Assembly (NCBI GenBank): GCA_018609125.1
Contig: JABAYF010000020.1
Coordinates: 24,563 to 88,562, forward strand
Reading direction: 5' to 3'
DNA length: 64,000 nucleotides
DNA from: Candidatus Nanopelagicales bacterium
Lineage (GTDB): Bacteria; Actinomycetota; Actinomycetes; S36-B12
The translations under genes were made by a program, and so were the position numbers. A model generated the notes under the pieces. The model searched no databases. It had not been told where the DNA came from and saw only the letters and a program-made list of their open reading frames with translations. Below, one piece after another: positions 1-64,000 of the stretch. How positions within the stretch are numbered: position 1 is the first letter of the stretch; every line of letters begins with the position of its first letter.

Positions 1-69
1 CGAGGATTTCTCGTGCGAGACCGTATCCCGATCATGCTGCTTGACGAATCCATCCCCGCAACTTCCTGA
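1..69 (+). CDS. C-terminal fragment of an upstream protein, possibly the SIS-domain/phosphomannose isomerase-like gene that often precedes manA (partial)
   Basis: Frame 1 reads RGFLVRDRIPIMLLDESIPATS* into the window; very short, position-based guess. Confidence 0.25.
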   Translation, partial: RGFLVRDRIPIMLLDESIPATS

Positions 70-84
70 CGACAGCGAGGCATC

Positions 85-1143
85 GTGGAGGTCGTGACAG
101 GAGCGCTGAAGGATTATGCGTGGGGTGTGGTCGATGGTCTTGTGCCCTGGTGTGAGCCCACCGCAGCGGCGCAGGCGGAACTTTGGTTTGGTGCTCATCG
201 GGCCGGAGCTTCGCCCCTTGTGCGTGACCCAGACCGGAGCCTGGCTGATCTTCCCGTTCACGATGGAATGCCGTTGGTGAAGTTGCTCGCTGCATCGGCG
301 CCGTTGTCGATTCAGGTGCACCCCGACGCCGCCCGCGCAGCGACTGGGTTTGCCGCTGACCGAGCCAAGCCCCATGCGCAGCGTCGGTACAGCGACGACG
401 CTGAGAAGGCTGAAATGGTTGTGGCTCTCACACCATTCGATGCCCATGCCGGATGGCGCGATCCTACTGATGCGGCCGATGTCCTGCGTCGCGCAGGAGC
501 CGCACCGGGCATCGTCGATGTGGTTCACCATGCAGATCGAAGTGAGGCGGTGCGCGCCCTGCTGTCACTCAGCTCTGCTGAGACTGAACCTGTTGAGCGC
601 CAACTTGTTCCGGCCGCTGTCGCTGCTCGATGGCAGCCCAGCGAAGTTTCCGCTTTGGCACGTGTTGCCGCAACTCATCCACGCGATACCGGCGTACTTG
701 TCACCGTGTTATTGCAGCACTTTCAGTTACAGCCCGGTACCGCACTTGCCGTACCCGCCGGCGTCGTGCACTCCTATGTCAGTGGCATTGCGCTCGAGGT
801 CATGACCTCATCAGACAATGTTTTGCGTCTGGGGCTTACGCCGAAACCCATTGCGGTTGCTGACGCACTGGCAGCGATTCGAACCGATCGCTCACCGTTG
901 CTGCTGGCCGAAAGCGATCATATGAGTCCAATTCAGATGCCTTTCAGCGTGCAACTTCTCGATGCCCGCATGACGGTGACCGCAGCCGCAGGCCATCACC
1001 GAGTCGTGCTATGTCTCGCGGCTGGATGTGATGTTGCGGGGGTGGCGCTGGCGCCGGGTCAGGCTGCGGTACTCCCGCCGGGTGACCCTGACGTGCTGGT
1101 GGCCGCAGCCGGCCGGGCAGTGGTTGTTACGGGCTCGTCCTAG
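85..1143 (+). CDS. manA: Mannose-6-phosphate isomerase, class I
   Basis: MEVVTGALKDYAWG start, KLLAASAPLSIQVHPD, VPAGVVHSYVSGIALEVMTSSDNVLRLGLTPK motifs. Confidence 0.92.
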   Translation: MEVVTGALKDYAWGVVDGLVPWCEPTAAAQAELWFGAHRAGASPLVRDPDRSLADLPVHDGMPLVKLLAASAPLSIQVHPDAARAATGFAADRAKPHAQRRYSDDAEKAEMVVALTPFDAHAGWRDPTDAADVLRRAGAAPGIVDVVHHADRSEAVRALLSLSSAETEPVERQLVPAAVAARWQPSEVSALARVAATHPRDTGVLVTVLLQHFQLQPGTALAVPAGVVHSYVSGIALEVMTSSDNVLRLGLTPKPIAVADALAAIRTDRSPLLLAESDHMSPIQMPFSVQLLDARMTVTAAAGHHRVVLCLAAGCDVAGVALAPGQAAVLPPGDPDVLVAAAGRAVVVTGSS

Positions 1144-1160
1144 GCCAGCCGGGTGGTGGT

Positions 1161-2885
1161 TTAGCTGCCCGGATATGCCGGCGATCGACCGTTAGCGGCC
1201 AATTCCCAAGTCCCGGCCAGAGGTGAGAAGATCCGACCATCTTCGGTGCCGACGAGGATGGATCGGCCAGGTGCTGCCGCAACGCGAACCGGGTTGTCAG
1301 GAGAGCCAAGGTCGCGGATGGTTCCGCGAGCCAGGTCGATTTCATGCAGGGTCGGTTTGGCCGCGCCTTCACTAGCGATGGCTACCAGGAGATCATCTTG
1401 GAGCCAGGCCACATCCACGAACTCGGTAAGCCGCGATTCTGCCCGCACCGGATTGGTCACGATGCGGATGCCCTCACGTTGGACCACCACGGCGATGAAC
1501 AAAATTGCGCGCGGGCCACGTCGGGTAACCAAAGCAATACGGGTGCCATCTCGGCTGAGCGCCACGGAGTCGATCTCCACTCGATCGGGTAGGCCCTCTA
1601 CCGGCACCTCGGTGGCGATGCCGTCGGGAGTTGTGCGCTGCAGCACCCCGTTGGCGTCTAGGGCCCATACATCTTCGCCACGTCCAAAGGACGGCCGCGA
1701 CTGTCCTGGCCCTGAGCCAATTTCGGTCAGGTCCTCACCCTGCACCATGGGCCCCGACCACAGTCGTGTCTTTTCGTCGAGCCCTGCCACTCGATCTCCC
1801 TGGAGGGTGATGGCAAGTCCGCTGAGCGGGGGTTCCCCGAGGCCGGCACCACCGGGCACGGAAACGGGGCCATTGGTTAACAGGCGCGCCACGCGAGTGC
1901 CGCTCACGAGGTAGGCGACGGTGTCCGGTGGCATCGCGTTGGGATCGTAGGTTGGCCAGGATCCCCGCGGCTGTGGCGATGAGGCTCCCGGTACCTGCCA
2001 CAGCTGCCCACCCGCGGTGATCTCGATGTCGGAGATGGTGCTGACCTGGCCGAGGGTCCACACCATCTGAGCGCTCATAGCTGCCCGCGTTGCATCGTCA
2101 GTGAGGCGGGCGAGTGGATCAAGGTCTATTCGGGCGATGCCATCGATGACGGGAACAGACTCGACCGTGAGAGTTGTTCCATCGGGAAATCCGGTACGCA
2201 CGGCCGGAGCTAGCCAGTCGGTCGGACCGGTGAGTAGTGCGCGCATGAGCGAAGTGGCAACACCAGGACCGTCGAGGGGAATCATGCGTGGATCGGGCAC
2301 CAGGGTAGAAAACGAGGGGTCGAGAAAATAGACGTTGAAACTGCGGTAGGCCCGATCAATATCGGCGCGCGATAAGAGCAAACCAGATGGGGGGGAGGCG
2401 ATTCGCCATTCTCCGCTTACCTGGGTGAGCCGAAACCCGATGTTAATTTCACGGGCTGCGGCTGAGACTTGGTAGCGACCCTGTGCAGAGATGCTGCCCG
2501 CCTCGGCGGCCTGCAGTTGTACCGATGTGCTGCCCTCGGTGGTGGTTCCACCCTGGGCACTCAGAGCGAGGTTGCCCTCGTAGACCCGGGTACCGGTTGC
2601 CGGATTCCAGATGGCGGCTGTTTCTGGTGTGAGGTACTCACGTGCGACGGAATGATCATTTTCAAACGATGCTGACGCCTGCACGAAACCGGCCACAATT
2701 TCCCCCGGGCTCATGCCCGTACTCGGTGGTCGGGCAATTACTCGAATGATCTGTTCGCTGCCACCACCGTCTATTCGCTCACCCTCGATCACCGGCCCGC
2801 TGGTGGGAATATTAATGCAGCCGGTGAGGATGGTAACGCTGCAGATCAACGCGCCCAGGGCCTGCCAAAACCGACTCATGTTCAT
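1161..2885 (-). CDS. lpqB: LpqB-family lipoprotein (GerMN domain)
   Basis: Lipobox LTGCINIPTSGPV; adjacent to mtrB-mtrA as in the conserved operon. Confidence 0.92.
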   Translation of the reverse strand: MNMSRFWQALGALICSVTILTGCINIPTSGPVIEGERIDGGGSEQIIRVIARPPSTGMSPGEIVAGFVQASASFENDHSVAREYLTPETAAIWNPATGTRVYEGNLALSAQGGTTTEGSTSVQLQAAEAGSISAQGRYQVSAAAREINIGFRLTQVSGEWRIASPPSGLLLSRADIDRAYRSFNVYFLDPSFSTLVPDPRMIPLDGPGVATSLMRALLTGPTDWLAPAVRTGFPDGTTLTVESVPVIDGIARIDLDPLARLTDDATRAAMSAQMVWTLGQVSTISDIEITAGGQLWQVPGASSPQPRGSWPTYDPNAMPPDTVAYLVSGTRVARLLTNGPVSVPGGAGLGEPPLSGLAITLQGDRVAGLDEKTRLWSGPMVQGEDLTEIGSGPGQSRPSFGRGEDVWALDANGVLQRTTPDGIATEVPVEGLPDRVEIDSVALSRDGTRIALVTRRGPRAILFIAVVVQREGIRIVTNPVRAESRLTEFVDVAWLQDDLLVAIASEGAAKPTLHEIDLARGTIRDLGSPDNPVRVAAAPGRSILVGTEDGRIFSPLAGTWELAANGRSPAYPGS

Positions 2886-4507
2886 CGAATTCCCGCTGAA
2901 TCTGAACTGGCAGCAAAACGTTGCGTGTCCTCGGGGACGAGCGGCAGCGGCGACGCGATCAGCGCATTGTCAGGGTCCCGGGGCAGGGTTAGCCGGAAAT
3001 TTGCGCCCTGTCCCGGAGATCCCCACACTTCAAGCCAACCACCATGGAGTCGAGTGTCTTCCAGTGCGATGGCAAGCCCTAGCCCGGTGCCCCCTGTAGT
3101 TCGGGCCCGCGCTGGGTCGGCCCGCCAAAACCTTGCGAAAACATGTTGCCGGGAATCTTCAGAAAGACCGACGCCGTAGTCACGCACGGTGATGGCGACC
3201 GCGTGTGTTGATGCGCCGATGGTGATCAAGATCGGCTGCCTCTCGCCATGCTCAACCGCGTTGTCCAGCAGGTTTCGCAGCACCCGATCAAGGCGGCGCG
3301 GATCAGCCAGTACCGTGGCGTCAAGGTCCATGGGGTTGTCTAGTGAAGGATCGTATTCCACGATAAGTGGCGTCTGGCAACGCTCCGCAAGGGGTGCGGT
3401 CGCCAAAACGAGGCGATCAATGAGTCCGAAGAGATCGACGGAGTCCAAGTCAAGTACCGCTGCGCCAGCATCGTATCGAGAGATTTCGAGGAGATCGGTG
3501 AGCAGGCTCTCGAAACGATCAAGTTGTGTTTGAAGGAGTTCAGCTGATCGTGAGGTTGCAGCGTCAAAGCTGCTTCGGTTCTCAAAGAGAAGGTCAGCGG
3601 CCATACGAATAGTGGTTAGTGGTGTTCTCAACTCGTGGGAAACATCGGCGACGAAGCGCTGCTGTACCCGCGATAGGTCCTCCAGTTGGTGGATTTGTAA
3701 TTCGAGGCTTCCGGCCATCTCATTGAACGAGGTAGCAAGGCGAGCAAGGTCGTCCTCACCCCGCACGGCAATGCGCTCGGTGAGATGCCCGTGGGAAAAG
3801 CGCTCGGCCACTTCGGCTGCGATCCGCACCGGGGTGACGACCTGGCGGGTCACGATCCAGGCGATGAGGGCCAGCAGGATCGCCAGCAGCGCGCCCACGG
3901 CCACCACCCCGCTGCGCACCAGATCTAAGGTGCCGACCTGATCGGTAAGCGGAAAGAGGTAGTACAACTCATAGGAACCGATGCCGGGCACGGTGAGTGG
4001 GGCACCCACCGCGATGCCAGGCACGCTGGCGCCGTCGAGATACCTGATTTCGGTGAACGTCCAGGCCAGTCGGCCGGTGTCATTGATGTTTTGTCGAAGG
4101 TCTAGCGGGATGCTGGCGGTGGCGACCAGATTTGTACCTCGCTCGGGAGCGAAACCTTCGGTGTCTGGGCCGGAAAGTAGGAGAACTTCATACTGCGGCG
4201 GGTTGCCAGCGCGGGTTGCCAGCGCAGCGACGAGGGTGTCCACCACCCGTGCCGGGGATGAAGAGGCCGTGCCAGCTTCGACCGCAGATGACACCCGTTG
4301 CGCATCCGTAAGGCCGGCGCGGGCTTCGCTCACAGCGTTGCGTTCGGCTGCTTCGATGAGCCCGGTCGCAATCCGCGACATGAGCATCAGTCCCAGAACG
4401 CCGACCACGAGGAGCGACAGAACCAGTGTGGTGGAGGTGACCCGCACGAGCAGGGAGCCTCGCCACCAGGAGCGGAGGCGTCGTCCCATGGCGCGGATCC
4501 AGGTCAT
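2882..4507 (-). CDS. mtrB: Sensor histidine kinase MtrB
   Basis: HAMP region, H-box DVSHELRTPLTTIRMA, N-box, GGTGLGLAI; overlaps lpqB and mtrA by 4 nt. Confidence 0.95.
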   Translation of the reverse strand: MTWIRAMGRRLRSWWRGSLLVRVTSTTLVLSLLVVGVLGLMLMSRIATGLIEAAERNAVSEARAGLTDAQRVSSAVEAGTASSSPARVVDTLVAALATRAGNPPQYEVLLLSGPDTEGFAPERGTNLVATASIPLDLRQNINDTGRLAWTFTEIRYLDGASVPGIAVGAPLTVPGIGSYELYYLFPLTDQVGTLDLVRSGVVAVGALLAILLALIAWIVTRQVVTPVRIAAEVAERFSHGHLTERIAVRGEDDLARLATSFNEMAGSLELQIHQLEDLSRVQQRFVADVSHELRTPLTTIRMAADLLFENRSSFDAATSRSAELLQTQLDRFESLLTDLLEISRYDAGAAVLDLDSVDLFGLIDRLVLATAPLAERCQTPLIVEYDPSLDNPMDLDATVLADPRRLDRVLRNLLDNAVEHGERQPILITIGASTHAVAITVRDYGVGLSEDSRQHVFARFWRADPARARTTGGTGLGLAIALEDTRLHGGWLEVWGSPGQGANFRLTLPRDPDNALIASPLPLVPEDTQRFAASSDSAGIR

Positions 4508-5181
4508 GGTGGGCCGGCCTTGTACCCCACACCACGAATGGTCAAAACGATCTCTGGCTTTTCCGGGTCGTGTTCAATTTTTGCGCGCAAGCGTTGGACG
4601 TGCACATTGACCAGACGAGTGTCTGCCGCGTGGCGATATCCCCAGACGTCTTGCAGGAGTGCTTCTCGACTAAATACCTGCCAGGGTTTGCGGGCCAGAC
4701 AGACCAGCAGATCAAACTCCAGCGGGGTCAGGCTGAGTAGCTCATCTCCACGCTTGACCGAGTGACCGGCAACATCGATGCTGAGATCGCAAATGGTGAG
4801 CAGTTCCGCCGCTGGCTCGTCGGTTCGGCGCATGCGTGCCCGCAACCGCGCGACTAATTCCTTGGGTTTGAAGGGTTTAACGATGTAATCATCAGCCCCT
4901 GATTCTAGGCCGACGACCACATCGACGGTGTCGTTTCGAGCCGTGAGCATGACGATGGGCGTGCCGGATTCGGCGCGAATCATGCGGCAAATATCAATGC
5001 CGTCGACTCCGGGCAACATGAGGTCGAGGAGCACAATGTCGGGGCGGGCGGTGCGAAAAGCCTGCAGGGCTAGGGACCCATCGGAGCAGAAGGTGGGCTC
5101 AAACCCTTCGCTACGCAGAACGATCCCCAGCATTTCGGCCAGGGCTAGGTCGTCATCAACGACAAGTACGCGTCCTCTCAC
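4504..5181 (-). CDS. mtrA: OmpR-family response regulator MtrA
   Basis: MRGRVLVVDDDLALAEMLGIVLRSEGFE receiver and winged-helix output domain. Confidence 0.96.
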   Translation of the reverse strand: MRGRVLVVDDDLALAEMLGIVLRSEGFEPTFCSDGSLALQAFRTARPDIVLLDLMLPGVDGIDICRMIRAESGTPIVMLTARNDTVDVVVGLESGADDYIVKPFKPKELVARLRARMRRTDEPAAELLTICDLSIDVAGHSVKRGDELLSLTPLEFDLLVCLARKPWQVFSREALLQDVWGYRHAADTRLVNVHVQRLRAKIEHDPEKPEIVLTIRGVGYKAGPP

Positions 5182-5245
5182 GCCCCCATCGTGTCACCTT
5201 CTTCGTGGCAATGGCGCAACCTCCGTCATTTCACTCCCTCTGACG

Positions 5246-6025
5246 TTAGGCAAAGAGGAGGAAAACCGCTCCGGGTGTGTTGACTACGGCGTGGGCAATG
5301 ATGGGTGCGCCGAGGCCGCGGGTGTACCAACGCAGGACCCCAAAAACCACCCCGCTGAAAAGTAAAAGAGGCATCCGCGTCGGCTCAAGATGAAATGCGG
5401 CAAAGATGACGGCCGTGATCGCGATCACCCACGCGGGGTGAACGCCCCGTTTGGCGATGGCGGCGTAGGCAAGACCGCGGAAGGCGATTTCTTCCACGAT
5501 GGGTGCGCCAACGGCAACCAGCAGTGCGAAAATAATGAGCGCGATGAGGGGCCCGGCCGTAGCGATGTCACTAGCAACCTCACCTGCGGCAGAGTCGAAC
5601 TCACCGACGACAGCGGTAATGAGGAGAGCAACGGCGCCAGACCCGAAGAGTGCTACGACCCCTCCGAGGAGCCCCCAGCCAGCGTCGCGCCAGGTGAAGT
5701 GAATCCCCAGGTCAATGACCGGCCCATTGCCACGAAGCTGGGTGACGAGCAATGGCCAACCAGCCAGCGCGACCCACGGCGTGACGAGGCCGATGAGCAA
5801 ACTCCAGGCCAGCGTCAGATTGAAGACGCTTTCGACTGAAATTGCCAGAAGCACTCCGATGATGGAAAACCCGATCGCACCGACCAGCGTGTAGGCGATG
5901 TCGGGGATACCCCATCGAGCCGGCTGGAGCACCGCACCGCGGGCGATGGCGCGGGTCACCGTGTCTGGACACTGTGGATAGTCCGGTCGTACTACCGTCC
6001 TCACCCCAGACACGCTACCCGTCAC
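5246..6025 (-). CDS. CPBP-family intramembrane metalloprotease (CAAX protease-like)
   Basis: Multi-TM; motifs APIVEEIAFRGLAYA and FAAFHLEP. Confidence 0.88.
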   Translation of the reverse strand: MTGSVSGVRTVVRPDYPQCPDTVTRAIARGAVLQPARWGIPDIAYTLVGAIGFSIIGVLLAISVESVFNLTLAWSLLIGLVTPWVALAGWPLLVTQLRGNGPVIDLGIHFTWRDAGWGLLGGVVALFGSGAVALLITAVVGEFDSAAGEVASDIATAGPLIALIIFALLVAVGAPIVEEIAFRGLAYAAIAKRGVHPAWVIAITAVIFAAFHLEPTRMPLLLFSGVVFGVLRWYTRGLGAPIIAHAVVNTPGAVFLLFA

Positions 6026-6043
6026 CAGCGCCGCAGTGGTAGA

Positions 6044-7504
6044 TCAGTAGCGGTAGTGATCAGGCTTGTACGGCCCAGCGACATCGACACCGAGGTATTC
6101 CGCCTGCGGCTTCGACAATTCGGTGAGTTGCACGCCGAGGGCATCAAGGTGCAGGCGTGCGACTTTCTCGTCGAGGTGCTTGGGTAGGACGTGGACGCCA
6201 AGGGGGTAGTCATCGGGCCGGGTGAACAGCTCAATCTGGGCGAGAACCTGGTTGGTGAAGGAGTTACTCATCACGAACGAGGGGTGGCCGGTGGCGTTAC
6301 CCAGGTTGAGTAGGCGCCCTTCAGACAGCACGATGATCGAACGCCCGTTGGGGAAGGTCCACTCATCCACCTGCGGCTTAATGACTTTACGGACGATGCC
6401 GGGAACCGCGGCGAGGCCTGTCATGTCGATCTCGTTATCGAAGTGGCCGATGTTGCCCACGATGGCCTGATGCTTCATGCCCGCCATGTGCTCAGCGGTG
6501 AGTACGTCGTAGCAGCCGGTTGCGGTGATGAAAATATCGGCGCTGCCCAGCACATCTTCGATTCGAGCGACCTGGTAGCCGTCCATGGCTGCCTGCATCG
6601 CACAGATGGGATCGATTTCGGTGACGATGACGCGGGCACCTTGGCCGCGGAGCGAATCCGCACTGCCCTTGCCTACGTCGCCGTACCCGGCCACGACGGC
6701 CACCTTTCCACCGATCAGGGTGTCGGTGGCTCGGTTGATGCCGTCAATAAGGGAGTGGCGGCATCCATATTTGTTGTCGAACTTGCTCTTAGTCACCGAG
6801 TCGTTGACGTTGATCGCGGGGAAGAGCAAAGACTGCTCTCGCATCATCTCGTACAGGCGGTGAACACCGGTGGTGGTTTCTTCGGTGACACCGAGAATTC
6901 CCTGGGCGATGGTGGTCCACCGCTGCGGGTCCTCGGTCAGCGACCGACGCAGCACCTCGAGGACGACGGCGTATTCCTCCGAAGTGCTGGCATCAGCCGA
7001 GGGCACGACACCTGCGGCCTCGAACTCGAGGCCCTTGTGAACGAGCATGGTTGCGTCGCCACCGTCGTCGAGGATCATGTTCGGGCCAACACCATCGGGC
7101 CAGCGCAGCACCTGCTCGGTGCACCACCAGTACTCCTCGAGTGATTCACCCTTCCAGGCGTAGACGGGCACACCCTGCGGGTTGTCCACGGTGCCGTCCC
7201 GACCCACGACGACGGCAGCAGCGGAGGGATCTTGGGTGGAGAAGATGTTGCAGGATGCCCAACGGACCTGCGCGCCGAGGTCGACGAGAGTTTCGATGAG
7301 GACAGCCGTCTGGACGGTCATGTGCAGGGAGCCGGTGATGCGTGCACCGCGTAGCGGCTGAGAGGCCCCGAATTCAGCACGCATAGCCATCAGGCCGGGC
7401 ATCTCGTGCTCGGCAAGGCGAATTTCGTCGCGGCCGAGTTCGGCAAGGGCGAGGTCGGCGACCTTGTAGTCAACAAAGGGTGCGCTGGGGTTGGACGTGG
7501 ACAT
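6044..7504 (-). CDS. ahcY: Adenosylhomocysteinase
   Basis: [56 protein letters not shown] site; C-terminal KPDHYRY. Confidence 0.98.
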
Positions 7505-7507
7505 GTG

Positions 7508-7604
7508 CGAAGCCTCGATTCTCAGTGACGTTGATCGCGCGGGCCGGTGCGGGCCGGGCGACAGAGCGGGAGGGTGCTGCGCCGGTAAACGTCACGAGGC
7601 TTCG
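7508..7604 (-). promoter_or_regulatory. Structured ahcY leader: long imperfect stem sequestering the Shine-Dalgarno (candidate cis-regulatory RNA)
   Basis: 10-bp perfect inverted repeat CGAAGCCTCG (7508-7517) / CGAGGCTTCG (7595-7604) plus 7-bp TGACGTT (7526-7532) / AACGTCA (7588-7594); the SD-like GAGG lies inside the stem, 8 nt before ATG. Confidence 0.6.
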
Positions 7605-7702
7605 ATGGCTTCCGGATATTGCTGAGGGGAGTCTATCGTGCCCGTCCACATATGTCGGTTTGAGCGGTGACGCTCGGCAGAAGTGCCGAAACGCTGATCA
7701 CC

Positions 7703-8395
7703 ATGTGGAGTGACCTGCTCGATTTAGTGATGCCACGTGAATGCGCGGTATGCCAGATCCCTGGCCGGGTGTTGTGCGCGGCGTGTGCCGGAAAACTCTC
7801 ACGCTCATCGCCGGTGTCTTTGCCATCGGTGCTCACTGCGGCCGGCGCGCCTGCGATCCCGGTCAGCTGCGCCGGTTACCTCAACGCAGAGCTGGCCACT
7901 GTGGTGCGGGCCTGGAAGGACGATGGTCTTCGGTCGCTAAATCTCCCGCTTGCACGCTTACTGGCCGCGGCCGTCATGCGCGTGGTTCACGTGAGTGATG
8001 CCGGCCCAGGCCAGCAGACCCAGCGACTGCGCAGCGACCCTGTCACCTTGGTAGCCGTACCCGCGTCGGATCGAGCGAGGTGGAACCGCGGCGAAAACAT
8101 CGTCGAGCGCTTGGCCGCTGCCGCCGCTGTGCAACTGCGTCGAGATGGATTTTCCGCGCATGAGCGCCCCGTGCTGGCCATGGCTCGCCAGGTGCGCGAC
8201 CAGCGGGGGCTTGGCGCCGCGGACCGAAAGCTAAATCTCGCCGGGGCGATTCGGCTCCGAGAACGCCTACCCGGTCCGGTCGTTGTGGTTGACGATGTGA
8301 TTACTACCGGAGCCACCATGACCGAGGCGGTCCGGTGTCTGGTCGACGGTGGAACAACCGTGCTCGGAGTCGCCGCTATCGCCCAGGCAGGCTGA
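7703..8395 (+). CDS. ComF-family phosphoribosyltransferase-like protein
   Basis: CxxC zinc knuckle (ECAVC...LCAAC); PRT motif VVVVDDVITTGATMTEA; start at MWSDLLDLVMPRECAVC. Confidence 0.9.
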   Translation: MWSDLLDLVMPRECAVCQIPGRVLCAACAGKLSRSSPVSLPSVLTAAGAPAIPVSCAGYLNAELATVVRAWKDDGLRSLNLPLARLLAAAVMRVVHVSDAGPGQQTQRLRSDPVTLVAVPASDRARWNRGENIVERLAAAAAVQLRRDGFSAHERPVLAMARQVRDQRGLGAADRKLNLAGAIRLRERLPGPVVVVDDVITTGATMTEAVRCLVDGGTTVLGVAAIAQAG

Positions 8396-8495
8396 GTCTC
8401 GTCACGAGCATTCTCCACCTGTGCGGATGTGATGTGGGTTAGCGTAGGAGTGGCGATCAAGAAAGCGCCGCTTCGCGAATACCGGAAGGAGTGTC

Positions 8496-9191
8496 ATGAC
8501 TGTTCACAGCACCATCGACCCCGCCAAGATCGTCATCCGAGGTCGTCATACCGACCTCACCGACCGCTTCCGACTGCATGCTGCGGAGGCGGCAGAAAAA
8601 TTAGATAGATTCGGTATTCCGTTGCAGCGCGTAGAGATTGAAATAACACACGAGCACAACCCGCGGATGACAGATCAGGCATTCAAGGTGGAATTCACGT
8701 GTCGAGCCAACGGTTCTGTTGTGCGTGCTGAGGCGGCGGCCGATCGCGATCTCACCGCACTCGACCGTGCTGTGGATCGTGTTGAGCAAAGGCTGCGCCG
8801 AGCGGCAGATCGTCGAAACTCCAAATCGCGTAGAGCCCACAAGGACATCCCAGTACCGCCACTGTTGTCAGAGAACAGCGGAACACGTTCTGCTGAAGAT
8901 GCTGAACTGCTAGCCGGTCTGGCAGGCAGTGGCGCGGAGATGACCGGTGCAGACACCGATGTGGTGTTTGCTGATGGTCCGGTTGTGGTGCGCGAGAAGA
9001 ATCACGACACCTTGCCCATGACTGTGGAGCAGGCGCTGGACCAGATGGAACAGCTCGATCATGACTTCTATCTGTTTCACGATGTTGATGCCGACGGACC
9101 CGCGGTGGTGTATCGACGCCGTGGATACGCCTACGGTCTGCTCCGCCTGACCGTAGGCGAAGATGCAGGCGGTCGCCATCGCGCCGGCTGA
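8496..9191 (+). CDS. hpf: Ribosome hibernation-promoting factor, long form
   Basis: IVIRGRHTDLTDRFRLHAAEAAEKLDRF N-domain; C-terminal LDHDFYLFHDVDADGPAVVYRRRGYAYGLL. Confidence 0.95.
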   Translation: MTVHSTIDPAKIVIRGRHTDLTDRFRLHAAEAAEKLDRFGIPLQRVEIEITHEHNPRMTDQAFKVEFTCRANGSVVRAEAAADRDLTALDRAVDRVEQRLRRAADRRNSKSRRAHKDIPVPPLLSENSGTRSAEDAELLAGLAGSGAEMTGADTDVVFADGPVVVREKNHDTLPMTVEQALDQMEQLDHDFYLFHDVDADGPAVVYRRRGYAYGLLRLTVGEDAGGRHRAG

Positions 9192-9843
9192 TGTCCGCCG
9201 ACCCGTCCCGGTGGTCGTCGCCGAACCGGTACATCTGTATCGGCTCGGCCTCGTCGACGCCGTAGAGCGAGCCGAGGGGTTCGTTGTGCGGGCCGCCCTC
9301 GATGACCTCAGCAGTGCTATCGCGGCGGTGGGTCCGCAGGAGCAGGCCCTGTGTGTTGTGGCCGCAGATTTAGACGATCCCGTCTTTAGCCGGATCAGCG
9401 CTGCCCGACAGACGCATGTCCACCTGCAGTTCATCGTCGTGCTCAGCCAGCGTTCTCCCCTCGTGGATGCCGAAGCGGCCCTAGCCGCCGGGGTGCTTGG
9501 ATTGGTGGAGTTCTCCATCTCGGTTCCTAATCTGCATGCGGCGATGAATGCGGTGATGGTCGGGCGCACCACGTGGGCCCCGGAGGTACGGGCCCGAACG
9601 CGTCTGGAGGCCAGCGCGGTGGACCAAACGCCGGCCCTGACCAGGCGTGAGCGCCAGGTGCTGGCCCTGATGGGCCGGGGGCTAGGGAATCGCGCCATTG
9701 CGGCCACGCTCTTTATCAGTGAGAACACGGTAAAAAACCACGTGCGACGGGTGCACGAGAAGTTCGGCGCCCATTCACGCACCGAAGCCGTGGTGCGTGC
9801 GGCCAGCGTAGGAATGGTTGAGATCTCCGCCGCTGACCGTTAG
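9163..9843 (+). CDS. LuxR/NarL-family response regulator-like protein
   Basis: HTH LTRRERQVLALMGRGLGNRAIAATLFISENTVKNHVRRVHEKF; atypical receiver domain. Confidence 0.88.
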   Translation: MQAVAIAPADVRRPVPVVVAEPVHLYRLGLVDAVERAEGFVVRAALDDLSSAIAAVGPQEQALCVVAADLDDPVFSRISAARQTHVHLQFIVVLSQRSPLVDAEAALAAGVLGLVEFSISVPNLHAAMNAVMVGRTTWAPEVRARTRLEASAVDQTPALTRRERQVLALMGRGLGNRAIAATLFISENTVKNHVRRVHEKFGAHSRTEAVVRAASVGMVEISAADR

Positions 9844-9870
9844 AGCAGCCCGGGCGTCTACGATGTGCAC

Positions 9871-12660
9871 GTGGGTATCTTCGATAAGCTAATGCGTGCC
9901 GGCGAGGGTAAAATTCTTCGCACCCTGAACAGCATTTCCGCTCAGGTCAACGCCATTGAGGAAGACTTTGTCTCCCTGACAGACGAGGAGTTGCGGGCTC
10001 TTACCGACACGTATCGCCAGCGTCTAGCCGATGGTGAGACGCTGGACGACCTGCTTCCCGAGGCATTTGCCACCGTGCGTGAGGCATCAAAGCGAACCCT
10101 CGGCCAGCGCCACTATGACGTTCAGATCATGGGTGGAGCGGCGCTACACCTAGGCAATATTGCGGAAATGAAGACCGGTGAGGGCAAGACGCTGGTCTCC
10201 ACGCTGCCGGCCTACCTCAACGGACTGTCGGGCAAGGGTGTCCACGTGGTCACCGTCAACGATTACCTTGCCGAGCGCGACTCGGAGTGGATGGGCCGAA
10301 TTCACCGATTCCTCGGGCTTGAGGTGGGCGTCATCTTGGCCCACATGTCACCGGCTGAACGTCGGGTTGCCTATGCCGCAGACATCACCTACGGCACCAA
10401 TAATGAGTTCGGTTTCGACTATCTGCGCGACAATATGGCGTGGTCGGTTGACGACATGGTGCAGCGAGGACACAACTTCTCGGTGGTCGATGAGGTCGAT
10501 TCGATTCTCATCGACGAAGCCCGCACCCCGCTGATCATTAGTGGCCCGGCGGACCAGCCCACCAAGTGGTATGCAGAGTTCGCGCGCATCGTGCAGAAAC
10601 TCACCATTGAGGACGACTACGAGGTCGACGAGAAGAAAAAAACGATCGGTGTGCACGAGTCGAGCATTGACAAAGTTGAAGACCAGTTGGGCATCGACAA
10701 TCTCTATGACATGGTCAACACCCCGCTCGTGGGATTCTTGAACAACGCGATCAAGGCAAAAGAGTTGTTCAAGCGCGATCGTGACTACGTGATCATGGAC
10801 GGTGAGATCTTGATCGTCGACGAACACACCGGTCGACTGTTGAAGGGCCGCCGATACAACGAGGGTCTGCATCAGGCGATTGAGGCCAAAGAAGGGGTGG
10901 AGATCAAGGCCGAGAACCAAACTCTGGCCACGATCACCCTGCAGAACTATTTCCGACTCTACGACAAGTTGTCGGGCATGACCGGTACGGCCATGACGGA
11001 AGCCAATGAGTTTTATCAGATTTATAAGCTCGGCGTCGTCCCCATCCCCACCAATAAGCCGATGGTTCGTCTCGATGATGGCGACCTGATTTACCGTACG
11101 GTTGAAGCTAAAAACACCGCAGTGGTGGACGATATTGCTGAGCGGCACGCAGAGGGCCAACCAATTCTCGTCGGAACGACGAGCGTGGAAAAATCTGAAT
11201 TGCTCTCCGCGGAGTTGAAAAAACGCGGCATTCGACATGAGGTTCTCAACGCGAAGAACCACGAACGTGAAGCCCAAATTGTTGCTCAGGCGGGTCATCG
11301 CGGTGCGGTGACGGTGGCGACGAACATGGCCGGTCGCGGTACCGACATCATGCTCGGTGGTAACTCAGAATTCATTGCGACTTCTGAACTCACCCGACGC
11401 GGGTTGGATCCGGTCGAAGATCCTGAAAGCTACGAAGCGGCCTGGCCGCAAGCCCTGGCTGATGCGGAGCAGGCTGTCGCCGATGAACACGACGAGGTTG
11501 TCGAACTAGGCGGCCTGTACGTGTTGGGCACCGAACGCCACGAATCGCGCCGCATCGACAATCAGTTGCGTGGCCGGTCCGGACGTCAGGGCGATCCGGG
11601 GGAAACACGGTTTTACCTGTCCTTGCAGGACGATCTCATGCGTCTGTTCAAGTCAGACATGGTTGATGCGTTTTTGACCCGATTTAATGTACCCGATGAT
11701 GTGCCGATCGAGGCCAACATGGTGTCTAAGGCCATTCGCAGCGCTCAGGGGCAGGTCGAATCGCAAAACTTTGAGATTCGCAAAGATGTGTTGAAGTACG
11801 ACGATGTACTCAACCGGCAACGTCTGGTGATTTATGACGAGCGTCGGCGGGTGCTTGAGGGTGAAGACATTCATGATCAGGTGGAAACGTTCCTGTCCGA
11901 CACGGTGGCCGGCTATGCGACAGCCGCAACGGTTAACGGCTATCCCGAGGAGTGGGATCTGGACACGCTGTGGACTGCGTTGGCCCAGTTGTATCCCGTG
12001 GGAATTACCGTCGACGAGATCGAACAGGCCAGCGGGTCTGGTCGCGCCGGTTTAACCTCGGACTTTCTGTCTGAGGAACTCACCCAGGACATTCTGGGTG
12101 CGTATGCCCGGCGCGAAGAGTCACTGGGCGAAGAGGTCACCCGCGAACTCGAACGACGGGTGATCCTGTCTGTGCTTGATCGTAAGTGGCGTGAACATCT
12201 GTATGAGATGGACTACCTGCGCGACGGTATCGGCTTACGTGCGATGGCTCAGCGCGACCCGCTGATTGAGTATCAGCGCGAGGGGTATGAGTTATTCCAG
12301 GCGATGATGGATGCCATCAAGGAAGAATCCGTTGGCTTCTTGTTCAACGTGGAGGTTGCCGTTGCTGAACCAGCCGCTCCTGGAATTGCCGAGGCGGGCT
12401 TGGTAGATGCTACTTCCACCGGCGCTGGCGCAGCTATTGCTGCGGCAACAAAGGCACCCAGGGTCACCGCTAAAGGCCTTGGGCCGCAGCGACCTACCGA
12501 GTTGGAGTACACAGCCCCATCGGCTGACGGCGGCGTTACACACGAGGTGGAACACTCCGACGTGCTCGTTGATCCCGATGAAGCGATTGCGGCGTTGGGT
12601 GATGATGCGAGTCGTGCGGAAAGGCGTCGTGCAGCCCGTGCGGCACGTAAGGGACGCTAA
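9871..12660 (+). CDS. secA: Preprotein translocase ATPase SecA
   Basis: [52 protein letters not shown]; start chosen from TACGAT-N6-GTG spacing. Confidence 0.97.
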
Positions 12661-12672
12661 CGAGCGACTCGA

Positions 12673-13245
12673 CTAACCGAGTTCGCATGCGGTGATGAGC
12701 CATCGCTGCGGATGCGGTCCGGTTCGATTGATCAGTTCTAGTCGCAGCGCCACGGCACGGGTGCGTTCGATGCCGGTTACCACTGCGCTGGCCTCTACGA
12801 TCCCGCTATCGGGAGAGCACAGGCGGACGGACTTAATTCGACGACACTGCGCGGGGCGACCTTTGCCTGCCGGGTGGCGTAGGGCAACTGCCGCGCGACG
12901 AGCCAGGGTGGCGTAGACGTCGCGAGAGGTCCAGCGGGAAAGTTGAGTTGCCGGGCGCTCTCCGGCCACCACCTCCAAGATCGCTGGTGCGATTCGAGCC
13001 ACCCACGCACCTGGATGAGGAGCGGAAGCGAGTTCGCCGGGACTGCCCACCACCACGAGATGGCGGGGTTCGGGCGGCTCAGCGGGTAAACCGGTGGGTA
13101 GGTCCCAAACGAGTGGGAGGGCCGGTTGCTCGTGCGCCGGCCTCGATGCGTGCCAGGGCGCGGGTGCGGTCTGATAGACCACGCGCAGTCGCGTCGGCTG
13201 GGCACTTGGGGTTGACTCGGTGATAGCGGATGATGCAGCAGACAT
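12673..13245 (-). CDS. Rv3235-family (DUF6459-like) actinobacterial protein
   Basis: PLVWDLPTGLPAEP...PRHLVVVGSPGELASAPHPGAWVARIAPAILEVVAGERPATQLSRWTSRDVYATLARR; adjacent to secA. Confidence 0.75.
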   Translation of the reverse strand: MSAASSAITESTPSAQPTRLRVVYQTAPAPWHASRPAHEQPALPLVWDLPTGLPAEPPEPRHLVVVGSPGELASAPHPGAWVARIAPAILEVVAGERPATQLSRWTSRDVYATLARRAAVALRHPAGKGRPAQCRRIKSVRLCSPDSGIVEASAVVTGIERTRAVALRLELINRTGPHPQRWLITACELG

Positions 13246-13462
13246 GTGGGCTCCTGATACGTAGCAAGCAGGGATTACCTGTGCGGGGATTGTTTACCGG
13301 CTGAGTTTTTAAGTTCGTTTGCATGTGTTTGCTTCAATTTAAATGTGAATGCATTCCACAGATCCGACCCCATGCTGTCAACGGGTTGTCCACATGCACT
13401 GACCGAATTGATCGCTTTGCGGCTTGCAATGCTCACCCGGGTCGGCGGCGAGGAGTGTCAAG

Positions 13463-14023
13463 GTGTCGGCCATGGCCGTAGGTGCTGAACGATTTGATGC
13501 GCTCCTTGCCGATCTGGCTGCACAGGCTGCTGCCCATGAGCGCCAAGAGGTATCCGCACATGTCCGAGCGTTGGTTCAGGCTGAATTTGCTCGAGTTGAT
13601 CTTGCCTCGCGACTGAGGGCAGCAGTTGACGTCCGGTTGCAGGTGGAGGGCGTGGGGTCTGTTGGGGGCAGCGTGTGCGGAGTCGATGCCGATACATGTC
13701 AATTAGTGGACGAGCGCGGGCATAGATGGGCGATCGCTCTCTCGCGGGTGGTGGCCGTCACCGGCATCGGCGGGCGGTCACAGCCCCCGTCACGAATCGA
13801 CATGCGCCTAGGTTGGGCGTCACTCATGCGGGGCTGGTCAGATACCGGATCACTGATCCGGTGTTGGGCCAACTCAGCGCCTATTACCGGCAGCGTCACT
13901 CGGGTAGGCCGCGATCATTTCGACCTAGACATCCTCGGTCCAACACCTTGGCCCGGCCTGACAGGTGCCGGATCTGTGGTGAGCGTGGCGTTTGGCGCTG
14001 TGGCGGGCGTGCAGGAACAGTGA
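13463..14023 (+). CDS. Conserved hypothetical actinobacterial protein
   Basis: Coding bias and secA-linked position; no recognised motif; GTG start inferred. Confidence 0.6.
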   Translation: MSAMAVGAERFDALLADLAAQAAAHERQEVSAHVRALVQAEFARVDLASRLRAAVDVRLQVEGVGSVGGSVCGVDADTCQLVDERGHRWAIALSRVVAVTGIGGRSQPPSRIDMRLGWASLMRGWSDTGSLIRCWANSAPITGSVTRVGRDHFDLDILGPTPWPGLTGAGSVVSVAFGAVAGVQEQ

Positions 14024-14066
14024 GGGTGTTCGGTAGTCATCGATTGCCGACGCGGTATCGGCGGTA

Positions 14067-14327
14067 TTACCGGGTGCTGTCGGAGTGCTCGTCGATTGCC
14101 TCGTTAAGTTCGTCTTCACGCCCGAACGGGTGAGTCCGCACGAACTCTTCGGTGGCTGAGTACATGCGCGTGATGTATGTTTCGAGCTCGTTTTCCTCAA
14201 TCCGCCACTGTCCGCGACCGCCCACCTTGATAGCGCGGAGGTCACCACCACGCACGAGAGCGTAGGCCTGGGCTGGCGAAATATTGAGTACCTCGGCAAC
14301 ATCGGCGAGAGTTAAAAAGCGGGCCAC
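14067..14327 (-). CDS. Helix-turn-helix (excisionase/MerR-like) DNA-binding protein
   Basis: VARFLTLADVAEVLNISPAQAYALVRGGDLRAIKVGGRGQWRIEENELETYI. Confidence 0.88.
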   Translation of the reverse strand: MARFLTLADVAEVLNISPAQAYALVRGGDLRAIKVGGRGQWRIEENELETYITRMYSATEEFVRTHPFGREDELNEAIDEHSDSTR

Positions 14328-14435
14328 CCCACCATTGTGGCAAAGAAATCGACTCGCCGGGTCAGGGTCCACACAGCCGCTACACTCCTCTCGGGAAGGG
14401 GCACAGGTCTCACTAGACAGTGTCAGGAGAGGTCC

Positions 14436-15182
14436 ATGTCCCAACGTTTCGCATCAGTATTCGATTGGTTGCCTAAACTTCGACTGCGGCGCAAAGGATC
14501 ACAGCCGCCGTCGGCTGCTCGCCCGGACTCGCCCTCGGCCACACGACCCCAGCGGCGGTGGTGGTCGGACACACGCGTTGTGTTCGGTGTGCTCCTCGTG
14601 GTGGGTTGCATGCTCATCGGCGTGCGGCTGTTCTCCACCGGTAGTGACGAGGTCGAGGTATGGCAGGTGCAGCGAGACCTCGCTGCCGGTGCTGAACTGA
14701 GCATCGAAGACCTTGCCCCTATCGCGGTCTCACCTCAACTTGCCGCGCACTATTTTCCGGTGGATGTCATTCCTGACCGCCCTATCTTTACATCGGTGCT
14801 AGCCGGAGAGTTACTGGATCCCAACAACTTCAGGCAAGAGGTGACCGAGACTCTGCGGCGGGTAACAGTGCCGGTTGAACCCTTACATGCTCCGGTAAAC
14901 CTCGCGCCCGGAGATCTGGTCGACCTGTGGTCAACTCCCGATGTTGACCTAGGTGCGCGGGTGCAACCAGAGCTCGTGCTTGCGGGTCAACTCGTCGTCG
15001 GTGTCGACATAGACGCGCGAGGTTTTGCCAGTGACTACGGAGTTGTCTTGGAGATTGACCAGGCGGATGCCGGCGCGGTCCTGGCCGCAGTCAGATCGGG
15101 TCAGATTGATCTTGTCGGAGTGCCGCTGGCCGATCGCCAACCGGCGTATTCATCCGATACGACGGTGGTGGCGCCGTCATGA
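14436..15182 (+). CDS. SAF-domain protein (CpaB/RcpC-like) with N-terminal TM
   Basis: MSQRFASVFDWLPK...VEVWQVQRDLAAGAELSIEDLAPIAV...GELLDPNNFRQEV. Confidence 0.8.
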   Translation: MSQRFASVFDWLPKLRLRRKGSQPPSAARPDSPSATRPQRRWWSDTRVVFGVLLVVGCMLIGVRLFSTGSDEVEVWQVQRDLAAGAELSIEDLAPIAVSPQLAAHYFPVDVIPDRPIFTSVLAGELLDPNNFRQEVTETLRRVTVPVEPLHAPVNLAPGDLVDLWSTPDVDLGARVQPELVLAGQLVVGVDIDARGFASDYGVVLEIDQADAGAVLAAVRSGQIDLVGVPLADRQPAYSSDTTVVAPS

Positions 15183-16492
15183 CCCATCAAGTTGCGCTTG
15201 CAGCCCCGGATTTTTTAATGGAACAGGACCTCCTTGCGGCCCTGTCAGGTGGCGGTGAGTTGTCCGTCGTGCGCCGCTGCGTTGATGCGATTGATTTGGT
15301 GGGAGCCGCTGCCAGTGGTGTGCCCACCATTGCGCTGGTGAGCGCTGGACTGCCGAGGTTGTCAACACAAATCTTGGCGGAACTGCAGTCGATGGATATG
15401 CCCGTGATCGGTCTGGTTACGGCAGCCGATGTAGATGCCCAGCAGCGCTTACGTGCCATCGGGGTGGCTGTGCTGGCAACGGTCACCGATGCTGATCCCA
15501 GTCACCTGCGACAGTCAGTAGCGGGAGCGATTGGCAGGTTGAAACAACTCGACGATCCAGATCAGTTCCCCTCGCGCGATGGAGGTGCCCAAGATGTTGA
15601 ATCGGCTCCAGTGCGGCAAGAACGAGGCCGCGGGGATGACCGTGTCAACTCGCGGGGTGTGCTCATCGCGGTGTGGGGGCCACCGGGTGCACCGGGTCGA
15701 ACAAGTGTGGCCGTCGCCCTTGCTGATGAACTCAGCCGAAGCAACCACGAGGTGCTTCTTGTGGATGCCGATGTATGGGGTGCGTGTATTCCGCTGGTGC
15801 TCGGCATGTGGGATGAAGCCAGTGGTCTTTCTATCGCCTGCCGTGAAGCAGAACGAGCAAGCTTTGATGCCGCAGCGCTGGCTCAGTGTGCTCGTTCGCT
15901 GAATAACCAGTGGCGGGTATTGACGGGCATCCCGCAACTAGACCGCGCAGCAGAGCTCCCACCGCTTGCTCTTTCGCGCGTGTGGGAAACGGCCCGATCT
16001 CTGGCTACGGTCACGATCATCGATATGGGGGCCGACCTGGGTGTCGGCTTCGGTGCGCATCATCGAGACCTTGGCTCACGGTCCATCGATCTGGTGCCTG
16101 ATGCGCCCCATCGAGTTGCCCACAGCGTTCTTGCTGCCGCAGACATGGTCATTGCCGTTGGTTGTGCCGATCCGGTGGGTGTTGATCGATTGGGTAAGGC
16201 CTTGGTAGTCCTTGCCGAGGCCGGTGTGGCTGCGCCTCTTGTCGTCGTAAACCGCCTACGTAGGTCGGTGCTGGGCGCCCATCCCGAAGACCAGATTCGT
16301 ACGGCCCTCGCCGAGTCAAGTTATGCCGGAGATCTGGCCTTCATTCCCGATGATCCCGCAGCCTTTGATTCCGCGCTGCGCGACGGACGAACGCTGGCGG
16401 AGAGCAGACCTCGCTCACCCGCGCGCACGGCGATTCAAGCGTTCAGCAACCGTGTCGGCGCTGCTGTCGGGAGCATGGGTAGCGGCCCGTAA
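15179..16492 (+). CDS. CpaE/MinD-like P-loop ATPase
   Basis: AVWGPPGAPGRTSVAVALADELSRSNHEVLLVDADVWGACIPLVLGM; follows the SAF gene with 4-nt overlap. Confidence 0.85.
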   Translation: MTHQVALAAPDFLMEQDLLAALSGGGELSVVRRCVDAIDLVGAAASGVPTIALVSAGLPRLSTQILAELQSMDMPVIGLVTAADVDAQQRLRAIGVAVLATVTDADPSHLRQSVAGAIGRLKQLDDPDQFPSRDGGAQDVESAPVRQERGRGDDRVNSRGVLIAVWGPPGAPGRTSVAVALADELSRSNHEVLLVDADVWGACIPLVLGMWDEASGLSIACREAERASFDAAALAQCARSLNNQWRVLTGIPQLDRAAELPPLALSRVWETARSLATVTIIDMGADLGVGFGAHHRDLGSRSIDLVPDAPHRVAHSVLAAADMVIAVGCADPVGVDRLGKALVVLAEAGVAAPLVVVNRLRRSVLGAHPEDQIRTALAESSYAGDLAFIPDDPAAFDSALRDGRTLAESRPRSPARTAIQAFSNRVGAAVGSMGSGP

Positions 16493-16503
16493 GATCGTGG
16501 CCC

Positions 16504-17598
16504 GTGGCTCTCACCATTGGCATCGTCGGCCTTCCCAACGTAGGCAAGTCAACCCTGTTCAACGCGCTCACCAAAAATTCGGTACTGGCCGCGAACTACC
16601 CGTTCGCCACCATCGAACCCAATACCGGTGTGGTGGGGGTGCCTGACCCGAGGCTGGCTGAGTTGGCCCGGATCTATGAGTCCGATCGCATCATTCCCGC
16701 ATCGGTCACCTTTGTCGATATTGCGGGCATCGTGCGCGGAGCAAGCGAGGGTGCAGGGCTGGGCAATCAGTTTCTCGCCAACATTCGCGAATCCCACGCG
16801 ATCTGTCAGGTGCTCCGCGCTTTTGATGACCCCGATGTGGTTCATGTGGAAGGCAGGGTTGATCCGGCCGAAGACCTAGAAACCATCAACACCGAACTCA
16901 TCCTCGCCGACCTGCAGACGATTGAGAAGGCGCTGCCGCGGTTGGTGAAGGAAGCCCGCATTAACAAGGATCGCCAGTCGATCGTGACAGCTGTTGAGCA
17001 AGCCCAGGAAGTCTTGGCTGAGGGCACCACGATCTTTGCTGCGAAGTTGGATCCAGAACCGCTACGCGAACTTTTCCTCCTCACCGCAAAACCTTTTCTC
17101 TACGTGGTCAATTCTGATGAAGGACAACTGAGCGACGCACAGTTCAAGGAACGAATCCGCGAGCTAGTGGCACCGGCCGATGTGGTTTTTCTCGACGCGA
17201 AAACAGAGGCGGAACTCATCGAGCTACCCGCGGATGAGGCGCTGGAGCTTCTCGCCTCCATCGGTCAAGATGAGTCCGGTCTTGACGCGTTGGCTCGGGT
17301 GGGCTTTAACACGTTGGGCTTGCAGACGTATCTGACTGCTGGACCCAAAGAGGCACGGGCGTGGACGATTGCTCGAGGCTCTACCGCACCGGTCGCCGCG
17401 GGGGTCATTCACACCGACTTCGAAAAAGGATTCATCAAGGCGGAGGTGGTTTCCTTTGATGACCTCGTCGCCGCTGGCACGCCGGCAGAGGCTAAGGCCC
17501 GAGGCCGGGTGCGCATGGAGGGCAAGGACTATGTCATGGCTGATGGCGACGTCGTTGAGTTCCGCCATGGTGGCGCTGCGAGCACCGGAAAGAAGTAA
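16504..17598 (+). CDS. ychF: Redox-regulated ATPase YchF (Obg family)
   Basis: TIGIVGLPNVGKSTLFNALTKNSVLAANYPFATIEPNTGVV. Confidence 0.97.
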   Translation: MALTIGIVGLPNVGKSTLFNALTKNSVLAANYPFATIEPNTGVVGVPDPRLAELARIYESDRIIPASVTFVDIAGIVRGASEGAGLGNQFLANIRESHAICQVLRAFDDPDVVHVEGRVDPAEDLETINTELILADLQTIEKALPRLVKEARINKDRQSIVTAVEQAQEVLAEGTTIFAAKLDPEPLRELFLLTAKPFLYVVNSDEGQLSDAQFKERIRELVAPADVVFLDAKTEAELIELPADEALELLASIGQDESGLDALARVGFNTLGLQTYLTAGPKEARAWTIARGSTAPVAAGVIHTDFEKGFIKAEVVSFDDLVAAGTPAEAKARGRVRMEGKDYVMADGDVVEFRHGGAASTGKK

Positions 17599-17616
17599 AA
17601 TTCCCCGCGCTGCGAT

Positions 17617-17937
17617 CTAGCTGATTATTCCCTCGTCGGTCTGACCGTTCAATTCCTCGGCAATGAGGCGGATGCGATGGGCAAGTTCGATATCGAGTTG
17701 GGTAACGCCTCCTGCGTCGTGCGTGGACAGGGTGAAGTTCACCCGGCGCCACCGTATGTCGATGTCTGGGTGGTGATTCATCTCCTCGGCCTCGACTGCC
17801 ACGCGAGGAACCGCGGCGATCCCATCCAGGTATGAACCGAATCGGTAGCTGCACATGAGGTGATCGGTGCTGCCGCGCCAACCGGGCAGGTTGGTGAGTT
17901 GTCGTTGCAATTCGTCATCATCTAGTCGTCTGCTCAT
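17617..17937 (-). CDS. 4a-hydroxytetrahydrobiopterin (pterin-4a-carbinolamine) dehydratase
   Basis: VAVEAEEMNHHPDIDIRWRRVNFTLSTHDAGGVTQLDIELAHRI. Confidence 0.9.
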   Translation of the reverse strand: MSRRLDDDELQRQLTNLPGWRGSTDHLMCSYRFGSYLDGIAAVPRVAVEAEEMNHHPDIDIRWRRVNFTLSTHDAGGVTQLDIELAHRIRLIAEELNGQTDEGIIS

Positions 17938-18027
17938 GTACCTACCCTGACAGATATTTGCCCGGTACGTCATGTGCGAGAGTGGGGGAGTGGCAGGTGT
18001 GCGGGGAATCTGGTCGGTGAGGTCGTC

Positions 18028-19122
18028 GTGCAACTAGCGCTCACCGAGATGCGTAGAGCAAAGCTGCGCTTTGGTCTCCTCACCGGCGCTGTCTCGCTGC
18101 TGGTTTTCCTCGTTCTTTTGCTCACGACTCTGTCGGGTGCGTTGGTGGGAGCGCTCACCGGAGCACTCGAGGGCCTGCGCACCGATGGTTTGGCCTATTC
18201 CCAAACTGCCCGAGACAACATCTCGGCAAGTCGACTACCGGCCGATACGGTTGATGCGGTCGCGGCAGTATCGGGAGTGAGTGCGGCGGCGGGGATCGCA
18301 ACCCTGACCACCGGGGCCGCTGTGGCGGGGGAATCCCTGGACGTTCAGGTTTTCGGGGTGGCCCTTGACGGTCCTGGTGCGCCCTCTGGATTACAGAATG
18401 GGCGTTTGCCCACCACCGATGGAGAGGCCGCTGTAGATGGCAGCGTGTCACTCGGTGACGTCATCACGCTGGACCCTTCCGGCGTTCAACTCACCGTTGT
18501 CGGACTGCTTCGCGGGGCGCAGTTCAATGCGATCCCCACGGCTTACACAACCCTGGGCACCTACGACGCGATAGTTCGAGCGAGTTTTGACAACCTTCCC
18601 TTCGTTCCCATCAATGCGGTGGCTTTCACCGTGGCCGATGATGCGTCGATCTCCGACGTGGTTGCAGCTATTGAACGCGCGGTGCCCGGTGTGTCGGCCT
18701 ACTCGCTAGCAGATGCGGTGGCGCTGATCCCGGGTATTGAATCCATCTCCCAAAGTTTTGGCATCCTGGTGGGTTTGACCTTCATTATCGGCATTGTTGT
18801 GATCGGGTTCTTCTTCCTTATTTTGACGGTCCAAAAACTCAAAGCCTTTACGCTTCTGCGTGCCATTGGTACCAGCTCTGGCCGGCTTGCGCTGAGCGTG
18901 TCCCTGCAGATTGCGATCGTGGTACTTCTTGCTTCTGTCATCGCGGTAGCGCTGACGTTCCTGGCGGTGCAGAGCCTCAATACGGGCCTGCCGGTGAATC
19001 TCAACGTAGCCACGATCATTACCACCGTCCTCGCGGTGTTGGTGTTCTCCCTTCTCTCCGGACTGCTGAGTGTCCGTAGAATTGTGCGGCTGGACCCGGC
19101 TACAGCGGTGGGAGCGCGCTGA
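18028..19122 (+). CDS. FtsX-like ABC transporter permease
   Basis: N-terminal TM, MacB-PCD-like region, C-terminal FtsX TM block; operon with 19122-21001. Confidence 0.88.
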   Translation: MQLALTEMRRAKLRFGLLTGAVSLLVFLVLLLTTLSGALVGALTGALEGLRTDGLAYSQTARDNISASRLPADTVDAVAAVSGVSAAAGIATLTTGAAVAGESLDVQVFGVALDGPGAPSGLQNGRLPTTDGEAAVDGSVSLGDVITLDPSGVQLTVVGLLRGAQFNAIPTAYTTLGTYDAIVRASFDNLPFVPINAVAFTVADDASISDVVAAIERAVPGVSAYSLADAVALIPGIESISQSFGILVGLTFIIGIVVIGFFFLILTVQKLKAFTLLRAIGTSSGRLALSVSLQIAIVVLLASVIAVALTFLAVQSLNTGLPVNLNVATIITTVLAVLVFSLLSGLLSVRRIVRLDPATAVGAR

Positions 19123-20234
19123 TGAATACATCAATGATGCTGGCAAGCGCCGAAATTCGACGCGGCCGCGGGCGCTTCGCATCCGTTGTTTCCGCACTGG
19201 CACTCATTGTCTTCCTTGTCTTAGTGCTGGGCGCTCTGGCTGATGGCTTGTTTTTCGGTGCCACGGGAGCCGTGCGGTCAACAACGGCGAACGCCTACGC
19301 GTTTAGCTCTGATGCGGAAGGTTCACTCGTTCGATCGCGATTAGATATCAGCGACGTAGCGAAGTTTGCGCAGGTACCCGGGGTTGCTTCAGCCGGCCCG
19401 GTCGGTGTTTTGCTGACCGGTGGCGAAGGCCCCGAGGGTGAATTGGATCTGGCTGTCTTCGGAATATCCATGGGTGCGGCAGGCACCCCTAACACGTTGG
19501 TATCAGGACGAATACCTGAACCGGGCGAGGTTGGCGTTGCCCTTGCCGATCAACAACTTGATCAGTTCGGCGTACGCATCGGCACGACCGTTTCCGTGGG
19601 GGGTAACTCTGCAGAAATTGTCGGCATCGTCTCTGATACGTCCTATCAATTGCAGCCGACCATCTGGACATCAATTGATACGTGGCGGGCCATGCGAGAC
19701 GCGGTTCGACCTGAATTGAGCGGTGAGGCAACGCAAATCAACGCTGTGGCGCTGACGACGAGTGCTGATCTCGGTGACATCGCGGCGGCTGTGGACGGCA
19801 CGAATGTGCTGACCGCCGAGGCTACGGGCCTAGCCATTCCAGGTGTCGAGCAGCAAAACGCCACTCTCAACTCCATCATCTACACCACCCTGGCGGTTTC
19901 GGCGCTGGTAGTTGCGCTCTTCTTCGCATTGCTTGTTTTAGAAAAGCGTGAACTGTTCGCTTCCTTGAAAGCCCTGGGCACACCTACATCGCGGTTGGGC
20001 TGGGCGGTCATCATCCAGGCAGTGGTTTCCTCCGTGCTCGGGGTGGTCATTGGCTCCATTGTGGCTCAACTGTTCGGACTGGTAATTCCGGCGAGTGTGC
20101 CCACGCTCTTTCGACCCGAAACCTTGATCACGATCGGGGTATTCACGGTGATCGCCGGGTTTGCGGGTGCTTTATTTTCGCTGCGCCGTATTGCCAGGAT
20201 TGACCCCGCAACCGCCATTGGAGGTGTTCTGTAA
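19122..20234 (+). CDS. FtsX-like ABC transporter permease
   Basis: Same architecture as the previous gene; TGATG start/stop overlap. Confidence 0.88.
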   Translation: MNTSMMLASAEIRRGRGRFASVVSALALIVFLVLVLGALADGLFFGATGAVRSTTANAYAFSSDAEGSLVRSRLDISDVAKFAQVPGVASAGPVGVLLTGGEGPEGELDLAVFGISMGAAGTPNTLVSGRIPEPGEVGVALADQQLDQFGVRIGTTVSVGGNSAEIVGIVSDTSYQLQPTIWTSIDTWRAMRDAVRPELSGEATQINAVALTTSADLGDIAAAVDGTNVLTAEATGLAIPGVEQQNATLNSIIYTTLAVSALVVALFFALLVLEKRELFASLKALGTPTSRLGWAVIIQAVVSSVLGVVIGSIVAQLFGLVIPASVPTLFRPETLITIGVFTVIAGFAGALFSLRRIARIDPATAIGGVL

Positions 20235-21001
20235 TGTCAGAGCAAGACGCCACGACCGCCGACATGGGGCCGGACCCGTTGATTGATGCTGATCAGCGCC
20301 CCACCGCACTTCTCCAGGTGCGTGACGTCACCAAGGTCTACGGCACCGGACACACCGCCGTCACCGCGCTACAGACGGCCACCATGTCGGTGGAGCAAGG
20401 TGAGTTCGTGGCGCTGGTCGGCCCGTCTGGTTCGGGCAAGACGACGCTCATTTCTATTATCGGTGGCCTACTTGCGCCCACGACTGGTTCGGTTCACATC
20501 GGAGATATCGATGTGACCGCGCTGAGTCGTAAAGAGCTCACGCGCTTTCGAGCCGAACGCGTGGGTTTCGTTTTTCAATCCGCCAACCTCGTGCCTTTTC
20601 TCACCGCTAGAGAAAATCTGCTCTACGTTGCCGGACTGATCGGGTCGTCAAAATCTGGCGCACGTGCACGGGCCGACCAGCTGCTTGAGGAACTTGGCCT
20701 GGCTGACCGCGCCAAGAATCTGCCAGAGCAGCTCTCCGGCGGTGAACGTCAGCGGGTAGCGATCGGTCGGGCACTCATGAATGATCCAGACTTGGTCCTC
20801 GTCGACGAACCCACGGCAGCACTCGATACGGCGCTGGGTAGGCAGGTTGTGCAACTGCTTGGCCGTGAGGTGAAAGATCGCGGCAAGACCGGAATCATGG
20901 TGACCCACGATCTGCGCATGGTGGAATACACCGATCGGGTTTTCCAGATTCTGGATGGTCACCTCACCCACGTGGAATCTTCCACCGGTGCGGGGCACTA
21001 G
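20234..21001 (+). CDS. ABC transporter ATP-binding protein (LolD/MacB type)
   Basis: LVGPSGSGKTTLISIIGGL, LSGGERQRVAIGRAL, DLVLVDEPTAALD. Confidence 0.95.
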   Translation: MSEQDATTADMGPDPLIDADQRPTALLQVRDVTKVYGTGHTAVTALQTATMSVEQGEFVALVGPSGSGKTTLISIIGGLLAPTTGSVHIGDIDVTALSRKELTRFRAERVGFVFQSANLVPFLTARENLLYVAGLIGSSKSGARARADQLLEELGLADRAKNLPEQLSGGERQRVAIGRALMNDPDLVLVDEPTAALDTALGRQVVQLLGREVKDRGKTGIMVTHDLRMVEYTDRVFQILDGHLTHVESSTGAGH

Positions 21002-21010
21002 TCTTACGCG

Positions 21011-22861
21011 GTGACTCAAGCCCCCGTTACCCGCCGAGAAGATCTTCGCAATGTGGCCATCGTCGCCCACGTGGACCATGGCAAGACCACCCTCGTGGAT
21101 GCGCTGCTGTGGCAGTCGGGGGCATTCCGGGAAAACGCCGACGTGGCCGACCGCGTGATGGATTCAATGGACCTTGAACGCGAAAAGGGCATCACGATCC
21201 TGGCGAAGAACACGGCCATTCGCATGGATGGCACCACGATTAACATCATCGACACCCCCGGTCACGCTGACTTTGGTGGAGAGGTGGAGCGCGGGCTAGA
21301 GATGGTCGACGGGGTTCTGCTCCTCGTAGATGCTTCGGAGGGTCCGCTACCGCAGACTAGGTTCGTGCTGCGCAAGGCACTGGCCAAAGGCCTGCCGGTG
21401 GTGCTGGTCATTAACAAGGTTGATCGCCCCGATGCTCGAATCGCCGCCGTCGTCGACGAGACCTATGAGTTGTTCTTAGATCTTGATGCCACCGAGCAGC
21501 AGATCGATTTTCCCATCGTCTACGCCTCGGCCAAGAACGGACGAGCAAGTCTGACGCGCCCGGCCGACGGTGGGCTACCCGACTGTGAAGACTTGGCACC
21601 ACTCGTCCAGACACTGCTCACCACCGTCCCGGCTCCGGTGTACACCGAGGGCGCACCCCTGCAGGCGCATGTCACGAACCTGGACGCATCGCCGTATTTG
21701 GGCCGCCTCGCGCTATGCCGAGTACGCGAAGGAACCATCCGCAAAGGGCAGTCGGTGGCGTGGTGTCGCGCGGATGGAACCATCCAGCGAGCCAAGATCG
21801 CAGAACTACTCATCACCGTGGCACTGGATCGAGTGCCCACCGACGAGGCCGGCCCTGGCGACATTATTGCGGTGGCCGGACTACCCGACATTACGATCGG
21901 GGAGACTCTCGCGGATCCGGACAACCCCATTCCACTGCCGGTGATCACCGTTGATGAGCCCAGTATTTCGATGACACTGGGTATCAATACGTCGCCGCTG
22001 GCCGGAAAGAGCGGTACTAAACTCACTGCGCGACAGGTGAAGGCCCGACTTGAGGCTGAACTCATTGGCAACGTCAGCATTCGCATGTTGCCGACCGAAC
22101 GACCCGACACCTGGGAGGTGCAGGGTCGCGGTGAGTTGCAACTGGCGATCCTGGTGGAGATCATGCGCCGCGAAGGTTTCGAACTCACCGTAGGTAAGCC
22201 CCAGGTGGTCACCCGCATCGTGGACGGATCGATTCATGAACCCATCGAGCGCCTCAGCATTGATGTGCCCGAGGACTATCTGGGCGTGATTACCCAACTC
22301 ATGGCTCTGCGCAAGGGCCGATTGGAACAGATGGTCAATCATGGAACCGGTTGGGTGCGAATGGAATACCTTGTGCCAGCTCGGGGTCTTATCGGATTTC
22401 GTACAGAGTTCCTCACCGAAACTCGCGGCACCGGTCTGCTACACCATGTATTCGACCGCTATGAGCCCTGGTACGGCGAGCTTCGTACCCGTCCGACCGG
22501 TTCTTTGGTGGCGGATCGTCGGGGCATGACAACGGGTTTCGCCCTGTCCAATCTGCAGGAACGCGGCACGATGTTCGTTGGGCCTGGTACCGAAGTTTAT
22601 GAAGGCATGATCGTCGGCGAAAACTCTCGCTCAGACGATCTTGACGTCAACCCCACCAAGGAAAAGAAACTGACCAATATGCGCTCGGCGACCGGCGACG
22701 TATTGATCCCGCTCATTCCCCACCGTCAGGTATCGCTGGAGCAGGCGCTGGAGTTCTGCCGCGAGGAAGAGTGTGTTGAGGTGACACCAGCAGTGGTGCG
22801 TATCCGCACCACGGTTCTACCGGCAACAGATCGGGCTAAGGTGCGATCGCGCCGAAAGTAG
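21011..22861 (+). CDS. typA: Translational GTPase TypA/BipA
   Basis: [60 protein letters not shown]. Confidence 0.97.
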
Positions 22862-22879
22862 TTCCGCTGGGTTGTGAAA

Positions 22880-25033
22880 TCAGCCTTGCAGGTGGGTGGC
22901 GAAGAAGTCGCGCTGTGCCAGCAGCAGGTTTTCTGCAACGATTTCCTGCGGGGTCATATGGCTTACGCCGGTGAGTGGCAGCACGCTGTGTGGTTTTCCC
23001 GCAGCCAGAAGAGCTGAGGAAAGTTGCAGGGTGTGGGCGACGGCCACATTGTCATCGGCGAGCCCGTGGATGAGAAGTAGTGGGCATTGCAGTTGCGGCG
23101 CAAGGGAGAGTAGCGAACTGCCTTCGTAGGCATCAGGGTTTTGGTGCGGGTCGCCGAGATACCGCTCGGTGTAAGCGGTGTCGTAGAGTCGCCATTCGGT
23201 GACAGGAGCGCCTGCTACGGCTGCATGAATACGGCCAGACGCACGCATGGCGGAGAGGGCGGCAAGGTAACCACCGAAAGACCAGCCGTGGATGCCTACT
23301 CGCTGGGGATCCACGTCGTGCGGGTGGGCTGCAATGACGGCTGCAAGTCCGCGCATTTGATCGGTGAGAACGGGCGTAGCGAGATCGCCAGAGACCATGC
23401 GTTCCCAGGCTGGGCCGCGTCCTGGCGTACCGCGACCATCAATCACCACAACGCAGTAGCCCTGGTCTGCCCACCACTGATCACTGGCATAGGCCAGGCC
23501 AGCCGCAATAACCCGCCGCGCATGCGGACCGCCATAGGGCGCGAGCAAGATCGGGAGCCGAGTGGATCCGGGAACGTGTCCGCGTGGCCACACGATCGCT
23601 ACAGGCAATGCGTCTTCATCGAGTCGCTGGATGGATACGTTCAGCTCAAGTTCGGGGCTGTGCGCGAATGAGGTGATTTCGGCGATGGGAACGAGATCAG
23701 ATGCACTGCTCAGTTCTGCACCGAGCCGATACACCGTCATCCGGGTCCGGAAAGTGTCAGCGTTGGTCGCACTGACCACGGCGATGCTGCCTCGCACCGT
23801 TGCCGTAGCGACGCCGTGTGTGGCGAGTGCGACAACGCGGTCACCAGAAACGAGATAGGGCAGTTCTTCGGTGGGATCGAGTGATCCAGTTACCAGGCAA
23901 CGGTCGCCGTCCATCGCTGAGATCGCCCGCACCTGAAGACCGGGAGGTGTGAGATAGCGGTCTTTGCAGATCAGTCGATTCGTGTCGGTTTCGAGGTCTG
24001 CGGTGATCTGCAGGAGTTCGCCACTCGCGTCAATCCTCGGCGCGCCGGGAAAGACATCAATCCAATGCCGGTCCTGGCGTTGCGCCATGAGGATAGGGAT
24101 CGCAGCCGTATCGTCCCAGCACAGAACTTGTGAGCTGCGTTGATCACGGGATAGCACCTCGATGATGATCGGCCCACTTCGCGCTACCTGAACCGAAACA
24201 AGGTACTCGTACTCTTCGTGATTCCACGACAGTTCTTGTCGCTGCCCATCCAGGGAGAAGTACCAAAGGCGTGCCTGCGGATTGGGTGTGCCAGCTGATG
24301 GGTATCTGTGCGGTCGGGCAGGTTGTTCGGGCTGAGCAGGGTTGGCTATCCACCAGGTGTGTACGTCACTTTCGTCAACGTGTTGGGCAAAGATGCCATG
24401 ACTGTCTGCAGACCACCACCATCCGCGGACTCGCGAAAATTCTTCTGCAGCGATGAAATCCGCGAGACCCCAGGAGTCAAATTCGTGAGCAGCGACCGCG
24501 AGTGTTTCGTGTGAATCATCGGCGAGCGTGATGACATGCAGGGCACGGTCGGCGACATATCCCACCCGGGCGCCATCTGGGCTAATCCGCGCGTCAACAG
24601 CACCTGAGCGGGCGTTGAGTTTCCTGACGTTGCCATTGAGGTCGGTGAGCGAAGCGAAAAAGATACTGCCGTGCAGCGTAAATACCGCAAATGTTACGTC
24701 TGAGTTCACCGTGTATGACGTTATGCCTTCGCTTGATTCACGCATGCGCTCACGTCGTGCTGCTTCGGCGGCAGGGATGGCGTCCCCGTCTGCGTCCATC
24801 AGGTCTGCGGTCCGCACCACGCACCGTTCTGTGGGGCTTTCCGGAATCGAAAGATCGAGCACCCAGAGGTCTTCAGATGCGTTGTCACCAGCCTCACTGC
24901 GGCAAAAAACGACACGGGTGCCCTCTGGTGAAATGCTTGGCTGACGGGGAGCACCGGATCGAAATCCACGTGTGCGGGCCCGGTGGCGCGGGTAAGTCAT
25001 ACCGTGATGCACGGACGCTTCGAGTTCGGTCAC
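22880..25033 (-). CDS. S9-family (DPP-IV/prolyl oligopeptidase-like) serine peptidase
   Basis: GIHGWSFGGYLAALSAMR nucleophile motif; LLIHGLADDNVAVAHTLQL. Confidence 0.92.
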   Translation of the reverse strand: MTELEASVHHGMTYPRHRARTRGFRSGAPRQPSISPEGTRVVFCRSEAGDNASEDLWVLDLSIPESPTERCVVRTADLMDADGDAIPAAEAARRERMRESSEGITSYTVNSDVTFAVFTLHGSIFFASLTDLNGNVRKLNARSGAVDARISPDGARVGYVADRALHVITLADDSHETLAVAAHEFDSWGLADFIAAEEFSRVRGWWWSADSHGIFAQHVDESDVHTWWIANPAQPEQPARPHRYPSAGTPNPQARLWYFSLDGQRQELSWNHEEYEYLVSVQVARSGPIIIEVLSRDQRSSQVLCWDDTAAIPILMAQRQDRHWIDVFPGAPRIDASGELLQITADLETDTNRLICKDRYLTPPGLQVRAISAMDGDRCLVTGSLDPTEELPYLVSGDRVVALATHGVATATVRGSIAVVSATNADTFRTRMTVYRLGAELSSASDLVPIAEITSFAHSPELELNVSIQRLDEDALPVAIVWPRGHVPGSTRLPILLAPYGGPHARRVIAAGLAYASDQWWADQGYCVVVIDGRGTPGRGPAWERMVSGDLATPVLTDQMRGLAAVIAAHPHDVDPQRVGIHGWSFGGYLAALSAMRASGRIHAAVAGAPVTEWRLYDTAYTERYLGDPHQNPDAYEGSSLLSLAPQLQCPLLLIHGLADDNVAVAHTLQLSSALLAAGKPHSVLPLTGVSHMTPQEIVAENLLLAQRDFFATHLQG

Positions 25034-25095
25034 CAGAGCACCCTTTCATTGAGGTCAATCGGGCGGGGGTCAGCGTCACTGGGTAGCCGCTCAGC

Positions 25096-25137
25096 GCTCA
25101 TGGTGCACCAGAGCCGGTAGTCTGGCGCACCATGAGC
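25096..25137. promoter_or_regulatory. 42-bp imperfect palindrome spanning the putative -10 and start codon of mshB
   Basis: GCTCATGGTGC (25096-25106) / GCACCATGAGC (25127-25137), 11 bp perfect, plus inner CCAGA/TCTGG after one mismatch; covers TAGTCT (25118-25123). Confidence 0.6.
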
Positions 25138-26007
25138 AGTCGCCGACTTTTGATCGTCCACGCCCATCCGGACGACGAAACCATCGGAACCGGGATCACG
25201 ATGGCAAAATACGTCGCCGAAGGCGCCTCGGTCACCCTGGTGACATGCACCCTGGGTGAAGAGGGCGAAGTGCTGGTTCCTGACCTGACCCACCTGGCCG
25301 CCGAGCACACCGACAGCCTCGGCCCACACCGCCAGGGCGAACTCCGCTCGGCCATGTCTGAACTCGGAGTCACCGATTGGCAGCTGCTCGGTGAACCGGG
25401 TAAGTACCGGGATTCGGGCATGGTGGACACCCCAAGCAATAACCATGAGCGTGCCTTCATGAATGCAGATCTGCTCACGGCAGCCGCCGACCTGGTGGGC
25501 ATCATCCGAGATCGCCGACCCCAGGTGGTGGTGACCTACGATGAGTTTGGTGGCTACGGGCATCCAGACCATATTCAGGCTCATCGGGTGACGACATATG
25601 CCGCGTCCCTCGCGGGAGCACCAGGTTTTCGGCCAGATCTGGGGACTCCATGGCAGATCAGCAAGTTTTACTGGACGGCGTTTCCTCGCTCGGTCATTGT
25701 TGCCGGCATTGAGGCGATGCGTGCCGCCGGCGACACCTCAGAGTTCGCCGAGATGGATCCCGACGATTTGCCCTTCGTTGTTGATGACGACGTGGTGTCC
25801 ACCAGCATCGAGGGTGGAGCGTTTCTCGACGCGAAGATGGCTGCCTTACGCGAACATGCAACGCAGGTCACCACCGATGGTGGCTTCTTCGCGCTTGCCG
25901 ATGCCGTGGGGATGCAGGCATTCGGCACGGAGTATTTCCGGCTAGTGCAGGGTCCGACCCCGGCGTCTGAGGAGATGGAAACCGATTTTTTCACCGGCGT
26001 GGCATGA
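25132..26007 (+). CDS. mshB: PIG-L/LmbE-family N-acetylglucosaminyl deacetylase, MshB-like (mycothiol biosynthesis)
   Basis: LLIVHAHPDDETIGTG; GGYGHPDHIQAHRV. Confidence 0.85.
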   Translation: MSSRRLLIVHAHPDDETIGTGITMAKYVAEGASVTLVTCTLGEEGEVLVPDLTHLAAEHTDSLGPHRQGELRSAMSELGVTDWQLLGEPGKYRDSGMVDTPSNNHERAFMNADLLTAAADLVGIIRDRRPQVVVTYDEFGGYGHPDHIQAHRVTTYAASLAGAPGFRPDLGTPWQISKFYWTAFPRSVIVAGIEAMRAAGDTSEFAEMDPDDLPFVVDDDVVSTSIEGGAFLDAKMAALREHATQVTTDGGFFALADAVGMQAFGTEYFRLVQGPTPASEEMETDFFTGVA

Positions 26008-26429
26008 CGGTGATGCGTAGCAGGGGGGCTACCACCCTCATCGCGACGGTCTACGTGGTCCTCGGCCTTGCCCTGGGCACCGTCGGTGCGTTCGTCCAGG
26101 CCGCGCGCAGTCAGGTTGTGGGCATCACCATCCCGTGGGGGCTGATATTCGTTCTCGGCTTGCTGGTGCTGATTATTCGCCTCGGCGTTAACGTCACACG
26201 CACCCGTTGGGCAGGCTCAGCACTATTTGTCGGTTGGCTCATTGCCACGATCGGGTTCGCCACTAAGACTCCATGGTCGGCAGATCTGATCATCAGCTCC
26301 GGTGGTCGACAACTGGTTTACCTGCTCGTGGGTGTTGTTTTGGGTTCCGCGGCGGCAAGTATCAAGGCTGCCCCGGGCCAGTTGTCTGGCCAGTTGTCCG
26401 GCCAAGGGCCGGTCACGTCTTCGCGCTAG
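26004..26429 (+). CDS. DUF6113-like four-TM membrane protein
   Basis: Hydrophobic, 4-nt overlap with mshB-like gene. Confidence 0.65.
   Translation: MTVMRSRGATTLIATVYVVLGLALGTVGAFVQAARSQVVGITIPWGLIFVLGLLVLIIRLGVNVTRTRWAGSALFVGWLIATIGFATKTPWSADLIISSGGRQLVYLLVGVVLGSAAASIKAAPGQLSGQLSGQGPVTSSR
26376..26399 (+). repeat. 12-bp tandem repeat (GGCCAGTTGTC[T/C] x2), encodes GQLSGQLS
   Basis: Direct reading. Confidence 0.8.
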
Positions 26430-26631
26430 GGCGTTGTTCCTATTGAAGCCACGCAGACAGCAGCTCCTCCCAGAGTGAGACAAAATCGTCTTTAATGTTT
26501 CAGATGGGAAATAGCGGGATCCAACGCCTATCATTAAGAGTCGTAAGACTGTACGAGCGCGTTCGAGCGATCCGAGTGCACCACAAGTGCGCGCTTGAGA
26601 CCACGGTAGCGAGGAAACTAAGAGGAGACCT

Positions 26632-28542
26632 GTGAGTTACCCGGAGACACCGGAGAACGCCGAAGTGACCGCCGATCGGTCGTCCATGGGCGGAGTAAAC
26701 GGTCGGCGGGCGCTGCTCATTACCGGTGCGGTCCTCGCCGGGGCTGCTGCCTTCTACTCGGGCATGCTGGTCGGATCTGCGGGCGACGTGCCAGCGAACA
26801 CCACGGTGCTCGGCGTTCAAATCGGTGGGTTGTCCCAGGCCGAGGCTGTCGCGGTCCTCGACGACGAACTCAGCCCGCGGGCTGCCAGAAATATCGAAGT
26901 TACCGCTTATGAGTCTGCAACTGATGTGACCCCGGCCGATTTTGGCCTTCGGTTTGACGCTTTCGCCACCGTCGCCAATGCCAGCGAGCGTCTCTACAAC
27001 CCGTTAGCGATGGTTCAGCGCCTTTTCGGCCCGGTACCGGTCGATCCGATCGTGGTTGTCGACGAAAAGATCCTGGGGGAGAATCTGGCGGAGTTCGCCA
27101 GCACCGTTGAGGTTGCACCGGTTGAACCCATTTTGGTCTACGAAGGTCTACAGCCGGTACTCACTCCCGGGGTGGATGGTCGATCGATTAACGTCGACGA
27201 CGCGGTGGACCTCCTTGCTGATGCCTATTTGACTAATAGCGGGCCGGTGGCGCTGCCCGAGGTCGTTGTTCCCCCCACCGTCGATGAGGCACAGGCCGTT
27301 GAGATTCGAGATGGCATCGCCACTGCCGCGGTGTCGGCTCCCATTTTTGTGCAGGCTGGTTCGGTCACCGCGGAGGTGGCTCCGGAGATCATCGCCAAAT
27401 CTTTAGATTTTGAAGCTGTTGATGGAGTGTTCGGACATGTTCTGAACGGCACGAAGGTATATCGCTCTATCGCAGAGCAACTGGCCCCGATTGAAACTCC
27501 AGGAAATAACGCGACATTCAAGATCGTCGACGGTGTCCCGGTTGTGGTGCCATCCCAGGTCGGTGAGGGTGTGGCCGATGAAGACCTGGGAGCAGCCGTC
27601 GACAGGGTGCTCAGTCTTTCCGGTGCTGAGCGCGTGACGAGCGCGCCCATCACCGTCCGTGATCCAAGCATCACCACTGCTGATGCCCGTAAACTTGGTG
27701 TGGTGGAAGAGATTTCCAGTTTCACCCAGCAGGTTTCGTATGCGCCTTACATGGAGCACAACCTGTCGCTCGCTGCGGAATACATCAACGGAACACTGCT
27801 ACTTCCGGGTGATATTTTTTCGATGAACGACACCACCGAAAATCGCGATCCGGTGGACGGCTACATGGAAGGTTACGTTATCGGTTCCGGTGGCGTGTTT
27901 GCCAAGGCCCTCGGTGGCGGTATCTCCGCAGCAACGACCACGCTGTGGTCTGCGGCCTTTTATGGCGGACTCGAAGCCGTTGAGGTGCGGGCCCACTCCA
28001 TCTATATTTCTCGCTATGTGCCCGGCCTTGAAGCCACCGTTGCCTGGGACTACTTCGACATGAAGTTCGCCAACAACACGCCCTACGGGGTGTTCATCGT
28101 GGCCACAACGACGCCTACATCCATGACCGTCACGATGTACGGCACCAAGGAATACACCGAAATCGATGCGGAGGTCGGTTCTCGATACGCGGTCACTGAT
28201 TTTTCTACGATCTATAACAGTTCTGATCGCTGCGCCGCCCAATCTGGTGCGCAGGGGTTTGCCATCGATGTGGATCGCGTGTTCTACCAGGGCGATGAGG
28301 AGGTCAATCGGGAAACCTTCACGACCGATTACAACCCCTCACCTCGCGTGATCTGCGGTGAAAAGCCCAGTGAGAAGGACGAGAAGGACGAGAAGGACGA
28401 GAAGGACGAGAACACCGATGAGGGCGGTGACACCGACCCAACGCCTGAACCCACCAGCGATAGCGAGCCCGACGGCGGTCCCGACGACGTCGCGGTCGAG
28501 GTCGAGCAGGTACTTGCCGTGCTTGCCGGTCGCAGTCGCTAG
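26632..28542 (+). CDS. VanW-family protein with YoaR/peptidoglycan-binding-like N-terminal repeats
   Basis: N-terminal TM; VanW core YINGTLLLPGDIFSMNDTTENRDPVDGYMEGYVIGSGGVFAKALGGGISAATTTLW. Confidence 0.9.
   Translation: MSYPETPENAEVTADRSSMGGVNGRRALLITGAVLAGAAAFYSGMLVGSAGDVPANTTVLGVQIGGLSQAEAVAVLDDELSPRAARNIEVTAYESATDVTPADFGLRFDAFATVANASERLYNPLAMVQRLFGPVPVDPIVVVDEKILGENLAEFASTVEVAPVEPILVYEGLQPVLTPGVDGRSINVDDAVDLLADAYLTNSGPVALPEVVVPPTVDEAQAVEIRDGIATAAVSAPIFVQAGSVTAEVAPEIIAKSLDFEAVDGVFGHVLNGTKVYRSIAEQLAPIETPGNNATFKIVDGVPVVVPSQVGEGVADEDLGAAVDRVLSLSGAERVTSAPITVRDPSITTADARKLGVVEEISSFTQQVSYAPYMEHNLSLAAEYINGTLLLPGDIFSMNDTTENRDPVDGYMEGYVIGSGGVFAKALGGGISAATTTLWSAAFYGGLEAVEVRAHSIYISRYVPGLEATVAWDYFDMKFANNTPYGVFIVATTTPTSMTVTMYGTKEYTEIDAEVGSRYAVTDFSTIYNSSDRCAAQSGAQGFAIDVDRVFYQGDEEVNRETFTTDYNPSPRVICGEKPSEKDEKDEKDEKDENTDEGGDTDPTPEPTSDSEPDGGPDDVAVEVEQVLAVLAGRSR
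28372..28407 (+). repeat. Four perfect tandem copies of GAGAAGGAC (encodes EKD x4)
   Basis: Direct reading. Confidence 0.97.
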
Positions 28543-28647
28543 TTTTCCTTTCACGCCCTGACCGGTGCGCACGTAGGTGGTACTTATAGCGTTGGGCATG
28601 CGACGGGCGGTCCGTCGGAGTAACCCCGGTGGAAAGGACTCGTCAAG

Positions 28648-28974
28648 GTGACCTACGTCATCGCGTTTCCCTGTGTTGATATCAAGGACAAGTCTTGCAT
28701 TGAGGAATGCCCGGTCGACTGCATTTACGAAGGCGACCGCATGCTTTACATACAGCCAGATGAGTGTGTTGACTGCGGTGCCTGTGAGCCCGTGTGTCCG
28801 GTTGAGGCCATCTTCTATGAAGATGATGTTCCTGACGAGTGGACTGACTACACCGCAGCGAATGTCGAGTTTTTCAGCGAGCTAGGTTCACCCGGTGGCG
28901 CGGCGAAGTTGGGTCCTCAGGGTTTCGACGCGGCAATCGTGGCGACCGTTGCGCGTAAGGAACCTGAAAACTGA
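28648..28974 (+). CDS. fdxA: Ferredoxin (7Fe/two-cluster type)
   Basis: DKSCIEECPVDCIYEGDRMLYIQPDECVDCGACEPVCPVEAI. Confidence 0.95.
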   Translation: MTYVIAFPCVDIKDKSCIEECPVDCIYEGDRMLYIQPDECVDCGACEPVCPVEAIFYEDDVPDEWTDYTAANVEFFSELGSPGGAAKLGPQGFDAAIVATVARKEPEN

Positions 28975-30065
28975 AATTTGCCCTCCCAGTTTTCCCCTGG
29001 GACCGACTCGAACCGATTAGTCAACTTGCCGCTCAGCATCCTGACGGGATAGCCGACCTGACCATCGGCACGCCAGTGGATCCGACGCCAGATCTCGTTC
29101 AAGATGCCTTAGCGGCGGCAGCAGATGCACCGGGCTACCCGGCGACCGCCGGCACGGCTCGCGTCGAAGAGGCTGCCCGTTTGTGGTTGCGCCGCCGATG
29201 TGATGTGACCCTGGCCAAGGACGACCACGTAATACCCAGCATCGGGTCGAAAGAGATGGTGGCGCTGCTGCCCACCCTGCTTGGGCTCGGCCCCGAGCAC
29301 ACGGTGGTGATTCCGACGTTGGCTTATCCGACCTACGACCTAGGCGCCCGGATAGCCGGCTGCCAGGTGCGGGTCACGGATCGGCCCGAGGATCTGTCCG
29401 GGGCAGCCCTTGTCTGGCACAACTCACCTGGCAACCCGTCGGGGCACATCGCCGGCGCTGCTGAGCAGGCGGAGTTCTTGGCCGCGGCCCGGGAAGCCGG
29501 GGCTGTCGTCGCATCGGATGAGTGCTACGCGGAGTTTGGTTGGGATGCAGCGGTTGTATCGATGCTGCACGACAGTGTCAGCGGCGGTGACCATCGAGGC
29601 ATCATGAGTTTGCATTCGCTGTCGAAGCGATCGAATATGGCCGGTTATCGATATGGATTCACCGCCGGTGATGGTGAGGTAATCGTCAGGGTGCTGCAGG
29701 TCCGTAAGCACCTCGGCTTGATGGTGCCGATCCCGATCCAAGCTGCCGCGGCTGTTGCTTTCGACGATGACGCTCATGTCGAAGCGCAACGCGAGATTTA
29801 TTTGCGCCGCCGTAGCGTGCTGGCACCAGCGCTCACCGATGCAGGCTTTCGCATTGACCACAGCCAAGGTGGCCTCTACCTCTGGGCGACGCGCGGGGAA
29901 AATTGCTGGGACACCGCACGAGCACTCGCTGAGCATGGCGTGCTGGTGACCCCGGGGGATTTTTATGGCGATGCCGGTGTGGAGCATGTGCGGGTGGCGT
30001 TAACAGCAACCGACGATGTGATCGGTCGGACTAAGGCCCGCCTCGCCAGTTTTAGCGGCCGGTAG
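28971..30065 (+). CDS. dapC: Succinyldiaminopimelate transaminase (DapC-type aminotransferase); start extended upstream of the ORF track
   Basis: In-frame extension LKFALPVFPWDRLEPISQLAAQHPDGIADLTIGTPVDPTPDL matches family N-termini; only upstream initiator candidate is CTG 28971 preceded by AAGGA; PLP motif MSLHSLSKRSNMAGYRYGF. Confidence 0.88.
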   Translation: MKFALPVFPWDRLEPISQLAAQHPDGIADLTIGTPVDPTPDLVQDALAAAADAPGYPATAGTARVEEAARLWLRRRCDVTLAKDDHVIPSIGSKEMVALLPTLLGLGPEHTVVIPTLAYPTYDLGARIAGCQVRVTDRPEDLSGAALVWHNSPGNPSGHIAGAAEQAEFLAAAREAGAVVASDECYAEFGWDAAVVSMLHDSVSGGDHRGIMSLHSLSKRSNMAGYRYGFTAGDGEVIVRVLQVRKHLGLMVPIPIQAAAAVAFDDDAHVEAQREIYLRRRSVLAPALTDAGFRIDHSQGGLYLWATRGENCWDTARALAEHGVLVTPGDFYGDAGVEHVRVALTATDDVIGRTKARLASFSGR

Positions 30066-30227
30066 GCAAGCCGCACCGGCGGTCCCGTCCGAGCGCGCAG
30101 CAGGTAGGGTCTCAGCGGGGGCCGAGACAACATCTCGGTACGGTAACGCTGTTCCCTTATTGACCGCCCAGACCCGGGCATTCGTCGGCACCCCGATCGG
30201 GGCGCCACTCCAAGGAGGTCGTCCCAC

Positions 30228-31511
30228 GTGACCGAGGCCGTGCTGCATTACCCGGACGGCGAACTCTCGTTCCCCGAAGTCCCAGCCACGATTGGTGAGT
30301 CTGGCTACGACATTGCCCCGCTCCTGTCGACAACGGGTCACGTCACCCTCGACCACGGTTTTGTGAACACAGCGTCGTGTTCGTCGGCCGTCACCTACAT
30401 TGACGGCGACCAGGGGATCCTGCGCTATCGCGGATATCCGATTGAGCAGTTAGCGGAGCAGTCCACCTTTCTAGAGACCGCTTACCTGCTCATCTATGGC
30501 GACCTGCCGAGCCCGGAAGCGCTCAACGACTTCAAGTCGAACATCAAGCGACACACCATGTTGCACGAAGACCTGCGTCGCTTTTTTGACGGCTTCCCAC
30601 CCGATGCTCACCCGATGCCGGTGCTGTCTTCGGCTGTGTCGGCGCTGTCAACGTTCTACCAGGATTCCCTTGATCCCTTCGATCCCGAACAGGTGGAGAT
30701 TTCCACCATTCGTCTGCTCGCCAAGCTCCCCACGATCGCGGCCTATGCCTATAAGAAGTCGGTGGGTCAGCCCTTCCTTTACCCGGACAACTCACTGGGC
30801 TTCGTCGACAACTTCTTGCGCATGACCTTTGGTGTTCCGGCGGAGGATTACCAGATTGATCCGGTGGTGTCCAGGACACTCAACATGCTGCTGCTGCTGC
30901 ACGCTGATCATGAACAGAACTGTTCAACGTCCACAGTCCGACTCGTTGGTTCCTCGCACGCCAACCTGTTCGCATCGGTGTCTGCCGGCGTGAATGCACT
31001 CTTTGGGCCGTTGCATGGTGGAGCTAACCAGGCCGTGTTGGAAATGCTCGAAGGCATTCACGCTTCCGGTGGCGGCGTGAATCACTTCATCCGTCAGGTA
31101 AAGAACCGCGAAGACGGTGTAAAGCTCATGGGCTTTGGCCATCGCGTGTATAAGAACTACGACCCTCGTGCAGCGATCGTGAAGAAGGCCGCCTACGAAA
31201 CGTTCGAAGCGTTGCAGGTCAAGGACCCGCTGCTAGATATTGCTCTTCGACTCGAAGAGGTTGCCCTTGCCGATGACTTCTTCGTATCGCGGCGGTTGTA
31301 CCCGAATGTTGACTTCTATACCGGCCTGATCTACAAGGCCATGGGTTTCCCGCCCCGCATGTTCACAGTGCTGTTCGCTCTTGGGCGTCTGCCCGGCTGG
31401 ATCGCGCAGTGGCGCGAAATGATCGACGACCCCGCAACGAAAATTGGGCGCCCGCGTCAGGTGTATGTAGGCGAACCACTGCGCGACTACGCGCCGTTGA
31501 CCTCACGCTGA
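30228..31511 (+). CDS. gltA: Citrate synthase
   Basis: GDQGILRYRGYPIEQLAEQS; GPLHGGANQAVLEML; MGFGHRVYKNYDPRA; strong SD AAGGAGG. Confidence 0.97.
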   Translation: MTEAVLHYPDGELSFPEVPATIGESGYDIAPLLSTTGHVTLDHGFVNTASCSSAVTYIDGDQGILRYRGYPIEQLAEQSTFLETAYLLIYGDLPSPEALNDFKSNIKRHTMLHEDLRRFFDGFPPDAHPMPVLSSAVSALSTFYQDSLDPFDPEQVEISTIRLLAKLPTIAAYAYKKSVGQPFLYPDNSLGFVDNFLRMTFGVPAEDYQIDPVVSRTLNMLLLLHADHEQNCSTSTVRLVGSSHANLFASVSAGVNALFGPLHGGANQAVLEMLEGIHASGGGVNHFIRQVKNREDGVKLMGFGHRVYKNYDPRAAIVKKAAYETFEALQVKDPLLDIALRLEEVALADDFFVSRRLYPNVDFYTGLIYKAMGFPPRMFTVLFALGRLPGWIAQWREMIDDPATKIGRPRQVYVGEPLRDYAPLTSR

Positions 31512-31530
31512 TTAAGCCGGGTCGTTTTCA

Positions 31531-32448
31531 CTAGTCGAAGGAGTGCAGGGCGGCGTTAAGCCCGCCCCAGTCTCCTTCGCGTGGAAGCACCTGCAGCGCA
31601 CCAGTTTGTGAATGTCGTCGGAAGAGCAGATCAGGCACACCTGCGAGTTCTCGTGCTTTCACGACCTGGCCATCAGGCGTAGAAATTTGGGCTCCGGCGG
31701 TCACGTAGGTGCCCGCCTCCACGATACATCGATCGCCGAGTGGGATGCCGATGCCTGCGTTAGCCCCGATCAGGCAGCCCTGTCCGACGGTGATGATTTC
31801 TTGTCCACCCCCGGATAGAGTGCCCATGATGGATGCCCCGCCTCCGATGTCTGAGCCATCGCCCACCACGACACCGGCTGAGATGCGGCCCTCAACCATT
31901 GAGGTGCCCAGGGTGCCGGCGTTGAAATTGATGAATCCTTCATGCATCACCACAGTGCCGACGCCTACGTAGGCGCCCAGTCGCACGCGATCAGCGTCGG
32001 CAATGCGGACACCGGAGGGCACGACGTAGTCGACCATGCGAGGAAATCGGTCGACGCCGAACACTGTCACGTGATGTCCGTGACTGCGTGCGCGCAACAC
32101 TGTGTCGGCTAGGTCATCAGTTGCTACCGGACCCAGCGATGTCCAGGCATTCAGTGGCAGGAGGGTGAAGATTCCATCCAGGTTGATGCTGCGGGGGAGG
32201 ACCAGCCGGTGGGAGATGAGGTGCAACCGGAGGTATGCATCTGCGGCATCACGCGGCGGCGCTGTGAGATCTTCGACAACACATCGCAGCGGGCGGACGT
32301 CAACCTGGCGGACGTCGTCGGTGCGGATGGCCGCATCGATAGCGGGCACCGGTAACGGCTGCTTGTTCAGGACAGGCTGGGGGTACCAGACATCCAAGAC
32401 TGCGCCGTCACGGTAGGTCGCTAGGCCGAGGCCACTGGCTGCATTCAC
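31531..32448 (-). CDS. dapD: 2,3,4,5-tetrahydropyridine-2,6-dicarboxylate N-succinyltransferase (DapD, actinobacterial type)
   Basis: Left-handed beta-helix hexapeptides; MHEGFINFNAGTLGTSMVEGRISAGVVVGDGSDIGGGASIMGTLSGGG. Confidence 0.93.
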   Translation of the reverse strand: MNAASGLGLATYRDGAVLDVWYPQPVLNKQPLPVPAIDAAIRTDDVRQVDVRPLRCVVEDLTAPPRDAADAYLRLHLISHRLVLPRSINLDGIFTLLPLNAWTSLGPVATDDLADTVLRARSHGHHVTVFGVDRFPRMVDYVVPSGVRIADADRVRLGAYVGVGTVVMHEGFINFNAGTLGTSMVEGRISAGVVVGDGSDIGGGASIMGTLSGGGQEIITVGQGCLIGANAGIGIPLGDRCIVEAGTYVTAGAQISTPDGQVVKARELAGVPDLLFRRHSQTGALQVLPREGDWGGLNAALHSFD

Positions 32449-32459
32449 GGTCCGACGCT

Positions 32460-32501
32460 AGCGCAGGTCGGGCCACCGACATTGGCGACCCGACCTGCGC
32501 T
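32460..32501 (-). terminator. 13-bp perfect hairpin between the secreted-protein gene and dapD (terminator or dapD leader element)
   Basis: AGCGCAGGTCGGG (32460-32472) / CCCGACCTGCGCT (32489-32501), 16-nt loop; no U-tract follows. Confidence 0.5.
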
Positions 32502-32520
32502 GGACTTAACGATGGATGTT

Positions 32521-33156
32521 CTAGGCGGCGTCTGCAGATGGTTGACCCTGACCCGGGCCACCGCGCTGGCCGGGCTTGCCGGGCTTGCCTGCACCCTCGG
32601 GGCGGTCGGCCATCCACTGCTCCATGTCCGCACGGCGCTGCTCGAACTCGGCTTGGGCTTGCGCGCTCATCGCCTTGATGTTCTCCGCGATTACGGCTGA
32701 GCCGGAATCGAGGGCGAGGACATGTACGGTGTCACCGACCTGCGCGGTGCCCTCGGCACGATCCCGCTGCTGGGTGGTGTCGGCGTCGATGGTGTACGTC
32801 TGGCTAAAGCCATCAGAGCTTTCCACCGTGATGGCGGTTGCACTCACGTTGGTGACCTCGCCGCGTTGAATCAACTGTGTCTGCACGGCGCCATCTTGAG
32901 TCTCGACCACGATCTCACCGTGAAGCATGTCCTTCCCAATCGCACTGTGCCCACCGGGGCCGCGACCTTTGCGCTCATGGTTCTGCTCGCCTTCGCCTGA
33001 CTGGTCATCAGTCTCAGACGTAGCGCCGGTGGAAGACTCTGGAGTTGTTGAGTTATTGGTTTCGTCGTCAGCTTGTGCTGCCGCGGCAAAACCGGCAAGC
33101 CCGGTCACCGCGAGTGCTCCTGCGGCGATAGCGGTAACGGTTCGTCGGTGTCCCAT
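32521..33156 (-). CDS. Secreted hypothetical protein (DUF5666-like) with G-X-Y rich tail
   Basis: Signal peptide MGHRRTVTAIAAGALAVTGLAGFAAAAQA; tail GAGKPGKPGQRGGPGQGQP. Confidence 0.65.
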   Translation of the reverse strand: MGHRRTVTAIAAGALAVTGLAGFAAAAQADDETNNSTTPESSTGATSETDDQSGEGEQNHERKGRGPGGHSAIGKDMLHGEIVVETQDGAVQTQLIQRGEVTNVSATAITVESSDGFSQTYTIDADTTQQRDRAEGTAQVGDTVHVLALDSGSAVIAENIKAMSAQAQAEFEQRRADMEQWMADRPEGAGKPGKPGQRGGPGQGQPSADAA

Positions 33157-33268
33157 GGTGCGCTCCCTCACTATTTCGGCGATCGTGTTATCGCCAAGTA
33201 AAGAGAGCCTCACAGGGAAGTGTATGGACCGTATTCGGCGAATGTTCGCGTTAGGTAAAGATCAACAA

Positions 33269-34198
33269 CTAGGCCAGGCCGCGGCGGTTTACGCTGGGTT
33301 GTCGCAGGCCACGAATTGCATCGACCATGTCGACGGTTTGCCGGGTAGCGGGTACGTCATGGACGCGAAACACCCGAGCACCCAACCAGGTGGCGATAGA
33401 CGTGGCGGCCAAGGTGCCGGTGAGGCGGTCTATCGGCACTGGTATGTCGAGTGTTTCGCCAACAAAGTCCTTGCGAGACAGGGACACCAGCACCGGCCAG
33501 CCGGTGTCTACCATCTCATCAAGCCTTCGCGTGACCTCTAGAGACTGTCGTGTGTTGAGCCCGAAATCGTGTCCGGGGTCAATGATGATGCTTTGTGGAT
33601 TCACCCCACTGTGTTCAGCCTGCTCAGCCAGGGCAAGAGTGCGCTGCAATACATCTGCCATTACGTCAGGATAGGCCACCCGATGCGGACGTGTTCGTGG
33701 CTGTTGCCCGCCCGCATGGGTACAGACGATGCCGACGGAGTGGCTGGCAGCGACAGCAAAAATATCAGGTTCGACGCCGCCCCATGCGTCGTTGATTAAG
33801 GATGCGCCGGCTGTGCAGGCCACATCGGCAACCTCGGCCCGCCAGGTGTCAACGCTAATAATGAGCTTCGGATGACGCTCGTGAAGGGCGGCAATGAACT
33901 CGGCGGTGCGGGAGATCTCCTCGCGAGTGGATACCGCCTTCCCCGGCCCAGCTTTCACGCCGCCAACATCGAGGATATGCGCACCAGCGGCAACCGCAGC
34001 ATCGGCGGCCAGCAACGCTGGTTCGTCGGCGAATGTGGCGCCAGCGTCATAAAAGGAGTCCGGTGTGCGGTTGATGATGGCCATCACCAGGCGGTCATAA
34101 ATGCCAAATGTCTGGCCATTGAGAACAAGGGACCGTGGTGGCACGTGAGGATCACGACGACCGATTGGGCTAGGCGCTGCGGTGAAGGGGACGTCCAT
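33269..34198 (-). CDS. folP2: Dihydropteroate synthase-like protein (FolP2-type)
   Basis: VMAIINRTPDSFYDAGATFADEPALLAADAAVAAGAHILDVGGVKAGPG; IIIDPGHDFG; dapD/DivIVA/DUF3117 context. Confidence 0.87.
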   Translation of the reverse strand: MDVPFTAAPSPIGRRDPHVPPRSLVLNGQTFGIYDRLVMAIINRTPDSFYDAGATFADEPALLAADAAVAAGAHILDVGGVKAGPGKAVSTREEISRTAEFIAALHERHPKLIISVDTWRAEVADVACTAGASLINDAWGGVEPDIFAVAASHSVGIVCTHAGGQQPRTRPHRVAYPDVMADVLQRTLALAEQAEHSGVNPQSIIIDPGHDFGLNTRQSLEVTRRLDEMVDTGWPVLVSLSRKDFVGETLDIPVPIDRLTGTLAATSIATWLGARVFRVHDVPATRQTVDMVDAIRGLRQPSVNRRGLA

Positions 34199-34204
34199 GG
34201 CACC

Positions 34205-34534
34205 ATGATGTCTATGGCGCTGCTCTTTGTGCTCGTTGGGATAGTCGTGATTACCGCTACCTTCCTGCTCGCGACCAACCGATGGCCCGATCCTGGCCTC
34301 GTTGAGGACCCGGGCGACCGCCTTCCACCATCCTTGGTGGACGTGCCCCTGGGCCGGCTGCACGCCTCAGACATCGAAGAACTCCAGCTTGACCAAGCCA
34401 CCCGCGGTTATCGCATGGCGGATGTAGACGCGGTTCTCACGAGGCTGACCGAAGAAATTGCTGCCCGTGATGCGCAGTTGGCACAGGTGCAAGCGCCTGA
34501 GGAGTCGGATCTGCCCGAACGGCCCCTGCAGTAG
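34205..34534 (+). CDS. DivIVA-domain-like small membrane protein
   Basis: N-terminal TM; LHASDIEELQLDQATRGYRMADVDAVLTRL. Confidence 0.78.
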   Translation: MMSMALLFVLVGIVVITATFLLATNRWPDPGLVEDPGDRLPPSLVDVPLGRLHASDIEELQLDQATRGYRMADVDAVLTRLTEEIAARDAQLAQVQAPEESDLPERPLQ

Positions 34535-34679
34535 CCCATTTGCTGCACACCACCTGCTGACCAGACCCAAAGCGCAGGGTGAAGCCGCATAGGAGATAAT
34601 GACCTTTAGTTCAGGCGCACCCGCGCCGATGCTCAACCGGTCATCGCACCGGGCATATGCGCAAACGAAGGGATCGACC

Positions 34680-34847
34680 ATGGCCGCCATGAAGCCACGG
34701 ACGGGCGACGGCCCGATGGAGGTTACGAAGGAGGGCCGTGGTTATGTCATGCGGGTCCCCCTCGAAGGCGGCGGTCGACTCGTGGTGGAGTTGAATGCCA
34801 CAGAAGCGACCGAACTCGGCGATAAACTTATTGAAGCGGTCGTTTAA
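34680..34847 (+). CDS. DUF3117 small conserved actinobacterial protein
   Basis: MAAMKPRTGDGPMEVTKEGRGYVMRVPLEGGGRLVVELNATEATELGDKL. Confidence 0.93.
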   Translation: MAAMKPRTGDGPMEVTKEGRGYVMRVPLEGGGRLVVELNATEATELGDKLIEAVV

Positions 34848-35482
34848 AGCCCATCATCGCTACTCGTTGGACGCCACACTGCCAGACACATTCCACTGCC
34901 TACCGTCGCCAGCGTCGTGGTCCACGCCTCATGCGCGTGTAGTGCCGCGATGAGTTCGCGGTCAAGATGTTCGGCATCAATGCACATCGCTAAGACCCCG
35001 CCCGGGCGCATCACCGAAGAAATCTCCGCGAGCATGATCTCGGGATCGCCCAGCGCCGGTGCACTGGGCGTGAGCACCACCAGCGCGTAGGAACCCTCGG
35101 TGAGTCGCGTGATCACGTCGGTTGCGTCGCCAGCGATGAATCGGCACCGGTGAGCGGCGTGGTCCATGGCGGCCACCGTTCGTCGGGCGATTGAATGCAG
35201 GGCCGGATCTGCGTCAACGGAGGTCACCACCGATGCGGCGGGCAGCCCCGCGAGCAACCAGCCGGTAGAAACGCCGGTCCCGGTACCTAGTTCGAGGACC
35301 TGGGCGGGTTGGGTCAGGCTGGCTATCCACCGCAGCAGGCTGCCCACCGCCGGGGCCACCGTCAGAACATCTCTTTCTTGCCCATGTTGCCTCGCTTCAA
35401 CGAGGGCCAATGGTTCGTGTGCAGCGGAGTTGACGTAGGCCCAGGTGACCGGGCTAGGCGGTAAATCAGATGTTGAACTCAC
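34844..35482 (-). CDS. O-methyltransferase (SAM-dependent)
   Basis: QVLELGTGTGVSTGWLLAGLPAASVVTSVDAD; YALVVLTPSAPALGDPEI. Confidence 0.85.
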   Translation of the reverse strand: MSSTSDLPPSPVTWAYVNSAAHEPLALVEARQHGQERDVLTVAPAVGSLLRWIASLTQPAQVLELGTGTGVSTGWLLAGLPAASVVTSVDADPALHSIARRTVAAMDHAAHRCRFIAGDATDVITRLTEGSYALVVLTPSAPALGDPEIMLAEISSVMRPGGVLAMCIDAEHLDRELIAALHAHEAWTTTLATVGSGMCLAVWRPTSSDDGL

Positions 35483-35588
35483 AAAATCGCACCCTACGCC
35501 CCCCGACCTACGGAGGTGGGCCGATGCCGGGTTTCCGGTCGACCAGGTACCTGACGCGATGATTAATCAGGGGTGCCACACTCGTGCC

Positions 35589-36713
35589 GTGAGCGATGAC
35601 GACCAACCTGTGCGCCCGCCAGCGTCATGGTGGTTGATCGCAGGTCTGGTTGTTGCGCTTATTGGCCTCATCGGAGCCGCCCTAGGAATCGCTATCGGTG
35701 TGGGTGCCGAGGCTGCGGATCAACGCCCCGGTACAACGGGAATCACTCAATCGCTGCCCCAGCAGGATGCCGATCGACTTCCCCCCGCTGCGGGAACGAT
35801 CGCTGCGGTTGCTGCCGCGACGCTGCCAGCTGTGGTGTCTATCGCGGTAGAGGGCGGTGGCAGTGCTGGCACCGGATCTGGGTTCGTGATTGATGCCGGT
35901 GGTTACATTGTGACCAACAGTCATGTGATCGAGGCAGCAGCAGAAAGCGTCGATGGCACCGTGCGGGTGGTCTTTTCCAACGGAAACCAAACCGAAGCAT
36001 TAATCATCGGTCGAAACGTTTCTGCCGATGTTGCCGTGATTCAGGTGACCGATCCAGAAATCCTCGGTGGCCAACTGGCGATCGTCGCCTGGGGTGAAAG
36101 CGAAGCGTTGGCTGTTGGCGATTCGGTGATCGCGATCGGGGCACCACTTGGTTTGGCCGGTACCGTCACCGCCGGCATTGTTAGTTCGCTCGATCGGCCC
36201 GTCACCACCGGCTCTGCCGACCGGACCGCATTTATCAATGCGATTCAGATCGACGCCGCTATCAATCCGGGCAACTCCGGTGGGCCGCTGCTCAATAGTG
36301 AAGGCCGCGTTGTGGGCGTGAACTCTGCGGTCGCAACATTGGCCGCCGCTGGTGGTTCGGGCAGCATCGGTCTCGGCTTCGCAATCCCCGCCGATTCTGC
36401 CGAACGCATCGTCAACGAGATCATCGAGACCGGCACATCGGCCACCCCCGTGATCGGTGTTGTTTTGGACGTGAACTTCGCCGGAACCGGGGCGCTCATC
36501 GAGGAGGTCACCGCGGGCGGCCCAGCAGCGAACGCGGGCATCCAGCCTGGAGATGTCATCACCGCTGTCGATGGGCGTCCGGTTACCGATGCGCGCACCC
36601 TGGTGATTGCGATTCGCTCGAATGCGCCGGGTGATTCCATCGTCCTCACGGTCAACCGAGCGGGTCAGCAGGAGCAGGTCTCGGTCATCCTGGCCGGGGA
36701 TCAGCGCGACTAG
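35589..36713 (+). CDS. htrA: Trypsin-like serine protease with PDZ domain (HtrA/DegP-like)
   Basis: TNSHVIEAA (His), DVAVIQV (Asp), AINPGNSGGPLLN (Ser), C-terminal PDZ. Confidence 0.93.
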   Translation: MSDDDQPVRPPASWWLIAGLVVALIGLIGAALGIAIGVGAEAADQRPGTTGITQSLPQQDADRLPPAAGTIAAVAAATLPAVVSIAVEGGGSAGTGSGFVIDAGGYIVTNSHVIEAAAESVDGTVRVVFSNGNQTEALIIGRNVSADVAVIQVTDPEILGGQLAIVAWGESEALAVGDSVIAIGAPLGLAGTVTAGIVSSLDRPVTTGSADRTAFINAIQIDAAINPGNSGGPLLNSEGRVVGVNSAVATLAAAGGSGSIGLGFAIPADSAERIVNEIIETGTSATPVIGVVLDVNFAGTGALIEEVTAGGPAANAGIQPGDVITAVDGRPVTDARTLVIAIRSNAPGDSIVLTVNRAGQQEQVSVILAGDQRD

Positions 36714-36792
36714 GTGCAGGTCTGATGTGCGGATAACACATTAAACTGTGGCTTAGGCGACATGACCGGGAGCACCGACGTAGGGTGGGGTC

Positions 36793-37119
36793 ATGTTTGA
36801 TGTCGGAATTGGCGAAATCGCGATTCTTGCGGTCATCGGGTTGTTGATTTTCGGACCCGAAAAACTGCCGAAGGCCGCAGCCGACGCGGCGCGGATGCTA
36901 CGCAATCTGCGTGCGATGGCAACGAACGCTCGCCAAGATCTTGTCGATTCTGCCGGAATTGATGTGGGTGATACGAAAAAGGCGCTGCAGGAATTTAGTC
37001 AATATCACCCTAAGCGCCTGATGAGTGATCTACTCGGCGACGACACACCCGCTGATCCGAAAGCAGGGCCCGGCCGTTCCGCGAGTCCGACCCCTCGATT
37101 CGACCCCGACGCTACCTAG
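36793..37119 (+). CDS. tatB: Sec-independent translocase TatA/TatB-family protein (TatB-like)
   Basis: MFDVGIGEIAILAVIGLLIFGPEKLPKAAADAARMLRNLR. Confidence 0.88.
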   Translation: MFDVGIGEIAILAVIGLLIFGPEKLPKAAADAARMLRNLRAMATNARQDLVDSAGIDVGDTKKALQEFSQYHPKRLMSDLLGDDTPADPKAGPGRSASPTPRFDPDAT

Positions 37120-38255
37120 CGTACGGCGGGGGTGAGGCCAAGGGATTGGCCCACGAGTCCGCGTGGTTTCCCTGCCAGGCGGGCGGCCATGTCGATCAGC
37201 ATCGCCGCGGCGGGCGCATCCGGATCGGCAAGGACGAGAGGCTGGCCTGCGTCCCCGCCAATTCGTAGTCGAGGATCGAAAGGCACCCGCCCCATCAGCG
37301 GGACAGACGTGCCCAAACCAGCGCTCAACTGTTCTGCCACTCGCGCGCCACCGCCCACACCGAACAGGTCGATCGGTTCACCACAGTGCGGGCACGGGAA
37401 GCCGCTCATATTTTCAATAACTCCGGTTACATTTTGCTTCAGCTGCTCAGCCAGCATGCCTGCCCGCACCGCAACGTCGGCTGCCGCAGCCTGGGGCGTA
37501 GTCACCACCACGAGTGAGGCGCTGGGAAGAAGCTGTGCGGTGGACATCGCAATGTCGCCGGTACCGGGGGGCAGATCAAGCAGGAGCACATCTAGGTCGC
37601 CCCACCAGACGTCGGAGAGAAACTGTTGCAGCGCACGGTGAAGCATGGGCCCACGGAACGCCACCGGCTGGCTGGAGCCACCGGGCTTAAATGGCAGCAT
37701 CGAGATGGCGCGAACGCCGTAGGCTTCGCTCGGCATGATCATGCCTTCAACGACCGTCGGTGCTGTGGTGATACCGAGGAGCCCCGGAATGGAGTGGCCG
37801 TAGATGTCGGCGTCAACGATGCCAACCGTATGACCAGCAGCAGCCATGGCCACCGCCAAATTGACGGTGACGGAAGACTTCCCGACCCCTCCCTTGCCTG
37901 AAGTGATCGCATACACGTGCGTGCGATTACCGGGTTGGGTGAAGACGATTTCCTTCTCCTCGCGTCCACCCTGCAGCGTGGATCGCAATTTCTTTCGCTG
38001 CTCATCATTCATCACATCAAGTTCAACCTGGACCTCGCTGACCCCGCGCACGCTGCCCACCGCGATGGTGATCCGCTGGGTGATCGTGTCCTTCATCGGG
38101 CAGCCGGAGACGGTGAGAAAGATGGCGACCTTAACGACGCCGCCGTCAATGTCGACTGACTTGACCATGCCGAGATCGGTGATCGGTCGATGGATCTCTG
38201 GATCCTCTACCTTGGCGAGGGCTGCCTGAATGTCTTCGGGATTAATCGATGCCAT
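37116..38255 (-). CDS. mrp: Mrp/NBP35-family Fe-S carrier P-loop ATPase
   Basis: AITSGKGGVGKSSVTVNLAVAMA; GVIENMSGFPCPHCGEPIDLFG. Confidence 0.95.
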   Translation of the reverse strand: MASINPEDIQAALAKVEDPEIHRPITDLGMVKSVDIDGGVVKVAIFLTVSGCPMKDTITQRITIAVGSVRGVSEVQVELDVMNDEQRKKLRSTLQGGREEKEIVFTQPGNRTHVYAITSGKGGVGKSSVTVNLAVAMAAAGHTVGIVDADIYGHSIPGLLGITTAPTVVEGMIMPSEAYGVRAISMLPFKPGGSSQPVAFRGPMLHRALQQFLSDVWWGDLDVLLLDLPPGTGDIAMSTAQLLPSASLVVVTTPQAAAADVAVRAGMLAEQLKQNVTGVIENMSGFPCPHCGEPIDLFGVGGGARVAEQLSAGLGTSVPLMGRVPFDPRLRIGGDAGQPLVLADPDAPAAAMLIDMAARLAGKPRGLVGQSLGLTPAVR

Positions 38256-38273
38256 CCCACGATGCTATGGGCA

Positions 38274-38825
38274 CTAGGCGGTGGGTGCCGAACCGCCATC
38301 GTTCTCGTCCCGCTCAAGGGAGTTGGTCCATGCCATCGTGATTTCTTCCACGGCGTCGCGCAGTTCACCGCGCAGGTAGTCGCGGGTGGCGACTTCGCCG
38401 AGGGCTAGTCGCAGGGCAGCAATCTCGCGGGCGAGGTATTCCGCGTCCGCCATGACACGTTCGGTCATCGCCCTGTCTTCCAAATACTGCACACGATCTC
38501 GATCAGACTGCCGATTTTGGGCAAGCAAAATGAGAGGTGCCGCGTAGGAGGCCTGCAAAGACAGCAGCAGGGTGAGGAAGATGAACGGATAGGCATCGGG
38601 TTTGAGGTTGTCCGGGGCGAAAATGTTCCAGGCCAACCACAGGCTGATCGCCAGGGTCATCCAGGCGATGAAGTTCCACGAACCAATGAAGCGGGCGATG
38701 CGTTCAGAGATCCGGCCGAAGTTCTCCGGGTCATAACTCGGCCCCCGCAGACGCCCGCGTTCAAGTGGCTGATCGAGTCGGATCTCGGTGCGTCGTCGGC
38801 GCGGCAGAGGAGGACGGGCCATCAC
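38274..38825 (-). CDS. DUF1003 membrane protein
   Basis: GRISERIARFIGSWNFIAWMTLAISLWLAWN...PYPFIFLTLLLSLQASYAAPLILLAQNRQ. Confidence 0.9.
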   Translation of the reverse strand: MMARPPLPRRRRTEIRLDQPLERGRLRGPSYDPENFGRISERIARFIGSWNFIAWMTLAISLWLAWNIFAPDNLKPDAYPFIFLTLLLSLQASYAAPLILLAQNRQSDRDRVQYLEDRAMTERVMADAEYLAREIAALRLALGEVATRDYLRGELRDAVEEITMAWTNSLERDENDGGSAPTA

Positions 38826-40117
38826 GGCACCTCCACTTCTGAAGCCCGTACGTCACTGACGCGATCACGCCAGTCGGCGGGCAGCATGTGGTCGATGAGG
38901 TCGTCGACGGTGACCACGCCGATGAGGTGATCGGTCTCGTCAACAACGGGAAGAGCAACGAGGTTGTAGGTCGCAAAGTAACGGGCGACTTCACCCACCG
39001 GTGTTTCGGCCCTAATCGGTTCTAGCGCAACGTCAAGCAGGGCCGTTACTAACGTGGCCGGCGGTTCGCGAAGCAGGCGTTGAAAATGGCATGTGCCGAT
39101 ATAGCGCCCCGTGGGAGTTTCCAAGGGAGCGCGCACGATGTACACCTGGCCGGCCAGTGCGGGGGAAAGATCAGGATTGCGAATGTGAGCGAGTGCATCA
39201 GCGACCGTGGCATCCGGTGGCAGCAGGATGGGTTCGGTGGTCATCATGCCGCCAGCGGTGTAGTCGTCGTAGCGCAGCAGGCGGCGAATATCGGCTGCCT
39301 CTTCAGGTTCCATGCGTTCAAGTAGGTCAGCGGCCTGCTCGGGCGGTAACTCAGAAATAAGATCCGCCGCGTCGTCGGGGTCCATTTCTTCGAGCACATC
39401 GGCGGCTCGCTCAGCTTCTAGGCGCTGCAAGATCTCGACCTGATCGTCCTCGGGTAGTTCTTCGAGGACATCGGCGAGGCGTTCGTCGTCTAGTTGCCGG
39501 GCAACCTCGATGCGTCGCTTTTGGCTGAGGTCCATGAGTGCGCGAGCTAGGTCGGCTGGTCTCAGGTTTTCCATCGTCGATAGTAAATGCTCCGCACCCT
39601 GCTCGGCGGTGGGAAGCGTTAAGCCGTTGACGTCGTTAAAGTCTACGATCCGGCTCTCTCCGCGCCGGCGCAGTCGACCTTTCAGGCGTACGTAAATCTG
39701 GGAAACTTCCCAGTCGCTGTACGCCTGCCGGTCAATGGCCACATCCATTACGGTCACCGTACTTCGGTCGGTGGTAGCCGCATCCGACTTAGGCTCGCCC
39801 GGTTCGACGAGCGTGACGTGCCGGTCGAGAAGATCAGCCATGACCAGGGTTTCGCCGGGCCGCTGCTCAAAGCGACGAAGGTTAACGACGCCGTTGACCA
39901 GAATCTGATGGGAATCGATGGCGCTGACCTTGGTCATCGGAATGAAGATGCGGCGGCGACCGACGACTTCAACGACGAGGCCGAGCACCCGAGGTGGCTT
40001 GCGGTCGGTACGCAGCAGCACCACGATGTCGCGGAGACGGCCCACCTGGTCGGCTTTAGGGTCAAAGACACCCGCGCCGGCGAGGCGGGCGACAAAGACT
40101 CGGGCGGCGGTGCTCAC
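38822..40117 (-). CDS. MgtE N-domain / CBS / PRC-barrel protein
   Basis: ADVLEELPEDDQVEILQRLEAERAADVLEEMDPDDAADLI; CBS pair; no C-terminal channel TM domain. Confidence 0.87.
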   Translation of the reverse strand: MSTAARVFVARLAGAGVFDPKADQVGRLRDIVVLLRTDRKPPRVLGLVVEVVGRRRIFIPMTKVSAIDSHQILVNGVVNLRRFEQRPGETLVMADLLDRHVTLVEPGEPKSDAATTDRSTVTVMDVAIDRQAYSDWEVSQIYVRLKGRLRRRGESRIVDFNDVNGLTLPTAEQGAEHLLSTMENLRPADLARALMDLSQKRRIEVARQLDDERLADVLEELPEDDQVEILQRLEAERAADVLEEMDPDDAADLISELPPEQAADLLERMEPEEAADIRRLLRYDDYTAGGMMTTEPILLPPDATVADALAHIRNPDLSPALAGQVYIVRAPLETPTGRYIGTCHFQRLLREPPATLVTALLDVALEPIRAETPVGEVARYFATYNLVALPVVDETDHLIGVVTVDDLIDHMLPADWRDRVSDVRASEVEVP

Positions 40118-40187
40118 AGGTACTGAGGCTAGCCGATGGAGCGGGCCTCGTTGGTCATGCTTGGCCAACGATGGGTAATCTCACCAT

Positions 40188-41165
40188 ATGACAACGCATC
40201 CTGATGTGCCTCGTGGTCAGCGTTCACGTCGGTCCAACCTCGCTGTTCCCGGCTCGAGCCCGAAGATGCTGGATAAAGCCCGAGGTCTGCCTGCAGACCA
40301 GGTCTTTATGGACATCGAAGACGCTGTGGCGCCCCTGGCCAAGCCAGAGGCCCGGGTCAATATCGTGGCCGCGCTGAATGAAGGCGGTTATGAAGGCAAA
40401 GTTCGCACCGTACGTGTGAACGACTGGACGACGCAGTGGACCTACGCCGATGTCGTGGCCATTATGGAAGGCGCCGGTCACAATCTTGACTGCATCATGC
40501 TGCCCAAGGTGCAAACCGCGGATCAGGTTGTGGCGCTGGACCTGTTGATGACCCAGATCGAGAAATCCATGGGCCTGCCGGTGGGACGAATTGGTATCGA
40601 GGCACAAATCGAAAATGCCATGGGGCTGATCAATGTCGATGCGATTGCTGCTGCGAGCCCGCGGGTAGAGACGATCATTTTTGGTCCGGCTGATTTCATG
40701 GCCAGCATCAACATGAAGTCGCTGGTGGTGGGGGAGAATCCACCGGGCTATGACACCGGCGACGCCTACCACTACATCTTGATGCGTATTCTGATGGCTG
40801 CTCGTGCCTATGACCTGCACGCCATCGATGGCCCCTACCTTCAAATTAAGGATGTTGATGGATACCGGCGAGTGGCTGGTCGCAGTGCGGCCCTGGGCTT
40901 TGATGGCAAGTGGGTGCTGCACCCCGGCCAGGTGGATGCGGCCAACGAGGTGTACAGCCCGCGACAAGAGGACTACGACCACGCTGAATTGATTCTGGAT
41001 AGTTATGAGTTCTTCACCTCCGCAGCCGGTGGAGCCAAGGGTGCAGTGATGCTCGGCGACGAGATGATTGATGAGGCAAGCCGAAAAATGGCACTGGTCA
41101 TCGCGGCGAAGGGACGGGCCGCAGGCATGGTGCGCAACGAACAGTTCACGCCCCCGCAGGTCTAG
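40188..41165 (+). CDS. HpcH/HpaI aldolase/citrate lyase family CoA-ester lyase (malyl-CoA lyase-like)
   Basis: VFMDIEDAVAPLAKPEAR; IMLPKVQTADQV; GFDGKWVLHPGQVDAANEV. Confidence 0.9.
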   Translation: MTTHPDVPRGQRSRRSNLAVPGSSPKMLDKARGLPADQVFMDIEDAVAPLAKPEARVNIVAALNEGGYEGKVRTVRVNDWTTQWTYADVVAIMEGAGHNLDCIMLPKVQTADQVVALDLLMTQIEKSMGLPVGRIGIEAQIENAMGLINVDAIAAASPRVETIIFGPADFMASINMKSLVVGENPPGYDTGDAYHYILMRILMAARAYDLHAIDGPYLQIKDVDGYRRVAGRSAALGFDGKWVLHPGQVDAANEVYSPRQEDYDHAELILDSYEFFTSAAGGAKGAVMLGDEMIDEASRKMALVIAAKGRAAGMVRNEQFTPPQV

Positions 41166-41205
41166 CGCGCCATGGGTCATGACACGCGGTGAGTGAGGTA
41201 TTGGG

Positions 41206-41829
41206 TTGACTCCCGGTGCGGCGCGCCGTCACCTTGGCATCGACGCGGCTGCGTCACCCGAACAGGTGCGGGCTGCGTGGCGCCTGTGGGCACGGATGGC
41301 CCACCCAGACCACGGTGGCGACCCAGCGCAGTTCCGGCTGCTCTGCCAGGCCCGCGATGTGCTGCTCCACAGCGCCTCTGCCAAGCCGTCACATCAGCAC
41401 GCCGCCCCACCGAACCAGCATGCGTGGGCTCCGGCCCATCGGCGCAACTGGCGTGAAATCACTCGGCGACCCACGCGCAGGGCGGCCGTGCTTGCGTCTG
41501 CATTAATTTCCCTAGGCCTCCTTCTGGCCCTGCTGCCACAGATCTTTCCCGGTGCACCGTTGGTTCTATCGGCAGCCCCAGCAGCTCTGGGGGCGGCCGG
41601 AGTGGCCCTGTACTTGCGTGATCAAATTCTGGTGGTCACCGCCGATGTCGGACATCGCATTGTTGGTGTCACCCTCATCTGGCTGCCCCTTGCAACGGGC
41701 CAGGTTGTGCTGGCCGAAACCGTCGGGGTGTCCCTGTTGACCGTATTGCCGTTGCTCGCGCTACCCCTGGTGGCGGTGGTGGCAGCGCAGAACCCGGGCG
41801 CGGGCCTACGGCGCCACCCGATGCGCTAG
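41206..41829 (+). CDS. J-domain-containing membrane protein
   Basis: HLGIDAAASPEQVRAAWRLWARMAHPDHGGDPAQFRLLCQARDVL then TM segments; TTG start. Confidence 0.72.
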   Translation: MTPGAARRHLGIDAAASPEQVRAAWRLWARMAHPDHGGDPAQFRLLCQARDVLLHSASAKPSHQHAAPPNQHAWAPAHRRNWREITRRPTRRAAVLASALISLGLLLALLPQIFPGAPLVLSAAPAALGAAGVALYLRDQILVVTADVGHRIVGVTLIWLPLATGQVVLAETVGVSLLTVLPLLALPLVAVVAAQNPGAGLRRHPMR

Positions 41830-41919
41830 ACAAAGCCGATTTGGTGAACGTCCGTTAGCATCGTAAAAACAGGGGTGTACCGCCTGAGACACCCGCACCC
41901 ATCATCGCCCGGAGGAATC

Positions 41920-43125
41920 ATGTCGCGACTCGCTCAAACTGACGGCTTAACCGATGTGCAGGAGCAGATCCTGGAAGCCGTTCGCGACTTCGTCGATAAC
42001 GAAATCCTGCCCAACGCTAACTTCCTCGAGCACAAGGATGAGTACCCGGCCGACATCGTTGAGGGCCTGAAGGAACTCGGCGTCTTCGGTCTGATGATCC
42101 CAGAGGAGTACGGCGGTCTAGGCGAGTCACTGTTGACCTATGCGCTGGTCATTGAGGAAATCGCGCGTGGATGGATGAGCGTCAGCGGCGTGGTCAACAC
42201 CCACTTCATCGTCGCCTGGATGCTGATGCAGCACGGCACAGACGAGCAAAAAGCCCATTTCCTACCCCGCATGGCCACCGGTGATGTGCGCGGTGCGTTC
42301 TCGATGTCTGAGCCCGGATGCGGATCTGATGTATCCGCGATCCAGAGTAAGGCGGTCCGCGAAGGCGATGAATTTGTTTTGAACGGTCAGAAAATGTGGC
42401 TCACCAATGGGGGCTCCTCCACCCTGGTGGCCGTGCTCGTGCGAACCGATGCTGAGAGTGCAGAAGATGCCAGTGTGTATCGCCGCATGACCACGTTCTT
42501 GATTGAGAAGCCCGCTGGTTTCGGAGAGGTGTTACCGGGACTCACGATTCCGGGCAAGATCGAAAAAATGGGCTACAAGGGTGTGGACACCACCGAACTC
42601 ATTATGGATAACTTCCGGCTACCCGCCAATACGGTGCTCGGTGGTGAGTGCGGTCAGGGCTTCTACCAGATGATGGACGGGGTAGAGGTGGGTCGCGTGA
42701 ATGTCGCTGCCAGAGCGTGCGGTTTGGCAACCCGAGCCTTCGAGCTGGGCGTGGAATATGCCCAGCAGCGCGTCACATTCGGCAAACCCATCGCCGAACA
42801 CCAGGCGGTTGCGTTCCGGTTGGCGGAGATGGCGACGAAGGTGGAGGCCGCTCACCAGATGATGATTATGGCGGCGCGTAAGAAAGACTCTGGCGACCGC
42901 AACGACCTGGAATCAGGGATGGCGAAGATGCTAGCCAGTGAATACTGCAAGGAGGTCGTGGAAGATTCCTTCCGCATTCACGGCGGATACGGTTACTCCA
43001 AGGAGTATGAGATTGAACGCCTCTACCGTGAAGCGCCCATGCTGATGATCGGCGAAGGCACCGCAGACATTCAGAAGATGATTATCGCGCGGCGGTTGTT
43101 GGAGAACTACAAATCACGCTCGTGA
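41920..43125 (+). CDS. Acyl-CoA dehydrogenase
   Basis: FSMSEPGCGSDVSAIQSKAV; IHGGYGYSKEYEIERLYREAPMLMIGEGTADIQKMIIAR; SD GGAGGA. Confidence 0.95.
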   Translation: MSRLAQTDGLTDVQEQILEAVRDFVDNEILPNANFLEHKDEYPADIVEGLKELGVFGLMIPEEYGGLGESLLTYALVIEEIARGWMSVSGVVNTHFIVAWMLMQHGTDEQKAHFLPRMATGDVRGAFSMSEPGCGSDVSAIQSKAVREGDEFVLNGQKMWLTNGGSSTLVAVLVRTDAESAEDASVYRRMTTFLIEKPAGFGEVLPGLTIPGKIEKMGYKGVDTTELIMDNFRLPANTVLGGECGQGFYQMMDGVEVGRVNVAARACGLATRAFELGVEYAQQRVTFGKPIAEHQAVAFRLAEMATKVEAAHQMMIMAARKKDSGDRNDLESGMAKMLASEYCKEVVEDSFRIHGGYGYSKEYEIERLYREAPMLMIGEGTADIQKMIIARRLLENYKSRS

Positions 43126-43815
43126 GCGACGTGTTCGTAGCAGGCGGTCAAGGCCCCAAAAAATGAGGTTGAGTATGAGGGCAAAGACCACGATCCCCAC
43201 CACATTGATCATCACCGTGCCGTAGCCGTTTGTCACGACGTCAACGAACGGGTACGGGTAGGCGTCGATAATGGCACCGCGGATCAGCGCGAAAACCAAC
43301 CAGGCGATGGGCAGCACGAAGGAAAGGGCAATCACGCGCGGATTGATCCATCCGCGCGGACCCACAATCAGCCACACCAGCACGGTCAGTACCGGAGTGA
43401 TCTGGTGTTCAATGGAATTGGCGATCGCGCCCAGCCCCTCCGGGCTTGAGTCGCCGGCCAGAATCAGGTTGTACACCACACCGGTCACGGTGATCATCAA
43501 GACCGTGTCAAGGCGGAGCACGCGGAAAATACGACCATCGCGATTGGGATTGAGAAACAAAATCGTGAGAATGACCGCGACAAGAATGTTGGACAGGATC
43601 GTGAAGTAGGTGAAGTAGTCGAAAATTCGACCTAGGGCGCCCTGTTCGTTGTTACCCAGAATGGATGGCACCGTATTGTCACTGGGATAGGTGCCCAGGG
43701 TGGTGATGACAAATTGCAAGATCACCCCGCTCCACGCAACGAGGGCGTTAATGCCAAAAAGCGGGCGGGCCCAGGAAGATACGGGCCGAGGGATGGTCAA
43801 ACTCTCCTGCGTCAT
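43114..43815 (-). CDS. Pr6Pr-family (FAR-17a/AIG1-like) membrane protein
   Basis: Six-TM pattern; YFTYFTILSNILVAVIL; DAYPYPFVDVVTNGYGTVMINV. Confidence 0.8.
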   Translation of the reverse strand: MTQESLTIPRPVSSWARPLFGINALVAWSGVILQFVITTLGTYPSDNTVPSILGNNEQGALGRIFDYFTYFTILSNILVAVILTILFLNPNRDGRIFRVLRLDTVLMITVTGVVYNLILAGDSSPEGLGAIANSIEHQITPVLTVLVWLIVGPRGWINPRVIALSFVLPIAWLVFALIRGAIIDAYPYPFVDVVTNGYGTVMINVVGIVVFALILNLIFWGLDRLLRTRRSRA

Positions 43816-43899
43816 GGCGGGTTAGGCTACGGCACCGGCTGATCAGTGCGGCATAGCCGGGGTGGATTGACGTCTATGACGGCGATAGGGAGGACACCG

Positions 43900-44304
43900 A
43901 TGGCGATGGAAATTCACTGCGTGGGTGGCATTATTTTCGATCCGCAGGGGCGGCTGCTGCTGATCAAGCGCGGCCATTCGCCCTCTCGGGGCGCCTGGTC
44001 GCTGCCCGGAGGGCGAATAGAACCGGGCGAAACACACGCGCAGGCCCTAGTGCGCGAAATTCGTGAAGAAACCGGCCTAACAGTGCAACCGGGCGGACTG
44101 GCGGGAGTGATCGACATTCCTGCGGGCCCGGAGGAGATTTTCGTCGTGCACGATTATGCCACCCATGGCCACTCAGGCGAGCTGATGGCCGGCGATGACG
44201 CGGTTGAGGCCCGTTGGTTTAGCCGGTCTGAGCTTGATGACCTTCACACAACCCCCGGCCTGGTCGCAACACTGACCGCGTGGGGGTTGTGTGAAGGGAA
44301 TTGA
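43900..44304 (+). CDS. NUDIX hydrolase
   Basis: GGRIEPGETHAQALVREIREETGL; SD AGGGAGG before ATG 43900. Confidence 0.93.
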   Translation: MAMEIHCVGGIIFDPQGRLLLIKRGHSPSRGAWSLPGGRIEPGETHAQALVREIREETGLTVQPGGLAGVIDIPAGPEEIFVVHDYATHGHSGELMAGDDAVEARWFSRSELDDLHTTPGLVATLTAWGLCEGN

Positions 44305-44305
44305 A

Positions 44306-45826
44306 CTATTTTGCCGGTGCGCTGGCCGGGCCGGTGCCGCCGCGGGTTCGACGCCGCTGACGGCGTTTCGTTGCGTCCGGGGTAGCGGCTTTCTTTTTCG
44401 CCGGTGCATCGGTAGTTCGTGAGCCGTGCGGGGTACGCGCAGCTTTTTGGCCCCCAGATTTACCGGGACCACCGATGTCTTCGACCTGTTCGGCGCCTAG
44501 GCCGGCCCGGGTGCGGGAGGTGCGGGGCAGTTTTCCAGAAACACGCGGGTCGATGCTGAGTCCGGTGAAAACATGATCGCTCGTGGAGTACGTTTCGACA
44601 GGTTCGGCAAAGGCCAAACCTAGGGCCTTGTTGATCATCTGCCAGCGCGCGATGTCGGCCCAGTCAACGAGGGTGACCGCCACACCGGTCGCACCCGCGC
44701 GGCCGGTGCGACCGACGCGATGCAGGTAGGTTTTTTCATCGTCGGGGCATTCGTAGTTGATGACGTGGGTAACGCCTTCAACGTCGATACCTCGCGCTGC
44801 CACGTCGGTTGCCACGAGCACGTCAACCTTGCCCGTGCGAAACGCACGAAGTGCCTGTTCGCGTGCTCCTTGGCCTAGGTCTCCGTGGACGCTAGCCACG
44901 GCGAAACCGCGCTCGGTGAGATCGTCGGCCACTTTTTGTGCCTTGCGCTTAGTGCGGGTAAACACCATCACCAAGCCACGATCCTTCGCTTGCAGGATCC
45001 GCGCCAAAAGTTCGACCTTGTCCATGGGGTGTGCTCGCCACACATGCTGCTCAATGGTGTCTACGGTGGCGCTTTCATCACCGGGAGTGCTTGCTCGGAT
45101 GTGGGTGGGCTTAGTCATGTACCGACGAGCAAGGTTCACGATTTGCCCCGGCATGGTGGCCGAGAAAAGCATGGTTTGGCGGACGGGAGGAATCAGAGCA
45201 ACGATGCGCTCAACATCGGGGAGGAACCCCATGTCGAGCATCTCGTCAGCCTCATCGAGGACAAGCACCCGCACCTCGCCAAGTCGCAGATTGCCACGTT
45301 GGGCGAGGTCAATCAGGCGCCCGGGGGTGCCCACGACCACCTCGACACCGCGAGTAAGCGCATCGATTTGGGGTTCGTATGCGCGGCCGCCGTACACGCT
45401 CAATACGCGTGTGCCCATCTTGGCGCTGGCGCGTTCAAGGTCAGTGGCAACCTGAAGACACAGTTCACGGGTGGGCACAACGATAAGTGCTTGTGGTGCA
45501 GCACCTTTAGTGCCGCTGGACTCAATGTTCATGAGTAGGGGGATGCCAAAGCCAAGGGTTTTTCCGGTGCCGGTCTTGGCCTGGCCAATCAGGTCGCGTC
45601 CTTCGCGAGCAAGGGGCAGACACATGGCCTGGATCGGAAAGGCCTGTTCAATTCCTTGCTCGGCCAGCGCCGCCACGATGGCCGGATCGGCACCAAGTTC
45701 GGTAAAGGTCGGGGGGATCTCCGGCGGAGTCAGCGGTGACTCTTCGATGCCGTTATCTGCTGCTACTTCGGCTACTGCGGTTTCGGTTTGGGTTGTATCT
45801 GTTACGGGGTTCAGGGGATTCTCCAC
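44306..45826 (-). CDS. DEAD/DEAH-box ATP-dependent RNA helicase
   Basis: AKTGTGKTLGFGIP, VLDEADEMLDMGF, SAT, HRVGRTGRAG; basic C-terminal tail. Confidence 0.95.
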   Translation of the reverse strand: MENPLNPVTDTTQTETAVAEVAADNGIEESPLTPPEIPPTFTELGADPAIVAALAEQGIEQAFPIQAMCLPLAREGRDLIGQAKTGTGKTLGFGIPLLMNIESSGTKGAAPQALIVVPTRELCLQVATDLERASAKMGTRVLSVYGGRAYEPQIDALTRGVEVVVGTPGRLIDLAQRGNLRLGEVRVLVLDEADEMLDMGFLPDVERIVALIPPVRQTMLFSATMPGQIVNLARRYMTKPTHIRASTPGDESATVDTIEQHVWRAHPMDKVELLARILQAKDRGLVMVFTRTKRKAQKVADDLTERGFAVASVHGDLGQGAREQALRAFRTGKVDVLVATDVAARGIDVEGVTHVINYECPDDEKTYLHRVGRTGRAGATGVAVTLVDWADIARWQMINKALGLAFAEPVETYSTSDHVFTGLSIDPRVSGKLPRTSRTRAGLGAEQVEDIGGPGKSGGQKAARTPHGSRTTDAPAKKKAATPDATKRRQRRRTRGGTGPASAPAK

Positions 45827-46041
45827 ACATTCGATGCGAGTTCGCGGGCACCGCACCCGAGGGCGGATATCGGTACATATTCGGGGGCGCCGACGCGCGT
45901 CTCGCTGGTCTTCAATCGCGTATCCACGCTGGATTCGCGAATTTGGTTGGGGCGGTCAATGAATTTAGGGACTCACGCCCCTCCTCATGCTGCGGTTGCA
46001 GCGTGTTCATCCTACCCCGGTGGGTACTAGGGTCTTGACCT

Positions 46042-46755
46042 GTGGGCGAGGGAGAGGTCATTCGTGAGCAGATTTCGGCCGATCCGTTGAGTTGGACGCC
46101 GGAGTACCGCGCCGGCGTTATTGATTTACTCGGAGTGTTGGCCTATGGCGAACTCAGTGCCTGTCAGCGCATGGCCGCCGATGCAGCGCTGGCACCCACC
46201 CTTGAAGATGAAGTGGCGCTACTTTCGCTGGTAGGCAATGAGTTTAGACATTTCACCATGCTCAAAGCCCGACTCGAACAACTCGGGGTAAGCGTCAACG
46301 ATGCGATGACCCCATTTCGGGCAGCGATCATCGGTTTCCACGACCACACCGCCCCGAGCGACTGGTGGGAGGGGCTGGTGAAGGTTTATGTTGGCGATGG
46401 GATCGCGACTGACTTCTACCGTGAGATCGCCGCCTATATTGACCCCGATACGCAAGCCGTTGTGCTCAGCGTGTGCGCCGACCCGGGCGCCTCCGACTAC
46501 GTGATTCGGCGAGTTCGTGAGGGAATTGCCCAGGATCCGCGGGTGGCTGGCCGGTTGGCCCTGTGGGGGCGGCGGTTGGTGGGCGAGGCGCTCAGCCAGG
46601 CACAGCGGGTCGCGGTGGACCGCGACGGGCTGACACACCTACTGGTGGGCAATGTTGAACAGCCGGGTGCAGATTTGGCGGAAATTGGGCGAATGTTAGC
46701 TCGGATGACTGACGCTCACGCGGCCCGCATGCAAACACTGGGGCTATCTGCTTAA
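46042..46755 (+). CDS. Ferritin-like fold protein (MiaE-like domain)
   Basis: VIDLLGVLAYGELSACQRMAADAALAPTLEDEVALLSLVGNEFRHFTML. Confidence 0.82.
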   Translation: MGEGEVIREQISADPLSWTPEYRAGVIDLLGVLAYGELSACQRMAADAALAPTLEDEVALLSLVGNEFRHFTMLKARLEQLGVSVNDAMTPFRAAIIGFHDHTAPSDWWEGLVKVYVGDGIATDFYREIAAYIDPDTQAVVLSVCADPGASDYVIRRVREGIAQDPRVAGRLALWGRRLVGEALSQAQRVAVDRDGLTHLLVGNVEQPGADLAEIGRMLARMTDAHAARMQTLGLSA

Positions 46756-46979
46756 GAGGTGCTGCCAAACCCCACGCGGCGGCTGGCCGAGTCGCCGAGC
46801 TCGACGTAGGCAATGCGGTCGGCCGGAATCAAAATAGTACGACCCCGGTCGTCATTAAGGTTGAGAACTGCGCCATCGGTGAGTGCTTTTTGCACTGCCT
46901 TGGTGATATCCCCTGCGGAATCGGTGCTGTCGAACGTGATTTCGCGAGCGGTATGCAGCACGCCAATCTTGACCTCCAC
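46752..46979 (-). CDS. DUF3107 protein
   Basis: VEVKIGVLHTAREITFDSTDSAGDITKAVQKAL...ILIPADRIAYVELG; SD GGAGG upstream. Confidence 0.9.
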   Translation of the reverse strand: MEVKIGVLHTAREITFDSTDSAGDITKAVQKALTDGAVLNLNDDRGRTILIPADRIAYVELGDSASRRVGFGSTS

Positions 46980-47104
46980 GAACAACGCCTCCCACGACGG
47001 TGAACAGCCAACCCAGGCGGGTAGACGGTAATGCTGTGCCAGATGGACGGTGCGGCTCATCGAGAGCCTCGCCCGTATCAATCTATGTGCAGGCTAACCC
47101 AGGA

Positions 47105-47743
47105 TCAGGCGTCTGGCATGGGCGGGTGACTGCGGGGGAAACCGCGGATGCCACGCCAACCCAGCGACGAGACAAGATCGATGGCGGTAGCTCGGGCAAC
47201 GCCATCGCGGTCGCGCAACCAGCTGCGAGCGGCGACGTGGGCCATACCGAGCAAACCGCCGGCCAGTAGATGGGCCTCTTCTTCGGATAGCCCGGTGTCG
47301 GTAGCGATCACGCGACTGAGTAGACCTGCGGTGGCTGCGTCGGCTGCTTCCATGCGGTCGCGCACGGCAGGTTCGTGTGGCAGGTCACTTTCGAAGATCA
47401 GGCGGTAGGGGCTGTCTGGCTCATCCACGAATTCAAAGTACGCACCCACCGCCGCCCGAACGCGCTGCTGGTTGTCGGTGGTGGTGGCCATAGCGATCTG
47501 AACCGTGCGCAGTAGTTCGCCAATTCCCTCGTCGAGGAGGGCAAGGTACAGATCCAGTTTCCCCGGGAAATGCTGGTAGAGAACCGGCTTGCTTATGCCG
47601 GCTCGGTCAGCGATGTCGTCCATTCCAGCGAGGTGGTAACCCTGGGCCACGAACACTTCGCGGGCAGCGACGAGGAGTTGAGCTCGACGTTCCTCGCGGG
47701 GTAACCGCGTGGTGGCGCGTTCCCCGGCGACCGACATGCTCAC
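47105..47743 (-). CDS. TetR-family transcriptional regulator
   Basis: REERRAQLLVAAREVFVAQGYHLAGMDDIADRAGISKPVLYQHFPGKLDLYLALL. Confidence 0.94.
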   Translation of the reverse strand: MSMSVAGERATTRLPREERRAQLLVAAREVFVAQGYHLAGMDDIADRAGISKPVLYQHFPGKLDLYLALLDEGIGELLRTVQIAMATTTDNQQRVRAAVGAYFEFVDEPDSPYRLIFESDLPHEPAVRDRMEAADAATAGLLSRVIATDTGLSEEEAHLLAGGLLGMAHVAARSWLRDRDGVARATAIDLVSSLGWRGIRGFPRSHPPMPDA

Positions 47744-47770
47744 ATCGTAACGAGAGCCCGACCCCCAACC

Positions 47771-48742
47771 GTGATCGCAATGCCTTCAGGGGTGATCATG
47801 GTGAACGTGTCATCGTCATTGAGTTGGTCACCACATCTACTGCCCATGCCCGACGGGGCCATCAACGTTCGGGTGTCACATCGTCATACCAGGATCGTTG
47901 ATGGGATGCCGGTGATGTCACATGACCGGCCGCAGGCTGTCATGATCCACGGTTTGGGCGGCTCTTCCCTGAACTGGATCGAGCTCATGGATGTGCTCGA
48001 TGACGACCTTGCGATGACGGCGATCGACCTGCCCGGGTTTGGGTTTTCGCCACCGCCGCGAGATGGCGATTATCGGCCCAGCGGACACGCGCGTCAGGTG
48101 GCACGACTGCTTGATGCACTCAATCGCAACGCGATCTCCTCGCGGGGTTTTCACGTGTTCGGTAATTCACTCGGCGGGAACGTTGCGGTGCATCTAGCCG
48201 CTGATCGTCCCGACCTAGTGGCCACGTTGACCCTCCTGTCACCGGCGCTGCCAAGTACTCGAATCCGGCGGGGTGCAGCACATATGCCGGTTATTGCGAT
48301 CCCCGGCGTCGGTGAACGTCTTGTTCGCCGATACCTGCAACTTCCCGTGGAACAACGGGTCAACGACACGGTTCGCTCGGTCTATGGTCGACCGGAACGT
48401 ATGGCCGATAATCGACGCGAACTTATTGCCGACGAAGTGCTCAGGCGCGATGAGTTGCCCTACGTCACCGATGCCACCCTGTCGTCTCTGCGTGGACTCA
48501 TCTCTACCTTCGTGGACCCTCGAAGCAATCGAGTGTGGAAGTTGGCCGAGCGTATTCAGTGTCCGACCCTCGCCGTATACGGGCAGCGAGATCAATTGGT
48601 GGACCCCAAGGGTGCCCACCGCATTACCCGACACTTTCGCGATGCCCATGTGATGGTGCTGCCCGATTCCGGCCATGTTGCGATGATGGAACACCCGGCG
48701 GAGGTTGCCGCGGCGTGGCGAGATCTGGTGGGTCGCCCCTAG
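47771..48742 (+). CDS. Alpha/beta hydrolase
   Basis: VMIHGLGGSSLNWIEL; FGNSLGGNVAVHLA; DSGHVAMMEHPAEVA; exact start uncertain. Confidence 0.9.
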   Translation: MIAMPSGVIMVNVSSSLSWSPHLLPMPDGAINVRVSHRHTRIVDGMPVMSHDRPQAVMIHGLGGSSLNWIELMDVLDDDLAMTAIDLPGFGFSPPPRDGDYRPSGHARQVARLLDALNRNAISSRGFHVFGNSLGGNVAVHLAADRPDLVATLTLLSPALPSTRIRRGAAHMPVIAIPGVGERLVRRYLQLPVEQRVNDTVRSVYGRPERMADNRRELIADEVLRRDELPYVTDATLSSLRGLISTFVDPRSNRVWKLAERIQCPTLAVYGQRDQLVDPKGAHRITRHFRDAHVMVLPDSGHVAMMEHPAEVAAAWRDLVGRP

Positions 48743-48834
48743 GGTGGGAACACATCCCCCGTCTCCGTTGTTGCACTACCAAAGACGCTAGCGCCCGTCA
48801 GCCGCCACTTGCCGCCCGTGTGAGGAGCACTCCT

Positions 48835-50037
48835 ATGTCGAACCCGATCGTGCTACCCCCGTTGGTCGAGCCCGCCACCGACCTCAGCATCGATGAGGTG
48901 CGTCGTTACAGTCGCCATCTGATCATCCCCGATGTGGGAATGAATGGTCAGAAGCGCCTGAAAAACGCCCGCGTCCTATGCGTGGGCGCAGGGGGCCTGG
49001 GCTCACCGGCATTGATGTATCTCGCCGCTGCCGGTGTTGGCACCTTGGGCATCGTGGAGTTCGACGTGGTGGATGAATCCAATCTTCAGCGTCAAATCAT
49101 CCATGGCGCGAGCGATATTGGTCGGCCCAAGGCAGAAAGCGCCCGCGACAGCATCAAGGAGATCAACCCCTACGTCGACGTGATCATGCACGAAGAGCGG
49201 CTGGACTCCACCAATGTGATGGGGATCTTCGCCGACTACGACCTGATCGTTGACGGCACCGACAACTTCGCAACGCGCTACCTGGTCAACGATGCCTGCG
49301 TTCTGCTCAATAAGCCCTATGTCTGGGGATCAATTTTTCGATTCGATGGACAGGCCAGTGTTTTCTGGTCTGAATTTGGCCCGTGCTACCGCTGCCTCTA
49401 CCCCGAACCCCCGCCTCCGGGCATGGTGCCTTCGTGCGCAGAGGGTGGCGTACTGGGCGTGCTGTGCGGTTCTATCGGTTCCATCCAGGTGACCGAGGCG
49501 ATTAAGTTGATTGTTGGCATCGGCGAACCTCTGGTGGGTCGACTGAAGGTGTATGACGCACTGGAAATGACCTACCGCGAGGTTCGGGTACGTAAAGACC
49601 CTGATTGCGCGGTGTGCGGTGAGCATGCCACCGTTACCGAACTCATTGACTACGAGGCTTTTTGCGGGTCCATTTCAACCGAGGCTGCCGATGCTGCACG
49701 AGACTCCACCATCAACGTTCGTGAACTCAAGCAGATGCTCGATGAACGCGAACGAGGCGAACGAGACTTCGTTCTCATTGATGTGAGAGAGCCGGTTGAA
49801 TGGGAAATCTCCCAGATTCCCGGCGCCATTTTGATTCCCAAGGGTGAGTTCATGGATGGATCCGCGTTAGAGAAACTACCCACCGATAAACCTGTTGTAC
49901 TGCACTGCAAAGTGGGCGGAAGGTCGGCTGAAGCATTGGCCGTGGTGAAGGGCGCAGGCTTTACCGATGCCATCCATGTGGGCGGCGGAATTGCAGCTTG
50001 GGTTGACCAGATCGAGCCACACCAGGCTGCCTACTAG
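48835..50037 (+). CDS. moeZ: Adenylyltransferase/sulfurtransferase MoeZ (E1-like plus rhodanese)
   Basis: RYSRHLIIPDVGMNGQKRLKNARVLCVGAGGLGSPALMYLAAAGVG; rhodanese LHCKVGGRSAEAL; start at MSNPIVLPP. Confidence 0.95.
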   Translation: MSNPIVLPPLVEPATDLSIDEVRRYSRHLIIPDVGMNGQKRLKNARVLCVGAGGLGSPALMYLAAAGVGTLGIVEFDVVDESNLQRQIIHGASDIGRPKAESARDSIKEINPYVDVIMHEERLDSTNVMGIFADYDLIVDGTDNFATRYLVNDACVLLNKPYVWGSIFRFDGQASVFWSEFGPCYRCLYPEPPPPGMVPSCAEGGVLGVLCGSIGSIQVTEAIKLIVGIGEPLVGRLKVYDALEMTYREVRVRKDPDCAVCGEHATVTELIDYEAFCGSISTEAADAARDSTINVRELKQMLDERERGERDFVLIDVREPVEWEISQIPGAILIPKGEFMDGSALEKLPTDKPVVLHCKVGGRSAEALAVVKGAGFTDAIHVGGGIAAWVDQIEPHQAAY

Positions 50038-50046
50038 ACTGCGCCG

Positions 50047-50790
50047 GTGCGTGGAGCCGGGACACTGCTGAATATGGCAGCGATTATTGTCGGCTCCGGT
50101 CTAGGCATTCTGCTCGGTTCTCGCCTTCCCGATCGCACTCGCGAACTGACCACCCAAGCCCTCGGGCTGGTTGTCCTTGTGGTTGCTGCGCTCAATGTTG
50201 CCGCTCTCCTCGATGCTGACTGGATTGGCGATGTCGGCTCGGCTGCACCCATCTTGATCTGCCTTGCCGCTATCGTGATCGGCGGCGTTATTGGTTCGCT
50301 ATTACGCATCGAAGCGCGCCTAGAGGGGATGGGCGGATGGCTCCAGCGGCGCTTCTCCCACAAAGAGGGCAGCGAGGAACGACGACGCTTCATTGAGGGG
50401 TTCGTCGACGCGTCGCTGCTGTTTTGCATCGGTCCGTTGGCGATCCTCGGTGCCCTCAGCGATGGGCTGGGCCAAGGAATCGAACAGTTGGCGCTGAAGT
50501 CCACCCTCGATGGCGTTGCATCGGTGGCATTTGCCGCCACGCTCGGTTGGGGCGTTGCGCTATCTGTCATCCCGGTAGGCATCTTGCAGGGGGTCATTAC
50601 GCTACTTGGCATCGGCGTGGGCAGCGTTGTTGCCGCATCCGTCGTTGCCTCCATTACGGCAACCGGCGGGATCTTGATCATCGGTATCGGGCTGCGCCTC
50701 TTGCGCGTCAGCACGCTTGCGGTGGGGGATCTACTACCGGCGTTGGTGGTGGCACCGCTATTGACGCTGCTTGTGACCCAGTTCTACTAG
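50047..50790 (+). CDS. DUF554 membrane protein
   Basis: GTLLNMAAIIVGSGLGILLGSRLPDR; FVDASLLFCIGPLAILGALSDGL. Confidence 0.92.
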   Translation: MRGAGTLLNMAAIIVGSGLGILLGSRLPDRTRELTTQALGLVVLVVAALNVAALLDADWIGDVGSAAPILICLAAIVIGGVIGSLLRIEARLEGMGGWLQRRFSHKEGSEERRRFIEGFVDASLLFCIGPLAILGALSDGLGQGIEQLALKSTLDGVASVAFAATLGWGVALSVIPVGILQGVITLLGIGVGSVVAASVVASITATGGILIIGIGLRLLRVSTLAVGDLLPALVVAPLLTLLVTQFY

Positions 50791-50990
50791 ACGGTTGAGG
50801 TGAAGCCAGCTTTTTTGTGGGAGCCATCGCAAAAAGGCTTCTTAGCCGATCCGCCGCAGCGGCACAGGTAGGTGCGATCAGATTCTTCCATCGGTTCCCC
50901 AGCGCTGTTGGTTACCGTGGTCAAACCCTTGACTTCCAGTGGTCCGTCGGTGAGTGGGGTAATCGTTACTGCGTCATCGCTCATAACCAA
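50787..50990 (-). CDS. CDGSH iron-sulfur domain protein
   Basis: YLCRCGGSAKKPFCDGSHKKAGF. Confidence 0.93.
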   Translation of the reverse strand: MVMSDDAVTITPLTDGPLEVKGLTTVTNSAGEPMEESDRTYLCRCGGSAKKPFCDGSHKKAGFTSTV

Positions 50991-51011
50991 ACAATAGCAA
51001 CCGGCGCAGAC

Positions 51012-53519
51012 CTAGAGGGCACCCTTCTTGGTCAGCCAATTGAAGGCGAAGTAGCCCGGGACCGTGGGTATCCAAAAAGTGATGAGGCGGAAAAGCAGAA
51101 CACTGGATACGGCTACACCGCCGGGGAGCCCGGCCGCGGTGAGTCCGGCGGCCAGCGCGGCTTCGACGGCGCCAAGACCGCCGGGGGTGGGGGCTACCTG
51201 GCCGATCGTTGCACCCGCCAGATACACCACCGCGATCGCTGCCACATTCAGATCGCCATCGAATGCCCGCACGCAGGCCATGAGAGTAATGATGTAGCCG
51301 AAGTTGAGCAGCAGGATGCCACCAATGCCTTCCAGCAACTTGGTGGGTCGTTGAGCCACCGTAATCAGTCGAGGAATTACCTCGCGCAAGAGCGGGCGCA
51401 GCCGACTAAAGCCCGTGCGGCGCACCCAGGGAATAGCGAAGGCAATGATGATGAGCAGCGCGACGACGATCGCGGCTATCACCGCCCACGGTGGCGGATC
51501 GAAGGTGAAGTCTGACTGTGTTCCGGCAGCGATGGCGAAGCCACTGAGTAAAACGATGTGAACGGCGAAAGCACCCACCTGGGATACCCCAACGCTGGCG
51601 GCGGCAAGGGCTGGGTGCAGCCCAGCTTTGGTGAGGTAACGCAGATTGATGGCGATTGCGCCGAGCGTGGGGGGTGAAACAAGTGTGGCAAAGTCGCCTG
51701 CGATCTGAGCAAGGACGGTGCGCCGCAACGATAATCGTTCGGGTACGAATCCACTGAGCGACCATGCAGCACCAGGATATGTGGCAATCGCTGCGATAAA
51801 TGCTATGGCAAGCCAGGTGAGAGAGGCACTGGTAACGAGCGTGACCAGGTCGACCTGAGCAAGTTGAGATAGTAAAACGTAGGCTGCGATCCCGCCTACG
51901 ACAATCATGATCAAAGTGCGCGGCTTGATGCGTTCTAGGCGTATCTGCTCGACGTCGCCGTCGGGCCGAATTTCCACCAGAGCATCGCGCAACGCGACCA
52001 TGAGATCTCGTCGCTTTCGCATGGCCTTGCGGGTTGGTTCAGAGAGCGCAACCGGCTGAAGTACGGGTAGAGCGCGGGCGAGGGTGCTAACGCCGAGTAC
52101 CTGACGCCCGGTGCGGACAGCCCGATCGGCGCCCACGATCATGGCCAGCGTGCACAGCAATTCGGCGATGTCGATGCGTTGGGTCACATCGCTGGCAGCA
52201 ACCAGGCCCCGTGACTCACCCAGGAGGTAGATTTGTCCATCAGAATCGCGCAGCAGGTTATCTGCGGTAAGTGCGCGGTGGGCCATTTGATGGGTGTGCA
52301 GGTTGTGCACCGCCTGCCAGGTAGCGCGCAGATCATCATCGGTGAGGTCAGCGTTGGTCACCTGCGAGAACCGCTGTCCAACGACGAACTCGTAGCCGAG
52401 AAGGGTGGAATCGGGTCCAACCTCGCTGGCAAGCAATAGTCGAGGCACGGGAATGTGGGCTGATTCGCAGGCGTAGGCCATGAGTGCGGCATGGTCTAGG
52501 GAGCGGCGCATGTTGAAGCTGGAATCTGCTGATTCTTCGCGCAGCCGCAATGCTCGCCACGCTGAGCGGAGGAGTCCGGCCCCTTCTAAATCTCGGTCAA
52601 AGACGACCACCTCCATGGGGCCTCCGTCGCGCGTGGTCGCTCGATAGCGGCGACCCACCGAGGTACTGCGCGAGGCGCGCAGCATGGACAGGGGGTAGGA
52701 ACCGCGTGCCATCGCGTCGGCTACCTGGACGCCGGATGGCCGAGTGGTTGGGGTGCCTAACGCATAGCGCAGCAGCAATCCGATCATCCAGCCGACGAAC
52801 ACGGTGATGGCGAGCCCGGGTACGGCCGTGGCACCGCTGAGTAGGGCGACGATGAGGAGGGAAGAGATGACGACCACGCTGAGGGCGTTCCAGGGACGTC
52901 GGCTGAGCAGGCGAGCGATGGTCACGAAACTGACGAGTCCGGCAATGACGGGTGCGGTGAGGCTGACGCCGCTGGTGCCTGAGCCGGTGAGTGCGGCGTT
53001 GAACTGTGCCGAAGCGTACTCACCGACCAAAAAATTGGTTGCGGTGAGCGTGATGACGGTGACGAGTAACCCGAGGAGGGCGTCAAAGAGTTGGCGCACA
53101 CGACGGCGAATGACAAGGTTGATGGCCGCCGCAAAAGGCAGACCAACCAGACCCAGGCCGGCCACAATATTGAGCGTCAGCACGACCACTGCCGGCAGAC
53201 GATCGGTTCCAGAAAGGATGTCCTCTTCGATGCCCTCGGTGGTCCCGGAGGCGAAAAAGGCCAGCGCCACGACACCGGCTATGACGACCAAGGCCAGCAC
53301 GAACCGGGCGAGGTCGAGGGGGCGGCGCAGACGCCGGGGGATGACTCCGTCTTCGATCACCACCGTTGCTTGCACATCTGACGCGGTGGGGTCCTGGCCT
53401 GGCCGGGGAAGTGCGACGGTGACCTGGTCTTCGGTGACGGGATGCTCATTGCCCAGGTGCTCCGGGCCGGGCGCGCCCGGCGTCGAATGTTCGCCAGCGG
53501 CGTCAGCCGGCGACGACAT
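51012..53519 (-). CDS. LPG-synthase-TM (flippase-like) membrane protein with internal kinase-like domain
   Basis: N-terminal TMs; kinase-like YEFVVGQRFSQV...HRALTADNLLRDSDGQIYLLGE; C-terminal TM APTPGGLGAVEAALAAGLTAAGLPGG. Confidence 0.87.
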   Translation of the reverse strand: MSSPADAAGEHSTPGAPGPEHLGNEHPVTEDQVTVALPRPGQDPTASDVQATVVIEDGVIPRRLRRPLDLARFVLALVVIAGVVALAFFASGTTEGIEEDILSGTDRLPAVVVLTLNIVAGLGLVGLPFAAAINLVIRRRVRQLFDALLGLLVTVITLTATNFLVGEYASAQFNAALTGSGTSGVSLTAPVIAGLVSFVTIARLLSRRPWNALSVVVISSLLIVALLSGATAVPGLAITVFVGWMIGLLLRYALGTPTTRPSGVQVADAMARGSYPLSMLRASRSTSVGRRYRATTRDGGPMEVVVFDRDLEGAGLLRSAWRALRLREESADSSFNMRRSLDHAALMAYACESAHIPVPRLLLASEVGPDSTLLGYEFVVGQRFSQVTNADLTDDDLRATWQAVHNLHTHQMAHRALTADNLLRDSDGQIYLLGESRGLVAASDVTQRIDIAELLCTLAMIVGADRAVRTGRQVLGVSTLARALPVLQPVALSEPTRKAMRKRRDLMVALRDALVEIRPDGDVEQIRLERIKPRTLIMIVVGGIAAYVLLSQLAQVDLVTLVTSASLTWLAIAFIAAIATYPGAAWSLSGFVPERLSLRRTVLAQIAGDFATLVSPPTLGAIAINLRYLTKAGLHPALAAASVGVSQVGAFAVHIVLLSGFAIAAGTQSDFTFDPPPWAVIAAIVVALLIIIAFAIPWVRRTGFSRLRPLLREVIPRLITVAQRPTKLLEGIGGILLLNFGYIITLMACVRAFDGDLNVAAIAVVYLAGATIGQVAPTPGGLGAVEAALAAGLTAAGLPGGVAVSSVLLFRLITFWIPTVPGYFAFNWLTKKGAL

Positions 53520-53613
53520 TCTCGGATCGGTCACCCCATGATGGTTGCAGACACCGGACTTGATCAGCATCAGCACCGCGGTAGGTGTCATAGGAACGTG
53601 CTCCAATAATGAT

Positions 53614-56600
53614 GTGAATGATGACGCGCCGGAGTGGCTGGGAGATCAGATCCAGCAGCAGGTCATTGCTCACGACTTGGGCCCCCTGCTTTATCTCGGT
53701 GCGCCGGGCACGGGTACCACCACGGCTCTGGCGGCCGCGGCAGCCAGGCGTACCCGTCAGGTAGGACCCGGTGGGGTGTGGGTTCTCACCCTGGGGCGTC
53801 CTGCAGCCACCGCAATGCGGGCCGCCCTGGCCGGGTTTATCAAAGCGGGAGTCCTTCCCACGGTCACCAGTCCCCATGGCCTGGCGCTGAGCATTGTGCG
53901 CACTTACGGCCGCACCGACGATCGCCTCGGCAGCGAGCGCGCTGTTCGGTTGCTCTCCGGTGCTGAAGAAGACCTGCGTATCCACGAATTGATCCGCGGC
54001 ACGGTCGAAGACCGCACGGTGACCTGGCCAGCCCATCTCAGCGAAGCTCTCCCGACCCTTACCTTTGCCAACGAGGTTCGCGCTTTCTTGACTCGCTACC
54101 GTGCTGAGTCAGCCGTTGGTCTGGGGCTGAGTGGCTTTTCGATTCATGCCGCCGACCGTGCTGCCGAACTTCGCCGCGCGCTGATGGAATTTGCCGAGAT
54201 TGAAGCACAAACAGCCGCGCTAGAAAACAGCGTTGACTATGCCGGACTCATCGAGTTAGCCGAGCGCATTGCCAGCCGCGATGAGGTGCGTGAGCGGCTC
54301 CATCGTCAGGTGCGTGGAGTTTACGTAGATGAGTACCATGATTTTGATCTGCTGCAGGCACAACTCCTCGAGCGCATTGCCGGTGCAGACATTCCCTTCG
54401 TGGTCGCGGCCAACCCGGTCAAGCAGGTGCTGGGTTTCCGCGGTTCCGATGCTCAGGTCGTCGGTGACTTCCTCCAGCGCCATTCCCCATATGTGATTGC
54501 TACGCAATCACATCGCGGCTGCGCTCTTACCCATCAGGTGCTTCGCCGGGTGCTGCCAACGCCAAGTATTCAAGGTCTTGCGATCACAGATTCCCGAAAG
54601 ATTGCGCAGCCTCAGTCGGTGCAATCATCACCAACAACGGCCATGCAGGTATGTCGGCACGAATCCACCGGAGACCTGCTGGCCTACCTCGCCCACGATG
54701 TCACCGCTGCCCTTCTCGACGACGGTGTGCCCTGGCAGAACATGGCCGTCATCGCGCGCGGTTCTGGCATCCTCATGGCAGCCCAGCGAGTCCTTCATTC
54801 TCACGGCGTCCCGGTGCACGTCTTGGCCGAGGACATGCCGTTGCCCGACGAACCCGCCGTGGTGCACCTGCTGGCCGCAACACATGCGGCAGTGGATCCG
54901 CAGTCACTGACGGTCGCAGCGGCAGCAGATCTCATCGCCGGACCCATTGGCGCCGGTGACCCGCGTGAGTCGCGTGAGCTTGCCCGCCGATGGCGGCACG
55001 CGTTGCGACAGTCCACTCCCCAAGATCCACCGCCACCCTTTGGTCAACTGCAGCGAGATGCCCTCGTCGCTGTTGCTACCGGCGCTACTCCAGCGCTCCC
55101 GGTCGAGGTGCGCAACCTAGCCGGCGCGCAACGCCTGGTGGCGCTCGGCGAACTCCTCGCCCAGGCTCACCAACTTCTCGATTCGGGGCCCGGTGTGGTG
55201 ATGTGGCAGGTCTGGAGTGAATCACTGCCCGATACCGATGGCCACCCATGGCCGCGTCGGCTCGAGCGCTCTGCCCGGGCCGGACACACGCTTAGCGACC
55301 ATAATCTGGATGCGATCCTGGCGCTCTTCGCCACCGCGCAACGACTCACCGAGAGGTACAACGGTGTGGTCGGCGTTGAGAACTTCCTCACCGCCGTCGC
55401 GGGCCAGCGCATTGCTGCAGAGTCGATCGGAGCCCGACGCGGCCGCCTGGGTCGTGCCGTCACGCTGCTCACCGCTCACCAGGCCCGAGGTCAAGAATGG
55501 GATCGAGTTTTCGTACTTGATGCCCAAGAAGGTCGCTGGCCGCAGTCGTCGCTGCGCCGAGGACTGATCGATGTGGAGGCGATTTTCCACCCGGAACTTT
55601 CCTCAGATTCTGAAACGGCGAGCGCACAGGTGGTGGCGGGTGAACGCCGCCTTTTCGGATTGGCGCTGTCTCGGGCGCGGCAACGCACGTCGGTGTACTG
55701 CGTGGATGCTGCTGAAAGCAGTGGCGACCAGCCGAGCCGATTCGTCGAAGAGATGGTTGCTGAGGGTGTGGAGGATCAGTGGCGGGAAGGTCGCCCGGCA
55801 CGCCCACGCACACTCACCGGGCTCATCGCAGCTTTACGTTCAGAACTCATTGACCCTCGCGCCAGCACCGAGCAGATAGCCGATGCGGCAACGCAGCTGG
55901 CTGCACTGGCCATGCTCACCGACGAACATGACACGCCCATGGTGGAGTTAGCCCATCCCGACACGTGGTGGCACGAACATGCCCTCACCATGAGCGAGCG
56001 CCCCTTGAACCCGGTTGATCAACCGGTGGAGTTATCACCGTCAACCCTAGAATCAATCTCCACCTGCCCCCTGCGTTGGTTTCTCCAGACCCAGGCCAGG
56101 GCTGGCCAAAATTCATCCACGGCGGCACCGATCGGGCGCCTTGTTCATGCTCTGGCCGATGCTGTGCAGCGCAATGAAATACCGCCAGAGCCGGCAGCCC
56201 TGCAAGCGTGGCTTGATCGTGCGTGGCCAGCACTTCAGATCGCGGTCCCCTGGTACTCCACCGCTCAACGAGTCCAGATCTATGCTGCGCTTGACCGACT
56301 CTGTCGATACCTACGCGTTCAGGCTGCACCCGAGGTATTTAGCGAACGCATGATTCAGGTCGTGATCCAGTTAGATCAATTGGCCGGGCTGCTCGACACC
56401 GGTGTTCAATTTTCTGATGCCATTTCGATGCGGGGAAGACTCGATCGCTTAGAGCGGGGCGCAGATGGCAGTTGGAACGTCATCGACTTTAAGACTTCAA
56501 AGACAAAACCCACCCAGGCCGAAGTCGATGCGCATCTTCAACTTGGTCTCTACCAGGCCGCAATTCTTTCCGGTGCCCTCGCGGCCGAAGGAGATCCAGG

Positions 56601-56889
56601 ATTGACCACCACGGGCCGCACTACTGACGTCCCCGTCGTTTCTGGTGCCTCCTTGGTGCAACTGACCTTCGACACGGGAACTACTGATGCTTCCCCGAAA
56701 GTCCAGGCGCAAGCAGCGATCACCGAGCAGGTCGACCCGTCATGGCTCATGGATGGAATCGTCGACGCGGTGCACACCATTCGAACCGAAGACATCAGCG
56801 CCCGGCCAGGAAAGCACTGTCGCAGTTGTTCATTCACCATGATGTGCCCGGCCAGAATTGATCCGGAGGTCCTCACCGATGACGACTGA
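53614..56889 (+). CDS. adnA: AdnA-like UvrD-family helicase/RecB-nuclease fusion
   Basis: Degenerate P-loop GAPGTGTTTAL; GVYVDEYHDFDLLQAQLLERI; C-terminal RGRLDRL...WNVIDFKTSK and CRSCSFTMMCPA; directly precedes adnB. Confidence 0.85.
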   Translation: MNDDAPEWLGDQIQQQVIAHDLGPLLYLGAPGTGTTTALAAAAARRTRQVGPGGVWVLTLGRPAATAMRAALAGFIKAGVLPTVTSPHGLALSIVRTYGRTDDRLGSERAVRLLSGAEEDLRIHELIRGTVEDRTVTWPAHLSEALPTLTFANEVRAFLTRYRAESAVGLGLSGFSIHAADRAAELRRALMEFAEIEAQTAALENSVDYAGLIELAERIASRDEVRERLHRQVRGVYVDEYHDFDLLQAQLLERIAGADIPFVVAANPVKQVLGFRGSDAQVVGDFLQRHSPYVIATQSHRGCALTHQVLRRVLPTPSIQGLAITDSRKIAQPQSVQSSPTTAMQVCRHESTGDLLAYLAHDVTAALLDDGVPWQNMAVIARGSGILMAAQRVLHSHGVPVHVLAEDMPLPDEPAVVHLLAATHAAVDPQSLTVAAAADLIAGPIGAGDPRESRELARRWRHALRQSTPQDPPPPFGQLQRDALVAVATGATPALPVEVRNLAGAQRLVALGELLAQAHQLLDSGPGVVMWQVWSESLPDTDGHPWPRRLERSARAGHTLSDHNLDAILALFATAQRLTERYNGVVGVENFLTAVAGQRIAAESIGARRGRLGRAVTLLTAHQARGQEWDRVFVLDAQEGRWPQSSLRRGLIDVEAIFHPELSSDSETASAQVVAGERRLFGLALSRARQRTSVYCVDAAESSGDQPSRFVEEMVAEGVEDQWREGRPARPRTLTGLIAALRSELIDPRASTEQIADAATQLAALAMLTDEHDTPMVELAHPDTWWHEHALTMSERPLNPVDQPVELSPSTLESISTCPLRWFLQTQARAGQNSSTAAPIGRLVHALADAVQRNEIPPEPAALQAWLDRAWPALQIAVPWYSTAQRVQIYAALDRLCRYLRVQAAPEVFSERMIQVVIQLDQLAGLLDTGVQFSDAISMRGRLDRLERGADGSWNVIDFKTSKTKPTQAEVDAHLQLGLYQAAILSGALAAEGDPGLTTTGRTTDVPVVSGASLVQLTFDTGTTDASPKVQAQAAITEQVDPSWLMDGIVDAVHTIRTEDISARPGKHCRSCSFTMMCPARIDPEVLTDDD

Positions 56890-59800
56890 CCACCACCACG
56901 ACCCGGTGTACCCCGCTATGTATGCCGGACTTGGGTTCCACCCGAGCGAAGCGCAGTGGAATGCCATCAGCGCACCGCTGCGTCCGGCCAGCATCGTTGC
57001 TGGTGCGGGCACCGGAAAGACGGCCGTCATGGCGGCTCGCGTCCTGTGGTCGATCCTGACCGAGGCGGTCGCTCCCGATGCGGTGCTGGGTTTGACCTTC
57101 ACCAACAAGGCGGCTGCAGAACTGCTTCAGCGAATTCGGAGTCACCTCGGCGCCGTCGTGCAATCGGGGCACCATCAACCGGTAGTCGATGCCGGTGAAC
57201 CCACCGTGTCTACCTACCACTCCTTTGGCGCCGCCATCATTTCTGAGTACGGGCCGTGGAGCGGGCTGGAGTCCAACGGAGAGGTCCTCACCGAAGTTGC
57301 CCGCGCCCAACTAGCCACCCGGGTGATATCTGAAACCGACCTGGACATGACCGTTTTCGATGTCAGCCCACCCACGGTGGCTGCCATGGTCTCGGCCCTG
57401 GATAACACGTTGTCTGATCTTGATATTTCGACGACGCAACTGCGCGCTCACTCCGTTGAATTGCAAGCGCAACTGCACCGGATCGCCCAGGCGGTCTCGC
57501 TGCAAAAAGCCGCCACCGAGATCTTGCATACGGCCGGACAACGCATCGTTCTGGCTGATCTCGTTGATCAATTTCGCGAATCCAAATCCCAGCGCCACCT
57601 CATAGATTTCGCCGACCAGTTGCGGCTGAGTTTGCAACTGGTGCGTACTTTCCCTCAGATCACCACTGATCTTCGTTCGCGGTTCGCTCTGGTGTTACTC
57701 GATGAGTACCAAGACACCTCGGTGTCGCAGCGCAAACTACTTCAGGAAGTTTTCGGCCAGGGTCACCCGATTACCGCGGTCGGCGATCCGTGTCAGTCCA
57801 TCTACGGCTGGCGCGGTGCGAGTGTGGACAACATCGATCAGTTCGGGCACCACTTCCCCCGAATCGATAATCCTGACTTTCCGGTTCCCGCGGATCAATA
57901 TCCGTTGACTCAGAATCGTCGGTCGGCACCGGAAATCATCGAGTTGGCGAATGAAATTGCGCGCCCGCTGCGTGAGGTTCATGCCGGTGTCCAACCATTG
58001 CAATCGGCGCCGGATGTGGCCAAGTCCGGTCACCTGCGCGTGGGTCTGTGGGATACGGCAGACGATGAAATCGAATGGGTGGCTGATTCCGTTGCTGCGG
58101 CGAGTGCGGCCCCTGATGCAACGTGTTCAGACATTCTTGTGCTCGCTCGCACCGGTGATCAACTTCGGCTCATGGCTAAGGCTCTTCGTGCTCGGCGTGT
58201 GCCGGTACAGATCTCTTCGGGCCAGGCGCTCTTTACCCACCCGGTTGTTATTGAACTCATTGCCTACATGCAGGTGGCACACGATCCAACGGCCAATACC
58301 GCGTTTGTGCGCATCGCCTCGGGCCCGCGATGGCGCATCGGCCCGCGAGATCTAGCAATTCTCGGTCGCTTCGCCGAGTCGATTCTTGATCCCACCGAGG
58401 GCTACCGCAGCATGGCTGACCGGTCGCTGCCGGAGCGAGTCATCGGAAGCGTGGAAGGAATCGACCCCAGCGAACAGATCAGTCTGAGCGATGCCTGTTT
58501 TGTCATCGCCGCACCCTCAGTCGAAACCGCCGGGATCCATGAGTTAAGTGGACAGGCTCGTCAGCGACTCACCCAACTTGCACAACAGATTCAGCGGTTG
58601 CGCCGCCACAGCGCAGACTCACCCCGCGATCTCGTGCAACGCATTCTTTCCATCACCGGTGCGGGTGTGGAGTTTTTGGTTGGCGACCCAGACCAGGCGG
58701 CCGATAATGCCCGGGCGATCCAAGAACTCATCAACCTCGCCGGGAAATTTAACGATCTAGATTCTCGAACGAACGTGGCGGCATTTTTGGCTTATGTTGC
58801 AGCGGTACATAGCGGTTTCGACGGACCAGATATCGCCCCGGGTCCGACCCGCGATGCTGTTCGAGTGATGACGGTGCACTCGGCCAAGGGGCTGGAGGCA
58901 CCGCAGGTGTTTATCATCGGGCTCACCAAGTCGCTCTTCCCCTCGGCTAAAGCTGTGCATCGATGGCCGAAACGAGCCGATGTGGTGCCCTGGGCGCTAC
59001 GCAATGACGCCCCACCGAACCTGGTGAGTTTTCCACCGCTGCAATTCACCCCGGCCAAGTCTCCGACCGCCACGGAATTCAAAGAGTTTAACGCTGCAAG
59101 CAGGGAATATGAACTTATCGAGGAACGTCGCCTCCTCTATGTCGCTGTCACGCGCGCTGAACATCAATTGACCTTGACCGGTCACGGCTGGAAGCCCTAT
59201 AGCAACACGTTCCAAGGCGCCAGCGATTTCTTGTGGGAGGCATATGATTTCTGTCAAGATCACCAGGGCGAGATTGTGCACTGGGTGGAGGATCCGGCAA
59301 AGGGCGCAACGAATCCCCTGTTTGACCAGCATCGGGTTGGTGTGCGCTGGATGTCGGCGGAGCAACCCGAAGAGATCCACCAGCGCGCATCAGCGGCCGT
59401 GCGTCAGGCGATGAGCAGCCTGGCCGGCAACACGACGCAGGAACTGCTCAATCATTTGAGTCCGCAGGTGCAATCGGCACTAGCCCAATCGCAGCAGGAG
59501 GCCTCAAGCGGTGGCCTCCCCGGACAGGTATCGGTCACTGAACTGACCAGATACCTGGCTGATGCGCCGGCCATGTTGGCAATTTTTGATCGTCCGATGC
59601 CTAGGCCCCCCAGCGCTGCGGCTCACCGAGGGGCCTGGGTGCATTCCTGGATCGAGCAGCAGCTTGGTTCTGACCATTTGCTCGACCTTGATGACATTCC
59701 TGGTTCAGCAGACGATGAACTCACCCTGCGTGTCGATCCGATCAAACTGAAAGAGGCTTTCGCTGCCACCCCCTTCGCCCATCTTGCGCCACTAGCGGTG

Positions 59801-60022
59801 GAACATCCGTTCATCTTGATCGACCAGGGACACGCGATCAAGGGCCGAATTGATGCGGTCTTTCGTCGCGGTGATCGCGATGTGGTGGTCGACTGGAAGA
59901 CCGGAATCGCTGGCTCAGCAGACCAGGCCCAGTTAGATATTTATCGTCGGGCGTGGGCCAGCATCACCGGCGTAAGCGAAGACCAGGTCGACGCTGAGTT
60001 CGTGTATCTGCCCCTCACCTAG
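56879..60022 (+). CDS. adnB: AdnB-like UvrD-family helicase/RecB-nuclease fusion
   Basis: VAGAGTGKTAVMAARV; LLDEYQDTSVSQRKLL; VGDPCQSIYGWRGA; C-terminal IKGRIDAVFRRGDRDVVVDWKTG. Confidence 0.92.
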   Translation: MTTDHHHDPVYPAMYAGLGFHPSEAQWNAISAPLRPASIVAGAGTGKTAVMAARVLWSILTEAVAPDAVLGLTFTNKAAAELLQRIRSHLGAVVQSGHHQPVVDAGEPTVSTYHSFGAAIISEYGPWSGLESNGEVLTEVARAQLATRVISETDLDMTVFDVSPPTVAAMVSALDNTLSDLDISTTQLRAHSVELQAQLHRIAQAVSLQKAATEILHTAGQRIVLADLVDQFRESKSQRHLIDFADQLRLSLQLVRTFPQITTDLRSRFALVLLDEYQDTSVSQRKLLQEVFGQGHPITAVGDPCQSIYGWRGASVDNIDQFGHHFPRIDNPDFPVPADQYPLTQNRRSAPEIIELANEIARPLREVHAGVQPLQSAPDVAKSGHLRVGLWDTADDEIEWVADSVAAASAAPDATCSDILVLARTGDQLRLMAKALRARRVPVQISSGQALFTHPVVIELIAYMQVAHDPTANTAFVRIASGPRWRIGPRDLAILGRFAESILDPTEGYRSMADRSLPERVIGSVEGIDPSEQISLSDACFVIAAPSVETAGIHELSGQARQRLTQLAQQIQRLRRHSADSPRDLVQRILSITGAGVEFLVGDPDQAADNARAIQELINLAGKFNDLDSRTNVAAFLAYVAAVHSGFDGPDIAPGPTRDAVRVMTVHSAKGLEAPQVFIIGLTKSLFPSAKAVHRWPKRADVVPWALRNDAPPNLVSFPPLQFTPAKSPTATEFKEFNAASREYELIEERRLLYVAVTRAEHQLTLTGHGWKPYSNTFQGASDFLWEAYDFCQDHQGEIVHWVEDPAKGATNPLFDQHRVGVRWMSAEQPEEIHQRASAAVRQAMSSLAGNTTQELLNHLSPQVQSALAQSQQEASSGGLPGQVSVTELTRYLADAPAMLAIFDRPMPRPPSAAAHRGAWVHSWIEQQLGSDHLLDLDDIPGSADDELTLRVDPIKLKEAFAATPFAHLAPLAVEHPFILIDQGHAIKGRIDAVFRRGDRDVVVDWKTGIAGSADQAQLDIYRRAWASITGVSEDQVDAEFVYLPLT

Positions 60023-60029
60023 TGCCTGC

Positions 60030-61244
60030 TTAGCCGGTAGTTTTGTCGGCGGCAGTCTCCTCCGGTGCTACGGGTCGAACCCCCACGCCACGGCGCATGA
60101 ACCGGCGCGCAGGTTCTTCGACGAGGCGCCACATCAGCCAGGCCAGCACGAAAGCCATCGCCAAGGCGAACACGACAGACAACGCATACAGCGGGCCTGA
60201 CTCCAGGCCGATTGCGTTCATGCCGGCTCGCCAGGTCGACAACCACACGAGGTGGGTCATGTAGAGGGAGTACGAGATGAGCCCGCCCAGCACCACGGTT
60301 TCTCGGGAAAGAAATTTCACCTGGCCACTCTTGGACAACGCCAACGCACCAATCCACACAATCAGCGGGGGCACCAGCCACAGGTGAAAAAACGGTGGCA
60401 GTGGTTCGGCGTCGGGGTCGATGAGCAAGATTTCTGGTTGGGCACCACTCCAGCGGCCGAGGAAGGTGGCACCGGCAATCACCACCAGCGGCATCGCAAC
60501 CGACACGGTGGTGGCCAGCCGTTCGGTTCGGGTGGAGATCGAACCGTCAGAATTGATTAGTCGTATCACGATGAGATAGGTGATGGCACCGGCGACAAAG
60601 GCCGTGAGCACCCGAATCGTGGATCCCCACGCGCCGCCGTAGTAGGGATCATCGCCAACAGAAGCACGCAGCAGCAGCGGCAGGACGCTCACGACCCAGG
60701 CCACGAGGAGAAGTGGAGTATTGATGCGGCGATGGAAGAAGAACAGGGCGAGGACCACGACGGGGAAGAGTAGATAGGCCAGCCACTCCATCGACAGCGA
60801 CCACGCCACCACATTCCAGCCGCGCTCGGGATTGGGTCCCCATTCTTGAATCAACAGCAGGTTGCGGATGTAGTCGATGGGGTTCAGCCAGGGGCGATCT
60901 TTGTTCTCGCCGGTGATGAGCGCTTGGGCTACGACGGCAAGTCCGGCTGCGTTCAGCATCACGAAATGGACTGGATAGATGCGGGCAAGGCGAAGCCACC
61001 AAAACTCCAGGGTGGGACGCGCATGGGCTTTGGGTCCAAGTTTGCGTAGGTAGGTGTGGGTGAGGATGAAACCTGAGAGCGCGAAGAACAGGTCAACTCC
61101 TAAACGCCCGACGCGGATCACATCGGAGAGGACCGGAATCGACATCACACCGAGGGTGTCTAGTGGGCCCTGTAAATGGTAGAAGAGCACCCACACCGCA
61201 GCCACCGCACGAATTCCGGTCAACTGCCGAATGAAGACGCCCAC
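60030..61244 (-). CDS. Acyltransferase 3 (OafA-like) membrane protein
   Basis: LTGIRAVAAVWVLFYHLQGPL; FFALSGFILTHTYL; multi-TM. Confidence 0.93.
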   Translation of the reverse strand: MGVFIRQLTGIRAVAAVWVLFYHLQGPLDTLGVMSIPVLSDVIRVGRLGVDLFFALSGFILTHTYLRKLGPKAHARPTLEFWWLRLARIYPVHFVMLNAAGLAVVAQALITGENKDRPWLNPIDYIRNLLLIQEWGPNPERGWNVVAWSLSMEWLAYLLFPVVVLALFFFHRRINTPLLLVAWVVSVLPLLLRASVGDDPYYGGAWGSTIRVLTAFVAGAITYLIVIRLINSDGSISTRTERLATTVSVAMPLVVIAGATFLGRWSGAQPEILLIDPDAEPLPPFFHLWLVPPLIVWIGALALSKSGQVKFLSRETVVLGGLISYSLYMTHLVWLSTWRAGMNAIGLESGPLYALSVVFALAMAFVLAWLMWRLVEEPARRFMRRGVGVRPVAPEETAADKTTG

Positions 61245-61286
61245 GGGGTCATCGTGTCATGGCGACCCCGCCACTAGGGTGACGGC

Positions 61287-62234
61287 GTGGCCGAGAATTT
61301 ACCCCCAACACCGCTGTCGGCCGGACTGCTTGCCGACCTCACGCTGGCTCGCGCCGCTGCGGATCGAAGTGAAGCTCATCGCACGGACGCAGCATGGCTG
61401 GCCCAGCGGTTACAGCAGCCGGACAGTCAGGTAATCGGTGTCGGCCAGGGGCAGTTTCCTCTTGCCGATGACGCACCCGACTGGCGGTCCATTGCAGACT
61501 GGAACCGAAATGAAGACGATGAGTTCCTCTTTCTCGGTCTGGCCAACGGCGTTGCGCATTTCGCTGCCCGCACGGTAAAGGAAGAGCAGCGGACGTGGGG
61601 TGCTGGCCAGTGGAGTGACCTGCGCGCCAGCGGCCAGCGGTTGTCTGACACCGACGCTGGGCTGCTCGTATCAGCAGTCGCGCTTGATAATTGGCACACC
61701 CATCATCTGTTCTGCCCCCGGTGTGGTGCGGGCACCCAGCCCTCCCAGGGTGGTTGGCAGCGGTTGTGTTCGCAGTGTGCAGCAGAGTCATACCCACGCA
61801 CGGATCCAGCCGTCATCATGCTCGTGGTTGACGACGATGATCGAGCCCTGCTGGGCCGACGGGTGGACTGGCAACCGGAGTGGTTTTCCACCCTTGCCGG
61901 GTTTGTTGAGGCTGGTGAGGCGGCTGAGGCAGCCGTGCGCCGAGAGGTTCAGGAAGAATCAGGAGTCACCGTGGGAGAGGTGTCCTACCTGGGGAGCCAG
62001 CCCTGGCCATTCCCATGGTCGCTCATGCTTGGCTACCACGCCCGCGCGCTGGACCCTACGATCGCGGTGGACGGGGTAGAGATCGTCGATGCCCGATGGT
62101 TTAGCCGAGCAGAACTAGGTGCAGCGTGTGCCAACGGCACCATCGCGGTGCCACCGGCTGTGTCCATTGCACGAAAACTGATCGAGCGCTGGTACGGCAG
62201 CCCCATTCCGGGGGAGTGGGAGATGCGCCGCTAA
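61287..62234 (+). CDS. nudC: NAD(+)/NADH pyrophosphatase (NudC-type NUDIX)
   Basis: HHLFCPRCGAGTQPSQGGWQRLCSQCAAESYPRTDPAVI Zn ribbon; AGFVEAGEAAEAAVRREVQEESGV; SQPWPFPWSLMLGY. Confidence 0.95.
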   Translation: MAENLPPTPLSAGLLADLTLARAAADRSEAHRTDAAWLAQRLQQPDSQVIGVGQGQFPLADDAPDWRSIADWNRNEDDEFLFLGLANGVAHFAARTVKEEQRTWGAGQWSDLRASGQRLSDTDAGLLVSAVALDNWHTHHLFCPRCGAGTQPSQGGWQRLCSQCAAESYPRTDPAVIMLVVDDDDRALLGRRVDWQPEWFSTLAGFVEAGEAAEAAVRREVQEESGVTVGEVSYLGSQPWPFPWSLMLGYHARALDPTIAVDGVEIVDARWFSRAELGAACANGTIAVPPAVSIARKLIERWYGSPIPGEWEMRR

Positions 62235-62515
62235 CTCTTAGCCTGCACCTCGGCGAGGTGTGCCCGCACCGTGGCGAGAGCCGGGTTGGTCAAGGTCGAA
62301 CCATCGGCAAAAAGAAGCGTCGGCACGGTCTGGTTTCCACCGTTGTGGTTTTCCACGAAGTGCGCCGCGTCTGCATCGGTCTCGATATCAATTTCGCGCA
62401 GGACGATGTTTTCGCGCGCGAGTTGAGATTTCAGTCGGACACAGAAACCACACCACGAGGTCGTAAACATGGTGATGGGTTGGTCTGCGGTAGGAAGCAT
62501 CGACTCAAGGTTCAC
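62231..62515 (-). CDS. mrx1: Mycoredoxin-like glutaredoxin
   Basis: ITMFTTSWCGFCVRLKSQL; GNQTVPTLLFADGSTLTNP; nudC/uvrD2 context. Confidence 0.88.
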   Translation of the reverse strand: MNLESMLPTADQPITMFTTSWCGFCVRLKSQLARENIVLREIDIETDADAAHFVENHNGGNQTVPTLLFADGSTLTNPALATVRAHLAEVQAKS

Positions 62516-62601
62516 GTGTCCAGTGTGCCGGTGGATGGCGGATCCGGCCAATGCGGGAGTGAGCGATGCTCGTTGTCGGGCGGCCGTGGCACGATGCGTG
62601 C

Positions 62602-64000
62602 GTGGATGACCCGATTCTTAGCCGGCTAGACGGCGAGCAACGGGCCGTCGTTACCGCACCGGCGGGTCCGGTCGTGGTCAGTGCTGGCGCGGGCACCGGC
62701 AAGACCACTGCCATCACCCACCGCATTGCCTACCGTGCGCGCGAGGGCACGCTTGATCCCCGGCAGGTGCTCGCCGTTACCTTCACCAATCGTGCGGCGG
62801 CAGAGATGCGAGATCGACTTCGTTTATTGGGCGTCGATGCGGTGGCGGCCCGCACCTTTCACGCCGCAGCGCTGCGCCAACTGCGTTACTTCTGGCCACG
62901 TCAATTCAGTGGGTCGCCCTACCGGGTTATCTCATCGGGGCGCGATCTCATTACCCAGGCGGCTCGGTCCACCGGCATCACCATCAACGCTGCTGTCATA
63001 CGCGACCTGGCCGCAGAGATCATGTTCGCCAAGCAGTACAACGTGTCGCCAGAAAATTACTGTGACCTCGCCGAGGAGCAACATCGAGAAATCGCGGTGG
63101 AGGCCAGCCAGGTAATGCGTGTATATCGACTCTACGAAACGGCAAAGCTCGATCAGCAACTCATTGATTTCGATGATGTGCTGGTCCTGTGTGCCCAGAT
63201 GCTCAACGATAATGCCGGCATTGCCGAAGAAATTCGCTCCACATACCGCGCGTTCACCGTGGATGAGTTTCAAGACGTTAGCCCGATTCAAGATCGGTTG
63301 CTGCGGTTATGGCTCGGCGAAGGCGAGGACATCTGCGTCGTGGGTGATACCGCTCAAACTATTTACACTTTCGCTGGTGCGCGAGACGAATATCTGCGCA
63401 ATTTCGCGAAGAACTTTCCGGCAACAATCAAACTGAGTCTCGTTCGCAACTACCGAAGCTTAAAACCCATTGTGACAGTGGCTAATCGCGTATTGGCAGC
63501 CGGAGACGCCGCGGCAGATAAGTTGGTAGCAACCAGAAATGTCACCGATGAAGATCCCCCTCGCTTACTGCAATTTGACGATGAACCGGCCGAGGCCGTC
63601 GGCGTTGCTGCTGAAGTGGTCCGCGTGATTGCGGGGGGCTGGTCACCGCGCGATATCGCGGTTTTGGTTCGCACACGCGGGCAGTTGCCGGCACTGGAAC
63701 AGGCGTTCGCCGATGCGGGTGTTCCCCTCATCGTCCGAGGCAGTGAGCGTTTCTTTGACCGTCCAGAGGTCCGTGAGGCGATCACCCGTCTACGCGGCGC
63801 AGCTCGCGGACAGGAAACCTTCGAGGGTACGACTGCCGACCAGGTGAGCGCGATCTTGGCGGTCATGGGATTCACTGTTCAGCCACCGGTGGGGGTTGGT
63901 GCGATTCGACAGCGCTGGGAATCTTTGGCCTCGCTGCACGCTTTGGCAGAATCTATGGATGCTGGAAGCGTCGCAGAATCTATGGATGCTGGAAGCGTCG
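62602..64000 (+). CDS. uvrD2: UvrD2-like ATP-dependent DNA helicase (truncated by window end; absent from the supplied ORF track)
   Basis: Open frame from GTG 62602 (alternative ATG 62566) to the end: VDDPILSRLDGEQRAVVTAPAGPVVVSAGAGTGKTTAITHRI; FTVDEFQDVSPIQ; VGDTAQTIYTFAGA. Confidence 0.93.
   Translation, partial: MDDPILSRLDGEQRAVVTAPAGPVVVSAGAGTGKTTAITHRIAYRAREGTLDPRQVLAVTFTNRAAAEMRDRLRLLGVDAVAARTFHAAALRQLRYFWPRQFSGSPYRVISSGRDLITQAARSTGITINAAVIRDLAAEIMFAKQYNVSPENYCDLAEEQHREIAVEASQVMRVYRLYETAKLDQQLIDFDDVLVLCAQMLNDNAGIAEEIRSTYRAFTVDEFQDVSPIQDRLLRLWLGEGEDICVVGDTAQTIYTFAGARDEYLRNFAKNFPATIKLSLVRNYRSLKPIVTVANRVLAAGDAAADKLVATRNVTDEDPPRLLQFDDEPAEAVGVAAEVVRVIAGGWSPRDIAVLVRTRGQLPALEQAFADAGVPLIVRGSERFFDRPEVREAITRLRGAARGQETFEGTTADQVSAILAVMGFTVQPPVGVGAIRQRWESLASLHALAESMDAGSVAESMDAGSV
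63946..63999 (+). repeat. Perfect 27-bp tandem duplication GCAGAATCTATGGATGCTGGAAGCGTC x2, in frame (AESMDAGSV x2), may continue past window
   Basis: Direct reading; base 64000 (g) is consistent with another copy. Confidence 0.97.

Follow-up and report, generated by a model that had tools for sequence, protein, structure and literature searches.

A conserved hairpin in the ahcY leader of Candidatus Nanopelagicales is a candidate translational switch

The window analysed here, a 64,000-nucleotide stretch of DNA, carries on its minus strand a gene for adenosylhomocysteinase (ahcY, 6044-7504), identified by its match to NCBIfam TIGR00936 (E 1.7e-185). AhcY clears SAH, a toxic by-product of methylation and an inhibitor of methyltransferases. 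Genes for a CPBP-type protease, mtrA and mtrB come after ahcY, which is divergent from comF, a hibernation factor gene and secA. Read on the minus strand, the ahcY leader contains CGAAGCCTCG (7604-7595) and TGACGTT (7594-7588), followed by a 55-nt loop, AACGTCA (7532-7526), CTGAGAAT (7525-7518), CGAGGCTTCG (7517-7508), CAC and the ATG start codon (7504-7502). The first-pass annotation drew this leader as a long hairpin of 10 and 7 perfect base pairs with a one-sided CTGAGAAT bulge, and the drawing is exact: all 17 pairs are Watson-Crick. The Shine-Dalgarno (SD) sequence GAGG, as read from the sequence (7516-7513), lies in the 3′ arm of the 10-bp helix and ends 8 nt upstream of the ATG. Its proposed occlusion is borne out by the predicted fold of the full leader, in which it is paired with a probability of about 1.

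The 17-nt 5′ arm forms a duplex of -24.8 kcal/mol with the downstream leader. In 1000 dinucleotide shuffles, compared by duplex energy, the mean was -13.7 (sd 2.3) and the best value -25.5, so that such arms are expected by chance in roughly 0.1% of cases. The whole fold of 7490-7620 is modestly unusual (z -1.88), and 10 of 200 shuffles folded equally well. The motif GAAGCC is present twice within 7598-7612, at 7612-7607 and at 7603-7598, and either copy could pair with the SD arm GGCUUC; in the minimum-energy fold the first copy (7612-7607) does. As a conserved element the long hairpin was rejected. The 7-bp helix (arms 7588-7594 and 7526-7532) and the 10-bp length of the outer helix were not seen in any relative whose leader was read, L002 and L004 of the same genus among them, and the two-helix hairpin that had been proposed as the regulatory structure thus appears specific to the window.

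What relatives share is a shorter element, which we call N, of about 36 nt (29-36 nt), inside the 5′ arm region of the long hairpin. It consists of a variable, covarying stem, P1, that encloses the near-invariant core CAWCGAAGCCUCGUGMC. In the window the conserved hairpin, formed by P1 and an inner helix P2, spans 7582-7615; it overlaps the long hairpin yet differs from it. In the predicted fold the 5′ strand of P1, CCGGAAGC (7608-7615), pairs with GUUUACCGG (7582-7590), which has a bulged A at 7586. The core is CATCGAAGCCTCGTGACG (7590-7607), and its final G closes P1. Covariance model R1 matches the window at 7582-7617 with an E-value of 6.0e-8 for the genome, a rough figure, as the models were calibrated briefly. 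In an alignment of 54 distinct relatives, whose genomes are mostly metagenome-assembled (MAGs), the core is near-invariant and 13 of 36 columns are invariant. Variants of the P1 stem include GCGAAC/GUUCGC, GCGGAC/GUCUGC, ACGAAC/GUUCGU, GACGG/CCGUC and CCGGAAAC/GUUUGCCGG, among others. With P1 and P2 as drawn, 93.6% of alignment cells are paired, compared with 17-39% when the partners are slid. Two-sided changes, counted uncorrected for phylogeny, were found in 20 cells, as against 6.9 in shuffles, and these changes fall in P1. A leader peptide was also considered and rejected, as both its start and its stop are unconserved in the ahcY leaders of relatives.

The inner helix P2 (7595-7604) is the hairpin CGA-AGCC-UCG, with AGCC as its loop, and coincides with the 10-nt 5′ arm of the long hairpin. 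It is extended by the pairs C7607/G7593 and A7606/U7594 around a bulged U7605. Columns 14-16 and 21-23, which form P2, are invariable, and evidence other than covariation within them is therefore needed. Such evidence, beside the predicted fold, comes from column 24, usually a U that pairs with A12. Nine leaders have another base there: A in six, C in two and G in one. In all nine, the base at column 13 (U, G and U respectively) restores a pair by means of a shifted bulge. The nine leaders belong to families f1, f4, f6 and f7 of the order. The exception is the divergent leader L023, which has C at both columns.

Part of the core has an alternative partner. The segment CCUCGUG (7593-7599) is complementary to CACGAGG, that is, to the SD and the bases immediately upstream of it. 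CACGAGG is present in 28 of 73 distinct ribosome-binding sites (RBSs) and in 9 of 135 background sites, a background figure that is too high because some of its sites belong to antisense frames that overlap the motif. Where U replaces C at column 19 of the loop, the RBS contains GAGG in none of six leaders and GAGA in five of six; in leaders with C19, GAGG is found in 58 of 77 RBSs and GAGA in 20 of 77. One U19 leader, L264, fits this pattern poorly. In L075, CUCGAG in the RBS matches an altered loop. The complement is placed between the SD and the AUG in L046 and L047, and upstream of the SD in L004. The summed pairing energy of each loop with its own RBS was -892.8, compared with -835.7 (sd 9.9) when RBSs were reassigned, and none of 2000 reassignments reached the observed value. 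Relatedness of the genomes inflates permutation tests of this kind; the separate co-changes carry more weight. In many leaders the RBS complementarity is partial (for example L007, L024 and L033-L035). Three divergent leaders of family f6 (L272-L274), which have no full-length model match, retain CGAAGCCUCGUG and CACGAGG. We also observed CACGAGG at the SD of L267, a leader that lacks hairpin N and carries element U, described below.

Upstream of N in the window we predict a -10-like hexamer, TAGACT (7630-7635), and a -35-like hexamer, CCGACA (7653-7658), which agrees with TTGACA at four of six positions and is 17 nt from the -10 hexamer. The predicted transcription start lies near 7623. The combination CCGACA-N17-TAGACT was not among the promoters listed by a strict promoter scan. 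In relatives, 34 of 87 leaders have a -10-like box 12-22 nt ahead of the core, compared with 2.3 in shuffles. The position of these boxes just before the core suggests that N is probably at the extreme 5′ end of the ahcY transcript.

Element N is widespread in the order, which we take to be Candidatus Nanopelagicales, a group of mostly aquatic Actinobacteria. Of 166 genomes searched from the order, 91 have an R1 match to N, and these fall in 24 of 40 genera. Of the 94 matches, 86 are on the same strand as ahcY and 22-124 nt upstream of it. Six others are at contig edges or beside a broken gene, and the four of these that are readable (G066, G053, G085 and G089) likewise adjoin ahcY. The two weakest matches (G037:C18 and G051:C4) look like chance. 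When 395 genomes sampled from the class were searched, R1 gave nine matches outside the order, all weak and none convincing; the one inspected, the best (L150), is located in a gyrase-subunit-A-like frame. With filters off, searches of 40 ahcY leaders from outside the order and seven from inside gave a best E-value of 0.25. An exact-pattern scan of 84,980 species found 48 stretches, of which 47 are actinobacterial or taxonomically unlabelled MAG records. The remaining one, in a Myxococcales MAG, is apparently antisense in a thiolase-like gene and was judged to be chance. The exact motif was seen in two MAG records titled Bifidobacterium breve (L159 and L194), titles that are probably wrong. 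The hosts of N are widespread, mostly uncultured Actinobacteria in which gene control has been little studied.

The first-pass annotation could not fit the leader to the SAH or SAM riboswitch consensus by eye, and a search of Rfam 15 agrees, with no family match in the whole window. Between 7200 and 7900, up to an E-value of 10, the search returned one CRISPR-repeat model only, by chance. The leaders of relatives likewise gave no family match, and weak matches to sR44, mir-4436 and naRNA4 were dismissed as chance. In 40 genomes from the order, no match to the SAH riboswitch model (RF01057) exceeded the cut-off; the 14 genomes included as controls yielded no positive control. A sub-threshold match to this model (34.6 bits, cut-off 37) was observed at G023:C24:98384-98461, in a genome with ahcY on another contig. 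The SAM/SAH riboswitch model (RF01727) matched none of the 40 genomes and none of the control genomes, and a cmscan of single leaders also gave no match. In the open-licence literature, to which our search was confined (subscription papers were outside its scope), we found no description of element N and none of an SAH-responsive RNA for actinobacterial ahcY. To our knowledge, few SAH-responsive RNAs are known.

The design nearest to N is that of the SAM/SAH riboswitch, which is likewise a small 5′ hairpin with loop-SD pairing that acts on translation of a methionine-cycle gene within a single order (PMC7367207, PMC4239095). In N, complementarity and co-changes point to the same pairing between hairpin loop and SD. 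The SAM/SAH riboswitch differs in its gene and clade, metK in Rhodobacterales, and in that its ligand closes the SD (PMC7367207). The loop of N, unlike that of the SAM/SAH riboswitch, also makes the conserved helix P2, and it lies at a long and variable distance from the SD. The SAH riboswitch controls ahcY and responds to the signal that we favour for N (PMC4239095), but it is a 78-position model of different sequence and fold. SAM-VI of Bifidobacterium is, like N, actinobacterial, translational and associated with one methionine-cycle gene, and its competing stems P0 and P1 set access to the SD in a comparable manner (PMC6914780); it is, however, a three-way junction on metK (PMC6914780) and has no Rfam match here. 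The SAM-Chlorobi motif (RF01724) resembles N in being a leader RNA limited to one clade, in metK and ahcY operons (PMC2864571), but that clade is Chlorobi and Rfam again gave no match here. SAH-responsive control of ahcY is known elsewhere from the SAH riboswitch and SahR, and in Corynebacterium McbR is an SAH-responsive repressor of sulphur amino-acid genes (PMC4239095). An early survey of actinobacterial methionine operons reported no conserved RNA structures upstream of them (PMC1262725).

N would work like a translational riboswitch, although it matched none of the known classes against which it was searched. It combines a conserved aptamer-like core with an alternative pairing that would control the SD, and would presumably bind a metabolite. 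Because both alternative pairings co-change in relatives, P2 and the core:SD pairing look like two selected states, and as both use CCUCGUG they cannot coexist. The presence of a conserved, covarying element in this leader upholds the earlier suggestion of a cis-regulatory RNA there, and an on/off translational switch is still the best reading of it. Thus N is probably a previously undescribed RNA switch controlling ahcY. In the ON state, P1 and P2 would be formed, with CCUCGUG kept within the hairpin and the SD free. In the OFF state, CCUCGUG would leave P2 and pair with CACGAGG around the SD. In other leaders P1 would be compatible with both states; in this genome the OFF pairing appears lengthened to 17 bp and would intrude into P1, so that the long hairpin of the window would be a local form of the OFF state. 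Without the 3′ arm, the best predicted fold of the window leader contains exactly P1-P2. With the 3′ arm, the long SD-closing hairpin wins (-43.7 compared with -30.7), and, as this OFF state is predicted to be about 13 kcal/mol more stable, switching in this genome would be possible only during transcription.

The near-invariant bases outside both pairings (the loop AAG and the W and MC bulges) stay unpaired, which suggests a bound partner, and these bases would most likely hold it. We favour a metabolite, with SAH as the first candidate, on two grounds: N has ahcY as its sole target, and control of ahcY by SAH-responsive elements is known from elsewhere. A small ligand would stabilise P1-P2, so that high SAH would turn ahcY on. 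We infer both the existence and the identity of the ligand, as well as the direction of switching. We put at about an even chance the full proposal that the ahcY mRNA opens with N acting as a two-state translational switch with SAH as its leading ligand. The size of N is a counterpoint to a ligand, as aptamers are usually longer than 29-36 nt. If it is a switch, an element of about 36 nt with two conserved alternative folds would rank among the smaller natural ones and would be easy to probe.

A variable stem on a short hairpin whose loop and bulges are invariant, together with a single target gene, is also typical of binding sites for proteins. A regulator or AhcY itself might hold or block P1-P2, with no metabolite bound by the RNA; we consider this unlikely, as the conserved bases must also serve both pairings and no candidate protein was identified. 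The polarity could instead be reversed, with SAM, adenosine or homocysteine stabilising an H-type pseudoknot of P1 and CCUCGUG:SD and so turning ahcY off. P1 can coexist with the SD pairing, the presumptive pseudoknot loop L1 (CAWCGAAG) is conserved, and the SAM/SAH riboswitch shuts the SD in this way (PMC7367207). Such a pseudoknot would nevertheless break P2, on which the co-changes of columns 13 and 24 indicate selection, and the core lies anywhere from 20 to 110 nt from the start codon; we therefore regard reversed polarity as a little less probable than a protein site.

There might be no sensor, in which case N would be a fixed structure that determines how strongly ahcY is translated or how stable its mRNA is, or a structure responsive to temperature. 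The SD-closing helix of this genome is indeed very stable, but five families keep two alternative pairings as well as unpaired bases, which a fixed hairpin would not need, and we find this explanation improbable. Strong conservation close to a predicted -10 box could also reflect a DNA element, either an operator just past the promoter or the beginning of an opposite-strand gene, for which the complement reads GAGG-CTTCG-ATG/TTG. This is very improbable, since the arms of P1 co-change around a constant core and the loop co-changes with a distant RBS. The opposite-strand start, an ATG or TTG with an SD on the plus strand, was rejected: the antisense frames range from 4 to 295 codons, with random lengths and no shared product.

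Two further elements were found in ahcY leaders. Element U, in family f1, is a second hairpin, in which a covarying outer stem encloses the invariant CCGGAGCCCUGG, with an AGCC loop that resembles that of N; it sits just past the -10 box. Some genera carry U upstream of N; genera g2 and g11 carry U but lack N. Element A, from other orders and families of Actinomycetes, is a stem of about 50 nt (CCGGCGC...GCGCCGG) with GAUG in the junction and an inner GACCC/GGGUC hairpin. The leaders scanned gave no Rfam match to U or to A, and homology between the two elements was rejected, as model R2, built for A, gave nothing credible in U-bearing leaders. The finding of several leader RNAs at a single gene deserves further study. 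A bolder reading, tentative and in our judgement doubtful, is that Nanopelagicales have a new, very small class of SAH riboswitch that turns ahcY on by hiding an anti-SD in a hairpin, and is used alone, with U or in place of it, while other actinobacterial lineages use A, the whole amounting to several independent inventions at ahcY. U was observed in leaders L014, L003, L005-L008, L012, L015, L016, L020, L057-L065 and L267-L271, and A in L211, L222, L227, L233, L214, L226, L215, L210 and L239-L250. In 118 genomes R2 gave 12 strong matches to A, of which 10 are directly upstream of ahcY in the same genome.
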